Shown here in pieces: positions 1 to 42,388 of a stretch of DNA of 42,388 nucleotides; the first letter of the stretch is position 1; each line of letters begins with the position of its first letter. The translations under genes and the position numbers were made by a program. The DNA is from a virus. The stretch is from IMG/VR virus record IMGVR_UViG_3300034103_000802, positions 1 through 42,388 of that record. One strand, written 5' to 3'. A model generated the notes under the pieces. The model had not been told where the DNA came from. It saw only the letters and a list, made by a program, of their open reading frames with translations, and did not search any database.

Positions 1-240
1 ATTGCGCCACTGGGTGTAGAGGAAGCAGGCCAGAACCCCTCCTACCACTCCAAAAACGATCCCGGCAGAGTCACTCCTGCCCCCTGAGAGCATGGAGTGG
101 ATGAATCCACCAAAAACAGACCCTGCCACCCCTGTGGCGATGGTCGGGATCCAGCCCGGGGGAGTCTCGCCCTTGTAAATGGCCCTCGCGATGCCCCCCA
201 CAATCGCCCCATAGACCAGCCAACTCAAAATCGTGAACAT
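1..240 (-). CDS. GlsB/YeaQ/YmgE-like small membrane protein (3' end cut by window)
   Basis: The frame opens at ATG 240 behind a strong AAGGAGG site and stays open for 80 codons to base 1, so the C-terminus is missing. The protein begins MFTILSWLVYGAIVGGIAR, followed by a Gly-rich hydrophobic segment (GVAGSVFGGFI) and another (GIVFGVVGGVLACFLY). This alternation of short Gly-rich membrane helices around a GW-I-T loop is typical of the GlsB/YeaQ/YmgE (transglycosylase-associated) family of inner-membrane stress proteins. It is the most distal gene here, after the fibre genes. A role in lysis or envelope stress is inference. The family assignment rests on pattern recognition only. Confidence 0.75.
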   Translation of the reverse strand, partial: MFTILSWLVYGAIVGGIARAIYKGETPPGWIPTIATGVAGSVFGGFIHSMLSGGRSDSAGIVFGVVGGVLACFLYTQWRN

Positions 241-261
241 TTTCGATCCTCCTTGATGAAG

Positions 262-732
262 TTAGATTGTGGAGGCCTCTCTGAAGGCCTGATCCACCTG
301 TTCCTGAGAAAGTCCAAGAGAAAAAGCGATTGATTCGAGCATCGGGTGCCGCCTCTCGCAGTAGGGGGCGAATTCCCACTCTACTTGGGCCTCTTGGCGA
401 GCTTGCTGGTCTGGAATTGCAGCAAGTGCCGACTCGATCGCCGACAGGCCGCCCGGAATGTTTCTTACAACCCAGATTCGGATCTGTCTGGCCGTGACGC
501 TCGCAGGCACTGACCGCTCCACAGGCAAATCGACACTCTCGTTCGTCCATCCGTCGCCAAGGGCCGACAGGATGTCGGTGGAGTTTGGCGTCCCGATTAG
601 CGTCCATTGCGATGTCGGAGCGCCGGTGCGCTGCTCCTGCGCCGATGAGTAGGCCGCGAGGATGTAGTCGCTCTCGCTGATAGAGATGACTGTGGCGACT
701 GCACCTTCAATGCCAGCAAACCAGATATACAT
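262..732 (-). CDS. Hypothetical tail-tip protein
   Basis: 156 residues, ATG start one base after the stop of the propeller gene, with a weak AGGTCG site. I recognise no domain. The N-terminal half looks beta-rich (MYIWFAGIEGAVATVISI). The C-terminal half is helical and acidic (about residues 95-156, rich in E, Q and A). Its place between the propeller gene and the membrane-protein gene suggests a structural or chaperone role in the adhesion apparatus. The helical tail would suit a fibre-assembly chaperone, but nothing in the sequence proves that. Confidence 0.7.
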   Translation of the reverse strand: MYIWFAGIEGAVATVISISESDYILAAYSSAQEQRTGAPTSQWTLIGTPNSTDILSALGDGWTNESVDLPVERSVPASVTARQIRIWVVRNIPGGLSAIESALAAIPDQQARQEAQVEWEFAPYCERRHPMLESIAFSLGLSQEQVDQAFREASTI

Positions 733-733
733 T

Positions 734-1921
734 CTACGACCTGTTGTAAAAGGAACCGCTCAGTATTACGTTTTGGTTATAAGTGCTGCCCGCCCTGCCG
801 TAGGTCCGCGCCTGCGTGCCGCTGTACGCGCAGATAATCATGCGACCATCCATCAAAAGCGATGCACCTAGCACAGCGTTTGCCCCCGGAAGTGTGCCTG
901 CGGCCAGCGTCACCGTGTCCGTGACTGGATCATAGATTCGCAACGAGGTCGCGTTGAACGGCGTCATCAGTATGCGACCGTCAGGCATCAGCACGCCATA
1001 AGCGAAGGAATTGCTGGCGGGGAATGTCGCAGGGCCAGCCAACGTCACTCTGTCTGCGTATGGGTCATAGATTCGTATCTGCGTGGCGCTGAGTGGAACG
1101 CATAGCACCCTGCCATCAGCCATCAGTACGCAGCCTGCGTAAGCGTTAGAGCCCGGGAATGAGCTTGCTGGTCCGGCGGCGTAGACAGTGTTGTTGGTCG
1201 GGTCAAAGATCCTCGCCTGCGTTGCCGAGCGAGGGCAGACAAACACGCGACCGTCAAGCATCAGCGCGCAACCCTGCCAATCGTTTGCGCCTGCGGAGAA
1301 CGTGCCGTAGCTGGAAACTGTGTCATTACGCGGATCGTAGACTCGCGCCACCGAGGTTGCAGACCCAGTGACTGGCGCGGGCGAGCAAAACACGCGCCCG
1401 TCTCGGAGGAGCACGCCATTATTGTGCGACGTAGGAAACGAGCCTGCTGGACCGACGAGGCTGACAGTATCCGTGCGTGGATCGTAGACTCGCGCCTGAG
1501 TTGCGCCGATGTTTGGGACGCAAAACACGCGACCGTCCTGCATCAGTACGCCGCCGGCGTAAGCGGTAGAGCCCGGGAATGAGCTTGCTGGTCCGGCTGT
1601 CGATACCGTATTTGTCCGTGGATTGTATATTCTCGCCTGCGTAGCGTTTCGCGGTGGGAAGAACACACTGCCGTCGGGCAGCGTGACGCCGCCTTGATGC
1701 GCTGCCGCCGTACCGGGGAATGACCCGCCGGCAAGAGATAGCGTATCCGTGACTCTCGCGGACGACGCGATGCCGAATCTGATGGCGGCAGCGTAGCGAG
1801 ACAAATCCGCAGAACTCTGCCAATCGGGCAAGCCGGAACTGGATCGCGGCCCGTCCGACGGCTGCGGTGATACAGCCGGCATCGCCACGGCTGCCGATGA
1901 GCCAAAGATGCCAGCGTTCAT
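734..1921 (-). CDS. Seven-bladed beta-propeller protein, likely receptor-binding
   Basis: 395 residues. From about residue 75 there are seven consecutive repeats of 43-49 residues. Each is built like GGVLMxDGRVFCVP, then ATQARIYDPRTDTV, then a Gly-Pro-Ser-Phe-Pro linker. Seven DGR/DGS turns and seven R-x-Y/F-(D/N)P-like strands can be counted (the last blade has only RTYG), so a closed seven-bladed propeller of Kelch/RCC1-like type is predicted. The first 70 residues are Ser/Ala/Pro-rich and may attach it to the fibre. The start overlaps the upstream stop as TAATG. In a fibre cluster such a propeller most likely binds a host surface ligand; that is inference. Confidence 0.8.
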   Translation of the reverse strand: MNAGIFGSSAAVAMPAVSPQPSDGPRSSSGLPDWQSSADLSRYAAAIRFGIASSARVTDTLSLAGGSFPGTAAAHQGGVTLPDGSVFFPPRNATQARIYNPRTNTVSTAGPASSFPGSTAYAGGVLMQDGRVFCVPNIGATQARVYDPRTDTVSLVGPAGSFPTSHNNGVLLRDGRVFCSPAPVTGSATSVARVYDPRNDTVSSYGTFSAGANDWQGCALMLDGRVFVCPRSATQARIFDPTNNTVYAAGPASSFPGSNAYAGCVLMADGRVLCVPLSATQIRIYDPYADRVTLAGPATFPASNSFAYGVLMPDGRILMTPFNATSLRIYDPVTDTVTLAAGTLPGANAVLGASLLMDGRMIICAYSGTQARTYGRAGSTYNQNVILSGSFYNRS

Positions 1922-2304
1922 TAGAGATCAGCGCCAAGGGCCGTGACGTGCGTGGCCTGCGAAACGCTTGTCGTCGCTCGCAGCGACCATGACGCGGACG
2001 GCAGAATCAGGTTGTTGTAGACGACTGACACGCGCGTCTGCTGCACGGTTGACGATCCTGTGGCTGCGGCAATCGTCACCTCATCGAAGAGCCAGTATGT
2101 GGTCCCGTCGTACAGGAAAAGCCGCACAATCGCCGCCGCGCTTGTGGCCGCACATTTGACCACCACCTCAGCGATCCTTGTGCCGGCGGCCACGCCCGTC
2201 AGCACAGTGCCGACGTTGCTGGGGGCGGTGTACGACGAGTCTGCGGTGGCGATGCTGACCGCTCCAACTCTTGGAGTTACTGCGAATGCTGGTGATGTTG
2301 CCAT
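1921..2304 (-). CDS. Small beta-rich structural protein, fibre cluster
   Basis: 127 residues, ATG behind GGAGCAGCA. The composition is Ala/Thr/Val/Ser-rich with alternating hydrophobics, as in phage virion beta-sandwiches (FLYDGTTYWLFDEVTI in the middle). No named family is recognised. It ends at TAATG, shared with the propeller gene, so the two are probably translationally coupled and used together at the tail tip. A coat, spike or fibre-associated subunit would all fit. Confidence 0.75.
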   Translation of the reverse strand: MATSPAFAVTPRVGAVSIATADSSYTAPSNVGTVLTGVAAGTRIAEVVVKCAATSAAAIVRLFLYDGTTYWLFDEVTIAAATGSSTVQQTRVSVVYNNLILPSASWSLRATTSVSQATHVTALGADL

Positions 2305-2312
2305 TGCTGCTC

Positions 2313-2546
2313 CTACCTAAAGGTCTGCCAGAGGTACATGCGTGCGGCTGCGTTCGCGCCGGCCGCGAGGTCGCTTATCTGCGAGACGGCGACTGTCACA
2401 GGGTCCGATCCGCTCGCGCCGTGCGTGGATGCGTGGCCCGCGACGTTGCCTGACAGCTCCCAAGCATAGCCCGACCATGTGTATTGGCGGCCGTTCTGAG
2501 ACGACGTTTGGCCGACAGTCGGCGAGGATGGGAATGAGAGTGCCAT
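2313..2546 (-). CDS. Short fibre-tip protein with bacterial-virion W-x-GYAWE motif
   Basis: 77 residues. The N-terminus MALSFPSSPTVGQTSS followed by YTWSGYAWEL is a pattern often seen at the start of phage fibre and receptor-binding proteins. The next segment (HASTHGASGSDPVTV) resembles the H-x-T/S-H-x-x-GG/GSDP motif common in tail fibres. The protein ends after MYLWQTFR, so it may be a free trimer-tip fragment or a split fibre. It sits between the FN3/LamG fibre and a beta-rich protein. Start ATG 2546, with GGATAAC as a weak ribosome site. Confidence 0.75.
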   Translation of the reverse strand: MALSFPSSPTVGQTSSQNGRQYTWSGYAWELSGNVAGHASTHGASGSDPVTVAVSQISDLAAGANAAARMYLWQTFR

Positions 2547-2548
2547 GA

Positions 2549-3832
2549 TCAGTTATCCGGAAAGGCCGCCGTCGGGACCGTGAGCGTGCTGGCGCTGTAT
2601 CTCGCTACGCCGCGAGTGACACGCACCTCGTCTATGTAGCCGTCGATGTTGTTGGATGCACCGTCGCAGAATGCGCCGATTGTTCCGCCGGCGGCAGTGT
2701 CGTCGTAAGAGGACGTTGTGGACGCAACTTGCGACCCGTCGACGTACATGCGAGTGGTTCCACTCGCACGCGACAGCGCAACGTGCGACCACTGCGACAG
2801 CGGGATAATCGCGCTGCTTGTCGACATGATGTTTGACCCGTTGTGGAAAACGTACACTGTCCCTCCGCTGACGAGATACCAGATGAAACCATTGAATCGC
2901 GAGCCCGATCCGCCAATCGGCGTCGACTCCCACAGCCCCGCCGTCGCGTAGGAGTTGAGCCTCAGCCACATTTCGATCGTGAAGTCTCCTGTGCCCATCG
3001 TCAGCGTGCTGCCGCTGCCAAACGACAGGTAGTCGCCGCCGCCAACAGACAGCCATGACTTTGATCCAAACCGTGACTGCGCCGTCGACTGCGTTGAGTT
3101 GCCAAACGCCGTGATCGATCTGCCGACCGATGACGAGTCGGTGAATGTTGCGCCCGAGCCCTCCATGTGCATCAGCAGCGCGACGCTGGAGAAATTCGGG
3201 TCACCAACCGTTGGCGTGATAGCCGAAGACGCAGAACTGTAGCTTCCCGTGCCGATCCCGTTCACGGCCGCCACTCTAAAAGTCACAGCCGTGCCGTTCG
3301 ACAACCCAGTCACCGTCGCACTCGTCGCCGTGCTAGTGCCGTCCGAAAACGTCGTCCATGTGCTGCCGCTGTTCGTCGAATACTGGATTAGGTAGTCCGT
3401 GATCGGCGTCTGCGACAGCACGGTCGGGGCAGACCAACTCACCGTTGCCTGCGCGTTGCCGGCGCTGGCTGTGACGCTTGTCGGGGCCGGCGGGAGCAGG
3501 AGATCGAATCGGGAGTCATAGGAAGATACTGCACCGACCTCCACCCACACCGAGTTCGTCGAGTCCCACCTGTACAGCCTCGAAGTATCGGTGACGATGT
3601 ACAGCCGCCCTGCGGTCCCCGGGTTGGGCAGGCTGGATGCCGCCGCAACCTCATAGATCTCAGCCGTGCCGGATCCGCCACCCCCGCTCGTAGCAAGCGC
3701 CGTGACGACACCAGACGCGTTGCGATAGAACAGCTTGCCATCTGCCTCGTTGATGGCAATCTGTCCGCTCACGAGTGACGCTGGGGTCGCCCCTGCGGTC
3801 GTGCTTCGGAGGATACGGATCGTGTTTGGCAT
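2549..3832 (-). CDS. Tail fibre with FN3 and LamG domains
   Basis: 427 residues. The N-terminus MPNTIRILRSTTAG matches that of the next fibre upstream (MPNTIRIKRTTTSN), so both probably attach to the same virion socket. Residues about 114-212 form a fibronectin type III domain (PPAPTSVTAS to SSAITPT). Residues about 214-427 form a concanavalin/LamG-like domain (FSSVALLMHMEGSG, TIEMWLRLNS, GYIDEVRVTRGVARY). LamG domains commonly bind glycans, so a host-polysaccharide adhesin is likely. The FN3 and LamG parts are paralogous to those of the 1187-residue fibre. The start is coupled to the upstream stop as TAATG. Confidence 0.88.
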   Translation of the reverse strand: MPNTIRILRSTTAGATPASLVSGQIAINEADGKLFYRNASGVVTALATSGGGGSGTAEIYEVAAASSLPNPGTAGRLYIVTDTSRLYRWDSTNSVWVEVGAVSSYDSRFDLLLPPAPTSVTASAGNAQATVSWSAPTVLSQTPITDYLIQYSTNSGSTWTTFSDGTSTATSATVTGLSNGTAVTFRVAAVNGIGTGSYSSASSAITPTVGDPNFSSVALLMHMEGSGATFTDSSSVGRSITAFGNSTQSTAQSRFGSKSWLSVGGGDYLSFGSGSTLTMGTGDFTIEMWLRLNSYATAGLWESTPIGGSGSRFNGFIWYLVSGGTVYVFHNGSNIMSTSSAIIPLSQWSHVALSRASGTTRMYVDGSQVASTTSSYDDTAAGGTIGAFCDGASNNIDGYIDEVRVTRGVARYSASTLTVPTAAFPDN

Positions 3833-5298
3833 TAGGAGAACGTGCCCCCGTCAATCTCTGACGAGGGGCTGAGATAATCGGTTCCTTCGACCGCCGCCGA
3901 CACACTTCCGCCGCCGGCGCCCTTCAGGAGCCCCGTCGCCGTGATCGCGGCCTGATAGTCAGTGCCAGCCGTTGCCGCAGAGATCGAGCCGCTGCCGGCC
4001 CCCTTGAGGATCCCCGTGGCGCTGATCTGAGACTGGGCGTCAGTGATCCCATACCCGGCGAGCGTCGTCGGGTTCGTGCCGGCCGTCACGCGGCCATACG
4101 TGTCCACAGTGACAGACTTGTAGGTCGAGGCCGACACGCCAGTGGTGGCAAGGTCGATCGAGTCTGCGTTGACCACGATGCGGCCAGAGTCGGCAGTAGC
4201 CACATCCAGAGTATTGCCAGTCTTCGTCATTCCGGCCCCGGCCGTGATCTGGCCGGCGCCGGAGAACTGAGCGAACGTCAGGGCAGTCGTGCCAAGAGTG
4301 ATGGGCTGATTCGTCGAGAGAACCCATCCCGAGTCCGCCCCCGCAGACCCTTCCTCCACGAACGTGAACAACCCGCCCGTCACCTCGGTGCTGCTATCAG
4401 CATCGGTGGCACGAGACCACGAGCCAGCGGCCACGACGTAGATGCCGTTCTCGGATCCGGTCGTCTGGTTCTTGACCAGCACGCGATCGCCAGCAATGAC
4501 GGACACGCCGTCGATCGTCTGCGTGCCAGAGAGAGTGATGTTCGCAGTCGTGGCGACACGCACAGACGCCTTCACGTCGAGCCCAGTGCGAGCAGCGTCG
4601 GCGTAGGCCTTGGTGCAGGCATCCTGTGGGTTGACAGGATCGGCGAGGTTCGTGATCGTCTGCGAGTTCATCGACACCGACGACGTCGGTGAAGCAAACT
4701 GATCGAGGCGATAGCCCTGAGCAGTCGTCGCGAAATCGCCGATCTTCGAGGCAGTCAGCGAAGGGATGTCGCCGGCCACGAGTGCCCGGAACGTCGGCGC
4801 AGCGTCAGATCCTGTCGTCGGGCCAGCCCAGACATAGTTCGCGGTCTGGCTGGCAAGACTTGCCGAGAGCGTGCCCGAGCCCGTCACGGGCGAGCCAGAC
4901 ACAGAGAAGATGCCGGGCAGCGACAGGCTGACGCTCGTGACTGTGCCGGTGTAAGTCTCGCTCGTCAGGTAGCCCTGCGACTTCACGTAGGCCGTGGTGG
5001 CGACCTTGGTGCTGTTGTCGCTGGAGGACTGGGTCGTAGCAGAGGCCGACGATCCGAGATTCACAGTGCCGCTGAACGTATACGTGCCGGCGGCGGTCTG
5101 CGTGAGGCCGCTCGAAAGGCCGAGGAACGCACCCGTTCCGCCAACATCGATCACGCTAGTTGCTGAACCATTCTGCCCAGCGGTGCCAGTGCCGTAGACC
5201 AAGATCGCCGAACCCTCGATGAACGCAAGCTCCGCATTCGCGAGGGAGGAGGGACGGTTCGACGTCGTGGTTCTCTTTATCCTGATCGTATTTGGCAC
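3832..5298 (-). CDS. Tail fibre protein, MPNTIRI type
   Basis: 488 residues starting at GTG behind AAGGAGGG. After the MPNTIRI anchor it is a low-complexity Ser/Thr/Gly/Ala fibre with degenerate repeats: GILKGAGSGSISAATAGTDY and its near copy ending AAVEGTDY lie close to the C-terminus. A middle region (about 245-355) reads DAARTGLDVKASVRVATTANI, then GDRVLVKNQTTGSENGIY, then GSWSRATDAD. That is the phage fibre module sometimes called the T4-like long-tail-fibre or cyanophage fibre repeat. It contains no enzyme motif. It is the longest fibre in the downstream group and lies between the collagen-like protein and the LamG fibre. Confidence 0.85.
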   Translation of the reverse strand: MPNTIRIKRTTTSNRPSSLANAELAFIEGSAILVYGTGTAGQNGSATSVIDVGGTGAFLGLSSGLTQTAAGTYTFSGTVNLGSSASATTQSSSDNSTKVATTAYVKSQGYLTSETYTGTVTSVSLSLPGIFSVSGSPVTGSGTLSASLASQTANYVWAGPTTGSDAAPTFRALVAGDIPSLTASKIGDFATTAQGYRLDQFASPTSSVSMNSQTITNLADPVNPQDACTKAYADAARTGLDVKASVRVATTANITLSGTQTIDGVSVIAGDRVLVKNQTTGSENGIYVVAAGSWSRATDADSSTEVTGGLFTFVEEGSAGADSGWVLSTNQPITLGTTALTFAQFSGAGQITAGAGMTKTGNTLDVATADSGRIVVNADSIDLATTGVSASTYKSVTVDTYGRVTAGTNPTTLAGYGITDAQSQISATGILKGAGSGSISAATAGTDYQAAITATGLLKGAGGGSVSAAVEGTDYLSPSSEIDGGTFS

Positions 5299-5300
5299 GG

Positions 5301-5621
5301 CTAAAACCCTCCTTGACTAACACATACAAGAGCGAGGAAGACGAGAAAGTTCCCGCCGTCCGTAATAACACTCTGATTCACATTGACCCAACGGCTTGCC
5401 GAGGACGAGTACCTCAGGAGGTCGTTGTTGGATAGGTTGGTGAGCGTCACGTCTTGGGCGTTCCCGATGGAGACCACGCCGGTCGGGCCCGGTGGCCCCT
5501 GCGGCCCAACGCCGCCAGAGGCCGTCGACGAGACTGCCGGAGACTGAACCACGGCGGCCGAAATGCCACCAGACGAGCTAACGCTCGCGACGATCGGCTG
5601 AGAGACGACAGTGGCTTTCAC
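5301..5621 (-). CDS. Small collagen-like fibre-associated protein
   Basis: 106 residues from a GTG that overlaps the upstream stop (GTGA). The centre holds a short Gly-X-Y run (GPQGPPGPTG, about residues 40-49), enough for a collagen-like trimer nucleus. It is flanked by Ser/Val-rich segments and followed by DVTLTNLSNNDLLRYSSSASRW, a motif common in phage fibres. It probably acts as a trimerising linker or adaptor among the fibre genes. A longer upstream start is possible in frame but lacks a ribosome site. Confidence 0.8.
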   Translation of the reverse strand: MKATVVSQPIVASVSSSGGISAAVVQSPAVSSTASGGVGPQGPPGPTGVVSIGNAQDVTLTNLSNNDLLRYSSSASRWVNVNQSVITDGGNFLVFLALVCVSQGGF

Positions 5622-5941
5622 GAGCGCACCTCGACGATCCCTGTCAGGTATGTCCTTTGAACGTCGCCAGTCTGGGTGACGATCATGCGCCAATTATAAG
5701 TGCCTACAGGCAGAGCCGAAGTCTGCGACTCCGTCAGAGAGATCCCGATTTTGCCGGTGGCTGCGTTGTCGATCGTGGTCGTCAGTGGCATCACGACGCT
5801 TCCCGTGACCGCCGACACGATGCTCGAAACGACGCTCACGCCGGTCATGTCCACGTCGAAGTCGATCTGCGTCCCGAACTGGTCAGACCTCCGGAAGCTC
5901 AAGTTCAGGGCACCGGGAAGCTGTGTGTATGTGTTGGGCAT
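5618..5941 (-). CDS. Fibre adaptor-like protein, paralogue B
   Basis: 107 residues, ATG behind GGGAG. It starts MPNTYTQLPGALNLSFRRSD and ends with SLTESQTSALPVGTYNW, then QRTYLTGIVEV. By eye it is paralogous to the 116-residue protein at 9550-9900: LP-x-x-L-x-LSF-x-R-x-D-x-FG near the start, and SL-x-ESQT, W and R-T-x-LxG near the end. In both cases the gene directly precedes fibre genes. A baseplate or neck adaptor role is inferred from that arrangement; no named family was recognised with certainty. Confidence 0.78.
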   Translation of the reverse strand: MPNTYTQLPGALNLSFRRSDQFGTQIDFDVDMTGVSVVSSIVSAVTGSVVMPLTTTIDNAATGKIGISLTESQTSALPVGTYNWRMIVTQTGDVQRTYLTGIVEVRS

Positions 5942-5984
5942 AATGTCAATCTCCCAGCGACTCCCACAATGCAATATCAGCCGC

Positions 5985-8900
5985 CTAGTCCGCCGGTGCC
6001 ACAAGCTGAATTTTTGGAACGATGACCGCACCGCCGGCAGGGTTCGCCGTCCACGTCCACCGATAGACTCGATACGCGGCTGGCGATGACAACGTGAACG
6101 TCCGCGTCTGGCCCGGCGTAAACGATTCTCCCGTGCGAGTGTCGATCACGGTGTACGTCGTGCCGTCGCTTGATCCAGACAGCGTCCACGCAGACGGCAC
6201 CTGCGACAAATTAGACGAAGAGTCGCCGTAGCCGGAAAGGTTTCTACTCGTGATAGTGTAGCCGCCGATCCCAGATGCCGATCCATCGCCAAAGTCGTAC
6301 TGAATCCAACTGTTCGTTGCTGGGCTCGGCGATCCGTAGAAGGTGGAGTCATTCGGCACTGTCGCCTTATCGAATGCCCGCCACGCATCGAGCCCAGCGC
6401 CGAGGATCGCAGACGCAGATGCAGTGCCGCTAGGCGCTGTGGCAGAGGTCATCAGCGGGATCGCCACAAACGAAACGGGGGGGCCCGCGTCAGGAAACGC
6501 CGCAGTCGGGACCGTTATCGTCGCGCCCGTCATCCCTCTTGCCGAGCCGACGGTGATTCTGAGGTCGTCGATGTAGCCTGTCATCGCGCCCGTTGCCGCT
6601 TGACGCCCGATATGCAGTGCGTTTGGGCCGGTCGTGAAATTCGTGCTATCGCTAATTTCGTTTCCGATTCGGGTGCCGTTCACATAGCAGCGAGCAACGC
6701 CGCTGGCTCTTGACACGGCAACGTGAGTCCATGTGTTGGCTTGTATGTTGTGGCCTGACCACACAAGCGGCCAGTCGACATTTGTGCGACCAATGCCAAT
6801 GGCGTTGCTCGCCATGCCGTTGAGCGCCCACTGAAAATATCCGCCGTTCATCGAGTCCGAGGCCATGAAATATTGATACGCAGAAGGGGCGGTGAAATAC
6901 CACCAGCCTTCGATGCAGAAGTCTCCAGTTCCGAAAGACAGGCCAGTAGCTGGCACCGAAAGATAGGTGCCGTTTTGACCGTCCATTGCGAGAGACTTCC
7001 CGCCCCACTTGGACTGCGTAGCCGACTGCGTTGCGTTGCCATTTGCAGTGATTGTCTTTGGCGCGCCACTGGAATCGACGAACGTCGACCCGCTGCCGTC
7101 GGCATGGAGCAGCAGCGCCACGGACGAGAAGAACGGGTCAGACCCAGCGGCGCCTTCAGGGAATGCCGCTGTCGGGACGGTGATTGTCGACCCCGTGTAG
7201 CCACGGGCGCTGCCGACGGTGATTCTGAGGTCGTCGATGTAGCCGTTGATAAAATTGCCGTCAACATTTCTTCCGATGAGTGCTGTGGCCGACGCTGGCG
7301 AAATACTTGCTGAATAGCTGAGTTGCGTAGCGTCACGCACGCCGTCCACATAGGCCGAGATGACTCCAGAACTGCGGACGAATGCAAAATGCGACCAGCT
7401 ACCAAGCGGCACAGATGTGCTGCTTCCGGTCAGTCGCACGCCTCCGGCGGTCACAAAATCCAGTCTGTGCCCGCCACCAATCGGATACACTCCAGCAACA
7501 AAATCTGCGAAGCTAGGCGACGCTCTTGTTTCGACAATTGAGCTATATATCGGGTTGCTAATTAGGTATATCCAGCCCTCGATGACGAAATCACCAGTGA
7601 ACGCCAAGGCGGAGCTTGGCAATGATAGGTTTGCGTCGCTGCCATTCAGCGCCAACGACTTTCCACCCCACTTGCTCTGCGCCGTGGATTGCGTCGCGCC
7701 GCCAACTGCCGTGATGGTTTTCGGCGTGCCGCTGGAGTCGACAAACGTCGACCCGCTGCCGTCGGCATGGAGGAGCAGCGCCACGGAGGAGAAGAACGGG
7801 TCGGAGGCAACGCCCGGCGTCACGCTGTCTGACGCTGATGAGTACGGCCCCGTTCCGGTGGCCGTGACCGCAGCCACCCGAAACATATAGGCTGTGCCAT
7901 TGGTGAGCGAGGTAACAACCGCTGAGGTATCCGTCGACGTGCCATCGGCGAACGTAGTCCACGACGAGCCATTGTTGCTTGAATACTGCACGACGTAGTC
8001 CGTGATCGCATAGCCGCCAGTCTCGGCTGGCGCGGTCCACGACACCGTCGCCTGCGAGTTGCCGCCGGCAGCCGTCACGCTCGTCGGCGAGCCCAGCGGG
8101 GTCCACGAGGCTATCGCAGTGCGACGCCACCCAGACGCTGACTTGACGTAGAAATAAGAAGCGTCGTAGGCAACGTCGCCGTTGCTGCCGCTCGCACTGG
8201 GAGACGCAGGCACGCTCGACCACGAGAATGACCCGCCGCCACCTCCGCCGCCCGTGGCCGCAAGCACGCCGTCCGTGATCGTCAGATTCGCGCCAACCTT
8301 GATACCTCCCAGCACCGTGTCAGACGCGGTCGGAAGCGTATAGTCGCCTCCCCCGCCACCCCCCGCGCTGGCCGCCGCCGCAATAGTGATCGAACTAGCG
8401 GCAGTAGTCACGGTCACGTTGCTGCCGGCGACAATCGTGATCCCGCCGGTCCCGCCGTTGAGGCTCGTGACGTAGCTGTGTCCGTGTGACGCCGATGCGG
8501 CAGTCACGTCGGCGGCGACGAGCGACACCACGCCGGCCTTCCCGTTGACGCTCACCACGTTGGCGACGCTCGTCAGATCGGTGATGTTCGCCGCGACGTG
8601 CGAGTGCGACGCCGATGCAGCCGACACATCGACAGAAGTCAAGGAGACGGTTCCCGTCTTGCCGTTGACGCTCGCGACGTTGCCGGCGCCGGCGATCGTG
8701 ATGGATGAGCCGGAGGTGGAGACCGTCACGTTCGCACCGGCGACGATCGACGGCGTGCCCGTGATCCCGTTGACGCTCACGACGTTCGCGACGGTCGTCA
8801 GGTTTGTGATGTTCGCGGCAACGTGCGTGTGGGACGTTGCCGCCTTGCCGTCGAGGGCCGATTGAACGGCCGACAGGGCCCTCGAACTTGTGAAGTACAG

Positions 8901-9548
8901 GTTTGTCGAGCCCTCGGTTAGAGCGTCGGTCGTCCCCGGCGACGGCACGATCTCCACGTAGGCCGACCCGGACCAGCGATATGCCTTGCCGGTAGACGTC
9001 GCCACGTAAATCTTGCCGGTCTCTCCGGTCGCTGGGAACGCACTCTGGGTCGAGTATTCGAGGACGTCGTCGACGTAGCTGGGAAGCTGTGCAGACGGCA
9101 CGAGTCCGTTCACGAGAGTCGCGTAGCTGCCAGACGCCTGCTTGCCGTCGAGCGCTGTCTGGAGTCCAGTCACGTCCGAGATCGTGTGCGTGTGAGCGGT
9201 GGACGCCTTAGCAGCCAAAGCTGCCGTCAGTCCTGTGACTTCAACGATCGCGTGCGTGTGCTGTGCGGTCGCAGCCGAAACGTCTTGCAGAGTCAAAACT
9301 ACGCTTCCGGTCCTGCCCTGCACGGACACGACAGGAGGATCCGACGCACTGATCGTGAACGATCCGCCCGCCGTGCTGATCGCGATGTTCTTGCCGGCCG
9401 CGATTGGATTGACGCCGACAAGCTGCGTGAGAGCAGTGTTGTACACGGCGGCCGGGCCGATGCCGCCACCGACTGTCAGCGTGACGCCGGGCTCGGCGCC
9501 GGAGACGGCGATGTCGATCGGGGTGAGCGTGACGTTGACCTCAACCAT
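5985..9548 (-). CDS. Giant multidomain tail fibre / adhesin
   Basis: 1187 residues, ATG behind GGGAGATCC. Residues 1-440 carry several degenerate repeats of about 40 residues (NGKTGTVSLTSVDVSAASAS, then H-x-H-V-A-A-NIT). A Gly-rich hinge follows at about 440-450. Then come FN3 at about 481-578, two tandem LamG-like domains at about 583-795 and 799-1021 (each starting DPFFSSVALLLHADGSGSTF and ending TVPTAAFP), and an F5/8 type C-like galactose-binding domain at about 1027-1187 (AFDKATVPND, IQYDFGDG). The domains predict glycan binding at several points. It is by far the longest gene in the window and the likely main receptor-binding fibre. The two LamG-coding stretches are also similar at DNA level. 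Confidence 0.88.
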   Translation of the reverse strand: MVEVNVTLTPIDIAVSGAEPGVTLTVGGGIGPAAVYNTALTQLVGVNPIAAGKNIAISTAGGSFTISASDPPVVSVQGRTGSVVLTLQDVSAATAQHTHAIVEVTGLTAALAAKASTAHTHTISDVTGLQTALDGKQASGSYATLVNGLVPSAQLPSYVDDVLEYSTQSAFPATGETGKIYVATSTGKAYRWSGSAYVEIVPSPGTTDALTEGSTNLYFTSSRALSAVQSALDGKAATSHTHVAANITNLTTVANVVSVNGITGTPSIVAGANVTVSTSGSSITIAGAGNVASVNGKTGTVSLTSVDVSAASASHSHVAANITDLTSVANVVSVNGKAGVVSLVAADVTAASASHGHSYVTSLNGGTGGITIVAGSNVTVTTAASSITIAAAASAGGGGGGDYTLPTASDTVLGGIKVGANLTITDGVLAATGGGGGGGSFSWSSVPASPSASGSNGDVAYDASYFYVKSASGWRRTAIASWTPLGSPTSVTAAGGNSQATVSWTAPAETGGYAITDYVVQYSSNNGSSWTTFADGTSTDTSAVVTSLTNGTAYMFRVAAVTATGTGPYSSASDSVTPGVASDPFFSSVALLLHADGSGSTFVDSSGTPKTITAVGGATQSTAQSKWGGKSLALNGSDANLSLPSSALAFTGDFVIEGWIYLISNPIYSSIVETRASPSFADFVAGVYPIGGGHRLDFVTAGGVRLTGSSTSVPLGSWSHFAFVRSSGVISAYVDGVRDATQLSYSASISPASATALIGRNVDGNFINGYIDDLRITVGSARGYTGSTITVPTAAFPEGAAGSDPFFSSVALLLHADGSGSTFVDSSGAPKTITANGNATQSATQSKWGGKSLAMDGQNGTYLSVPATGLSFGTGDFCIEGWWYFTAPSAYQYFMASDSMNGGYFQWALNGMASNAIGIGRTNVDWPLVWSGHNIQANTWTHVAVSRASGVARCYVNGTRIGNEISDSTNFTTGPNALHIGRQAATGAMTGYIDDLRITVGSARGMTGATITVPTAAFPDAGPPVSFVAIPLMTSATAPSGTASASAILGAGLDAWRAFDKATVPNDSTFYGSPSPATNSWIQYDFGDGSASGIGGYTITSRNLSGYGDSSSNLSQVPSAWTLSGSSDGTTYTVIDTRTGESFTPGQTRTFTLSSPAAYRVYRWTWTANPAGGAVIVPKIQLVAPAD

Positions 9549-9549
9549 C

Positions 9550-9900
9550 TCACGGATCTCCCACTGTGATCTTGCCGCTCAGGACGGTTCTCGTGATGAC
9601 GCCCGGCGCGACCCACCGCAGATACCAGCGAAGCTTGTCCTGAGGGTTCAACGAGAGCGTCTGAGACTCTTGGAGAGAGAGATTGATCTGCCCCGAAGCG
9701 AGATTGACGCTCGTGATCGTGAAGCTCAACACGTCTTCTGTTCCGGTGACGACGCCGTTGCTCACGCTCGTCACCTTGTAGATCTTCGAGGTGAACTCGT
9801 AGCCGGTCAGTGGGATCGACGCATCGACGAGGATTCCAAACTCGTCGCCTCGAACGAACGACAAATCGAGTGTCTGCGGAAGGACTGCGTACTCAGCCAA
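9550..9900 (-). CDS. Fibre adaptor-like protein, paralogue A
   Basis: 116 residues. The best-supported start is TTG 9900 (LAEYAVLPQTLDLSFVRGDE), because GGAG lies nine bases upstream. It shares the LP-x-x-LDLSF-x-RGDEFG opening and the SLQESQTLSLNPQDK, then RTVLSG, ending with the protein at 5618-5941. A tail or baseplate adaptor joining the large fibre encoded just downstream is plausible. The stop is two bases from the fibre's ATG, so the two are likely translated together. Confidence 0.75.
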   Translation of the reverse strand: MAEYAVLPQTLDLSFVRGDEFGILVDASIPLTGYEFTSKIYKVTSVSNGVVTGTEDVLSFTITSVNLASGQINLSLQESQTLSLNPQDKLRWYLRWVAPGVITRTVLSGKITVGDP

Positions 9901-9906
9901 GAGTCA

Positions 9907-10029
9907 CTACTCCTTCGCAAACGAGGCGTAGGCGACAGAGACGGCGGCAGCCGCCTTCGGAGCCTCCCGCTCCAGTGCGGAAGGATCTGCGGAGAGCCAC
10001 GTCAAAAATGAGAGAATCCATGCCCACAT
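9907..10029 (-). CDS. 40-residue amphipathic membrane peptide, lysis region
   Basis: Short gene from ATG 10029 behind AAGGGTGG, ending at TAG 9907-9909. The product starts MWAWILSFLTWLSADPSALE and continues as an Ala-rich helix to FAKE. The Trp-rich hydrophobic N-terminus suggests membrane insertion, with a cytoplasmic or periplasmic Ala/Lys helix. It fills the gap between a two-helix membrane protein and the tail adaptor exactly, with three bases to the upstream stop. It could be a lysis accessory such as an antiholin or a spanin-like partner, but this is a guess. Confidence 0.6.
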   Translation of the reverse strand: MWAWILSFLTWLSADPSALEREAPKAAAAVSVAYASFAKE

Positions 10030-10032
10030 GCG

Positions 10033-10299
10033 TCACCACCCTTCGCCGTGATTCAGGACTTGATGCCCATCGGCGTCGACGCGAGCGTGAACGAGCCTCG
10101 CCTGCTGGTCTTGCTGGGGCGGCTTCTCGGCGACGAGCATCACCCACAGAACCCCCTTGGCGATCCTCGCAATGAATCGCAGGACAGGACGCTCTGGCGT
10201 CTTCGGGCGAAGCGGCGACGCCGGCGACGCTGCCAGCCACCAGCCGAACGCCAGACACACGACGCCGGCCATGAGTGCGTATCTATAGTGCTGCTTCAT
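10033..10299 (-). CDS. Two-helix membrane protein, holin candidate
   Basis: 88 residues, ATG 10299 behind GGGGAGCAGCG, overlapping the peptidase stop as ATGA. Two hydrophobic segments are visible: residues about 8-25 (ALMAGVVCLAFGWWLAAS) and about 44-58 (IARIAKGVLWVMLV), followed by a polar tail rich in Q, H and D. Size and topology fit a class II holin. It lies in a run of five genes coding for membrane or exported proteins, supporting a lysis cassette. No specific family was recognised. Confidence 0.65.
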   Translation of the reverse strand: MKQHYRYALMAGVVCLAFGWWLAASPASPLRPKTPERPVLRFIARIAKGVLWVMLVAEKPPQQDQQARLVHARVDADGHQVLNHGEGW

Positions 10300-11390
10300 C
10301 GCTGCTCCCCGGGTTGTAGCCATGCGCCGTGGTCGAGTTCGCGATATGCGAAACCGTTGACGCCACCGATCGCGAACGAGTCGCCCTGCGCGAGAATCGC
10401 CTCAGCCTCCTCGCGAGTCATCCAGAACGACCCGTCAGGCTGATCAGGGGGAAGCTTTCCGCCGCGACACCACGTCCCGCCCCACGAGTTGACGCACAAA
10501 GCACCGTCGCGAGGGTTCTTCATCCCATTCTCTGCGGCGTTGGCGGCGTGGCGGGTCGCCACCAGCGCCATGCAGTGCCCCCAATGCCCACCGCGTGGGA
10601 GGTGGCCGTCCTCGTCCCTGACGTTCGTCGCAGCGAATCCCACGTCCGAACATATGGGCACGCAATAACCTGACTCGATCGCCGCACAAAGCTCGTCCCA
10701 CGTCTTCACTTGGGCGACCGCACGTGCCGTGTGCTTGTTCGCCTCCTTGGCGAGATCGAGCGGGACTCCAGAGTTGCCCCACTGGCGAGAGAGAGGGATC
10801 GAGTAATTCGTCAGGTCGACGCTTCCGTACTTTTGCTTGTACAGAATCCCGCCGATGCCGGGCTGCTTGCACTTGCCGGAGACCCACCTCGCGGCGGCGG
10901 CTCCATAACTTCCATCAGAAAATCCTGCGTTGGTCACGGGAGGAATTCTTCCGGACGTCCGACTTCCGCCGTAAATGCTGGAAGTGTCGCACTCCAGCGG
11001 AGGATTCGGCAGAACGCCAGTCTCGTGATCCACGCACTGACCTATGTACGCCCCCAAGGCCCACCCGAATGAAACGCACGTCCCGGCGTTGCCCTGATTC
11101 CACGCGGAGAACGGAGTTCCGTACACCTTGCGGTGACACTTGTCGGCGTATCGGTAGAGGTACGTGTCCTTGCCCTTAGCCTTCGCGATCGCCTCCGCAC
11201 CGGCCTGAGCGAACGTCGGCTCTTTCAGTTCGCCGAGAAACTCTCGCGTGGCCGTCGGATTCGGTTGATAGCCGAAGTTGTTGTCGATCCCTTGCGCAGC
11301 CTTGTACGTCAGGAACTGAACGACCGCGCCGACGAACGACGCGACGACGACGAACGCAAGGGCGGAGACTGTGATCCTACTTCGTGGCAT
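10296..11390 (-). CDS. Membrane-anchored papain-like (C1) cysteine peptidase
   Basis: 364 residues. An N-terminal helix at about 7-27 (TVSALAFVVVASFVGAVVQF) looks like an uncleaved signal anchor. The papain-type catalytic set is readable: Gln99 (oxyanion), Cys105 in NAGTCVSFGWA, His272 in GGHWGHCMALV, and Asn301 in CVNSWGGTWC. The Cys-rich body suggests disulphides, so it probably acts outside the cytoplasm. C1 peptidases are uncommon in phages. The surrounding small membrane proteins suggest it belongs to the lysis or envelope-disruption module, perhaps cutting peptide cross-links or a surface protein. Substrate unknown. The start overlaps the upstream gene by 14 bases. Confidence 0.85.
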   Translation of the reverse strand: MPRSRITVSALAFVVVASFVGAVVQFLTYKAAQGIDNNFGYQPNPTATREFLGELKEPTFAQAGAEAIAKAKGKDTYLYRYADKCHRKVYGTPFSAWNQGNAGTCVSFGWALGAYIGQCVDHETGVLPNPPLECDTSSIYGGSRTSGRIPPVTNAGFSDGSYGAAAARWVSGKCKQPGIGGILYKQKYGSVDLTNYSIPLSRQWGNSGVPLDLAKEANKHTARAVAQVKTWDELCAAIESGYCVPICSDVGFAATNVRDEDGHLPRGGHWGHCMALVATRHAANAAENGMKNPRDGALCVNSWGGTWCRGGKLPPDQPDGSFWMTREEAEAILAQGDSFAIGGVNGFAYRELDHGAWLQPGEQR

Positions 11391-11841
11391 CTGCGGCGGC
11401 CCTTGAGATGTCGTGCATGGCAGAGACCCACTTCGCACGTTCCTGCGGCGTCACTGGGCCACCGTCTGTTCCGAGAGTCTCTTCGAGGTACGCGCGGATA
11501 GCAGCGACAACCTTGGGCTGCCGCTGCCCGATGCTCTCTCCACGGCAGCGAAGCTCGCGCGCGGCAATGCGGAGGTCGTCGAAAGCGACGCCGGTCTTGA
11601 GCCGAGGCTCTGCGAGAGTCCCGTCGTGCTGGATGCAGTCGCCGACCTCTGCCGTGAGGGAAGACACGATCGCAGCGTCATCCGCTGCCGTAGGCCCCAT
11701 GAAAAGACCCTTCAGTACGAGACCGGCCGGCGGCTGCGGGATCGGAGAAACACCGTCCGAGTCTCGGCCGCTCGCCGCCCACATGAGCAACGCAACGGCG
11801 ACGAGGACGCCGGCTGCGATCTGACGTTGAATCAAAGTCAT
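11377..11841 (-). CDS. Hypothetical exported/membrane-anchored protein
   Basis: 154 residues, ATG 11841 overlapping the upstream stop as ATGA. Residues about 7-25 form one hydrophobic helix (IAAGVLVAVALLMWAAS), then a Pro-rich linker and a helical soluble domain of about 110 residues. That domain has a C-R-x-C-like pair of Cys (GDCIQ and ELRCRG). It would be type II membrane-anchored and periplasmic. It is probably a lysis accessory or peptidase partner, given the tight operon with the C1 peptidase. I recognise no family. Confidence 0.7.
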   Translation of the reverse strand: MTLIQRQIAAGVLVAVALLMWAASGRDSDGVSPIPQPPAGLVLKGLFMGPTAADDAAIVSSLTAEVGDCIQHDGTLAEPRLKTGVAFDDLRIAARELRCRGESIGQRQPKVVAAIRAYLEETLGTDGGPVTPQERAKWVSAMHDISRAAADATK

Positions 11842-12101
11842 TCCTTGTCGCTCCCAGCCACGAGACACAGGGTGAGGTCGTTGATCGCCGCGATCGCCTT
11901 GTCGTCGAGAGTCGCAGTCGCGATGAGGCGGCTGCGGACCTCCGCGAGGCTCTCGATCGCGACCATGTAGCTCGGCGACTTGCGTGGCAGCGGGATCGAC
12001 GGCACGGCCGTCGAAGGCAGCGGCTGGCTCTTCGCGACGTTCTTCTGCTCAGGCCAGAGCAGCATGACAAGGGCGGCGGCGAGGATGCAGAGGTAGATCA
12101 C
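11838..12101 (-). CDS. Small membrane-anchored protein, lysis region
   Basis: 87 residues, from a GTG overlapping the upstream stop (GTGA). The N-terminus VIYLCILAAALVMLLW is a single transmembrane helix. A Pro-rich linker (PLPSTAVPSIPLPRKSP) follows, then a helical domain of 45 residues (SLAEVRSRLIATATLDDKA). One membrane span, a Pro-rich stretch and a helix resemble the layout of spanin-type proteins, though there is no direct family match. Translationally coupled on both sides. Confidence 0.7.
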   Translation of the reverse strand: MIYLCILAAALVMLLWPEQKNVAKSQPLPSTAVPSIPLPRKSPSYMVAIESLAEVRSRLIATATLDDKAIAAINDLTLCLVAGSDKE

Positions 12102-12472
12102 GTGGAGGCCCTCACGAGCGGTAGGAGAGACTGGACAACGCCGCCGGCCGCAAGCAGCACGACGGATCGGATGGCTGGGCGAAGAATGACCCAGAAAGGC
12201 AGGGCGTACATCGGCACGCATTTGTCGGCGACGGCGTCGAACAGGCTCGCGACGGCCGCGACAGCCCACAACTTCTTCTGTTCGCCGTCGGCCGGGATCG
12301 AGTCCAGCGCGGCCACGGCAAGTCTCAGAAGAGACGTCGCAAGCTCAGCGAAATCAGCGACAGACAGGCCGTCCGAGGCCAATTCTCTGGCGCGAGCGAC
12401 GTAGGCCGAGACCTTCTCGGCGAGGCCCGGCTCTTGGTTCGCGGCGGCAATAGCTGGCTCAGATACGGTCAC
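12098..12472 (-). CDS. Hypothetical helical protein with C-terminal membrane segment
   Basis: 124 residues, GTG start overlapping the upstream stop, with GGAGG five to six bases before it. The first 90 residues are helical and Ala-rich. The last 34 (ALPFWVILRPAIRSVVLLAA and GGVVQSLLPLV) are strongly hydrophobic, broken by two Arg. It could be a membrane-associated lysis regulator or holin-like protein. It starts the run of membrane genes that continues to 9907. Function unknown. Confidence 0.7.
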   Translation of the reverse strand: MTVSEPAIAAANQEPGLAEKVSAYVARARELASDGLSVADFAELATSLLRLAVAALDSIPADGEQKKLWAVAAVASLFDAVADKCVPMYALPFWVILRPAIRSVVLLAAGGVVQSLLPLVRAST

Positions 12473-12834
12473 TCGTCACCTCCAAGCCCGGCCCATGCAA
12501 TGCGATCGAAGCACTTCACGACCTTCCGACGTACATCGTGCGTGATGCGGCCGAAAAGCGGGCTTTCGGGCGATGCGACGATGGCGCTCATCATGGCCGA
12601 CGTCACCTCCTCGTCGATCGCCGGGAACAGGGCCGGGCACGCCGTGTGGATGCCGTTCTTCGTGAATCGTTTGACCGACTTGTGGATCTGGATCACGTCG
12701 TCGACGGTCGTGACCGCAGGCTCGTCGAGAATCCCGTCCGCCTCGATGGCTTGGGCCGTGGACTCATAGACGCTCTTCACGAGCAGCCTGTCGGAGATCA
12801 ACATGCCCCTGAGAATCTTCTCAAGTCTCGCCAT
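12469..12834 (-). CDS. Hypothetical helical protein
   Basis: 121 residues from ATG 12834, inside the last codons of the upstream gene (14-base overlap). All-helical, with no Cys pairs or membrane segment: MARLEKILRGMLISDRLLVK, then VKSVYESTAQAIEADGILDE, ending VRRKVVKCFDRIAWAGLGGD. It pairs with the 68-residue gene upstream and the membrane-associated gene downstream, both overlapping. No function can be assigned. Confidence 0.65.
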   Translation of the reverse strand: MARLEKILRGMLISDRLLVKSVYESTAQAIEADGILDEPAVTTVDDVIQIHKSVKRFTKNGIHTACPALFPAIDEEVTSAMMSAIVASPESPLFGRITHDVRRKVVKCFDRIAWAGLGGDE

Positions 12835-13027
12835 CGGTGGCCCACTGGAGGAAACGCTCTCCCTCCGGAGATAGGAGGATCGAGAGCAGGCAGTCCTTGA
12901 GACCGTCGCTGAGGGTGGTTTCGGCCTTGTTTTCCAGCCATTCGACGGCCTGCGAGAAGATCTCTGCCTTCTCTCGACGGTCGGTGGCTGCGAGGAAAAG
13001 CCGCGCATAGACGTAGAGCGGACCCAT
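12821..13027 (-). CDS. Small helical protein
   Basis: 68 residues, ATG behind GAGGAGAGCCTGC. Two or three amphipathic helices (YARLFLAATDRREKAEIFSQ and GLKDCLLSILLSPEGERF). The leader contains a copy of the post-stop motif (13041-13051) fused directly to the ribosome site, which suggests that a new transcription or processing unit begins here. Unrecognised. Confidence 0.7.
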   Translation of the reverse strand: MGPLYVYARLFLAATDRREKAEIFSQAVEWLENKAETTLSDGLKDCLLSILLSPEGERFLQWATDGET

Positions 13028-13040
13028 GCAGGCTCTCCTC

Positions 13041-13051
13041 GCATCCAGACT
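13041..13051 (-). repeat. Copy of the AGTCTGGATAC junction motif (GC variant)
   Basis: Reads AGTCTGGATGC on the minus strand, in the 39-base gap before the gene starting at 13027. Here the motif runs straight into the GAGGAG ribosome site rather than abutting the upstream stop. Confidence 0.6.
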
Positions 13052-13066
13052 ACACGGGGCCGCCGA

Positions 13067-13465
13067 TCACCCGGAAGTATCGACGAGCCCCTCCAGAAAT
13101 GTGGACGTCGCGTCCTCAGAGTCAGGCGACACCCGGAACACAGCCTCGGGGATGACCCTTGACGAGGCGGGCTCGGAGCGGGGGATGCCGCCGACGCGAC
13201 GCTTCTCGCGTTCCTCGTCGGTCCAGCCGGCCTGAAAAGCTAGGCAGGCAGCCTGAATTTCGGCCGTCGTCGGCAAGTACGCCTTGCGATGCCCGGTCTT
13301 CGAGTTGTGCCACGACTCGCGTCGCGGCAACCCAAGAGACTTGCGAGTCGTGTCGCAGCGGTCAGCCGAGATCCTGAGAGTCTGTGCAATTATCCGAGTC
13401 GGCGTGCCGGCGACCCACATCTGGGTGAACGTCGTCGTGCAGACCGTCGCCTTTATTCGAGCCAT
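13067..13465 (-). CDS. Small HTH DNA-binding-like protein, paralogue A
   Basis: 132 residues, ATG 13465 behind AAGGATGCCCG. The N-terminal half reads as a helix-turn-helix (TFTQMWVAGTPTRIIAQTLR to TTRKSLGLPRR), and the middle holds EIQAACLAFQAGWTDEEREK, then RRVGG. The block W-(T/S)-x-EERE-(K/R)-RRVG recurs in the gene at 15568-15888, so the two are paralogues. The HTH plus GLPRR spacing recalls GcrA-type or resolvase-type HTHs. A transcription-regulator role is inferred. It overlaps the glycosyltransferase frame by about 104 bases. Confidence 0.75.
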   Translation of the reverse strand: MARIKATVCTTTFTQMWVAGTPTRIIAQTLRISADRCDTTRKSLGLPRRESWHNSKTGHRKAYLPTTAEIQAACLAFQAGWTDEEREKRRVGGIPRSEPASSRVIPEAVFRVSPDSEDATSTFLEGLVDTSG

Positions 13466-14345
13466 CGGGCATCCTTGCCCCCCCCGGAACCCAAAACGAA
13501 ACACACCTCATGGACGGGTTGAGGTACAGATTCCCGCCCATGCTCTTGTGAAGTCCGACATGCTCGCAGTCTTGTCCATCGTAGACGCCCCTCAGGTAGT
13601 TCGACCTCCTGTAGACGGCAAGCTGGCCGAACGCAGAGTTCATCCTGACCGGCGGCGAGCCGACGGGCGGGTGCCAGAGATGGAACCAGAGCATGTCTCG
13701 GCGACGCTGCCACCAGTTCCAGCGGCACGCAAACGCGTCGTAGTGACACGCGGCCTGAATCGGAAACGCCGGCGGCCCCCACTCTACCCACGAGTAGCTC
13801 GCCATGCCGGCCGTGTCGGAGTGCTGCGGCAAGGACAGGTGCCCGACCGTGTTCATCACGCCGCCGACGCTGAACCCGCCCCACGGGTCCGTGTCGAACA
13901 CGACGACGAGGTCAGCCTCGACGCCGTCGACCCACTTCCGGCAGCGGTTGCGGTACTGAGCCAGCGGCACCGTGCGGCAAGTCTCGGTCGTGTGGTTCAG
14001 GTGCGGCAGGCCGAGGTCTTGAATCTCGCAAAAGGTCTGGCTGCCGTCGGCCCACGCCGAGAGGGCGTCTTTCGTATCGTCCGTCGAGTCGTTCTCGAAG
14101 ACGAACGCTTTCCAGTCAGAGAAGTAACTGCCGGCTGCCGAGACCGCCCCCAGAGTGAACGGCAGGAACGGCATCGCGTTGCGACAGATGGCTACGAATG
14201 CCACCTTGAGAGACTTGGCCGCAAGCAGCCCACGCTCCTCGAACTCGAAGTAGTCGTCAGCAAACTCTGCGTCTGGCGGCAGAAGCACGTCCGGGTGGTG
14301 CTGCCTTATTTCTTCGTATGACAGAGTTGCCACTTGAACTCCCAT
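13362..14345 (-). CDS. Glycosyltransferase-like protein, possibly frameshifted near C-terminus
   Basis: 327 residues in the frame as read. After about residue 47 it has a GT-A-like core: VAFVAICRNAMPFL, FVFENDSTDDT (83-91) and the DxD motif FDTD (150-153), typical of nucleotide-sugar and metal binding. The last about 35 residues (after SFWVPGG) are low-quality and overlap the next gene by 104 bases. They begin in a run of eight G (13478-13485 on plus, as C). One extra G would end the protein at 13453 as GGGKDARWLE, a normal short overlap. The N-terminus overlaps the upstream gene by 40 bases; a GTG 15 bases further in is an alternative start. Probably modifies host or virion glycans. Confidence 0.75.
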   Translation of the reverse strand: MGVQVATLSYEEIRQHHPDVLLPPDAEFADDYFEFEERGLLAAKSLKVAFVAICRNAMPFLPFTLGAVSAAGSYFSDWKAFVFENDSTDDTKDALSAWADGSQTFCEIQDLGLPHLNHTTETCRTVPLAQYRNRCRKWVDGVEADLVVVFDTDPWGGFSVGGVMNTVGHLSLPQHSDTAGMASYSWVEWGPPAFPIQAACHYDAFACRWNWWQRRRDMLWFHLWHPPVGSPPVRMNSAFGQLAVYRRSNYLRGVYDGQDCEHVGLHKSMGGNLYLNPSMRCVSFWVPGGARMPDGSNKGDGLHDDVHPDVGRRHADSDNCTDSQDLG

Positions 14346-14974
14346 GTGCCGTCCTCGGACGGCCAGTGATGGCAGAGGACTCTGCCCGTCGTGTTGAGCG
14401 TCGTCGCCTCTGGGTAGCCAAAAAACCCGCCGAGTGCTGGGTCCGACTCAGATCGTTCGACGGGCTTCGCATGGACGTGCATCGTCCTGATCGTCAGGCA
14501 GGGATTGATCACCTCCATTCCGCTCAGAGCGCCCCACCCTGCGATCACCGAGTCGCATCCGACGATACCCAGCGGAATCTCTGCCGAGAGCTTTGGGATC
14601 TCGCCGGCCACGAACGCCCACGAGTCTTGACTCCCGCTGTAGAAGCTTTCGTCTCTCATCCATCCAAGAAACCTCGGGCTCGACACCGTCTCCCACCTTG
14701 TGAGAGCGATGAGTCTATTGGGCTTCTTCAGCCCGACGAGCGAGTAGACGCTAGAGCCGAACGTGATGTCGGAGTTCGCGACGACACAGAGCGTGCCGCG
14801 ATACTTGCGGTTGCAATGCTCGACAAGCTCGTTGAACGTCAGCCTCTGGGTTGTGCCGTCGAGATACTCGACGCGGCTGAAGACTCCAGAGTTCTCGTTG
14901 TGTTCCCGGCAGGACCGTAGCTCGCGGTTGCGTTCTTCCGTGTCGGCTACGTAGCTCTGCGAGACGAGAATCAT
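14306..14974 (-). CDS. Hypothetical protein of sugar-modification cassette, glycosyltransferase-like
   Basis: 222 residues from an ATG overlapping the methyltransferase stop (ATGA). It begins MILVSQSYVADTEERNRELR and contains VVANSDITFGSS at about 73-84, reminiscent of the D-containing loop after strand 4 of GT-A folds. Also GWGALSGMEVINPCLTIRTM further on, as in family members that read a surface residue pattern. I cannot name the family. Its position between an FkbM methyltransferase and a GT-A-like gene supports a glycan-related role. Confidence 0.7.
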   Translation of the reverse strand: MILVSQSYVADTEERNRELRSCREHNENSGVFSRVEYLDGTTQRLTFNELVEHCNRKYRGTLCVVANSDITFGSSVYSLVGLKKPNRLIALTRWETVSSPRFLGWMRDESFYSGSQDSWAFVAGEIPKLSAEIPLGIVGCDSVIAGWGALSGMEVINPCLTIRTMHVHAKPVERSESDPALGGFFGYPEATTLNTTGRVLCHHWPSEDGTWEFKWQLCHTKK

Positions 14975-15564
14975 TCGCCGATCGCCCAGCAATGCCCGGG
15001 GTGAGCCAAGAGCGGGTGCGGGATCCTCGTGACACGCTTGCCGAGTCGCTCAAGCTCGACTGCGACTTCGGCGAACGTGTCGTGACACTCGACGACGAAC
15101 GTCGTTCGAGCCCAGCGGCCGGCGTCGACGCACCCCCGCAGGGCGATCACCTCGCCGCCCTCGATGTCCATCTTCACGAAGTCAGCACCGTCCTCGCACG
15201 CGTCGTCGAGAGTCAGGCACGGGATCTGAACCTCCTCGATCACCGGGACTGGCCGCATGCCCTCGCCGCCGATCGGGTGGACTTCGAGGATCGAGTTGTG
15301 ACCTGACGACGAGCGAATGTAGAACGGGATCTCGCCAGTCTCGTCGGCGATCGCCGCCTTGATCGCCGTGACGTTGTCGCCGGCCTGAAGCTTCGAGAAG
15401 TTCCTCTCGTCTGGCTCGAACGCCAGAACGGAGTCAAACAACTCAGCGAGCGGCTTCGTCCAACCGCCGACGTTCGCGCCGACGTCGACCGCCAGAGCCT
15501 TGCTCCTGAGACGATCGATCGCTTCCATCACGGGCTGCGTGAGCCAAATCTCTGTGCCGTCCAT
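14971..15564 (-). CDS. FkbM-family SAM-dependent methyltransferase
   Basis: 197 residues. The SAM-binding motif I is AVDVGANVGGWT (25-36), the acidic residue after strand 2 is in LAFEPDERNF, and the FkbM signature VKMDIEGGEV lies at 130-139. The length is a bit short of full FkbM proteins but the whole Rossmann core is present. FkbM enzymes O-methylate sugars or polyketides. With the two neighbouring glycosyltransferase-like genes it could alter surface polysaccharide or a virion glycan, for example to block superinfection. The start is three bases after the HTH gene's stop, behind GAGGATC. Confidence 0.88.
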   Translation of the reverse strand: MDGTEIWLTQPVMEAIDRLRSKALAVDVGANVGGWTKPLAELFDSVLAFEPDERNFSKLQAGDNVTAIKAAIADETGEIPFYIRSSSGHNSILEVHPIGGEGMRPVPVIEEVQIPCLTLDDACEDGADFVKMDIEGGEVIALRGCVDAGRWARTTFVVECHDTFAEVAVELERLGKRVTRIPHPLLAHPGHCWAIGE

Positions 15565-15567
15565 AAG

Positions 15568-15888
15568 TCAGATCCTCGCAAATGAAGGGGCCTCGATCTC
15601 ACCCGTCTCGATCACCGGGACGGTCCACCTTTTTCTGCCTCGTGGCTGGCCGACTCTTCTTCGCTCGCGTTCTTCGGGGCTCCACTGCGCCCGGACGCTT
15701 GCCGCTCGCTCGCTGATCTCCTGCGGACTTGGCTCCTCGACGTCCTCGTCTGGGAGTCTCGCCGGCCGTGGGCCGAGCTTGAGGCGGACCGCCAGACGCC
15801 TGACCTCTGGCTCCTCCATCCTGAGGTGAGCCGCTATCACGCTCACCTTTGTCGTCTTCCAGTGAAGCTTGAGATACTCGACGTCCAC
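15568..15888 (-). CDS. Small HTH DNA-binding-like protein, paralogue B
   Basis: 106 residues from GTG 15888, chosen because GGAGG lies seven bases upstream. The first half is HTH-like (WKTTKVSVIAAHLRMEEPEV then RRLAVRLKLGPRP). After a Pro/Glu linker comes EISERAASVRAQWSPEERER, then RRVG, shared with the protein at 13067-13465. The C-terminus is basic and proline-containing. It probably binds DNA. It precedes the methyltransferase/glycosyltransferase genes, so it could control the late operon, but that is inference. Confidence 0.72.
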   Translation of the reverse strand: MDVEYLKLHWKTTKVSVIAAHLRMEEPEVRRLAVRLKLGPRPARLPDEDVEEPSPQEISERAASVRAQWSPEERERRRVGQPRGRKRWTVPVIETGEIEAPSFARI

Positions 15889-16005
15889 CGCAAAGCCTCC
15901 GAAAGAAGTCAAAGATCACGATCTACTCCATGTGTTCCAAAGTGGCCCACCGCCGCCCGTGCCTACCCAACACGAGCGACGGCGGGACCACCGGAGGGGA
16001 CGGTG
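15889..16005 (-). other. 117-bp gap with an imperfect GC-rich inverted repeat
   Basis: Between the CAP gene stop and the HTH start lies an imperfect inverted repeat around 15941-15990. On the minus strand one arm runs GTGG-x-CCGCCG...CTCGTG, the other CACGGGCGGCGG...CCAC, followed by TTTGG. It could act as a weak intrinsic terminator or transcript-end hairpin for the CAP gene. No gene is seen in this gap. Confidence 0.4.
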
Positions 16006-16395
16006 TCAGGGTGCGAACTGTTGCACCCAGTAGGTTCGACCGCTGCGGCCGACGTAGCCGGCCACGCCGATCCGCGTGTAGCGGCGGTTCATCATGTTGG
16101 CCCGGTGTCCGGGCGAGTTGAGCCACGTCGTCACCGCTTCCTGCGCGTGAGCTTGGCCGTAGGCGATGTTCTCGATCGAGCCTGCGGAGTGGCCGAAGAA
16201 GCCCTCGTTCGCCATGCGTCTGGCGTGACGGCGAGAGCGATCCATCAGGCGACAGTCGACCGACAGGGGCGGAAGGCCAGCGGCGGCACGGGCGTTGTTC
16301 GTCTCCGCGACGACTTGAGACTCGACCGGCGACATGACCGTGCAGTCATTCTCGACGCCGATCACAGAAAGAAGCAAAAAGAGAAACACGCTCAT
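16006..16395 (-). CDS. Secreted CAP/SCP-domain protein
   Basis: 129 residues. ATG 16395 is chosen over a TTG 15 bases upstream because GGAGG lies eight bases before it. An N-terminal hydrophobic segment (SVFLFLLLSVIGVE) is a signal peptide or anchor. The mature part is a compact CAP (SCP/PR-1) domain: the NNARAAAGLPPL start, HARRMANEGFFGHS, ENIAYG (75-80) and SPGHRANMM (94-102), with the His and Glu of the CAP cavity at about H69, E75 and H97. Bacterial CAP proteins are exported and poorly characterised. In a phage it may act on the envelope. Whether it is secreted during infection is unknown. Confidence 0.85.
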   Translation of the reverse strand: MSVFLFLLLSVIGVENDCTVMSPVESQVVAETNNARAAAGLPPLSVDCRLMDRSRRHARRMANEGFFGHSAGSIENIAYGQAHAQEAVTTWLNSPGHRANMMNRRYTRIGVAGYVGRSGRTYWVQQFAP

Positions 16396-16413
16396 CTGAT
16401 AGCCCTCCAATGG

Positions 16414-16818
16414 CTAAGAGTTCTCGATCCAATCCTCACCGCGACGCTCGTACAGTCTCACGTCGCGACAACCCGCCGACGTCGCGATAGGCACGAACGC
16501 CGGAGAGAAGACCGCTGTTGTTCGTCTTGGATCCACGTGTCCGTCAGCCACCAGCATGCAGGCCGCGACTCTCGCGATCCCGTGCCGTCTCAGGCCCTCG
16601 TCGGTGAATCCTTCCAGCGTCTGCATCCCTCTCCACTCGTGCGTCGCTGTCCACGCGGCGACTCTGGCCGCCTGCGTGCGAACGATGCAGACAGGGGTGT
16701 GGGACTGACGCTTCTTGACTTCCTCCTGAAACTCTGAGTTGGGCTTCGTGAGTCGAGCGACGATGCAGTCTGCGTCGAGCAAGCTGAGCCACGCAACTTT
16801 TGTCACGAACGCGTCCAT
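16414..16818 (-). CDS. Hypothetical protein, possible acetyltransferase-like fold
   Basis: 134 residues, ATG 16818 with a GGAAG-type site. A segment THEWRGMQTLEGFTDEGLRR, then ARVAACMLVADG, and the end AVFSPAFVPIATSAGCRDVR then LYER superficially resemble the GNAT fold's late strands (R-x-x-G/A then an alpha helix, then a C-terminal V-R-L-Y strand). This is a weak resemblance. No acetyl-CoA-binding Q/R-x-x-G-x-G/A motif is clear. Treat as unknown. Confidence 0.65.
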   Translation of the reverse strand: MDAFVTKVAWLSLLDADCIVARLTKPNSEFQEEVKKRQSHTPVCIVRTQAARVAAWTATHEWRGMQTLEGFTDEGLRRHGIARVAACMLVADGHVDPRRTTAVFSPAFVPIATSAGCRDVRLYERRGEDWIENS

Positions 16819-16825
16819 AAGGTAA

Positions 16826-17101
16826 TTACTTCCGTACTAAATACAAGGGACTATTTTTTCCAAAGTGGGCGAACACCGTATTGAAGTCGAGGTACTCGAT
16901 CGCCTCTTCGACGGCGATGCCCTCACGCTTGCACAAGACTTCGACACACTTGTCGTAGTCGTACACAGCGACGCACGAGCCGATCCCGACGGTGAAGCCG
17001 ATGTAGGCTTCGTCGAAACCCTCGGGAATCAACGCCTCCGGATTATTCATCGCCAATTCGGCATAAATGCCGTTACTGACGATGTTGCTCATCGCGATCA
17101 T
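16826..17101 (-). CDS. Small hypothetical protein
   Basis: 91 residues. The start is ATG 17101 or ATG 17092; neither ribosome site is strong (GTGAAGA). It is acidic, with a beta-alpha pattern (YIGFTVGIGSCVAVYDYDKC, then VEVLCKREGIAVEEAIEYLD). The C-terminus reads NTVFAHFGKNSPLYLVRK, and the pattern FNT-x-x-A-x-x-G...P-x-Y is seen in small phage early proteins. No function known. It overlaps the upstream small gene by 29 bases. Confidence 0.65.
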   Translation of the reverse strand: MIAMSNIVSNGIYAELAMNNPEALIPEGFDEAYIGFTVGIGSCVAVYDYDKCVEVLCKREGIAVEEAIEYLDFNTVFAHFGKNSPLYLVRK

Positions 17102-17204
17102 TCTTCACCAACTTTTTCTTGCCGTTGACGATCGCCCACCGCCACCGGATGACAGGCTTCTTTGGCGGCTCTGGCGGCCACGGGCGTGAGGTCATCGATC
17201 CCAT
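17073..17204 (-). CDS. 43-residue basic protein
   Basis: ATG 17204 behind AAGGACATT, overlapping the upstream stop by 13 bases. The product is Pro/Trp/Lys-rich (RPWPPEPPKKPVIRWRWAIV, NGKKKLVKNDRDE). It is too short for a domain. The dense basic patch suggests nucleic-acid or protein binding. Unrecognised; it is supported mainly by tight coupling to its neighbours. Confidence 0.5.
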   Translation of the reverse strand: MGSMTSRPWPPEPPKKPVIRWRWAIVNGKKKLVKNDRDEQHRQ

Positions 17205-17653
17205 CGAGGAATGTCCTTGAGCGGCACGAAGCGGTCCAGAGGGATGTGGCACACGGGCTCGACGTCGGCTGGGTCTCTTGTCTGCGACGTTCTTCCGCCG
17301 AATCGGATCCAGTCCGGGCGAGTGTCGCACAGGCTGGCGACGCGAGTCTCGCCGCTCTGGTCGGCGACGGCGAACATTGCCGGCCTGTCTGTCGAGACCC
17401 GAAGGCCGGCAGCAGCGCGGAGCTTGAGAACGCTCACCATGACGTCCGGGTACTGCCCCCACGTCATTCCGCTCCGGAACTTCACCTCGTACCAACCGAC
17501 GAGGCCCATGCCAGTCGGGTCGCTCGTGGCAACGTAGTCGATGCCGTAGGACGTCGGCAGCTTGTGCAGGAAGACGCCGAGGCGTTCCTCGATCGCCCTG
17601 CGAATCTTGTCTTCGTTTGCCCGGTCGTCTTCAGACTCGTACATCGGACGCAT
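17192..17653 (-). CDS. Possible PD-(D/E)XK-like nuclease
   Basis: 153 residues from ATG 17653, selected for the AAAGGA site six bases upstream. After an N-terminal helix it has GIDYVATSDPTGMGLVGWYE, then VKFRSG: an Asp, then after about 15 residues E-V-K on a strand, which is the PD-(D/E)XK signature order. Later residues are less typical. It directly follows a VRR-NUC gene, overlapping it by 23 bases. Repair, recombination or host-DNA cutting are all possible. Confidence 0.6.
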   Translation of the reverse strand: MRPMYESEDDRANEDKIRRAIEERLGVFLHKLPTSYGIDYVATSDPTGMGLVGWYEVKFRSGMTWGQYPDVMVSVLKLRAAAGLRVSTDRPAMFAVADQSGETRVASLCDTRPDWIRFGGRTSQTRDPADVEPVCHIPLDRFVPLKDIPRWDR

Positions 17654-17924
17654 CAAGAATCCTTTCAGCCTCATCCCGGCTCGTCACCACCTCGGCGACG
17701 GCCCCGCCGACCTCCCTGATCTCCCTGATCCGCTGCACCTGTAGCGGCCTCGGCTTCTGCCCCGGCCTCTTTACCTCGAAGAACACCGCGCGTCCGTGCT
17801 TGATTACGAGCAGATCTGGCACTCCAGCCATTTGCATGGGTCCGCCGGCGATCTTGAACGTCCACCAGCCCTTCGCTTTCGCGAGGGTCACGATGGACTT
17901 GGTGATGGCGGACTCCAACGGCAT
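17631..17924 (-). CDS. VRR-NUC domain nuclease
   Basis: 97 residues. ATG 17924 gives a compact VRR-NUC domain: PLESAITKSIVTLAKAKGWW, a TFKIAGGP strand, then GVPDLLVI (D of PD), FFEVKRPGQKP (E-V-K), and the closing GGAVAEVVTSRDEAER. Length and motif order fit stand-alone phage VRR-NUC enzymes of the PD-(D/E)XK superfamily, which cut branched or structured DNA such as Holliday-type junctions. It overlaps the upstream GP88-like gene by 37 bases. A role in junction resolution or packaging clean-up is inferred. Confidence 0.88.
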   Translation of the reverse strand: MPLESAITKSIVTLAKAKGWWTFKIAGGPMQMAGVPDLLVIKHGRAVFFEVKRPGQKPRPLQVQRIREIREVGGAVAEVVTSRDEAERILDASDVRV

Positions 17925-18640
17925 TCCTTTGCCCCTTCGATTGCCCATCCGTTGAAGCACCGACGACACGTGCCGCAGACTCCAGTGATGTCCTCGTTCG
18001 CATTGAGCGGGCAATCGTTTCCGTACAATTCGGACCCCTGAGGGTCGTACCCGTCTCGGAAGATCACCGGCGCGACGAGAGGGTCTGGCGGAAGCTCGCC
18101 CTTGTCGCACTGATAACTCCAGAACCACTGGAGCCCGGCCGGCGCCAGAGCCCGCATCTCGTCGAGCCGGGCCCACGAAGACTTGTCGACCGACAGGTGG
18201 ACGTAGACGTTGTCGCGTGGCTTGATCAAGCTGGCGAGCTTCGGCTTGCGACTCACGACCCACTGCGGGATCGTCGGCATCAAGTATGCCGCCCAGTCGA
18301 TGCACGTGACGCTGGCGTCGACCAAGTCTCCGCCGCCGTTCCAGCGGATGTAGTCGAGCTTGAGTCTCGCGGCCCAGAGCGAGATGCGGCCGGCAGTCTC
18401 TTCCGGGGCGGCCTTGATCGAGTTGAGCAGCCGGTGCTGCTTCTTGAGGGACGCCGTCCACGTCGACGGCCCCTTCGCGAAGTAGCACGTCTCGCCGCAC
18501 ACGATCGTCGGCGTGCATGTCCCGATGATCGGGACGTTCAACGAGTGGCCGGTGACGCGGTTGTTGCTGAACGGATTCTCGTTGTCGGCGAGGAGGTCGG
18601 TGTAGGCGACGTGCTTTTTGGCTAAGTGTCGAACCGTCAT
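17888..18640 (-). CDS. GP88-like Cys-rich phage protein
   Basis: 250 residues, ATG 18640 behind AAGGAAG. N-terminal Cys42, Cys48 and Cys52 (CTPTIVCGETCYFAKG) and C-terminal CPLNANED, then CGTCRRCF, form a metal- or FeS-binding set. The middle (WNGGGDLVDASVT, then PQWVVSRKPKLASLIKPRDN) matches the GP88/Gp37-Gp68-type barrel proteins of phages, which are sometimes compared with radical-SAM folds. A classical CxxxCxxC is not seen. Family function is unknown. It is the first gene after the structured repeat block at 18641-19072. Confidence 0.7.
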   Translation of the reverse strand: MTVRHLAKKHVAYTDLLADNENPFSNNRVTGHSLNVPIIGTCTPTIVCGETCYFAKGPSTWTASLKKQHRLLNSIKAAPEETAGRISLWAARLKLDYIRWNGGGDLVDASVTCIDWAAYLMPTIPQWVVSRKPKLASLIKPRDNVYVHLSVDKSSWARLDEMRALAPAGLQWFWSYQCDKGELPPDPLVAPVIFRDGYDPQGSELYGNDCPLNANEDITGVCGTCRRCFNGWAIEGAKECRWSPPSPSPS

Positions 18641-18666
18641 TTCAAGAACTTCCTTGTTCTTTCAAA

Positions 18667-18705
18667 AGCCTCTCGGCGAGTTCTCGCGATCCTCGCCGAG
18701 AGGTT
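18667..18705 (-). terminator. GC-rich hairpin with T-run at end of repeat block
   Basis: Arms CCTCTCGGCGAG (18669-18680 on plus) and its exact complement (18692-18703) flank an 11-base loop. The stem can extend by one A-T and one G-T pair. On the minus strand the 3' arm is followed by CTTTTG. This is the strongest terminator-like hairpin in the block, 27 bases before the next ATG. It could also be an attenuator or RNA-protecting stem. Confidence 0.6.
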
Positions 18706-18824
18706 GTGCTGCCTGACCCCGCCGTGCCACGCATTGCCTTGCCGTGCCAAAACAAGCCGGTCCCAATGCCTGCCGAACACTGCCTTGCCTTGACGAGACT
18801 TGCCCGACCTCGAAAGTCTTTTGA
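18704..18824. repeat. Degenerate 5-bp-periodic array, third segment
   Basis: On the plus strand the text can be cut in fives: GCCGT GCCAC GCATT GCCTT, then GCCGT GCCAA AACAA GCCGG, with later TGCCT TGCCT. On the minus strand this is a run of GGCAN-like units. The periodicity is imperfect and interrupted. It is unlike codon periodicity. Confidence 0.6.
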
Positions 18825-18875
18825 ATCCCACCGCTTGGCATCGAAGCCAAGAGATCGCCGGCCGATCGGTGGTTT
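18825..18875 (-). repeat. 51-bp structured repeat, copy 1
   Basis: Identical to 18965-19015 over 51 bases. On the minus strand: outer stem CCACCG with CGGTGG; inner stem-loop ATCG-GCCGG-CGAT; then CT; then stem-loop CTTGGC-TTCGAT-GCCAAG. All pairs are perfect, making a three-way junction. Confidence 0.85.
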
Positions 18876-18964
18876 AGTGCCATGCCATGCCTCACCGCGC
18901 ATCGCCCAACCATGCCGCGCCTAAACACGCCCCGCTGCGCCGCGCCATGGGCGGCTTCCGCCGC
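18876..18964. repeat. Degenerate 5-bp-periodic array, second segment, with GNRA hairpin
   Basis: The plus strand cuts in fives as TGCCA TGCCA TGCCT CACCG, then CGCAT CGCCC AACCA TGCCG, then CGCCT AAACA CGCCC. At 18951-18964 the minus strand forms GCGGC-GGAA-GCCGC, a stem with a GNRA-type loop, directly next to the 51-bp copy. Confidence 0.6.
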
Positions 18965-19015
18965 ATCCCACCGCTTGGCATCGAAGCCAAGAGATCGCCG
19001 GCCGATCGGTGGTTT
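18965..19015 (-). repeat. 51-bp structured repeat, copy 2
   Basis: Exact second copy of the 51-bp unit, offset by 140 bases from copy 1. The same three-way junction is possible. The arrays before each copy differ from one another while the 51-mers are identical, so the unit itself seems conserved or recently duplicated. Confidence 0.85.
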
Positions 19016-19072
19016 CCTTAGCGGGCCAAGCCAGACCCTGCCGGAGCCTGCCGAGCGCCGCCGCGCCAAGAC
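19016..19072. repeat. Degenerate 5-bp-periodic array, first segment
   Basis: The plus strand cuts in fives from 19029: AGCCA GACCC TGCCG GAGCC, then TGCCG AGCGC CGCCG CGCCA. It directly follows the stop of the gene at 19073 and leads into 51-bp copy 2. Confidence 0.55.
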
Positions 19073-19693
19073 TCAAGTCGCCTCAACAGTCTCACGATTC
19101 GCTGGAGCCTGAGACGACTTGTTGATTACCTCCGCAGTGAATCGACCGTTCTGCGGACGCCAGTCTCCGAGCCCGACTCGCGTTCCAGAGGTCTCGACCC
19201 ACTGAACAACCTGAGACAGATTGATGACCGAGTCCTCGAACTGAACCTCAATCACCGTCGACCAGTTGTGAAAAATCGGCCGAGTTCGCATCACCCTGCT
19301 CTGGCCCACCTTCACGCCAGCGCAGCACCGGAAAGACTCGTCTTGCCAAAGCGACTCAGCATCCCTTGGGCCTTCGTACTGAAGCACGGCGTTCTTCTTG
19401 ACGAAGCAGACGGACTTCGCGAGCTTGCCTTCCTTCGTCACCTTGGCGGCTTCGTAGATGGAAGCCTCGACGTTGCGTGCCGGAATGACGGGCCCGCTGT
19501 CCTCGTCGATGTACAAGCCGGCCTTGAACTCGATCTCGGCCAGACGCTCGTGATCGGCGTCAGTTTTCTTCTTCTTAGACGTGATCTGCTTTATCTGCTT
19601 CGCCTGAGCGCTCAATGGGTTTGCGAGTTCCCCGTTGTGCATCAGAAGAGGGGCGTCGCCAGTCAAACGAAAGAGAATCGTTTTCCATGCCAT
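19073..19693 (-). CDS. Conserved phage protein of unknown function
   Basis: 206 residues, start ATG 19693 behind GGAGG. It begins MAWKTILFRLTGDAPLLMHN, followed by LANPLSAQAKQIKQITSKKK and a KKKTDADHERLAEIEF segment. Further on come GPVIPARNVEASIYEAAK, RVMRTRPIFHNWS and VGLGDWRPQNGRF. I have an impression of this as a recurrent phage early-gene family with this same start, but no function is known to me. The C-terminus has a beta-rich half. It is the last gene before the repeat block. The HNH frame overlaps its first 119 bases. Confidence 0.8.
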   Translation of the reverse strand: MAWKTILFRLTGDAPLLMHNGELANPLSAQAKQIKQITSKKKKTDADHERLAEIEFKAGLYIDEDSGPVIPARNVEASIYEAAKVTKEGKLAKSVCFVKKNAVLQYEGPRDAESLWQDESFRCCAGVKVGQSRVMRTRPIFHNWSTVIEVQFEDSVINLSQVVQWVETSGTRVGLGDWRPQNGRFTAEVINKSSQAPANRETVEAT

Positions 19694-19982
19694 TGCTGAA
19701 GTTCCTCCGTGATTGCTCATTGCTAAAAATAAAACCGACACCTACCGGCCTACCTTCGTACCGCCGACTGCGGATAACGCTGGTGATTGCTTCGTGGCAT
19801 TGAGAGCAAAGAGTGATCAAGTCGCCTAATACGTCTTCGCATCCAAGCCTGTCGTATGTCTTGTGATGAACTTCAAGGCGCCACTCAGCCCCGTCGTGCA
19901 AGCAAGTCTGGCATCGGTGCTGGTCGATCGCGAGCCGCTGAGACCTCTTCTCGGGCCACGAGCGTCCATAGTCGATCTTCAC
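19575..19982 (-). CDS. HNH-type endonuclease with anomalous C-terminal extension
   Basis: 135 residues from GTG 19982 (GTGA overlap with the upstream stop). The HNH core is clear: CQTCLHDGAEWRLEVHHKTY, then DLITLCSQCHEAI, with the two C-x2-C zinc pairs and the H-H pair. The core ends near residue 75. The remaining 60 residues overlap the next gene by 119 bases and look like out-of-frame text. One extra T in the TTTTT run at about 19726-19730 would create TAG at once. Either a natural overlap or an indel. HNH nucleases nick or cut DNA in homing, packaging or repair. Confidence 0.8.
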   Translation of the reverse strand: MKIDYGRSWPEKRSQRLAIDQHRCQTCLHDGAEWRLEVHHKTYDRLGCEDVLGDLITLCSQCHEAITSVIRSRRYEGRPVGVGFIFSNEQSRRNFSNGMENDSLSFDWRRPSSDAQRGTRKPIERSGEADKADHV

Positions 19983-20176
19983 TGAGGCACCCCGTGATAC
20001 TTGTCTTCGCTCGACATGCCGCGACACTCTTCGCACAGCCTCGTCCCAAGCCGATGCTCTCGCCGGCAGTGGGGGCACTTCTTCAGTTCAGGGCCGCAGC
20101 GGCACTCGTCGCAGAAGCCGTCCTTCGACGTCGTGTCTCGGCCGCACCCGTGGCAGCACGTAGGTTCACTTGGCAT
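19979..20176 (-). CDS. Tandem zinc-ribbon protein
   Basis: 65 residues, ATG 20176 within the end of the 39-residue gene. The first ribbon reads CCHGCGRDTTSKDGFCDECR. The second reads CPHCRREHRLGTRLCEECRG. Four C-x2-C pairs would bind two zinc ions. Such mini-ribbons bind nucleic acid or protein. It is coupled to the HNH gene (GTGA), so it may help the nuclease; that is inference. Confidence 0.75.
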   Translation of the reverse strand: MPSEPTCCHGCGRDTTSKDGFCDECRCGPELKKCPHCRREHRLGTRLCEECRGMSSEDKYHGVPQ

Positions 20177-20285
20177 CGATCCGAAACTCCGGACAGCCGC
20201 AGGCCTGACACAGCGAGTTCGAGTCCTTCACCGCGTTGCAGCGATTGCAGAGTCGGACGATCTCTGGCTTCTTCTTCTCAGCCAT
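20166..20285 (-). CDS. 39-residue zinc-ribbon protein
   Basis: ATG 20285 inside the end of the ferritin-like gene; TGA at 20166-20168. The product reads MAEKKKPEIVRLCNRCNAVK, then DSNSLCQACGCPEF and RIDAK. Two C-x2-C pairs make one zinc ribbon, similar to the next protein's modules. It overlaps both neighbours (8 and 11 bases), as is usual in this genome, which supports it despite the short length. Confidence 0.65.
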   Translation of the reverse strand: MAEKKKPEIVRLCNRCNAVKDSNSLCQACGCPEFRIDAK

Positions 20286-20751
20286 CGATCTGCCCGGCGA
20301 GGTAGTTGTCGATGCCGATCTGATCGATCGTCAGTCGAATTGCCTCGATCTCGGCCATGCCGTCCTCGGAGCCCTTCAAGAGTCTCGCGAAGATCGCCGC
20401 AGACTCAGCGTCACCGACGGCGACGGCGAGGAGGTAGCCGGCACGCTCGTCGTTGGCGGCCTTGGTGTCGAGGACGTAGTTGACTTGAAGGATCCCCTCC
20501 AAGTCGTGCCTCGGCCACACCGGCTCCTCGAACTGAGACAGCGGCTGCTCGTCGAAGAACTCAAGCCTCGCCACACACTCCTGAGCGTGCGACCTCTCGT
20601 CGGCGAGATAGGCCTCGAACGTCTCCGCCAGCTTCGGGTATCCCCACCGGCGGAAATGCTCTGCCTGCTCGGTGTAGAGGACGATCTGCGACCAGTGGTT
20701 CTGGAGCGCGGCCTGAAGAGCGTCAACGATCCCGTCGAGGGGCTTGGGCAT
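20278..20751 (-). CDS. Bacterioferritin-like four-helix protein with altered metal site
   Basis: 157 residues, ATG behind AAAGGATTTGCC. Length and helix layout match bacterioferritin: LYTEQAEHFRRWGYPKLAE, then LADERSHAQECVARLEFFD, ending IGIDNYLAGQI, close to the E. coli Bfr end (MGLQNYLQAQI). By eye the ferroxidase ligands Glu51 and His54 are kept (E52, H55). Glu18 becomes His19, Glu94 becomes Asp95, Glu127 becomes Ser128 and His130 becomes Gly131. The haem ligand Met52 becomes Arg53. So the cage fold is likely but normal iron oxidation is doubtful. It could bind DNA, other metals, or simply form a shell. Confidence 0.78.
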   Translation of the reverse strand: MPKPLDGIVDALQAALQNHWSQIVLYTEQAEHFRRWGYPKLAETFEAYLADERSHAQECVARLEFFDEQPLSQFEEPVWPRHDLEGILQVNYVLDTKAANDERAGYLLAVAVGDAESAAIFARLLKGSEDGMAEIEAIRLTIDQIGIDNYLAGQIDG

Positions 20752-20776
20752 GGCAAATCCTTTTGCGTGCGGGGGG

Positions 20777-20793
20777 CGACGCGTCCAGCGTCG
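20777..20793 (-). other. Small hairpin upstream of the ferritin-like gene
   Basis: Arms CGACGC and GCGTCG with loop GTCCA in the 64-base gap, ten bases downstream of a junction motif on the minus strand. No T-run follows, so it is not a classical terminator. Confidence 0.4.
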
Positions 20794-20802
20794 GTGGCAA
20801 TA

Positions 20803-20813
20803 GCATCCAGACT
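20803..20813 (-). repeat. Copy of the AGTCTGGATAC junction motif (GC variant)
   Basis: AGTCTGGATGC on the minus strand, two bases after the stop of the gene ending at 20816 and just before a small hairpin. Confidence 0.65.
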
Positions 20814-20815
20814 AT

Positions 20816-21283
20816 TCACGAGCGGTCAAGATACTTTTTTGCCGCCTCCTGCACCGCTGACCTCTTCGAGACGGCGACGAGCGACTCGATGTACCAGCGG
20901 CAGCCCTCGGCGTCGATCTCCTCGAAGCTCTTGCCCGCGAACCGTCCGTCACGCATGAGAAACACGTCCTTCTGCTTGCGGTCCTCGGCGTCGAGCAGGC
21001 CCGGCACCGGGTCGACGACCATCAGGAGCAGACAGCCCCAGCCGCACTGAGCGACCCACTTGTTGCCTGCGTCCGTCTTGCGAGTGTCGACGAGGTCGAG
21101 AATGGTCATCCCGCACCGCTCGCACTGGTAGTGACCGTCGATGCTGGCGAGATATCTTGCAGGAGGTTCTTTGACGACAAGAGTCGAGGGGGCAGCCGGC
21201 GACGCTTGCCTCGCCCGCTTTGACTTCGTCTTTCTCTTGCCGTCTTCGTCCTCAGTCGGCGACGTGTCGAAGAGCATGCTCAT
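20816..21283 (-). CDS. Zinc-ribbon protein with ExoX-C-like C-terminus
   Basis: 155 residues, ATG 21283 behind GGGAGTGGATCC. The N-terminal 40 residues are a Lys/Arg/Glu-rich linker. A ribbon (CERCGMTILDLV ... CGWGC) follows. The tail reads MRDGRFAGKSFEEIDAEGCR, then WYIESLV, matching the small ExoX-like C-terminal domain (G-(R/K)-F/Y-x-G-x-T/S-(F/L)-EE-(I/V) then Y-x-x-W/S). That domain accompanies replication and repair nucleases; this copy has no nuclease domain of its own. It probably binds DNA or a nuclease partner. It overlaps the protease gene by 32 bases. Confidence 0.68.
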   Translation of the reverse strand: MSMLFDTSPTEDEDGKRKTKSKRARQASPAAPSTLVVKEPPARYLASIDGHYQCERCGMTILDLVDTRKTDAGNKWVAQCGWGCLLLMVVDPVPGLLDAEDRKQKDVFLMRDGRFAGKSFEEIDAEGCRWYIESLVAVSKRSAVQEAAKKYLDRS

Positions 21284-21998
21284 GGATCCACTCCCTGTAG
21301 AGACTGATTCGCGTGTGGTGAGACTCATCGCCGTAGGTTGATCGCGGGGCCTTGCCGATGGCGGTCATAAACGAGTTCACCCCGGCCAGCTTGCCGCCGA
21401 TGAACAGTCCGCCGCCTGAGTCTCCGGGTGCAATCATCCACTCAAGCTCAGTCCTCGTGCCGCCGAGGACGCTACACACAAGGACGCCCCGCTCAGTCTT
21501 GTCGACGATGTTGCTGCCGGCGCGTCGCCTGCCGTCGGCCGTCGTCGCCCCAGTGGAAAGCGTCCCTTCGAGTCCCCACCCGGCGATAGAGCAGACCTTG
21601 CCCTGCTCGTCATCGCTTCCGTACAAAGCCGGGTAGTGGTCGAGGCCGATGTCCTCGGAGGCATGCCCGACGGCGATGTCGTGCCAGCCGACGCCTCCAC
21701 GGCGAAACTCGTCGTGCATGAAAATCTTCGAGAGCGGCACTGCCCTGCCGCCGACGTAGACCCACCACTCGTCACAGTCCTCGACGACGTGTGCGGCGGT
21801 GACGACCCACCGGGGAGCGATCGCGACGCACGAGGCCGACGACTTCGTGCCGTCCTTGCCGCGACCCTCGATCTTCAGGACACACTTGAACCCCTCACCG
21901 TAGGCGACGTGCCTTGAGTCGGGCGTGCCGGGCTCGCGAGTGCCGGCGTCGGCAACGGACGCGAGAACAGTGACGATAGCCGCAGAAATCCATCTCAT
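21252..21998 (-). CDS. Secreted trypsin-like (S1) serine protease
   Basis: 248 residues. ATG 21998 has GGAG upstream and overlaps the helicase stop (ATGA). The signal peptide is MRWISAAIVTVLASVADAG, with a likely cut after A18 or G19. The catalytic triad is readable: His70 in VVTAAH, Asp107 in GWHDIAVGH, Ser194 in APGDSGGGLF. Several Cys could pair (57/75, 136/175). The length is normal for S1 proteases. It is exported and so unlikely to process capsids inside the cell. It may act on the envelope, a host defence or other cells. Finding such a gene in a replication operon is unusual. Confidence 0.88.
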   Translation of the reverse strand: MRWISAAIVTVLASVADAGTREPGTPDSRHVAYGEGFKCVLKIEGRGKDGTKSSASCVAIAPRWVVTAAHVVEDCDEWWVYVGGRAVPLSKIFMHDEFRRGGVGWHDIAVGHASEDIGLDHYPALYGSDDEQGKVCSIAGWGLEGTLSTGATTADGRRRAGSNIVDKTERGVLVCSVLGGTRTELEWMIAPGDSGGGLFIGGKLAGVNSFMTAIGKAPRSTYGDESHHTRISLYREWIHEHALRHVAD

Positions 21999-23662
21999 GC
22001 TGGTATCTCCAGTGAGCATCGGCCTCCATCGCCCACGATCCAGAGATCCTTTCTGGCTCGCGTGACGGCGACGTAATTGACACGACACTCCTCGTCGTGC
22101 AACTCATCGATCTTACTGCGGCCCCGCTCGACGGCTGGAGAACTCTTGGTCGACAGGATCACTGTGTCTCCCTCGCAGCCCTTGGCGCCGTGGATCGTCG
22201 AGAGTCGGACTTTCGGGCTGCACGCCGTCTCTGGCCCGAACCGCTTGGCTGCCTCGATCCATCGCGTGGCCTTCTTCACGTGCGTTTTGCCTAGATACTC
22301 CGGCCAGCGACCGTCGCGGATGATTGCGGCGAGCGCCGGCGTCGCTCCTGCGAGTGAGAGGTCTTCGTCGACAGCCCGGATGATGTCGACGCTGGACCGC
22401 AGTCCCTTCTTCCACGCCTCTTTTTCGCCACGCACGAGCAGCGGGCCCGCCTCCTTGTCGCTCGCGACGATCATTGAGATTGCGTTCGACCAATCGTCGT
22501 GATGAACGACCTTTCCGTGCTGGAGATTCCAGAGGCACGTGTATCCAGACATTTCCGAGACGCTGCCTACGCGATCGATCCACGTGTACGGGATCCGTTT
22601 TGTCCGCAGAATCTCCTCGTACTCAGCCAGAGCGAACCCGCACCGTCCGAGGATCAGGACAGACTCGTCACCCTTGAGCGATGCAATCGCCTGCATCGCC
22701 GTGCCGACACGACGCACGTTGCCCGTGTGTGAGGCCGGCTGGATCATGCGATCGCGGTAGCCGCTACGCATGCGACGGATGCAGCGTTCGCCAAGCTCCA
22801 TGATCTCCGGCGGGCACCGATAGGATCGCGGCATGACGGACTCCTCGGCCTCCCAGTTGAGAAAGAGCCTGTAGTCGCTGCCGTTGAAAGAGTAGATGCT
22901 CTGGTAGGCGTCTCCGCTCAAGAAGACCCGCTCGACCGTCGGGCTCTCGGCGAGACGCCGGCAGACTCGATCGACCAGCACCGACGAGTCCTGAGCCTCG
23001 TCGATCGCGAGTGCCCTGAGGGTCGTCGGCACCTCACCGTCGGGCCAAGTCTCCTCGGGTCCGTCGACCGTGAAACGCACGCCGGCGAATCTCGCGATGA
23101 TGTCGGTGTAGTCGAGACGACCAGATGTTCTCTTCGCCGCCTCGTACCGCTCGATGTACCGCCGAGACGCAGCCTCGTCTGGTGTCCGCTCGCACGCCGC
23201 AGCACGGCTCTTCAGGATCTCCGAGAGGCTCGTCATGTTCGCGCGGGCCAAGTCCCACGCAGCCAACGCAGTCGTCAGCGTCGAGTCTCCGTCTCCAGAG
23301 ACGAACGCGATCTCGCGGGTGCGTGAGTCGTACCGGGTGGAGACTTTCCCGCCGACAGCCTCGCCGATCCACGTGGCGCCGTCTGCACCCTCTAGAAGCT
23401 GCCCCTCCTCGACGCCGATCTGTCGGTGGGCGATCGAGTGTGCCGTCCGAAACAGCCCGTGCTTCGTCAGCGTCTCGGGGTCGCAGCCCCACTCCGCCGC
23501 CGCACGCTCCGATAGCTCCTGCCGGCCAGCGCGAGTGAAGGTGCAGAGCCCGATCTCCTCGACGCTCAGGCCAAACTCACGCTTAGTCTCGGTCAAGCGA
23601 TCGAGAATAAGCCGCGTCTTGCCGGTGCCCGGCCCGCCGATGTGCCGCTCAATCTTTCGCAT
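21995..23662 (-). CDS. UvrD/PcrA-like superfamily 1 DNA helicase
   Basis: 555 residues, ATG 23662 behind AAGGAAGC. SF1A motifs in order: I GGPGTGKT (9-16), Ia CTFTRAGRQEL, II IDEAQD (220-225), III LSGDAYQSIYSFNGSD, IV PRSYRCPPEI, V STIHGAKGCEGDTVILS, VI NYVAVTRARKDLWIVG. It is shorter than UvrD (about 720) and lacks most of the accessory domains. It unwinds DNA 3' to 5' with ATP, in replication, recombination or repair. Its stop overlaps the protease start. The gene directly follows the putative origin region and pairs with the Prim-Pol. Confidence 0.92.
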   Translation of the reverse strand: MRKIERHIGGPGTGKTRLILDRLTETKREFGLSVEEIGLCTFTRAGRQELSERAAAEWGCDPETLTKHGLFRTAHSIAHRQIGVEEGQLLEGADGATWIGEAVGGKVSTRYDSRTREIAFVSGDGDSTLTTALAAWDLARANMTSLSEILKSRAAACERTPDEAASRRYIERYEAAKRTSGRLDYTDIIARFAGVRFTVDGPEETWPDGEVPTTLRALAIDEAQDSSVLVDRVCRRLAESPTVERVFLSGDAYQSIYSFNGSDYRLFLNWEAEESVMPRSYRCPPEIMELGERCIRRMRSGYRDRMIQPASHTGNVRRVGTAMQAIASLKGDESVLILGRCGFALAEYEEILRTKRIPYTWIDRVGSVSEMSGYTCLWNLQHGKVVHHDDWSNAISMIVASDKEAGPLLVRGEKEAWKKGLRSSVDIIRAVDEDLSLAGATPALAAIIRDGRWPEYLGKTHVKKATRWIEAAKRFGPETACSPKVRLSTIHGAKGCEGDTVILSTKSSPAVERGRSKIDELHDEECRVNYVAVTRARKDLWIVGDGGRCSLEIPA

Positions 23663-23855
23663 TTGTAAGCTTCCTTGGTTTGCGCAACCCCTGATACCCC
23701 GACAAAATCGATCCAAACGCTTTCTCTATATAGGCGCAAATGCTTATCTCATAAGGAGTTGCATGCCGCGAAATCAGTTGATACCCCGTATACCCCATTT
23801 CTGGATGAAAACTCTGTGGAGTGACATATAGAGAAGTTTTGAGGGACATGGGGTA
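23663..23855. other. AT-rich intergenic region with GATACCCC repeats, candidate origin
   Basis: 193 bases between the Prim-Pol and the helicase, visibly richer in A and T than elsewhere. Copies of GATACCCC occur at 23693-23700 and 23780-23787, with a near copy TATACCCC at 23789-23796. The complement GGGGTATC occurs at 23850-23857, across the Prim-Pol stop. Between them are an inverted repeat CTTAT-CTC-ATAAG (23743-23755) and the AT tract TTTCTCTATATAGG. Iteron-like repeats plus an AT tract beside primase and helicase fit a replication origin. Function is inferred. Confidence 0.5.
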
Positions 23856-25451
23856 TCACGCCCCGGTCAGTTGGTCGAGCGCGGCGATGTGGTCGTCGGT
23901 CCAGACCTTGAATTTGCCCAGACTCTCCTCGCCGCGACGCCAGACAAGCTCACGAAAGTCCCGCTCGCCGGTGACTTGGAGAATCTTCCTCTTCAACTCC
24001 CTCTCCTGAACGGTCGTGATGGTCGGCTTCACGTTCGCCCACGCGTACCGCACCATGTCTTGCCACTTGAAATAGAGCTTCCAGACCCCGTCCTTGCCCC
24101 GGATCCACTTGGGCGTGCCGTCGGTGTACGGAGCCTCGTCCTCGTCGTCGGACCGACCGAACGGCCTCAGGTAAGACCTGAGAATGGCCGCGTGCTGGGA
24201 CCACAGGCACGAGTCGAGCGAGGGCTGCTCCTCGTCGGCCTCGTCGAGCATCCTCGCCCTGAGGCTCTCGACGTCTCTCCAGCCGTCTCCCTCTCTGACA
24301 CGCCCACCCATCCAGACGAGCTTCCACGCGTCTGCGTAGGGCCGCATCAGATCGATTCTCGCCGTGCCCTTGAGAATCCTCTGGGCGACGGTGATGTGGT
24401 TGAGAATCTCGGTCTCGTCCATCGATATGATGCAGATCCTGCCCCGGTAGGGAATCGTGAGTCGATACTCGATCGGGTCTGAGTGGACGATCGTGAGGGT
24501 CCAGTCCCCCGGATCCCACTGTCGAGCGTCGTCGTTCCACTCCAGTCCGTAGTCATCGAACGGCCGCTCGCGGACGCCGCGACGGTCCTCGGCACGGAGA
24601 CGGTAATACTCGAACTGGTCGGCAGCGATCCGCATCGCCTCGGCCGGGTCTTTGGGCTGAGCGAGGGCCCGGTTCTGTGCGAGCAGGATGTTTGTCACGA
24701 TCTCGCGGTCCTCTGGTGTGAACCGTCGGACGTGCCCGCAGAGCCACGACGCCACGCCGACGAGGTAGCCGTGCCGGTTGCCGACAGTGACCTCGACGTT
24801 CGCGGCGAGGACTTGTCGAGCCTGAGCGACGGCGCCGCTTCCGGCCTGACGAGAGTTTGCTTTCACGGCCGCTTTGAACGCCGCCGGCAGCGGGGCCGGG
24901 TCGACCTCGTCGATGCTCTTGCCCGGGAGCCACGAGTATTGGATCGCAGTGCGATGCCACGACGACGGCATCACACTCTGGGCTGCCTTGCCGCCTCCGC
25001 CAAGACGCACCTCGATCCCGTCGACCTTCACGACGGCCACGTCAGGCAGATCGTCCTCGTACTTGAAGATCCTGTGACACCCTCGCGAGGCCGTGTAGGT
25101 CGGCGTGTCGATCTGATCGAGGCCGTACCTCTTGAGGGCGACCTCCGCCTCAGGCGAGTCGAACTCGATATCTATGATCCCAGAGTCTCGGCCCAGCTTC
25201 ACGCCGACGTTGACCCGGAGGCTCTCGTCAGTGTCGGCGTAGTTGAACCACTCTCCGATCACGTCTTCGTCAGACGTGGCACGAGCCGGCCAGTTGTCTC
25301 CGCTCGGGTGCTTGCCGGGATTCGGGCAGCGATTTCCGAGGTGACACGTACAGGTGCAGTCGTCCTTGACGCCGTAGAGCTTGACGACTTTCCAGCCCTT
25401 GGCAGCGACGGCCGCAGCCGCCGCGAAGACATGATCTGCGCGGTAATCCAC
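23856..25451 (-). CDS. Prim-Pol (bifunctional primase/polymerase)
   Basis: 531 residues, GTG 25451 behind AAGGAGGG. The N-terminal Prim-Pol fold is clear. The zinc-like insert CTCTCHLGNRCPNPGKHP (33-50) precedes the catalytic DIEFD (D94, E96). SSWH (163-166) is the s-x-H motif. IDTPTYTASRGCHRIF and VDGIEVRL (143-150) complete the core, with D144/E147 as the likely third acid. The rest of the protein is a helical C-terminal region of about 330 residues. I see no Walker A, so this is a primase/polymerase without a fused helicase. It likely works with the SF1 helicase downstream. Confidence 0.9.
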   Translation of the reverse strand: MDYRADHVFAAAAAVAAKGWKVVKLYGVKDDCTCTCHLGNRCPNPGKHPSGDNWPARATSDEDVIGEWFNYADTDESLRVNVGVKLGRDSGIIDIEFDSPEAEVALKRYGLDQIDTPTYTASRGCHRIFKYEDDLPDVAVVKVDGIEVRLGGGGKAAQSVMPSSWHRTAIQYSWLPGKSIDEVDPAPLPAAFKAAVKANSRQAGSGAVAQARQVLAANVEVTVGNRHGYLVGVASWLCGHVRRFTPEDREIVTNILLAQNRALAQPKDPAEAMRIAADQFEYYRLRAEDRRGVRERPFDDYGLEWNDDARQWDPGDWTLTIVHSDPIEYRLTIPYRGRICIISMDETEILNHITVAQRILKGTARIDLMRPYADAWKLVWMGGRVREGDGWRDVESLRARMLDEADEEQPSLDSCLWSQHAAILRSYLRPFGRSDDEDEAPYTDGTPKWIRGKDGVWKLYFKWQDMVRYAWANVKPTITTVQERELKRKILQVTGERDFRELVWRRGEESLGKFKVWTDDHIAALDQLTGA

Positions 25452-25489
25452 TGAAACACCCTCCTTGGTGAAAAAATGAGATGAGAAAA

Positions 25490-25523
25490 GCCCGGCCGGC
25501 GGGCCAGCCCCAGCCGGCCGGGC
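25490..25523 (-). terminator. GC hairpin with T-tract after the ParB-like gene
   Basis: Arms GCCCGGCCGGC (25490-25500) and its complement (25513-25523) flank a 12-base loop. On the minus strand the hairpin is followed by TTTTCTCATCTCATTTTTTC, a good intrinsic-terminator tail. It lies 16 bases after the stop of the gene ending at 25539, and the Prim-Pol follows. The arm and adjacent GCCGGCTGGGGC are shared with the hairpin at 26528-26565. Confidence 0.7.
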
Positions 25524-25527
25524 ACAC

Positions 25528-25538
25528 GAGTCCGTACT
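25528..25538 (-). repeat. Copy of the junction motif (AGTACGGACTC variant)
   Basis: AGTACGGACTC on the minus strand, directly after the TGA of the gene ending at 25539 and before the GC hairpin. Confidence 0.6.
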
Positions 25539-26462
25539 TCAGAGACCGGCTATCTGCGGGAACCGCTCACCGGACCGGAAGTGAAACACCTGAGGGACGT
25601 CGTCCTCTTGGAACGCGTTCCACGCCTTGATCCAGCACGCGGCAAGTGTCACCGCGTCTGCCTTTCGTGGGCCACGAGTGCTGTTCTCCAGCACTCGCTT
25701 CAGCTTCATCGCGGCCTCTGCGAGCGTCGAGTCGTACTTCTTGTTGGGCAGGCACCCGTCCTCGACGATTGAGATGAACTCCTCGGTCAGCGTCGGGTCG
25801 ACCGACGAGAACAAGTAGTGCAGGGCAGCCACAATCGACGGGGGCGTGAGACCTCGACACTTCTTGAAGAACGCGTCCGCCCGCTTCACGGAGGCTTCGA
25901 TCTTCCTGTGACCCTTCGCGAGTCTCAGGATCTCAGCGTTCGAGACCTTGCCGGAAGCACGCCGAGATGCCTTGTCTCCCATGACCTGAGACGTCTCGTA
26001 GTTGTCCACGTGCCTGAGCGCCGCAGCCATCAGCGTCACGTGCTTCTTACCGTCGACGTGCAACGCGTCCGCGTTGCTGCGGCCAGAGCCAGTGTCGATC
26101 TTCACGAACAGCTTGTCTTCGATCCCGAAGACCATCAGCACGTCGATCGAGACCCCCTGCTCAGCGGCAGCGACCAATCGGTGCTGCCCGTCGAGAACGC
26201 CTCCGCCGAGGCCCATGATGATGGGCTCCCCGTTGAAGGCGAACTCGCCGCTCTCCATCTCCTGCTTGAGGAAGTCCTTCTGGTGCCTTTTGAGGCCACG
26301 GTTCTTCGTGTTCCTCTCCTCGACAAGACTGCGGCACACTTCCGGGGTCAGCGTGGCGCGGAACGTGCAGCACATGCCGCTGTCCGCGATCTCGCAGATC
26401 TCCTCGAAGGTGACACGCTGCGACACCAACTCCACCAACTCTATCCTCGTTGACACGTTCAT
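25539..26462 (-). CDS. ParB/DGQHR-like nuclease-fold protein
   Basis: 307 residues, ATG 26462 behind GAGG. After about 80 residues it has VLDGQHRLVAAAEQGVSIDV, the DGQHR/ParB-Srx fold signature. EIADSGMCCTFRATLTPEV and RHQKDFLKQEMESGEFAFNG come before it. The C-terminal 180 residues are helical (about 195 KASVKRADAFFKKCRGLTPP). Phage members bind or nick DNA or handle nucleotides; the activity here is unproven. It has its own start site, with hairpins on both sides, and sits between the ssDNA-binding candidate and the Prim-Pol. Confidence 0.78.
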   Translation of the reverse strand: MNVSTRIELVELVSQRVTFEEICEIADSGMCCTFRATLTPEVCRSLVEERNTKNRGLKRHQKDFLKQEMESGEFAFNGEPIIMGLGGGVLDGQHRLVAAAEQGVSIDVLMVFGIEDKLFVKIDTGSGRSNADALHVDGKKHVTLMAAALRHVDNYETSQVMGDKASRRASGKVSNAEILRLAKGHRKIEASVKRADAFFKKCRGLTPPSIVAALHYLFSSVDPTLTEEFISIVEDGCLPNKKYDSTLAEAAMKLKRVLENSTRGPRKADAVTLAACWIKAWNAFQEDDVPQVFHFRSGERFPQIAGL

Positions 26463-26527
26463 CGAAAAACCTCGCTAGTGAGTAGAGCCCCTACCGAGCG
26501 ACGGCAACGCGCCGCCGCCCCCATCCG

Positions 26528-26565
26528 GCCCGGCCGGCTAGGAGTAGTGCCCCAGCCGGCCGGGC
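26528..26565 (-). other. GC-rich hairpin after the ssDNA-binding candidate
   Basis: A 12-bp stem, 26528-26539 with 26554-26565 (core GCCCGGCCGGCT), around a 14-base loop. No T-run follows on the minus strand. It sits just beyond a junction motif. It shares the GCCCGGCCGGCTGGGGC string with the hairpin at 25490. Confidence 0.6.
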
Positions 26566-26574
26566 AAAGAGAAC

Positions 26575-26585
26575 GAATCCAGACT
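26575..26585 (-). repeat. Copy of the AGTCTGGATAC junction motif (TTC variant)
   Basis: AGTCTGGATTC on the minus strand, overlapping the TAG stop of the gene ending at 26584 and leading into a GC-rich hairpin. Confidence 0.65.
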
Positions 26586-27330
26586 AGAACGGCACCGCGT
26601 CGAGAGACTCGCGGCCGACGTACTTCTCCAGCGAGCCCCGCAGCTTCGGCGAGACCTCGGCGAAGTAGGCGCGGAACGCGTCGACCATCTCGGCCGGGGC
26701 CGGCGACACGAACTTCGGCACGACGCGAGAGTAGGTGGCCTTCGCCCCCTTCACCGCTTCGAGGCCGAGACTCGCGACGACCTGATAGGGCTGCACGCCC
26801 TGACCACGGAGCTTCCTCGCGAACTCCTGCACCTTCGGGCTCGACGTCTTCGAGAGACGCACGAACAGCGGCGCCGAGTCACCCGGACGCAGGATGCCGA
26901 TCACACTCGTCGCGTTCGCACGCGGCGGGATGTTCCGCTCTCCCTGCTTCTCCCACTGGAAATACTTGATCTTCGAGCAGTCGTAGGTGTCGGTGCCAGC
27001 GATCCGAGCCGCCTCGATGTGCTTGACGTCGAGGTCGCCGGGGTCGTCCCCGACGATCGTCGCCGTCTTGCCGTCGAGCGACCGCATGTAGGGACTTGAC
27101 TTCTCTGCCGCCTGCCCCTGATGCGGCCACAGATCGTGCTGCACCTCCGAGAGAGCGACTATCACGCCGGTGATCTCGCTCTCCACGTAATCGCCGAGAA
27201 TCGTCGACCACGACCACTTGGTGATCCCGCCGCCGGGGATCTTGACGAAGGTCTGCTCAGAGCGTCGAAACTCGCCGCCGTTGACCGAGAGACCAGAAAA
27301 CGAACCAACCGTAGCAATGGCATTAGCCAT
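26584..27330 (-). CDS. Candidate ssDNA-binding/recombination partner
   Basis: 248 residues, ATG 27330 behind AAGGAGGATG. It begins MANAIATVGSFSGLSVNGGE, then FVKIPGGGITKWSWSTILGD, and SEITGVIVALSEVQHDLWP, followed by PLFVRLSKTSSPKVQEFARK, then QPYQVVASLGLEAVKGA. The pattern resembles a phage family with a (G/A)-x-G-G-x-T-x-W-E start and a late Y-x-V-V-x-R/S strand, encoded beside Cas4/RecE-like nucleases. That suggests an OB-like ssDNA-binding or annealing role. No RecT or Erf signature is seen. Function is inferred from gene order. Confidence 0.7.
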   Translation of the reverse strand: MANAIATVGSFSGLSVNGGEFRRSEQTFVKIPGGGITKWSWSTILGDYVESEITGVIVALSEVQHDLWPHQGQAAEKSSPYMRSLDGKTATIVGDDPGDLDVKHIEAARIAGTDTYDCSKIKYFQWEKQGERNIPPRANATSVIGILRPGDSAPLFVRLSKTSSPKVQEFARKLRGQGVQPYQVVASLGLEAVKGAKATYSRVVPKFVSPAPAEMVDAFRAYFAEVSPKLRGSLEKYVGRESLDAVPF

Positions 27331-27381
27331 GATGTCATCCTCCTTGCCTACCGAACTAAGCGTCGGACCTTCCGACGCCAA

Positions 27382-28203
27382 TCAACCCAACTCCAACACT
27401 TGCTCTGCGTGATACTGATCAGGCACGTAGTTGCCCGTCTCGCGGCGGTGCCGCATGTCAGCGAGCGTCTTGCGAATCTCCTGACGAGCGTTCTCGATCG
27501 CGTCGTCTGTCAGCGAGAACACGGCGACGTCATACGGAGCGAAGGTCTGGACGACGATGAAGCGGAACCTGAACGGCTTCCACCCGCCGGCAATCGCCGC
27601 GTCGGTGTACCAAGCCGCCTGCCAGTCGTATGCGTACTCGCGAAACGAAAACTTGAGCTTGCTGAACTCACTGCTCGTCGTCTTCAGATCGAACCACTCG
27701 TCGTCGTTCAGGCCGTCCGGGCGAGCCTTGCGATCATGTCCGTCCTCGTCTCTCCAGAACACGCTGTACTGCGTGTGCTTGATCGACTCCAAGAGTTGCC
27801 GAGCGATCTTGTGTTCCTTCAGAGACTCGATGATGTCGGCAACCTTCACGAAGTCTGCCGGGCTGCACTCGATTGCCCCGGACGGCAGGCTCTCCTTCCA
27901 CGCCGTGAATGCGTTGCCGCGTCGCTGGCCGTTCGACGTCAGGACTTCGGGCGGCGCCACCGCGCACCGGCTTCGCCAGTCAAGTCCGCGAGCCTCGGCC
28001 TCGAACGCCACGTCCACGAGCGTTCCGAAGCTCGTGCCTGCGTTGCCCTCGAAGAGCTTGCCGCCCTTCACTTCCTCGTATCGCTGGGCCCGCCCGCCGC
28101 GAACGCCTCGATATCGACTCGCCTGAGACCGACTCGTGTGCGTCTTCCGCCCGTGATAGGCGTCGTTCGACAGATCAGTGAACACTTCAAGACTATTGCT
28201 CAT
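27382..28203 (-). CDS. RecE/Cas4-like PD-(D/E)XK exonuclease
   Basis: 273 residues from ATG 28203, overlapping the helicase stop (ATGA) behind GGAGGG. Early GTSFGTLVDVAFEAE is the helix that in RecE/Cas4 carries a metal-ligand His/Asp. The active site is RKARPDGLNDDEWFDLKTT (D163, D172-x-K174), followed by FREYAYDWQAAWYTDAAIAG, with the conserved Y and Q. A 5'-3' resecting exonuclease making 3' tails for annealing is expected. The next gene is the likely ssDNA-binding partner. No iron-sulphur Cys set was seen, so RecE-like is preferred over Cas4. Confidence 0.88.
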   Translation of the reverse strand: MSNSLEVFTDLSNDAYHGRKTHTSRSQASRYRGVRGGRAQRYEEVKGGKLFEGNAGTSFGTLVDVAFEAEARGLDWRSRCAVAPPEVLTSNGQRRGNAFTAWKESLPSGAIECSPADFVKVADIIESLKEHKIARQLLESIKHTQYSVFWRDEDGHDRKARPDGLNDDEWFDLKTTSSEFSKLKFSFREYAYDWQAAWYTDAAIAGGWKPFRFRFIVVQTFAPYDVAVFSLTDDAIENARQEIRKTLADMRHRRETGNYVPDQYHAEQVLELG

Positions 28204-29561
28204 TTGCCAACCCTCCGTGTGAGCCTCGACAGAATCTCCTCGACCACGTCTCTCTTGTCTTGCAACGCCGCGTAGATCGTCTCCTCGACCGTGTCCTTCG
28301 CCACGAAGTGGTAATAGCGGCACGTCTTCGTCTGGCCCGGCCGGCGGAGCCGGGCGAGGCTCTGCTCGTAGTCTCCGAGGGAGTGACCGATCGAGAAGTA
28401 GCAGCAATGCGACGCCCGCGTGCAGTCGATGCCGGCACCGCCAGACTGAAGCTGGATCACGATCACGTCGGTGCGGCCGTCCTGCCACTCGGCCAGTTGG
28501 TTGACGCCGCCTCGCAGTTGCGAGACCGAGCGGCCAGACTTCTGACACTCAGACACGACTCCCTCGATGTCCCGCACGAACGAGCAAAACACGACGAGCG
28601 GCTCGCCTTGAGGGAAGTCTTCGAGCCAGTCGGCGAAAGCCAGCGACTTGGCGGGCGTTCCGTCGATCGCGACGAAATCATCCTCGCCGTCGATCTTGGC
28701 CCATCCGCCGGCCGCAGAGCGAAGCCGGCTGACGATCACGAGTTGGTTCGCGGCCGTGACCGGCTCGCCGTCAATCCACGCGATCATCTCGTTTTCGAGA
28801 AGATCGTAGAACTCGCGAGTCTTGCCGGAAATCTCGACCTCGATCACCGTGTGGATCGCCTCGGGCAGCTTCAGCACCTCCTCGGCGGTGACGCGGTGGA
28901 CGTGCGGGTCGATCCGCTCGCGGAGGGCGTCGAGCCCCTCAGCCTTGAACCCGGTGACCCAGCCCGGATATTTCGGATGAGTGTTGGCGATCCTGTTGCG
29001 GAACGCCGGGTACGAGCAGCCGAGGATCTCAGGATCGAGAAAGCGTAGCTGCGAGTACCAGTCGAGCGGCGAGTGCGGAGTCGGCGTGCCCGAAAGGCAG
29101 ATTCTCTTGTCTGCCCTGAGCTTGCAGACAAACTTCGATGACTTGCCGGTGTGCGACTTGATCCTGTGACTCTCATCGAGAATCACGGCGTCCCATTTTG
29201 TGGCGGCAATGAGCTTGCCAATCTCGCCACGCCAGACGGAGTCGTAGTTGACGACGAGGATCGTCGGCTTGCCAGACTCAATCGCCTCCGCGATCCTCGC
29301 GGCCCGCTTCGCCGTCGGTCCGTCGACAGCGAGGCAGACCGTGCGAGGGTCGCCAGTCAGGCCCGCCTGCTTTCGCCAAGCGGGCCCGACGGCGATCGGG
29401 CAGACCACGAGCGTGAGGCGGCATCCTGCCGTCGCCCACAGGGCTGTCGGCGTCTTGCCGACGCCCATTTCGTGGCCGAGAAGCCCGCACGTGCGCGCGG
29501 CGAGCCAGTCAACCGCAGCCGCCTGATGCGGCCACGGGTCCATCCGTGGAGAAGAATCCAT
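28200..29561 (-). CDS. SNF2-type superfamily 2 DNA helicase/translocase
   Basis: 453 residues. Q-motif-like PWPHQAAAVDWL (9-20), motif I GHEMGVGKT (29-37), Ia VVCPIAVGPAW, II ILDESH (127-132), III LSGTPTPHSPLD (156-167), a helical part to about 290, then LVVFCSFVRDIEGVV, V IQLQSGGAGIDCTRA and VI SLARLRRPGQT (405-415). This is a compact SNF2/DEAD-like phage helicase, ATP-driven and moving on dsDNA or D-loops. ATG 29561 has a weak site (TAGG); a second ATG 18 bases in is possible. It starts the recombination operon ahead of the RecE-like nuclease. Confidence 0.92.
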   Translation of the reverse strand: MDSSPRMDPWPHQAAAVDWLAARTCGLLGHEMGVGKTPTALWATAGCRLTLVVCPIAVGPAWRKQAGLTGDPRTVCLAVDGPTAKRAARIAEAIESGKPTILVVNYDSVWRGEIGKLIAATKWDAVILDESHRIKSHTGKSSKFVCKLRADKRICLSGTPTPHSPLDWYSQLRFLDPEILGCSYPAFRNRIANTHPKYPGWVTGFKAEGLDALRERIDPHVHRVTAEEVLKLPEAIHTVIEVEISGKTREFYDLLENEMIAWIDGEPVTAANQLVIVSRLRSAAGGWAKIDGEDDFVAIDGTPAKSLAFADWLEDFPQGEPLVVFCSFVRDIEGVVSECQKSGRSVSQLRGGVNQLAEWQDGRTDVIVIQLQSGGAGIDCTRASHCCYFSIGHSLGDYEQSLARLRRPGQTKTCRYYHFVAKDTVEETIYAALQDKRDVVEEILSRLTRRVGK

Positions 29562-29573
29562 TCGTGCCTACTC

Positions 29574-29584
29574 GTATCCGTACT
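29574..29584 (-). repeat. Copy of the junction motif (AGTACGGATAC)
   Basis: AGTACGGATAC on the minus strand, 17 bases after the stop of the gene ending at 29602 and 13 bases before the helicase ATG. A short gap with no room for a gene. Confidence 0.6.
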
Positions 29585-29601
29585 TTGTTAGTTGGACGAA
29601 C

Positions 29602-29889
29602 CTACACCGCCGCCGCCGCAGACGTCAAGAGCTTGTCGATCGCGCTTGTGTATGCCGCAATCACTGTGGCGATTCTTTCACGCAGGAGATCAACTGCCCG
29701 CTCCTCTGCCAGTCGCTTCGTTGCGAAGATCTCTGCCTGCGAGTACACGATGACAGAGTCATACCGGCTCCGCGTCACGACGTTTCCGTCGTCGAGGACG
29801 GCCACGACCGTTCGCTCGTCGACGTCGGCGTATGGCTTGCCGTCATAATCCCACACGCGAACTGTCCAGACTTGGTCTCCGACGCTCAT
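29602..29889 (-). CDS. Hypothetical SH3-like small protein
   Basis: 95 residues from ATG 29889, overlapping the upstream stop as ATGA behind GGAGG. The first half is a short beta barrel-like pattern (MSVGDQVWTVRVWDYDGKPY, then DVDERTVVAVLDDGNVVTRS), followed by a helix (AEERAVDLLRERIATVIAAY). Such barrels often bind DNA or partner proteins. No family named. Confidence 0.7.
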   Translation of the reverse strand: MSVGDQVWTVRVWDYDGKPYADVDERTVVAVLDDGNVVTRSRYDSVIVYSQAEIFATKRLAEERAVDLLRERIATVIAAYTSAIDKLLTSAAAAV

Positions 29890-30230
29890 AGACCTTCCTC
29901 CTCTTCTTCGCCCCGGTAATACGGCGGAATGCTGGTCGCCTTCAGACGACACCGCTCGTAGTCATCCGCCATCGAGAGTTCTTCGTAGCTGTGTGCGGCG
30001 GCCCACCACGCGGCGGCTGCCATCAGGCCGAGGCCTGCTTTTCGGTAGAAGTCTGCCGCTCGCTCGTAGAGCTTGGCTGCGCGACGCCAGTACCGCCCTG
30101 ACTGCGGATTCAGCTTGGCGGGGTTCGCGCGAAGTTCCTCGCAGTCTTGGCAGATGCGGTCGGCCTCGAAGATCCACGAGTGCCGGAACTTACCGAAATT
30201 GTCGTAGGTCAGTTTGTCTTTTTTCGCCAC
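29886..30230 (-). CDS. Helical TPR-like hypothetical protein
   Basis: 114 residues, GTG 30230 behind GGAGGGATC. It is rich in Ala/Arg/Lys with two or three helix pairs (KLYERAADFYRKAGLGLMAA, AWWAAAHSYEELSMADDYER), similar in spacing to TPR hairpins but without the strict consensus. It ends with an acidic tail EEEEEGL. A protein-interaction role is possible. Confidence 0.68.
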   Translation of the reverse strand: MAKKDKLTYDNFGKFRHSWIFEADRICQDCEELRANPAKLNPQSGRYWRRAAKLYERAADFYRKAGLGLMAAAAWWAAAHSYEELSMADDYERCRLKATSIPPYYRGEEEEEGL

Positions 30231-30264
30231 GTCTCGATCCCTCCTGTCTGATGGACTCGCCCCG

Positions 30265-30301
30265 GGCGGGGGAGCGGCGATCCGTCGCCGCCCCTCCCGC
30301 C
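30265..30301 (-). other. GC-rich hairpin after the DUF932-like gene
   Basis: Eight outer pairs (30265-30272 with 30294-30301) and seven inner pairs (30274-30280 with 30285-30291) surround a 4-base loop TCCG, with a small internal loop. No T-run follows. It lies 18 bases after the gene stop, next to a junction motif. A transcript-end or processing hairpin is likely. Confidence 0.6.
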
Positions 30302-30310
30302 GGAGAACAC

Positions 30311-30321
30311 GTATCCAGACT
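30311..30321 (-). repeat. Copy of the AGTCTGGATAC junction motif
   Basis: AGTCTGGATAC on the minus strand, with its first bases inside the TAG stop of the gene ending at 30320. A hairpin follows at 30265-30301. Confidence 0.7.
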
Positions 30322-31048
30322 ACACCGCAAGGAGCTTGTCGCCGACTTCCGCGTCGAGGACGCCGTTCAGCCGCACCGTCCGACGCTCGATGTCACCGTA
30401 AGACTTGAGAGTCTCGGTGAACGCGTTCTGGAGCGACCAGAGATTCCAGTCTCGGAACTCCGGGTGCCTCGGGGCCTCGAACTCCGCGATCACCTTCGAG
30501 ATCGCCTGCGACGGGATCGCATCGCTGCGGAACGCACGAAGCACGAGGTCGTGGAGGTGAGCCTGAGCCCGGACCTCCGTTTCCTTGTACACCGCGATCC
30601 GACGCTCAATGAGAGCCCGCTTCTCGGTCAGCTTCTGAAACGCCTCGGCAACCACACGATGCAGTCGCGACCGCAAGTGTCGAGTGTGCTTCGAGGTGAT
30701 CGTCACCTCGCCGGCGAACGCCAAATTATCGCAAACGAAAACACGCGAGCCACAGCACACACTCGCCGCGAAGCTCTTGTCGTGCGAGTTCCGGAATCCG
30801 ATCGTCAGGGCGTAATCCGGATGATCGCCCGCGAGCGTGTACAGGCCGAAAAGCCTGAGCCCGTCGCGTGTGAGTCCGTAGTCCTCCTGACGTGGCTCTA
30901 GCCCTGTCCCGGCGAGCGACGCCTTGACCGCGTCCGCCATCTCGCCGTGGCCGATCGGGCACCACGTCTTCGTGCCCTCGGGGGTCACGATCGAATCAAT
31001 CTCGTCACGAGTTGCGGCTTTGGCGCCGCAGTGCAACACAAGAGTCAT
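30320..31048 (-). CDS. DUF932-like (phage/plasmid LGT family) protein
   Basis: 242 residues, ATG 31048 behind GGAGGTAGG. The core signature is GTKTWCPIGHGEMADAVKAS, then YALTIGFRNSHDKSFAASVC, then CGSRVFVCDNLAFAGEVTIT, typical of DUF932, a family spread on plasmids and phages. A long helical region (about 125-200) and a C-terminal RDWNLWSLQNAFTETLKSYG follow. Function unknown, probably DNA- or nucleoid-associated. It has its own ribosome site and is followed by a hairpin, suggesting a separate transcription unit end. Confidence 0.82.
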   Translation of the reverse strand: MTLVLHCGAKAATRDEIDSIVTPEGTKTWCPIGHGEMADAVKASLAGTGLEPRQEDYGLTRDGLRLFGLYTLAGDHPDYALTIGFRNSHDKSFAASVCCGSRVFVCDNLAFAGEVTITSKHTRHLRSRLHRVVAEAFQKLTEKRALIERRIAVYKETEVRAQAHLHDLVLRAFRSDAIPSQAISKVIAEFEAPRHPEFRDWNLWSLQNAFTETLKSYGDIERRTVRLNGVLDAEVGDKLLAV

Positions 31049-31051
31049 GTC

Positions 31052-31351
31052 CTACCTCCGTTTCTTCCCTGTCACCTTGTAAGGCCTCGGAACCAGCGAT
31101 CCGTCGATCCGCTTCCGCCTGCCGGCCACGTGAAGCACGGCGAAAGCACCATCCCTGTCAAGAGCTTCAATCCACTCGCAGGCCCCCCGCTTCACATGAG
31201 CGTGAAACGTGTATGGCCCGCGAGACGTGAGCGAGACCTTGGTGCCGTCGGCGCCCTTCCAGTAGGGCCCGCCGCTGGCTCGAAACTTGTCGCCCACCGT
31301 GATCAAGACTCGCTCGCTCACGCGGTACGAGTCCTCGCGAACAGTCTTCAC
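31052..31351 (-). CDS. Hypothetical beta-rich basic protein
   Basis: 99 residues from a GTG overlapping the upstream stop (GTGA) behind AAAGGAGGTGG. It begins VKTVREDSYRVSERVLITVG and continues with an SH3-like pattern (GDKFRASGGPYWKGADGTKV, then GPYTFHAHVKRGACEWIEAL). The C-terminus is basic. No family is recognised. Confidence 0.7.
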   Translation of the reverse strand: MKTVREDSYRVSERVLITVGDKFRASGGPYWKGADGTKVSLTSRGPYTFHAHVKRGACEWIEALDRDGAFAVLHVAGRRKRIDGSLVPRPYKVTGKKRR

Positions 31352-31707
31352 TCGGCCACCTCCTTTGGCTTGATCTGGACGTACAAACTCTTCGGAGCCG
31401 CCTCGAAATACTTGTAGAGAGCGGGGCAGAGCCACCCGTCGACGCCGATCGAGTCCCAGCGATACCAGTAGCCCCCGGCCTCGGCCTTGCCACGAGTGGC
31501 GACAAGTTGATGCCCCGGGAAGGCAAGGCGCGAGAACACGAGCGTGAACTCTCGCTCGCAGCCCGGAACGGCCTTGGCAAGCATCCCCAACGCGACGTCC
31601 GCGCCGGCGACGAACGGCTCTTTCGTGAGTCCGACTCGTGGGTCGTCGAACACGAGCGAGCCGTGTTCCCAGTAGGGGTGAATGACGTGGATCAGGTTGC
31701 TCTTCAC
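31348..31707 (-). CDS. DUF6717-like hypothetical protein
   Basis: 119 residues, GTG 31707 behind GAGGAGAATCCA. The sequence HVIHPYWEHGSLVFDDPRVG, then LTKEPFVAGADVALGML, then REFTLVFSRLAFPGHQL, ending WLCPALYKYFEAAPKSLYVQ, follows a compact family I recall from environmental bacteria and phages (DUF6717), of unknown function. The family name is given with moderate confidence. It follows promoter P6. Confidence 0.75.
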   Translation of the reverse strand: MKSNLIHVIHPYWEHGSLVFDDPRVGLTKEPFVAGADVALGMLAKAVPGCEREFTLVFSRLAFPGHQLVATRGKAEAGGYWYRWDSIGVDGWLCPALYKYFEAAPKSLYVQIKPKEVAE

Positions 31708-31727
31708 TGGATTCTCCTCTTCCGTAC

Positions 31728-32006
31728 TTAGGTAGGCTTGTGAGTATAAGGCAAGGCCGGAACAAAGTCAAGCGGATGGCAAGTCACGAGGACGATCTCG
31801 TGGACTCCGTGAGGCGTGATCGTGATGTCGTCTTCGCACTCGGTCACGTCGCATCGATGCCCCGTCAGGCCGCACAGTTCTTTGGTCTTCATCACGAGCG
31901 TCCGCCGGCTCGCGGATTCATCGGCCACGAACTCGTGACGTCGAACCCAGCAATAGTTGGGCTGGCCGGCGAACGTATCAGTGTGTTCGACTCGAATGGT
32001 CAGCAC
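31728..32006 (-). CDS. Small Cys-containing hypothetical protein
   Basis: 92 residues, GTG 32006 behind AAAGGAGGCAGCCA; the upstream stop overlaps it by seven bases. The middle, CGLTGHRCDVTECEDD, has three close Cys. The end, HPLDFVPALPYTHKPT, is encoded by the same bases that form promoter P6 (31743-31771). The coding role here is probable, but the C-terminal residues are also shaped by the promoter. Unrecognised. Confidence 0.68.
   Translation of the reverse strand: MLTIRVEHTDTFAGQPNYCWVRRHEFVADESASRRTLVMKTKELCGLTGHRCDVTECEDDITITPHGVHEIVLVTCHPLDFVPALPYTHKPT
31743..31771 (-). promoter_or_regulatory. Promoter P6, sigma70-like
   Basis: -35 TTGACT (31766-31771), 17-bp spacer containing CCGGCCTTGCCT, -10 TATACT (31743-31748). 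It lies inside the 3' end of the upstream CDS. It would drive the genes from 31707 downward. Confidence 0.75.
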
Positions 32007-32503
32007 TGGCTGCCTCCTTTGCTGGTGAATGCCTCGATTGCCTTGACCGTCGCCACTGCGGAACGCTTGAGTCCGCCGTTGTCCCCGATCTCGTCTGGCC
32101 CCCATTCGTCCGCGTAGTGCCGTGCGTCGCTGAGCAGTTCCGGCAGGCCGGGATCGTTCGAGAGCAGCCAGACGAACCGGCTCGAACGCTTGACCGGCTC
32201 GCAAAACGGCTCGCACTCTCGCTCCTCGTGATCGCTGAAGAACTTCTTCGGGACACGGACTAGAGACGGCTGCGAGAGACTGTCGAGAGCTTTTGCCACA
32301 AAGTCTGGCTGCTTGTGACCGGCGTCCCTGTCGGCGAACCAGCGGTCGACTCGCCTCACGGTCTCCCTCAGTGTGGAGTAGCTCAGGCCGCGAAGAAGCT
32401 CGTGCTTGATGACCCACGGGCTGCTGCGAATCCACGTGGCCCTGACAATCTCAAACCCGCGATAGGCGTATTGACCGGCTGCGACTTTTGTGAGCGTGTT
32501 CAT
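32000..32503 (-). CDS. Hypothetical helical protein
   Basis: 167 residues, ATG 32503 behind AGAGGAGACTCGA. The N-terminal half, MNTLTKVAAGQYAYRGFEIV, and SPWVIKHELLRGLSYSTLRE, then RRVDRWFADRD are a pattern seen in small early phage proteins that start with a short beta hairpin (YRGFEI) and a helix. The C-terminal half is helical with a Cys pair (ECEPFCEP). No named family. Confidence 0.7.
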   Translation of the reverse strand: MNTLTKVAAGQYAYRGFEIVRATWIRSSPWVIKHELLRGLSYSTLRETVRRVDRWFADRDAGHKQPDFVAKALDSLSQPSLVRVPKKFFSDHEERECEPFCEPVKRSSRFVWLLSNDPGLPELLSDARHYADEWGPDEIGDNGGLKRSAVATVKAIEAFTSKGGSQC

Positions 32504-32528
32504 TCGAGTCTCCTCTGAGGTGTTGACT

Positions 32529-32563
32529 CCTCAGCCGCCCGGCAACGCACCGGGCGGCTGAGG
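32529..32563 (-). other. Perfect 14-bp stem hairpin
   Basis: CCTCAGCCGCCCGG (32529-32542) pairs without mismatch with 32550-32563 around a 7-base loop CAACGCA. It is the strongest stem in the early region. It lies between the genes ending at 32587 and starting at 32503, with no T-run, so it is rather an RNA-stabilising or processing element than a classic terminator. Confidence 0.75.
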
Positions 32564-32569
32564 GTATGC

Positions 32570-32580
32570 GAGTCCAGACA
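32570..32580 (-). repeat. Variant of the junction motif (TGTCTGGACTC)
   Basis: TGTCTGGACTC on the minus strand, between the TGA of the gene ending at 32587 and the 14-bp hairpin. Confidence 0.5.
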
Positions 32581-32586
32581 AATCCG

Positions 32587-33351
32587 TCAAGCCGAAAGAA
32601 CCTCACCGTGCGTGGGCCGCGAGTAAGTGCCGAAGCCCGGCTCCTTCTCCTTGACCGTGGCTGTGACCTTCACGAGGTCGCCGACTTTCGCCGACTCCGC
32701 GATCGCCGCCGGCAGGGTGCCGAAGAGCTTGTAGCCGTCGCACTGGAGGAGGGCCTTCAGGCACGACGCCTCGTGGTAGCCGTACTGCGAGGTGTAGGTC
32801 TTGATCGACAGCACGGTGCCCGTGATCTCGACTCTGCCCGACGGCAGCGGCTTGGCGTTCGCCCGGTCCTCCGCCTTCTGAGCCTCCCACCCGGCCTTGC
32901 GGGCGAGGTAGCCGTCCTTCTGCTCGACCGCCTTGGTCACGGCCGCAAGCTGCTTCTCTGAGAGCGTGTAGCGGTGAGACTTGTGGTAGATGTCGAGGAC
33001 GAACCCATCGAACTGCCCACGGTAGGCGTCGTCGTCGAGCCGGGCGAGGGCCGGGCAGGCCGCGACATTCGCGGCGTGCGTGGCCTCGGCCTTCTCGGCG
33101 GCCTTCAGGCGAGACTTGACCGCACGGTCGGCCGACTTTTGCTCCAGCGACTGGAGGTGAGCCTCGCACTGCTCGTCAGTCCAGTCAGAGGGGAAGACCC
33201 ACGAGCGAGCCGACGGATCAGCGCCGCAGCCGCCGCAGCGGAAACACTGGCCCCACGGCGGGACCACCCCGCCGCCGCCGCAGCGAGTGCAGTTGCAGCG
33301 GCCAGTCTTCGAGGGCTTCGAGATCGAGTTGCTCTTCAGGTAGTTGCTCAC
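32587..33351 (-). CDS. Zinc-ribbon protein with C-terminal OB-like domain
   Basis: 254 residues, GTG 33351 behind AGGAGCC. After a short Ser/Lys-rich start, CNCTRCGGGGVVPPWGQCFR, then CGGCG form a DnaJ-type Cys-rich ribbon. A long helical region (about 60-150) follows. The last 90 residues (GRVEITGTVLSIKTYTSQYG, then LKALLQCDGYKLFGTLPAA, then GDLVKVTATVKEKEPGFGTY) look like an OB-type barrel. The whole suggests a DNA- or RNA-binding protein, possibly a phage single-strand-binding factor. Promoter P5 directly precedes it. Confidence 0.72.
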   Translation of the reverse strand: MSNYLKSNSISKPSKTGRCNCTRCGGGGVVPPWGQCFRCGGCGADPSARSWVFPSDWTDEQCEAHLQSLEQKSADRAVKSRLKAAEKAEATHAANVAACPALARLDDDAYRGQFDGFVLDIYHKSHRYTLSEKQLAAVTKAVEQKDGYLARKAGWEAQKAEDRANAKPLPSGRVEITGTVLSIKTYTSQYGYHEASCLKALLQCDGYKLFGTLPAAIAESAKVGDLVKVTATVKEKEPGFGTYSRPTHGEVLSA

Positions 33352-33395
33352 GGGTAGGCTCCTGTGCGTTGGAGGTGTCAGTCTGACTCCACTCA

Positions 33396-33424
33396 AATAT
33401 AGGCTAAGGCCGGTCGATTGTCAA
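33396..33424 (-). promoter_or_regulatory. Promoter P5, sigma70-like
   Basis: -35 TTGACA (33419-33424), 17-bp spacer with CGACCGGCCTTAGCC, -10 TATATT (33396-33401). It sits 45 bases before the GTG at 33351. A CCCTAG-TTTT-CTAGGG palindrome lies two bases upstream of the -35. Confidence 0.85.
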
Positions 33425-33426
33425 TA

Positions 33427-33442
33427 CCCTAGAAAACTAGGG
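33427..33442 (-). promoter_or_regulatory. Palindrome beside promoter P5, candidate operator
   Basis: CCCTAG (33427-33432), AAAA, CTAGGG (33437-33442): a perfect 6-bp inverted repeat placed two bases from the -35 box. It may bind a repressor or activator, or form a small hairpin. On the minus strand the loop is TTTT; no T-run follows. Confidence 0.5.
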
Positions 33443-33469
33443 GGAAACGCACCTTTTTGCCAATTTCGA

Positions 33470-33745
33470 TCACTTTGCCCGCATCGCTTTGCGTCGGCAC
33501 CGTGGACATTCGTAGGTCACGCCTTGAGCCCAGTAGCTGGCGAAGAACTTGACCATGTCTGGCGACATCGCCTTCCGCATCCGCCCTCGACCGATCGTCA
33601 GTGTCTCTGTCTTCTCGTATCCGCAGGGCCAGCGGTAGGTAAGCATGTTGCCGTCGCGAGCGATTACCTTCGCACGCCCGCCACCTAATTCGCGTCGCAC
33701 TTGCAATCCGCACGTCGTCATTGGCTTTGTGACCGTCGCCATCAC
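33470..33745 (-). CDS. Zinc-ribbon hypothetical protein
   Basis: 91 residues, from GTG 33745 or ATG 33742, overlapping the upstream stop, behind GGAG. It has a beta-rich start (TTCGLQVRRELGGGRAKVIA), a strand GDNMLTYRWPCGYEKTE-like segment, and a C-terminal CPRCRRKAMRAK. With the earlier Cys (TYRWPCGYEKTE) it may form a ribbon that binds zinc. Probably nucleic-acid-binding. Unrecognised. Confidence 0.68.
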   Translation of the reverse strand: MMATVTKPMTTCGLQVRRELGGGRAKVIARDGNMLTYRWPCGYEKTETLTIGRGRMRKAMSPDMVKFFASYWAQGVTYECPRCRRKAMRAK

Positions 33746-34023
33746 TTGTCAATCTCCGGGTTACGAGTAAGTCTGTGCCCCACGAGCGTGTGGCCCCAGT
33801 CGGTGATGCAGTCCTCGGGATCTCCATGCTCGCTGTCGAGCGTGAACTGCGTCGCCCACTCGGCGAGCGTCTCGGCGTCGATCGATCCCGTGTGATCGGC
33901 CGGGCCTTTGTCGGCCGTGATCCGGCCGTCCTCTCCCACGCAGCAGTCTTGAGAGTAGAGGTGCAGCGCCCCCGACTCGTCTCTCGTGATGTAGTCGTAC
34001 ACGTAGCCTTCGCCGATGTTCAC
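33742..34023 (-). CDS. Small acidic hypothetical protein
   Basis: 93 residues, GTG 34023 behind GAAGGAGGTGCC. Acidic, with a Cys pair (SQDCCVGEDG) and the tail TLDSEHGDPEDCITDWGHTL. Nothing recognisable. It is coupled by GTGA overlap to the next small gene in a run of early ORFs. Confidence 0.68.
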   Translation of the reverse strand: MNIGEGYVYDYITRDESGALHLYSQDCCVGEDGRITADKGPADHTGSIDAETLAEWATQFTLDSEHGDPEDCITDWGHTLVGHRLTRNPEIDK

Positions 34024-34035
34024 CGGGCACCTCCT

Positions 34036-34323
34036 TCAAGCAAGAGTCACGATCAATCCAGACTTCCACGCACAGAGTTCAGTCACCGCCGATTCGAGAG
34101 TCGCGAATCCGTGAGAGTAGCGGTGCAGCAAGTGCCGCCCGGCCACGCCGAACCTCACCGTGGTGCCCCAGACCTCCCACCGACAGTCCGCGATCCAGTC
34201 CCGGTCGCCCTTGTGGTTCTCGATGGTCCCCAGTTCCACGCCCTTGCATGAGATCGTCCAGATGTTTGGCTCGACGTTCCGGGCCTCGACGAGCCCATCA
34301 AAAAACTTGCGTGTTGCGTTCAC
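34036..34323 (-). CDS. Hypothetical beta-rich protein
   Basis: 95 residues from GTG 34323, GTGA overlap with the upstream stop, behind GGGAGGCGAC. It reads NVEPNIWTISCKGVELGTIE, then RDWIADCRWEVWGTTVRFGV, suggesting an SH3- or OB-like fold. The 3' end contains a chance match to the junction motif (GTCTGGATT), which lies in coding sequence here and is not counted. Unknown function. Confidence 0.68.
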   Translation of the reverse strand: MNATRKFFDGLVEARNVEPNIWTISCKGVELGTIENHKGDRDWIADCRWEVWGTTVRFGVAGRHLLHRYSHGFATLESAVTELCAWKSGLIVTLA

Positions 34324-34583
34324 TTGTCGCCTCCCTTGATCGCCCGTCGCAACTCACTCTCGAACACGTCGCCCCTCCACGAGTTGCGGCCGAACGCCAC
34401 TCCGTCAACCGCGAGCCTGTCGACAGACAGGACCGCACACTGCCCCTCGCCGTCGAACAGAGTCGCCACGAACGTCTCGGGGTTTCCGTCTTCCGCAGTG
34501 TGGCGAAACCGCACCGCCCAAAACCCCTCGCCTGCAATGCCGTTGCGGTGGTAGGCCTTCTCGATGATCTTGATGCTGCTCAC
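34320..34583 (-). CDS. Small hypothetical protein
   Basis: 87 residues, GTG 34583 behind AAGAGGAGACGACCA. It begins VSSIKIIEKAYHRNGIAGEG, then FWAVRFRHTAEDGNPETFVA, TLFDGEGQCAVLSVDRL and VAFGRNSWRGDVFESELRRA. A compact alpha/beta protein of the early-gene type, unrecognised. A typical member of the GTG-start cluster. Confidence 0.68.
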   Translation of the reverse strand: MSSIKIIEKAYHRNGIAGEGFWAVRFRHTAEDGNPETFVATLFDGEGQCAVLSVDRLAVDGVAFGRNSWRGDVFESELRRAIKGGDK

Positions 34584-34599
34584 TGGTCGTCTCCTCTTG

Positions 34600-34794
34600 T
34601 TAGCGTCGTGCCCACTCTGGAATCGTCTTCTCGATCTCGGCGAGGGTCTCGTGCATCTCATCGAGCAGCCCAACGTCGTCGCACGGCCCCTCGTCGAGGT
34701 ACAGTGCCGCAATCCGGTAGGCCTCGATCTTGTTGTCCGGGCTCGCGTACTGTGCGTCCGCGAGCAACTGCCACGCGATGTCGTCGTGTGTCAC
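34600..34794 (-). CDS. Small acidic helical protein
   Basis: 64 residues, GTG 34794 overlapping the upstream stop (GTGA) behind CGGAGGTGCC. All-helical and acidic (WQLLADAQYASPDNKIEAYR, LLDEMHETLAEIEKTIPEWA). Possibly an inhibitor or adaptor by analogy with tiny early phage proteins, but no evidence of target. Unrecognised. Confidence 0.65.
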   Translation of the reverse strand: MTHDDIAWQLLADAQYASPDNKIEAYRIAALYLDEGPCDDVGLLDEMHETLAEIEKTIPEWARR

Positions 34795-35141
34795 TGGGCA
34801 CCTCCGTTGATGTTGTTGCCGTTCTCGTCCAGCACGTACCACTCCTGACCGGCGTAGGCATGCTCGGCGTAGTCGTTCGCCTCCGCGTCGCTGCCGGCCA
34901 GAAGGTTCTGGACAACCTCGAACGAGCCGTCTTCCCGCACGAACGCGATCTGGTACTCCCTCTGCCTGATCCCCAGCACGTCCTCGCAGAACCGCTGAAT
35001 GTCGAGATGCTCGACGCCGTCCTCGGCGGCGCGGCGGACGTGAGCCCGGTACTCCGCGAGAATGTCGGCCTTGGTGTACTTCGTGCCCTCGGCGTAGAGG
35101 GCGGCTTCGGTCTCGATCTTGTGGGTGATGATGTTCTTCAC
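34791..35141 (-). CDS. Hypothetical alpha/beta protein
   Basis: 116 residues, GTG 35141 behind CGAGGAGACTTACCC. It begins VKNIITHKIETEAALYAEGT, with a helical first half (AEYRAHVRRAAEDGVEHLDI) and a beta second half ending YAGQEWYVLDENGNNINGG, which looks like a strand-turn repeat. No family recognised. Confidence 0.68.
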   Translation of the reverse strand: MKNIITHKIETEAALYAEGTKYTKADILAEYRAHVRRAAEDGVEHLDIQRFCEDVLGIRQREYQIAFVREDGSFEVVQNLLAGSDAEANDYAEHAYAGQEWYVLDENGNNINGGAQ

Positions 35142-35175
35142 GGGTAAGTCTCCTCGGGGATGGGGGTGGTGCGAA

Positions 35176-35475
35176 TCAGAGGCCACGCTTGGCCTTGTTG
35201 AGGGCTGCGGTGACGGCTTTGTCGTAGCTGAGGAACCGACGGCGATCTTCCCAGACGACGCCGCCGCATTCGCGAACGACTACGCGGTACTGCTCGGGGA
35301 TCGTGAAGGCTTTGGTCTTGTACTCGTACACCCGCTCCGATCGAGGTGCCGGTCGATACTTCAACTCAGAGGCGATTTTCTTGGCGGGCTGGTGGATGAT
35401 CTCGACGACACACTTGCCGCCGGTCACCGTGCCGTGCGTCCCGCCTTCGCCGTAGGTCTCGATGAGTTCGATCAC
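35176..35475 (-). CDS. Hypothetical basic protein
   Basis: 99 residues, GTG 35475 behind CGAGGAGGCTTCCA. A beta-rich start (VIELIETYGEGGTHGTVTGG then CVVEII), then a Lys/Arg-rich core, a Cys in RECGG, and a C-terminal helix SYDKAVTAALNKAKRGL. Might bind nucleic acid. No family recognised. Confidence 0.68.
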   Translation of the reverse strand: MIELIETYGEGGTHGTVTGGKCVVEIIHQPAKKIASELKYRPAPRSERVYEYKTKAFTIPEQYRVVVRECGGVVWEDRRRFLSYDKAVTAALNKAKRGL

Positions 35476-35505
35476 TGGAAGCCTCCTCGGGTTGGTGGGG
35501 ATAAG

Positions 35506-35682
35506 TCACTCGCCGTCGAACTGCCAGTCCTGCGGAACGCTGTCGTCGCTGAGCCGGTCGCTGGCACAGTGGCAGCACAGCCGCTTGCCGTCGAGCAACT
35601 CCCAGTCGTCGCGGACGTGGTTGCCCTCGTCGCCGCAGTCGATGCAGCCGGTCGATTCGTCGTCGTTGTGCGTGTCGTTCAC
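35506..35682 (-). CDS. 58-residue zinc-binding protein
   Basis: GTG 35682 behind AGAGGAGACTTCCA. It reads VNDTHNDDESTGCIDCGDEG, then NHVRDDWELLDGKRLCCHCA, ending DWQFDGE. The CIDC and CCHC pairs make a zinc-ribbon. The leader resembles those of other cluster genes. Small Zn adaptors are common here; no function assigned. Confidence 0.66.
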   Translation of the reverse strand: MNDTHNDDESTGCIDCGDEGNHVRDDWELLDGKRLCCHCASDRLSDDSVPQDWQFDGE

Positions 35683-35719
35683 TGGAAGTCTCCTCTGGCT
35701 GGTGGTGGTGTCGGGTGAT

Positions 35720-36010
35720 TCAGGACAGTCCGTAGACCTTCTTGGCCTTGGCGAGCAGAACCTTCTCGACGATCGCCTTGTGCTTGGCACTGACGCCGTT
35801 GAGCTTGAGGCCGGCGGAGAGCAGCCGGTCGTGGACGAGCTTCCGCTGCTTGGGCGTCGCGATCCGGAGGAATTGCTTGTACTCGCCGGCCCAGTAGGAC
35901 GCGAGTCCGAGGTAGTCTCGTGTGCCGACAAGAGTCTCGTCGAGGTTGGCAAGCTTCGCGAAGGCGTTGAATGTCAGGGGCAGATTGTGGTTGCAGGCGG
36001 GGTCGTTCAC
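35720..36010 (-). CDS. Hypothetical helical protein
   Basis: 96 residues, GTG 36010 behind AAGGAGACGCCACA. It begins VNDPACNHNLPLTFNAFAKL, then a Lys-rich helix pair (QRKLVHDRLLSAGLKLNGVS, KHKAIVEKVLLAKAKKVYGL). It is the first gene after promoter P4. DNA-binding is possible but not shown. Confidence 0.68.
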   Translation of the reverse strand: MNDPACNHNLPLTFNAFAKLANLDETLVGTRDYLGLASYWAGEYKQFLRIATPKQRKLVHDRLLSAGLKLNGVSAKHKAIVEKVLLAKAKKVYGLS

Positions 36011-36052
36011 TGTGGCGTCTCCTTGTTGGTGAGCAATCGTCGACTGCCCACA

Positions 36053-36081
36053 AATATAGGGCAAGACCAGCCGATTGTCAA
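36053..36081 (-). promoter_or_regulatory. Promoter P4, sigma70-like
   Basis: -35 TTGACA (36076-36081), 17-bp spacer with CGGCTGGTCTTGCCC, -10 TATATT (36053-36058). It drives the genes from 36010 downward. Confidence 0.85.
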
Positions 36082-36115
36082 GTGGTCGAAAAATGCCGTA
36101 AAAACAGGCCTTTTT

Positions 36116-36610
36116 TCAGGGCTGCGGATCGGCCTTGAACCCCGCCGGCGGCCGCCCCCGGGCCTTGCCGGCCTTCCGCAGCGACGCGGTCGTCGACCTG
36201 TAGCGAGTCAGGTCGGACACGGGAAACGCGAGACTGGCCGGGCCCAACTTGCGGCACGCGATCTTTCCGGTGCTGGCAAGAAGCCTCAGGTGCTTCATCG
36301 AGCATCCCAAATACGTGGCGGCCTCTCGCGTGAGCATCACGGGCTCCCCGGGAGCGACCACGATACGCGACTCCGCCGCCGGCTTGCCCTGCGGCAGAGC
36401 GCCGCGAACGGAGCCAGCGTCGCGAGCCTCGTCTCGCTCAGCCTTGTAGCGGATCAGGTCGTCGAGATCGTAGGCACGAAGGAACGGACCCTTCTTCGTC
36501 GACCAGATATGACCGGACGCAGCGAGCGCGTTGACGCGCCGCATCGAGAGACCGAGGAACTTCGCTGCCTCGCGGGTGACCACGAGACGTCGCTCTTTCT
36601 TGTGCTTCAT
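36116..36610 (-). CDS. Double helix-turn-helix (MerR/excisionase-like) regulator
   Basis: 164 residues, ATG 36610 behind GGAGGTTCCC. Two tandem HTH_17-type domains: first about 9-50 (VVTREAAKFLGLSMRRVNAL, then SGHIWSTKKGPFLRAYDLDD), second about 92-135 (LTREAATYLGCSMKHLRLLA, then GKIACRKLGPASLAFPVSDL). Each has the helix-turn-helix plus a beta wing ending in D-L. They are linked by an Ala/Arg-rich stretch. Duplicated winged HTH proteins often act as excisionase or repressor. It has its own promoter P3 and P4 follows, so it may regulate the promoter family; that is inference. Confidence 0.82.
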   Translation of the reverse strand: MKHKKERRLVVTREAAKFLGLSMRRVNALAASGHIWSTKKGPFLRAYDLDDLIRYKAERDEARDAGSVRGALPQGKPAAESRIVVAPGEPVMLTREAATYLGCSMKHLRLLASTGKIACRKLGPASLAFPVSDLTRYRSTTASLRKAGKARGRPPAGFKADPQP

Positions 36611-36627
36611 TGGGAACCTCCGGACCG

Positions 36628-36656
36628 ATTATACGTCGCGTCCGGTCGATTGCGAT
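36628..36656 (-). promoter_or_regulatory. Promoter P3, weak -35
   Basis: -10 TATAAT (36628-36633), spacer 17 bp starting ATCGACCGG as in P5, -35 ATCGCA (3 of 6). It lies just before the regulator gene. The weak -35 suggests it needs an activator or is tuned low. Confidence 0.65.
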
Positions 36657-37009
36657 TAGTTTTTCGGCCTCCTCCTGAATGCGTGTGCTGGTCGTGGAAG
36701 CTGTCGCAAGTAATCCCAAAGCGCCGCGAGAGTCGTCGGCCACTCGTCGACGACGACTTGCTCCTCGTCGCCGGGGACGGCGATCAGGGTAGCCTCGACG
36801 CTTTCGGCCGTGACGGTGAACTCCACCGGCATGCCGAGAGTGGGGTCCATCACCGCCACCGTGAAGTAGGGCTGGCCGTCCCTCTCGCCGGCGGACTCGG
36901 AACAGATCAGAGACTCGAATGGCAAGAGCGTCGCGCGTGCGATCGTCAGGCTCGGCGAGTGTTCGCGGATGTAGGCGAGGGGCTTGTTACACGTCCGTGT
37001 GACGCTCAT
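36656..37009 (-). CDS. Hypothetical protein
   Basis: 117 residues, ATG 37009 in an ATGA overlap. A mixed beta/alpha pattern (GQPYFTVAVMDPTLGMPVEF, then TVTAESVEATLIAVPGDEEQ) and a short basic tail (PRPAHAFRRRPKN). No domain recognised. It follows the 166-residue gene in a translationally coupled pair. Confidence 0.68.
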   Translation of the reverse strand: MSVTRTCNKPLAYIREHSPSLTIARATLLPFESLICSESAGERDGQPYFTVAVMDPTLGMPVEFTVTAESVEATLIAVPGDEEQVVVDEWPTTLAALWDYLRQLPRPAHAFRRRPKN

Positions 37010-37506
37010 TGGTCGCTCCTTCTGATCAGGGGGATATTCGGCGGAACAAAGTAGTCGATCGTCTTGCCCTCGATGCTGTCTCCGCCTTCGAGCAGCGGAT
37101 CTCCGTCATCGAACTCTCGCTGCGCCGCCCCGTGACTTGCTGCCACGGCGGCGCCGGCGACGTCTCGCTGCGTGTAGCCGATCTGAAACGAGTGGCCCGC
37201 CGGCGAGACCCAGAGGTGGTACTGGTTCGCCGAGTCGACGAGTCTCGACTGAGCCGGGTAAAGCTCGACGGCTTCTCGCTCGCTGCCGACGAGCAGATTC
37301 TTGATCCGCTGAAACACTCGCCAGTCACGCTCAGCGGCGCGGTCGTTTCGCCGGATCGAGAGCAGCACCCACTTGCTCATGTCTCCGTCCTCGACCGGCG
37401 AGACGATGACCGTGTGGGTGGCGTTCTTGAACATCTCAGTGTGCGGGTTCCCCAGCGGCTCATTCATCGCGACGGGCTTGAAGTCGGTCCAGCTTCGTTT
37501 TCGCAT
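37006..37506 (-). CDS. DUF7694-like conserved protein
   Basis: 166 residues, ATG 37506 behind GGAGTATTGAA. The central block KWVLLSIRRNDRAAERDWRV, then QRIKNLLVGSEREAVELYPA, then QSRLVDSANQYHLWVSPAG, matches a conserved family in environmental phages and bacteria that I associate with DUF7694: the order SIRR-x-D, DWR-x-x-QRIKN and AVELYPA-x-SRLVD-x-ANQYHLW. Function unknown. It may be a nuclease-inhibitor or nucleic-acid-binding protein; nothing in the sequence decides. Confidence 0.72.
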   Translation of the reverse strand: MRKRSWTDFKPVAMNEPLGNPHTEMFKNATHTVIVSPVEDGDMSKWVLLSIRRNDRAAERDWRVFQRIKNLLVGSEREAVELYPAQSRLVDSANQYHLWVSPAGHSFQIGYTQRDVAGAAVAASHGAAQREFDDGDPLLEGGDSIEGKTIDYFVPPNIPLIRRSDQ

Positions 37507-37507
37507 T

Positions 37508-37789
37508 TCAATACTCCTCCGGAAAGAGAACTGTCGTGACGCTGCGGTCCCACTCGGTGATGATCCACAGTCGCCGGCCGTCGATGTCGTATGCAGACAA
37601 GACTCGCTCGTCGCCGGCCGCCGCCCGGTCGTTCGCCTGCCGGTCCTCGTCGCACACGACGCCCCAGTCGCCAGACTTGTGCCGTGCGACGGCGTTGCTC
37701 GCGGCCAGACGCCGCTCGAACGGCCCCTCGTCGAGCCACTCGGCGACGCCGCGAGTCGAGACGAGACTTCCTAGCGTGAGTGCGATCAC
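37508..37789 (-). CDS. Plasmid/phage conserved protein, DRS-TT family
   Basis: 93 residues, GTG 37789 behind GAAGGAGGTGCTGAA. In-frame GTG 37888 is an alternative start, but the shorter one fits the family I recall. The block GDWGVVCDEDRQANDRAAAG, then RVLSAYDIDGRRLWIITEWD, then RSVTTVLFPEEY, is typical of small plasmid/phage proteins of unknown function. The gap from 37790 to 37871 probably holds only its leader. Confidence 0.78.
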   Translation of the reverse strand: MIALTLGSLVSTRGVAEWLDEGPFERRLAASNAVARHKSGDWGVVCDEDRQANDRAAAGDERVLSAYDIDGRRLWIITEWDRSVTTVLFPEEY

Positions 37790-37871
37790 TTCAGCACCTC
37801 CTTCTTCGCGAGACTGGCCTGTCTGGTCGAGACGCTCGCCACCGTGGCAAGCCGCAAGAGTTCCGGATTGA

Positions 37872-38075
37872 TCAGGACGAAGATTCACCTCGCTGGTAGG
37901 CTGCCTGCACGTCCGCGATGGTCAGCTTGCCCTCGTCGAGCAACTGGTACACGGCGCCGAGGCAGAGGTAGGAGATCGTGGTTCGCTCAAGGTCTGCGGC
38001 CTCGCCGAGAGTCTCGGGGATGACGCAGGGCTTCGTGACGACGCCGTTGAACGAGTTTCCGCAGATGTAACGCAT
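37872..38075 (-). CDS. Small hypothetical protein with LTI-x-DV-x-x-AY tail
   Basis: 67 residues, ATG 38075 behind GAGGAGACCTGACC. The C-terminus DEGKLTIADVQAAYQRGESS resembles that of the 155-residue protein at 38852-39319 (SGKLTIDDVLDAYETSEVDE), so both share a module. Function unknown. Cys residues are single. Confidence 0.68.
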   Translation of the reverse strand: MRYICGNSFNGVVTKPCVIPETLGEAADLERTTISYLCLGAVYQLLDEGKLTIADVQAAYQRGESSS

Positions 38076-38080
38076 GGTGG

Positions 38081-38257
38081 TCAGGTCTCCTCTTCGATGG
38101 GCTCGTCGGTCACGTACTGAGAATCGATCAACACTTCTGGCCTAAACTTCGCTAGCCTCTCGGCTCGGCACTTCGGGCAGACGCGAGCCAGCGGGATGCC
38201 CCGGGCGTCGCTCTCCCACCAGCTTGAGCGGCCGGAGCCGCAGGGGCATTCACGCAT
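38081..38257 (-). CDS. 58-residue zinc-finger protein, CPCGSG type
   Basis: ATG 38257 behind GAGGGGCCCC, overlapping the upstream stop. The product reads MRECPCGSGRSSWWESDARG, then IPLARVCPKCRAERLAKFRP, ending IDSQYVTDEPIEEET. CPCGSG ... CPKC form a zinc site, similar to small phage/plasmid proteins widespread in Proteobacteria. A DNA- or partner-binding role is likely. Confidence 0.8.
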   Translation of the reverse strand: MRECPCGSGRSSWWESDARGIPLARVCPKCRAERLAKFRPEVLIDSQYVTDEPIEEET

Positions 38258-38495
38258 GGGGCCCCTCGCTCTCGATGGCACAGGCGATCTCAGTCCGGGC
38301 CTCGCGGAGGGTGTCGAGAAACTTGGCAATACGGACGCCGTTCTTGAAGACGTGCCAGCACGGCTTGTAGCAGCCTGCGTTGCTGCTACCGATGTCGCTG
38401 ACCTCGTCCCTCTCGACCGTGTACCGCCCATCGAAGGTCGCGTATCCCTTTGGCGTCCGCTTCAGCCTCACTGCCGGGTATCCGGTGTCGTTCAC
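38250..38495 (-). CDS. Small hypothetical protein
   Basis: 81 residues, GTG 38495 behind AAGGAGACTCACCA. It reads VNDTGYPAVRLKRTPKGYAT, then FDGRYTVERDEVSDIGSSNA and CYKPCWHVFKNGVRIAKFLD. A Cys pair (CYKPC) and a basic beta-rich start. It shares a near-identical leader with the gene at 38852-39319. Function unknown. Confidence 0.68.
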   Translation of the reverse strand: MNDTGYPAVRLKRTPKGYATFDGRYTVERDEVSDIGSSNAGCYKPCWHVFKNGVRIAKFLDTLREARTEIACAIESEGPHA

Positions 38496-38529
38496 TGGTG
38501 AGTCTCCTTGAGTCTTGGGTGGGGCGAGT

Positions 38530-38540
38530 GTATCCAGACT
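38530..38540 (-). repeat. Copy of the AGTCTGGATAC junction motif
   Basis: AGTCTGGATAC on the minus strand, one base after the TGA of the gene ending at 38542. It continues as ACTCGCCCCACCC, then AAGGAGACTCACCAGTGAAC into the next start. Confidence 0.75.
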
Positions 38541-38541
38541 G

Positions 38542-38802
38542 TCAGTCGATCCGATCCTCGAAGCAGTAGCGGCTCGAAACGAGGTCGCCGGCTTGGCGAA
38601 CGATCGTGGCGATCCGGTCGAGCTTCGCGGGGTCGTCTTGCTGACAGGCCCACTTCGTGACCTGACCGAGAGCGACTTGCTTGCGGACCTCCAGCGACAA
38701 GACGTCGCGGTGCCGCTCCGCGTACTTGAACGCATGCTCGTAGACCTTGACGGCTTGCGGGATCGTTCCGAACGGGATGTTGAAGCAGGCGATGGCGGTC
38801 AC
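38542..38802 (-). CDS. Helical hypothetical protein
   Basis: 86 residues, GTG 38802 behind AGAGGAGACTCACA. Mostly helical (IPQAVKVYEHAFKYAERHRD, then DRIATIVRQAGDLVSSRYCF). It begins VTAIACFNIPFG. Single Cys pair far apart. Unrecognised small early protein. Confidence 0.68.
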   Translation of the reverse strand: MTAIACFNIPFGTIPQAVKVYEHAFKYAERHRDVLSLEVRKQVALGQVTKWACQQDDPAKLDRIATIVRQAGDLVSSRYCFEDRID

Positions 38803-38839
38803 TGTGAGTCTCCTCTTGGGGGTTGTGTGTCGGGCGAGC

Positions 38840-38850
38840 GTATCCAGACT
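38840..38850 (-). repeat. Copy of the AGTCTGGATAC junction motif
   Basis: AGTCTGGATAC on the minus strand, one base after the TGA of the gene ending at 38852, followed by GCTCGCCCGACAC. Confidence 0.75.
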
Positions 38851-38851
38851 G

Positions 38852-39319
38852 TCAGCCGTCGAACTCGTCGACTTCGGAGGTCTCGTAGGCGTCGAGGACG
38901 TCGTCGATCGTCAGCTTGCCGCTGGCGAGCAGAGACTTGACCACGTACCGGCAGAGGGTCTCGACCGAGACGCCGCACTCGATGGCAGCTTCCTTGAGCG
39001 TCGAAGGGCCCTTGTCATCCCGTGGGTCCAGCTTCGAGAAGGCCTCGGCGACGTCGGCGGGGACGTCGTGGCATCCCACGGAGGCCGGGTCCGCCACGAA
39101 ATACTCGGTCGACTTGTGGACGGTCTCCTTGCCCTCGACGGTTACAGACTGCTCGTAGTCGATCACGTGGATCACCGTGCCAGCCTTGAACGACTTGACG
39201 CCCCGGACGCCGTACTTGCACCGCTTGTCGAAGTGCGGGTTGGCGACGTCCTGTGGGAGCGAGAAGTACCGGCTTGCGGCAGCGACCTTCGGACCGAGAT
39301 GGAATTTCTGAGCGTTCAC
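38852..39319 (-). CDS. Small hypothetical protein with shared C-terminal module
   Basis: 155 residues, GTG 39319 behind AAGGAGACTCACCA; the longer in-frame reading is discarded because it lacks a ribosome site. The N-terminus reads VNAQKFHLGPKVAAASRYFS. A middle beta segment is HVIDYEQSVTVEGKETVHKS. The C-terminus is VKSLLASGKLTIDDVLDAYE, shared with the protein at 37872-38075. Two Cys. Function unknown. Confidence 0.72.
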   Translation of the reverse strand: MNAQKFHLGPKVAAASRYFSLPQDVANPHFDKRCKYGVRGVKSFKAGTVIHVIDYEQSVTVEGKETVHKSTEYFVADPASVGCHDVPADVAEAFSKLDPRDDKGPSTLKEAAIECGVSVETLCRYVVKSLLASGKLTIDDVLDAYETSEVDEFDG

Positions 39320-39352
39320 TGGTGAGTCTCCTTCGTGACGGGGGTGGCGAGT

Positions 39353-39363
39353 GTATCCGGACA
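39353..39363 (-). repeat. Copy of the junction motif (TGTCCGGATAC)
   Basis: TGTCCGGATAC on the minus strand, directly after the TAA of the gene ending at 39364. It continues as ACTCGCCACCCCC. Confidence 0.65.
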
Positions 39364-39618
39364 TTAGGACGCTGTGGAGAGGAACTTCTCGGCAATGGCT
39401 TTCGCGGCGGCAAGGCTGCTGGCGGTGTCGATCTGCTTTGAGACGCCCGCCTCGGTGGCGAAGACGCGGTAGAACCGCCCCTTTCGCCATCCCCGGAGGT
39501 TGTCGCCGGTTGTCCCAAAATCGCCGCACACGGAGACGCGGCCGGAGGCGTGTCGATATGACGGGGCCGCGTTCCACCGCTGAACCCAGTCTCCGCTCTT
39601 CGTCCAGTTGCTGCTCAT
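39364..39618 (-). CDS. Small hypothetical protein
   Basis: 84 residues, ATG 39618 behind GAAAGAGACACGAGAC. It begins MSSNWTKSGDWVQRWNAAPS, then HASGRVSVCGDFGTTGDNL, KGRFYRVFATEAGVSKQIDT, with a C-terminal helix ASSLAAAKAIAEKFLSTAS. A beta-rich start and a helical end; unrecognised. Confidence 0.7.
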   Translation of the reverse strand: MSSNWTKSGDWVQRWNAAPSYRHASGRVSVCGDFGTTGDNLRGWRKGRFYRVFATEAGVSKQIDTASSLAAAKAIAEKFLSTAS

Positions 39619-39653
39619 GTCTCGTGTCTCTTTCAGGTCAGGGGGTGGCGAGT

Positions 39654-39664
39654 GTATCCAGACT
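39654..39664 (-). repeat. Copy of the AGTCTGGATAC junction motif
   Basis: AGTCTGGATAC on the minus strand, directly after the TGA of the gene ending at 39665. It is followed by ACTCGCCACCCCC, as at 39353. Confidence 0.75.
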
Positions 39665-40057
39665 TCAGGCGATTGCCCACGGGGCCTCTTCGTAGCCCGG
39701 GATCAGGCGGATCGCTTCGTTGCGGATCCGACGGAGAAGCTTGCACGCCGCCGTGGTCTCCCAGTCCTCGGTCTCGCAGGACTGGTAGTCGAGGCAGTCG
39801 CACAGCTTGAGGACGACCACGGGCGAGACCGACTCAGTCTTGCCACAGAGAGCCGGCCGCAGGAAGTGAGCGTACTCTTCCGGCTTGTCGCTCTCGTAGC
39901 GGTGGCAGACGCTGCGGACGTTCTCGGCCGCGAGAGTCTTGTAGATATGGGCGTAGTCGTTCTCGGTGGCACGGTGATCATCGAGCCACGTGCCGTGCTT
40001 CACGGCGAAGTTGGCGATCGTGGCAAGATGCTTCTGGCTGACGACGAAAGCTGACAT
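39665..40057 (-). CDS. Hypothetical protein of early region
   Basis: 130 residues, ATG 40057 behind AGGAGCCCGCCCC. It begins MSAFVVSQKHLATIANFAVK, then HGTWLDDHRATENDYAHIYK, a Cys-containing block (VVVLKLCDCLDYQSCETEDW), then TTAACKLLRRIRNEAIRLI. The first 15 residues are a pattern I have seen at the start of small phage proteins. Function unknown. It follows promoter P2. Confidence 0.75.
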   Translation of the reverse strand: MSAFVVSQKHLATIANFAVKHGTWLDDHRATENDYAHIYKTLAAENVRSVCHRYESDKPEEYAHFLRPALCGKTESVSPVVVLKLCDCLDYQSCETEDWETTAACKLLRRIRNEAIRLIPGYEEAPWAIA

Positions 40058-40099
40058 GGGGCGGGCTCCTGTGGCTGGTGTCTCGGGCTCGTGTGGTGA

Positions 40100-40128
40100 A
40101 GTATAAGACAAGGCCGGCACATTGTCAA
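40100..40128 (-). promoter_or_regulatory. Promoter P2, sigma70-like
   Basis: -35 TTGACA (40123-40128), 17-bp spacer with GCCGGCCTTGTCT, -10 TATACT (40100-40105). Starts the operon of genes from 40057 downward. Confidence 0.88.
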
Positions 40129-40135
40129 GCGGGGG

Positions 40136-41065
40136 CTATTTCCGCCGGATCCGGCCCCCCACGGCCGCCGCGACGGACTCCGCCTCGCCGGTCGTGGCGT
40201 AGATCGCCGCCTTCGTGGCCGGGCCCCATCCGGAGCCGTTCCACGCCCTGAAGTCGTTCTCGACATAGAACCGGGGCGACTTGTGAGGGCGGACCTTTCC
40301 GTTCGACAGGGCCCGCGACTGATCGCCGCAGGACGGACACTTGACACAGCCCCTGTGGCTGCCGGGGAGGCCGATCTGGCCGCTGCCGGGGCACCGGGCG
40401 GCCGCCTTGGCCTTGGCCTCCTTCCGGGCCTTCTGGAAGGCCTCGCAGCCCTCCTCGGCGAGGCAGAGGGCCAGCTTCGATGAGAACCGGGCCTGCTCCT
40501 TGGACTCGACCGGGGCGCCGGGAAAGCAGACGCTGCACAGGGCCGGGCCGAGGTCGGCCACGGCGTCCTCGACCGGGCGGCCGCTCAGGTAGGGCACGAG
40601 TGCGAATCCGGTCGGGAAAAGGCCCTTGTTGCACGTGCAACAGTGACGGGCGGCGTGGACATGGCCGTCGGACGACGTCACGAGCCAGTAGCGGGCCCAC
40701 GGGGCCGCGTCATAGATCGCCTCGCTCTCGCGGCAGGCGGCGGCGGCGACGTCCCGGTCCGACACTGCGGCCTCGAATCGGGCGACCGTCTCCGGGCCTG
40801 CGAGCCCCTCTTCGAGGCAGGCCGGGACCGTCAGTTCGTGCTTCTTGACGTCTTCGATCGTGGCGTTGCCCCCAATGTCGACTTCCTTGCGGACGACGAC
40901 GTACTTCCACTCGTGGCCGTAGCGGCGAGACGGAACGCGGACCGAGACTTGCTTGCCGGAGTCACGGAGAACCGCGATGCCGGCGTACTCGACCTCCTTG
41001 CAGGCCCGGCCGAGGTCGGCAAGCTGTTCGAGGTAGGTCAGGTCGTGCTGGACGGGGTCGATCAT
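40136..41065 (-). CDS. Zinc-ribbon protein, large early protein
   Basis: 309 residues. ATG 41065 is chosen for the GAGGAG site nine bases upstream, because a start 13 codons further up would lie within promoter P1. Ribbon 1: C142/C143, C145 with C177/C180 (HCCTCNKG ... CSVC). Ribbon 2: C225, then C240, C243 and C246 (ARCPGSG ... CVKCPSCG). Lys-rich helical part in between (about 190-222). It probably binds nucleic acid or protein. No family named. It starts the operon driven by P1. Confidence 0.78.
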   Translation of the reverse strand: MIDPVQHDLTYLEQLADLGRACKEVEYAGIAVLRDSGKQVSVRVPSRRYGHEWKYVVVRKEVDIGGNATIEDVKKHELTVPACLEEGLAGPETVARFEAAVSDRDVAAAACRESEAIYDAAPWARYWLVTSSDGHVHAARHCCTCNKGLFPTGFALVPYLSGRPVEDAVADLGPALCSVCFPGAPVESKEQARFSSKLALCLAEEGCEAFQKARKEAKAKAAARCPGSGQIGLPGSHRGCVKCPSCGDQSRALSNGKVRPHKSPRFYVENDFRAWNGSGWGPATKAAIYATTGEAESVAAAVGGRIRRK

Positions 41066-41092
41066 TGTCGGGGTCTCCTCAGGTGTCCCAAG

Positions 41093-41121
41093 AGTATAGG
41101 GCAAGGCAGGCCTATTGTCAA
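41093..41121 (-). promoter_or_regulatory. Promoter P1, sigma70-like
   Basis: -35 TTGACA (41116-41121), 17-bp spacer with GGCCTGCCTTGCCC, -10 TATACT (41093-41098). A near-perfect consensus promoter, 28 bases before the ATG at 41065. Confidence 0.9.
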
Positions 41122-41131
41122 GCGGCTGTTT

Positions 41132-41563
41132 TCAGGCCCTCTGAGAGTTTCCGAGGAACCAGTCTTGGTCGATCAGCCGCAGCCACCGCTCGTCAAGCTG
41201 CCGGTATGGGATGCCCCTTCGCGTCAGTCGGCCCTGCTTCCACCAATACCGCACGACCGCCGTCGTGCCCCCGGGCATCGCGTACTCCCACAGGAACTGG
41301 CCCGTCTGCGGATCGACCGCCACCACCTCGCCGTCTCGCTGCGAGTGATTGACCTCCTCGGTCCAGTAGTCGCCCACCGAGACCGTCGGGCACTTGCCCC
41401 AGAAGCGAGTCTCTGGATGCTCGACGCCGTCCCACTCTCGCTTCTCGTACTGGCCTGCGGGCATCCACGAGATCTCGCCGCTCTCGTGGAAGTCTCGAAG
41501 CTCACTCTCGTGGATCACGAGTCGCTCGCCCGGCCAGATGAACTCGAAGTACCCGCTCACCAT
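41132..41563 (-). CDS. Hypothetical protein
   Basis: 143 residues, ATG 41563 behind GAGGTGCTGC. Mostly beta with several Trp (WPGERLVIHESELRDFHES, ISWMPAGQYEKREWDGVEH, then FLWEYAMPGGTTAVVRYWWK). It ends WFLGNSQRA. Unrecognised. It overlaps the 37-residue gene by seven bases. Confidence 0.7.
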   Translation of the reverse strand: MVSGYFEFIWPGERLVIHESELRDFHESGEISWMPAGQYEKREWDGVEHPETRFWGKCPTVSVGDYWTEEVNHSQRDGEVVAVDPQTGQFLWEYAMPGGTTAVVRYWWKQGRLTRRGIPYRQLDERWLRLIDQDWFLGNSQRA

Positions 41564-41670
41564 CGAAGCAGCACCTCGATGACCTCGGCCACCGCCCTCG
41601 CAAGTTGCGAGTCAGTGCCAAGCTCTTGACCGAGTCTCACGAGCAGAAGCCCTCTGATTAGCTTGTCCAT
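41557..41670 (-). CDS. 37-residue helical protein
   Basis: ATG 41670, TGA at 41557-41559, bridging two coupled genes with overlaps of 13 and 7 bases. It reads MDKLIRGLLLVRLGQELGTD, then SQLARAVAEVIEVLLRW. A single amphipathic helix with a Leu-rich face. No clear ribosome site. The overlap pattern is the main support, so it is moderately sure. Confidence 0.5.
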   Translation of the reverse strand: MDKLIRGLLLVRLGQELGTDSQLARAVAEVIEVLLRW

Positions 41671-42077
41671 ACTGGCACCGTGATGTAGTAGTAGCCGTCG
41701 TTGTTTGCGCCGGGGTAGCTGTCCGCCCACCTCCAGAACTTGACTCGCTCAAGTCCCACAAGCCGCAGCCGGCTGATGTCGACAGGCTCGAACGGCCCGC
41801 CGCTGCACGAGACTCGTCCGTCGACTCGAAACGTCCTCGCGTTGCGTGCCGCGAGCCCGTCGCCTCCGAGGATCGCGTCGCCGCCTGCCGTGCGAAACAC
41901 GTCGCCCGGCTTAGGTCCGCGTGAGTCGATCCCCGTGATGGCGATCTCCTTGCTCTCGATCAGATCGTAGATGGAGAGTCCGTAGACGTGCTGGACGAAC
42001 GCAGCCGCGTCTTTGTCGCACTCGAACCACTCGATCTCGTGACCGTTGCGAGTCACGACCGACACCCTGATGCTCAT
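41658..42077 (-). CDS. Hypothetical protein
   Basis: 139 residues, ATG 42077 behind GGAGGC. It begins MSIRVSVVTRNGHEIEWFEC, then DKDAAAFVQHVYGLSIYDLI. A long middle (GDVFRTAGGDAILGGDGLAA) and a beta-rich C-terminus with Trp and Tyr (VKFWRWADSYPGANNDGYYY). No family is recognised. Confidence 0.7.
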   Translation of the reverse strand: MSIRVSVVTRNGHEIEWFECDKDAAAFVQHVYGLSIYDLIESKEIAITGIDSRGPKPGDVFRTAGGDAILGGDGLAARNARTFRVDGRVSCSGGPFEPVDISRLRLVGLERVKFWRWADSYPGANNDGYYYITVPVWTS

Positions 42078-42078
42078 C

Positions 42079-42388
42079 TTAGTTAGCCTCCGAGATTCGC
42101 TTCTTCATCACGCGATCGGCGATCGTGCAACCGGCGTCTGCGTAGACGGACAGGATCAAAAGGAACCTCGCCGTCTCGCGGTCCTCGCCGTCCTCTTCGG
42201 GCACGGTGGCGAGGATCGAGTCTTCCTCGGCGGCGAGCCGGCGGACCTTCTCGCTCGCGTCCTCGACTTGTCCGTTGACGACGTCGGTCAGCCGCATCAG
42301 TTCACCCGGCGGCACGCCGTACCGCGACAGGCGGCGGACCGCCATCGCGGACGCGAGCGACAGGAGCGAGTTCTCGGTGATTGCCAGC
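42079..42388 (-). CDS. Hypothetical protein (5' end cut by window)
   Basis: The frame is open from base 42388 to TAA at 42079-42081, at least 102 codons. An in-frame ATG at 42345 has no ribosome site, so the true start probably lies outside. The visible part includes a helical C-terminus (NGQVEDASEKVRRLAAEEDS, RETARFLLILSVYADAGCTI). Unrecognised. It is the most promoter-proximal gene seen. Confidence 0.65.
   Translation of the reverse strand, partial: LAITENSLLSLASAMAVRRLSRYGVPPGELMRLTDVVNGQVEDASEKVRRLAAEEDSILATVPEEDGEDRETARFLLILSVYADAGCTIADRVMKKRISEAN

What the first reader, a model, noticed from the sequence alone, without database searches (positions are those of the whole stretch)
18825..19015. 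Two identical 51-bp units that fold as perfect three-way junctions, in a 432-bp non-coding block
Seen directly: 18825-18875 and 18965-19015 are identical over 51 bases. On the minus strand each has outer stem CCACCG/CGGTGG and two nested stem-loops, ATCG-GCCGG-CGAT and CTTGGC-TTCGAT-GCCAAG, with two bases between them and none before the closing strand. A third stem with GGAA loop follows copy 2, and a 12-bp hairpin with TTTT ends the block. The flanks differ, so the 51-mers look selected. Established context: phages and mobile elements often carry large structured non-coding RNAs with repeated junctions. Inference: an uncharacterised structured RNA or a protein-bound DNA junction, placed between a conserved phage gene, GP88-like, VRR-NUC and HNH genes.
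Basis: partly seen in the sequence, partly recalled or inferred. Interest (0 to 1): 0.88.

Follow-up and report, generated by a model that had tools for sequence, protein, structure and literature searches.

The report
Tails of phage anti-phage guide RNAs
The two identical folded units are the 3' ends of guide RNAs in a recently described CRISPR-like weapon (VIPR) that this uncultured phage appears to aim at a gene of rival phages, here with a tail that folds like a tRNA lacking its anticodon arm.

Summary
In detail: two exact 51-bp copies whose minus strand folds as a three-way junction. What lies beside them matters more. The gene directly 5' (19073-19693, minus) encodes Vipr: PDB 36pp 'SUSP1 Vipr' matches at E 1.4e-31, and its AlphaFold model matches Csm3/Cas7. 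The flanking stretches are degenerate 5-nt repeats (GGY-NN), i.e. VIPR guide RNAs (vrRNAs; preprint PMC13142463, 2026). The block is thus an array of three vrRNAs; the 51-mers are the 3' tails of two, and a 12-bp hairpin ends the third. Read by the published 1-nt-skip rule, vrRNA3 matches 19/20 bases of gp88 homologues. A gapped IMG/VR scan found 8 contigs, all at the same gp88 codons, with the skipped base at the wobble position; the phage's own gp88 matches only 13/20. Relatives carry 2-8 tails with strong covariation (15 of 16 pairs), absent from Rfam. The tail resembles a tRNA elbow (12-bp stack, UUCRA loop, GG loop); similar tails occur in Gordonia and Mycobacterium phages. 'Orphan' tails precede rep-like genes in phages with no detected Vipr. 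The system is known; clade, tail class, gp88/rep targeting and orphan tails look new.

The parts
19073..19693 (-). vipr gene (phrog_4652); the ORF extends to a GTG at 19741 but homologues start at M (19693)
   Evidence: phmmer to PDB 36pp_D SUSP1 Vipr E 1.4e-31; profile E 2.2e-81; AF2 model matches Csm3/Cas7
19575..20078 (-). HNH-domain gene overlapping the 5' end of vipr; candidate vipr-accessory (vap) gene
   Evidence: PF01844; homologue at the same place in all 10 relatives checked
19023..19072 (-). vrRNA1 guide tract, 10 GKYNN pentamers
   Evidence: CM hit E 1.2e-11
18951..18964 (-). GNRA-loop hairpin GCGGC-GGAA-GCCGC at the 5' end of vrRNA2; GCGGC-GAAA-GTCGC in L002
18877..18946 (-). vrRNA2 guide tract, 14 pentamers; target not found
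   Evidence: CM hit E 3.4e-11
18709..18758 (-). vrRNA3 guide tract, 10 pentamers; predicted target gp88 of other phages
18669..18703 (-). 12-bp hairpin followed by CTTTT: end of vrRNA3 and/or terminator
   Evidence: conserved in L002
17888..18640 (-). own GP88-like gene, divergent from the predicted target (13/20 bases)
   Evidence: PF17338 E 4e-7

Best explanation
The block 18669-19072 (minus strand) is a VIPR guide-RNA array. After the vipr gene it encodes three vrRNAs, each a tract of 10-14 G-K-Y-N-N pentamers followed by a 3' structure. The two identical 51-mers are the 3' tails of vrRNA1 and vrRNA2, and a 12-bp hairpin ends vrRNA3. By the published mechanism, Vipr (a Cas7-like RAMP) binds the pentamer tract; the NN dinucleotides then pair with double-stranded DNA, skipping one base between dinucleotides, and the complex represses the target gene. 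vrRNA3 is predicted to hit gp88 of competing phages at the codons F-S-T-N-K-V-T-G-H-S while sparing the phage's own divergent gp88. The tail is a three-way junction resembling a tRNA without its anticodon arm: 12-bp acceptor/T-like stack, UUCRA loop, GG-containing D-like loop. Its most likely role is a 3' cap or handle for Vipr and a boundary between guides. Shown computationally: Vipr homology and fold, the pentamer code, tail covariation, target matches. Inferred: transcription, RNP formation, repression, the tertiary elbow contact, the handle role, and Planctomycetota as host.
For: Vipr homology and RAMP fold. 5-nt periodicity of the spacers: probability of a GKY triplet at lag 5 is 0.515 vs 0.11 in shuffles, on the same strand as units and genes. 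Tract-then-tail order as in PMC13142463. Tail covariation: 15 of 16 pairs compensated, score 0.49 vs at most 0.11 when slid. Target test: vrRNA3 skip-1 best 19/20 vs 15 at skips 0 and 2 and at most 16 in 40 order shuffles; an 18-base gapped scan of IMG/VR gives 8 contigs, all gp88 homologues at the same codons, with synonymous change at skipped bases; own gp88 13/20. L002 vrRNA4 hits the gp88 start 26/28 vs at most 21; L009 vrRNA6 hits a rep-like gene start 19/20 vs at most 17.
Against: No transcript data. vrRNA1 and vrRNA2 have no target above shuffles. Relatives of this clade use GKY rather than strict GGY. The tail's function is not tested, and the preprint's main text does not describe such a tail.
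Confidence: 0.9

Rival explanations
1. The tails are tRNA mimics whose main job is processing: host RNase Z (3' end) or RNase P (5' end) recognises the 12-bp stack and elbow and cuts the array transcript into single vrRNAs.
For: tRNA-like geometry, conserved 5' CC / 3' GG ends and following RAT; T-arm-like tails also in actinophages. The preprint reports hammerhead-interspersed arrays, so some arrays may need cutting between guides.
Against: No CCA or RCC at the 3' side (GAT/AAT); tRNA finders and Rfam see nothing. It does not exclude the handle role.
Confidence: 0.3
2. The junctions are stand-alone 5'-UTR elements (stability, translation or regulation) of the gene that follows, and their place beside VIPR guides is secondary.
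For: Single junctions lie 18-20 nt before the start codon, next to the RBS, of rep-like genes in contigs without a pentamer tract or detected Vipr.
Against: In array phages every unit follows a guide tract and most are not next to a start codon. No conserved unpaired core as in riboswitches.
Confidence: 0.1
3. Protein-bound single-stranded DNA junction or origin element.
For: Neighbouring genes handle DNA (helicase, Prim-Pol, nucleases); rep-like genes follow some units.
Against: Strand-fixed link to a sense-strand guide tract and a Vipr gene; U-G is the commonest pair at columns 10-44 (28 of 50) and frequent at 30-40 (9 of 50).
Confidence: 0.03

Closest known systems
VIPR systems (SUSP1 and P. 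fulva clades; PMC13142463, bioRxiv 10.64898/2026.04.26.720920)
   Same: Vipr protein, GGY/NN pentamer guides of 9-16 repeats, invariable structured 3' tail, array beside vipr, phage-borne, 1-nt-skip targets in rival mobile elements with skip base at the wobble position.
   Different: Three-way-junction, tRNA-elbow-like tail instead of the SUSP1 pseudoknot; relaxed GKY triplet in the clade; HNH gene upstream as candidate accessory; uncultured, probably planctomycete phages; targets gp88 and rep-like genes.
Type III/VII CRISPR Cas7 (Csm3)
   Same: Fold of the protein (Foldseek E 4.5e-6); RNA-guided helical assembly by analogy.
   Different: 5-nt guide period with a noncontiguous code; no cas operon or CRISPR repeats.
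tRNA and tRNA-like RNAs (minihelix, tmRNA tRNA-like domain)
   Same: 12-bp acceptor/T-like stack, T-loop-like UUCRA, GG loop.
   Different: No anticodon arm, no CCA, not seen by ARAGORN or Rfam.
STAXI motif (PMC2864571)
   Same: Small structured motif repeated two or three times near genes for DNA-handling proteins.
   Different: Pseudoknot rather than three-way junction; Enterobacteriales. No link tested.

Membership tests
VIPR | Vipr protein (ancestral RAMP) | tested here: met
   PDB 36pp match E 1.4e-31; fold matches Csm3/Cas7
VIPR | vrRNAs of 9-16 GGY/NN tandem pentamers beside vipr | tested here: met
   10, 14 and 10 pentamers, period 5 against shuffles
VIPR | invariable structured 3' tail after the tract | tested here: met
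   two identical three-way junctions after tracts 1 and 2; covariation in relatives
VIPR | 1-nt-skip DNA targets in competing elements | tested here: met
   vrRNA3 to gp88; not found for vrRNA1 and vrRNA2
VIPR | accessory vap gene | tested here: inconclusive
   conserved HNH gene upstream; not compared with vap1-6
VIPR | expressed vrRNA bound by Vipr, represses target | not testable with these tools
   needs RNA-seq and pull-down
VIPR, SUSP1 clade | pseudoknot tail | tested here: not met
   nested three-way junction instead
VIPR with hammerhead-interspersed array | hammerhead ribozymes between vrRNAs | tested here: not met
   no Rfam hammerhead match in window or L007 array up to E 10
tRNA / tmRNA | complete tRNA or tmRNA fold | tested here: not met
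   ARAGORN none; no anticodon arm
CRISPR-Cas array | uniform repeats with contiguous foreign spacers and cas genes | tested here: not met
   tail units diverge within arrays with compensatory changes and spacers are pentameric; no Cas family match among window proteins scanned

The most novel reading that the evidence does not exclude
The tail is a true tRNA-elbow mimic used for maturation by host tRNA enzymes, and the orphan tails placed directly before rep-like genes in phages without a detected VIPR are RNA anti-VIPR decoys that titrate a rival's Vipr, as solitary CRISPR repeats act as RNA anti-CRISPRs (recalled from general knowledge). In keeping with this, one orphan-tail contig (L066) carries a 19/20 match to L009 vrRNA6 at the start of the rep-like gene just after its orphan tail.
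Probability: 0.12. Interest if true: 0.88.

Novelty: new variant of a known kind. Interest (0 to 1): 0.74.

Why it matters
VIPR was reported only in April 2026 as a possible ancestor of CRISPR. This gives computational support for its unusual 1-nt-skip code in a distant, uncultured phage clade, names the targeted genes (gp88 and a rep-like gene), and provides a tail class with a covariance model absent from Rfam. The tail may tell how vrRNAs are matured and recognised. Orphan tails make the question of anti-VIPR RNAs directly testable.

Tried and rejected
Riboswitch or other Rfam family: no match in the window at gathering scores, none in the L007 array up to E 10, one meaningless match in the window block (14.2 bits, gathering score 70.7). 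tRNA genes: none in the window or planctomycete-phage loci. Host-encoded element: the unit is essentially absent from 246 Planctomycetota genomes (two marginal hits); one strong hit in 60 genomes of one family (L152). Exact scans for the 45-mer in IMG/VR and for a conserved unit type in genome contigs gave nothing. No DNA similarity in sequenced phages. TRAP-like binding of the 5-nt repeats was my working idea until the Vipr match. Target of vrRNA2: exact gapped scan of IMG/VR and 72 related genomes, none; vrRNA1 not above shuffles. Planctomycete genomes as vrRNA3 targets: one 3-mismatch hit, while the reversed-pattern control gave three. A G-U versus A-C strand test on the CM alignment was muddied by register shifts and is not used.

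Full report
Observation. The two 51-mers are exact copies, and the minus-strand fold is as described, with MFE -22.6 kcal/mol and z -2.93. They lie in a 432-nt non-coding block between a phrog_4652 gene (19073-19741, minus) and a GP88-like gene (17888-18640, minus). The record is an IMG/VR virus contig with tail, helicase, Prim-Pol and exonuclease genes.

Relatives. The closest relative, L002, has three copies between the same two genes, with loop and junction changes but intact stems. The next relatives, L003-L013 (phrog_4652 protein about 65% identical), carry arrays of up to eight diversified units of 44-46 nt separated by roughly 50-115 nt. I collected 52 distinct units. On an alignment of 50 of them, 15 of 16 pairs show compensatory changes; the covariation score is 0.49, against at most 0.11 when the 3' partners are slid, and is similar on the CM alignment. 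The units were found partly by a structural scan, so percent-paired is inflated; the variety of compensated pairs is not explained by that. A covariance model (R1) finds units in 13 of 13 phage records tested, clustered at one locus in each. They are nearly absent from sampled Planctomycetota genomes. The array seems to change by recombination between units: the window's middle spacer begins like the sequence after L002 copy 2 and continues like that after copy 3, which would account for the identical copies.

The spacers. They are not filler. In 39 spacers the probability of a G-(G/T)-(C/T) triplet five bases after another is 0.515, against 0.11 in shuffles, and likewise at lags 10 and 15; positions 4 and 5 of the pentamer are near random. 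The strand is that of the units and adjacent genes.

Identity. A profile of phrog_4652 proteins matched one solved structure, PDB 36pp 'SUSP1 Vipr protein' (profile E 2.2e-81; window protein E 1.4e-31). The AlphaFold model (pLDDT 88) matches Csm3 and type VII CRISPR complex subunits (Foldseek E 4.5e-6). The preprint PMC13142463 defines VIPR: a Vipr RAMP plus vrRNAs made of 9-16 GGY/NN pentamers and an invariable structured 3' tail, binding double-stranded DNA through the NNs with a 1-nt skip. The window fits: vipr, then tract-tail-tract-tail-tract-hairpin on one strand (parts list). The finding's 51-mers are therefore the tails of vrRNA1 and vrRNA2.

Target test. I applied the skip rule to vrRNA3 in about 1.2 Mb of held sequence, both strands. 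Skip 1 gives up to 19/20 matches; skips 0 and 2 give 15; 40 random orders of the same dinucleotides give at most 16; the skip-3 match is expected, because the array itself reads that way. A scan of all IMG/VR with 18 gapped bases (the one dinucleotide mismatched in L038 left open) returned 8 contigs. All 8 are in gp88 homologues at F-S-T-N-K-V-T-G-H-S, with synonymous changes at the skipped wobble bases; three of the eight contigs (L173, L175, L176) had not been held before. The phage's own gp88 matches 13/20. In related arrays, L002 vrRNA4 hits the start of gp88 on the other strand (26/28, shuffles at most 21), and L009 vrRNA6 hits the start of a rep-like gene (19/20, shuffles at most 17). 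L007 vrRNA8 (19/22, shuffles at most 18) is weaker. vrRNA1 and vrRNA2 of the window have no target above shuffles. gp88 had been fetched as a neighbour gene, which enriches the local set; the IMG/VR-wide scan removes that bias.

The tail. The unit has a 12-bp stack (7+5 or 6+6) continuous on the 3' side, a 4-bp hairpin whose loop ends in GG (AG in two of 49 units), and a 6-7-nt loop, mostly UUCGA(N) or AUCRACG. This is the anatomy of a tRNA lacking its anticodon arm; the tertiary contact is inference. Gordonia phage MakoManhole and Mycobacterium phage LittleE carry, beside their Vipr homologues, GGYNN tracts followed by minihelices with canonical 7-nt T-loops (read by eye; annotation). Felixounavirus wV8 has a pseudoknot-like tail at its annotated DR_4 repeats. 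A second, divergent Vipr type (L036, L060; 36pp E 6e-4; hhalign E 3e-5) uses the same three-way-junction tail. Single junctions without a pentamer tract occur 18-20 nt before rep-like genes in contigs where neither Vipr type was found. These are fragments, so absence is not proven.

Limits. There is no expression data. Host assignment (Planctomycetota) rests on few metagenome-assembled genomes. The preprint's supplement was not readable here, so the tail class may already be in it. The HNH gene is only a candidate accessory gene.

Noticed in passing
L161 1640-1773 and 2884-3236 (PQ184807.1, Gordonia phage MakoManhole); L163 3620-3992 (Mycobacterium phage LittleE): Unannotated tandem tRNA-like minihelices (6-bp acceptor-like + 6-bp T-stem, loop TTCGANT) after GGYNN tracts beside Vipr homologues: apparent vrRNA arrays in cultured phages.
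   Followed up: partly
L056, L066, L072, L098, L099, L104, L107, L136 (upstream of rep-like or other start codons): Orphan three-way-junction tails without a guide tract, next to the RBS, in contigs with no detected Vipr; possible decoys or 5'-UTR elements.
   Followed up: partly
L060 1169-1732 (-), L036 4962-5522 (+): A second, divergent Vipr type flanked by GGCNN tracts and using the same tail; an overlapping upstream ORF (MGFVYIIGES...) looks GIY-YIG or T5orf172-like by eye.
   Followed up: partly
L145 2566-2967; L158 1-300: Long GGCNN arrays without the junction tail, in which GGCAGGC breaks the phase at varying intervals of about 39-74 nt: perhaps staggered or overlapping vrRNAs.
   Followed up: no
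L166 2262-2319 and 3655-3712 (EU877232.1, phage wV8); L165 2033-2504 (Pseudomonas phage LESphi2): Repeats annotated DR_4 in wV8 coincide with pseudoknot-like tails after GGYNN tracts flanking its Vipr gene; LESphi2 has several GGCNN tracts upstream of its Vipr gene.
   Followed up: no
window 20278-20751, 21252-22088, 14971-15564 (all minus): Ferritin-like, trypsin-like and FkbM-methyltransferase-like genes in the phage.
   Followed up: no
L155 (G059:C114 near 208550): A GGCNN tract in a 249-kb contig of a 12.3-Mb genome from the Planctomycetota sample: possible chromosomal VIPR remnant or prophage.
   Followed up: no
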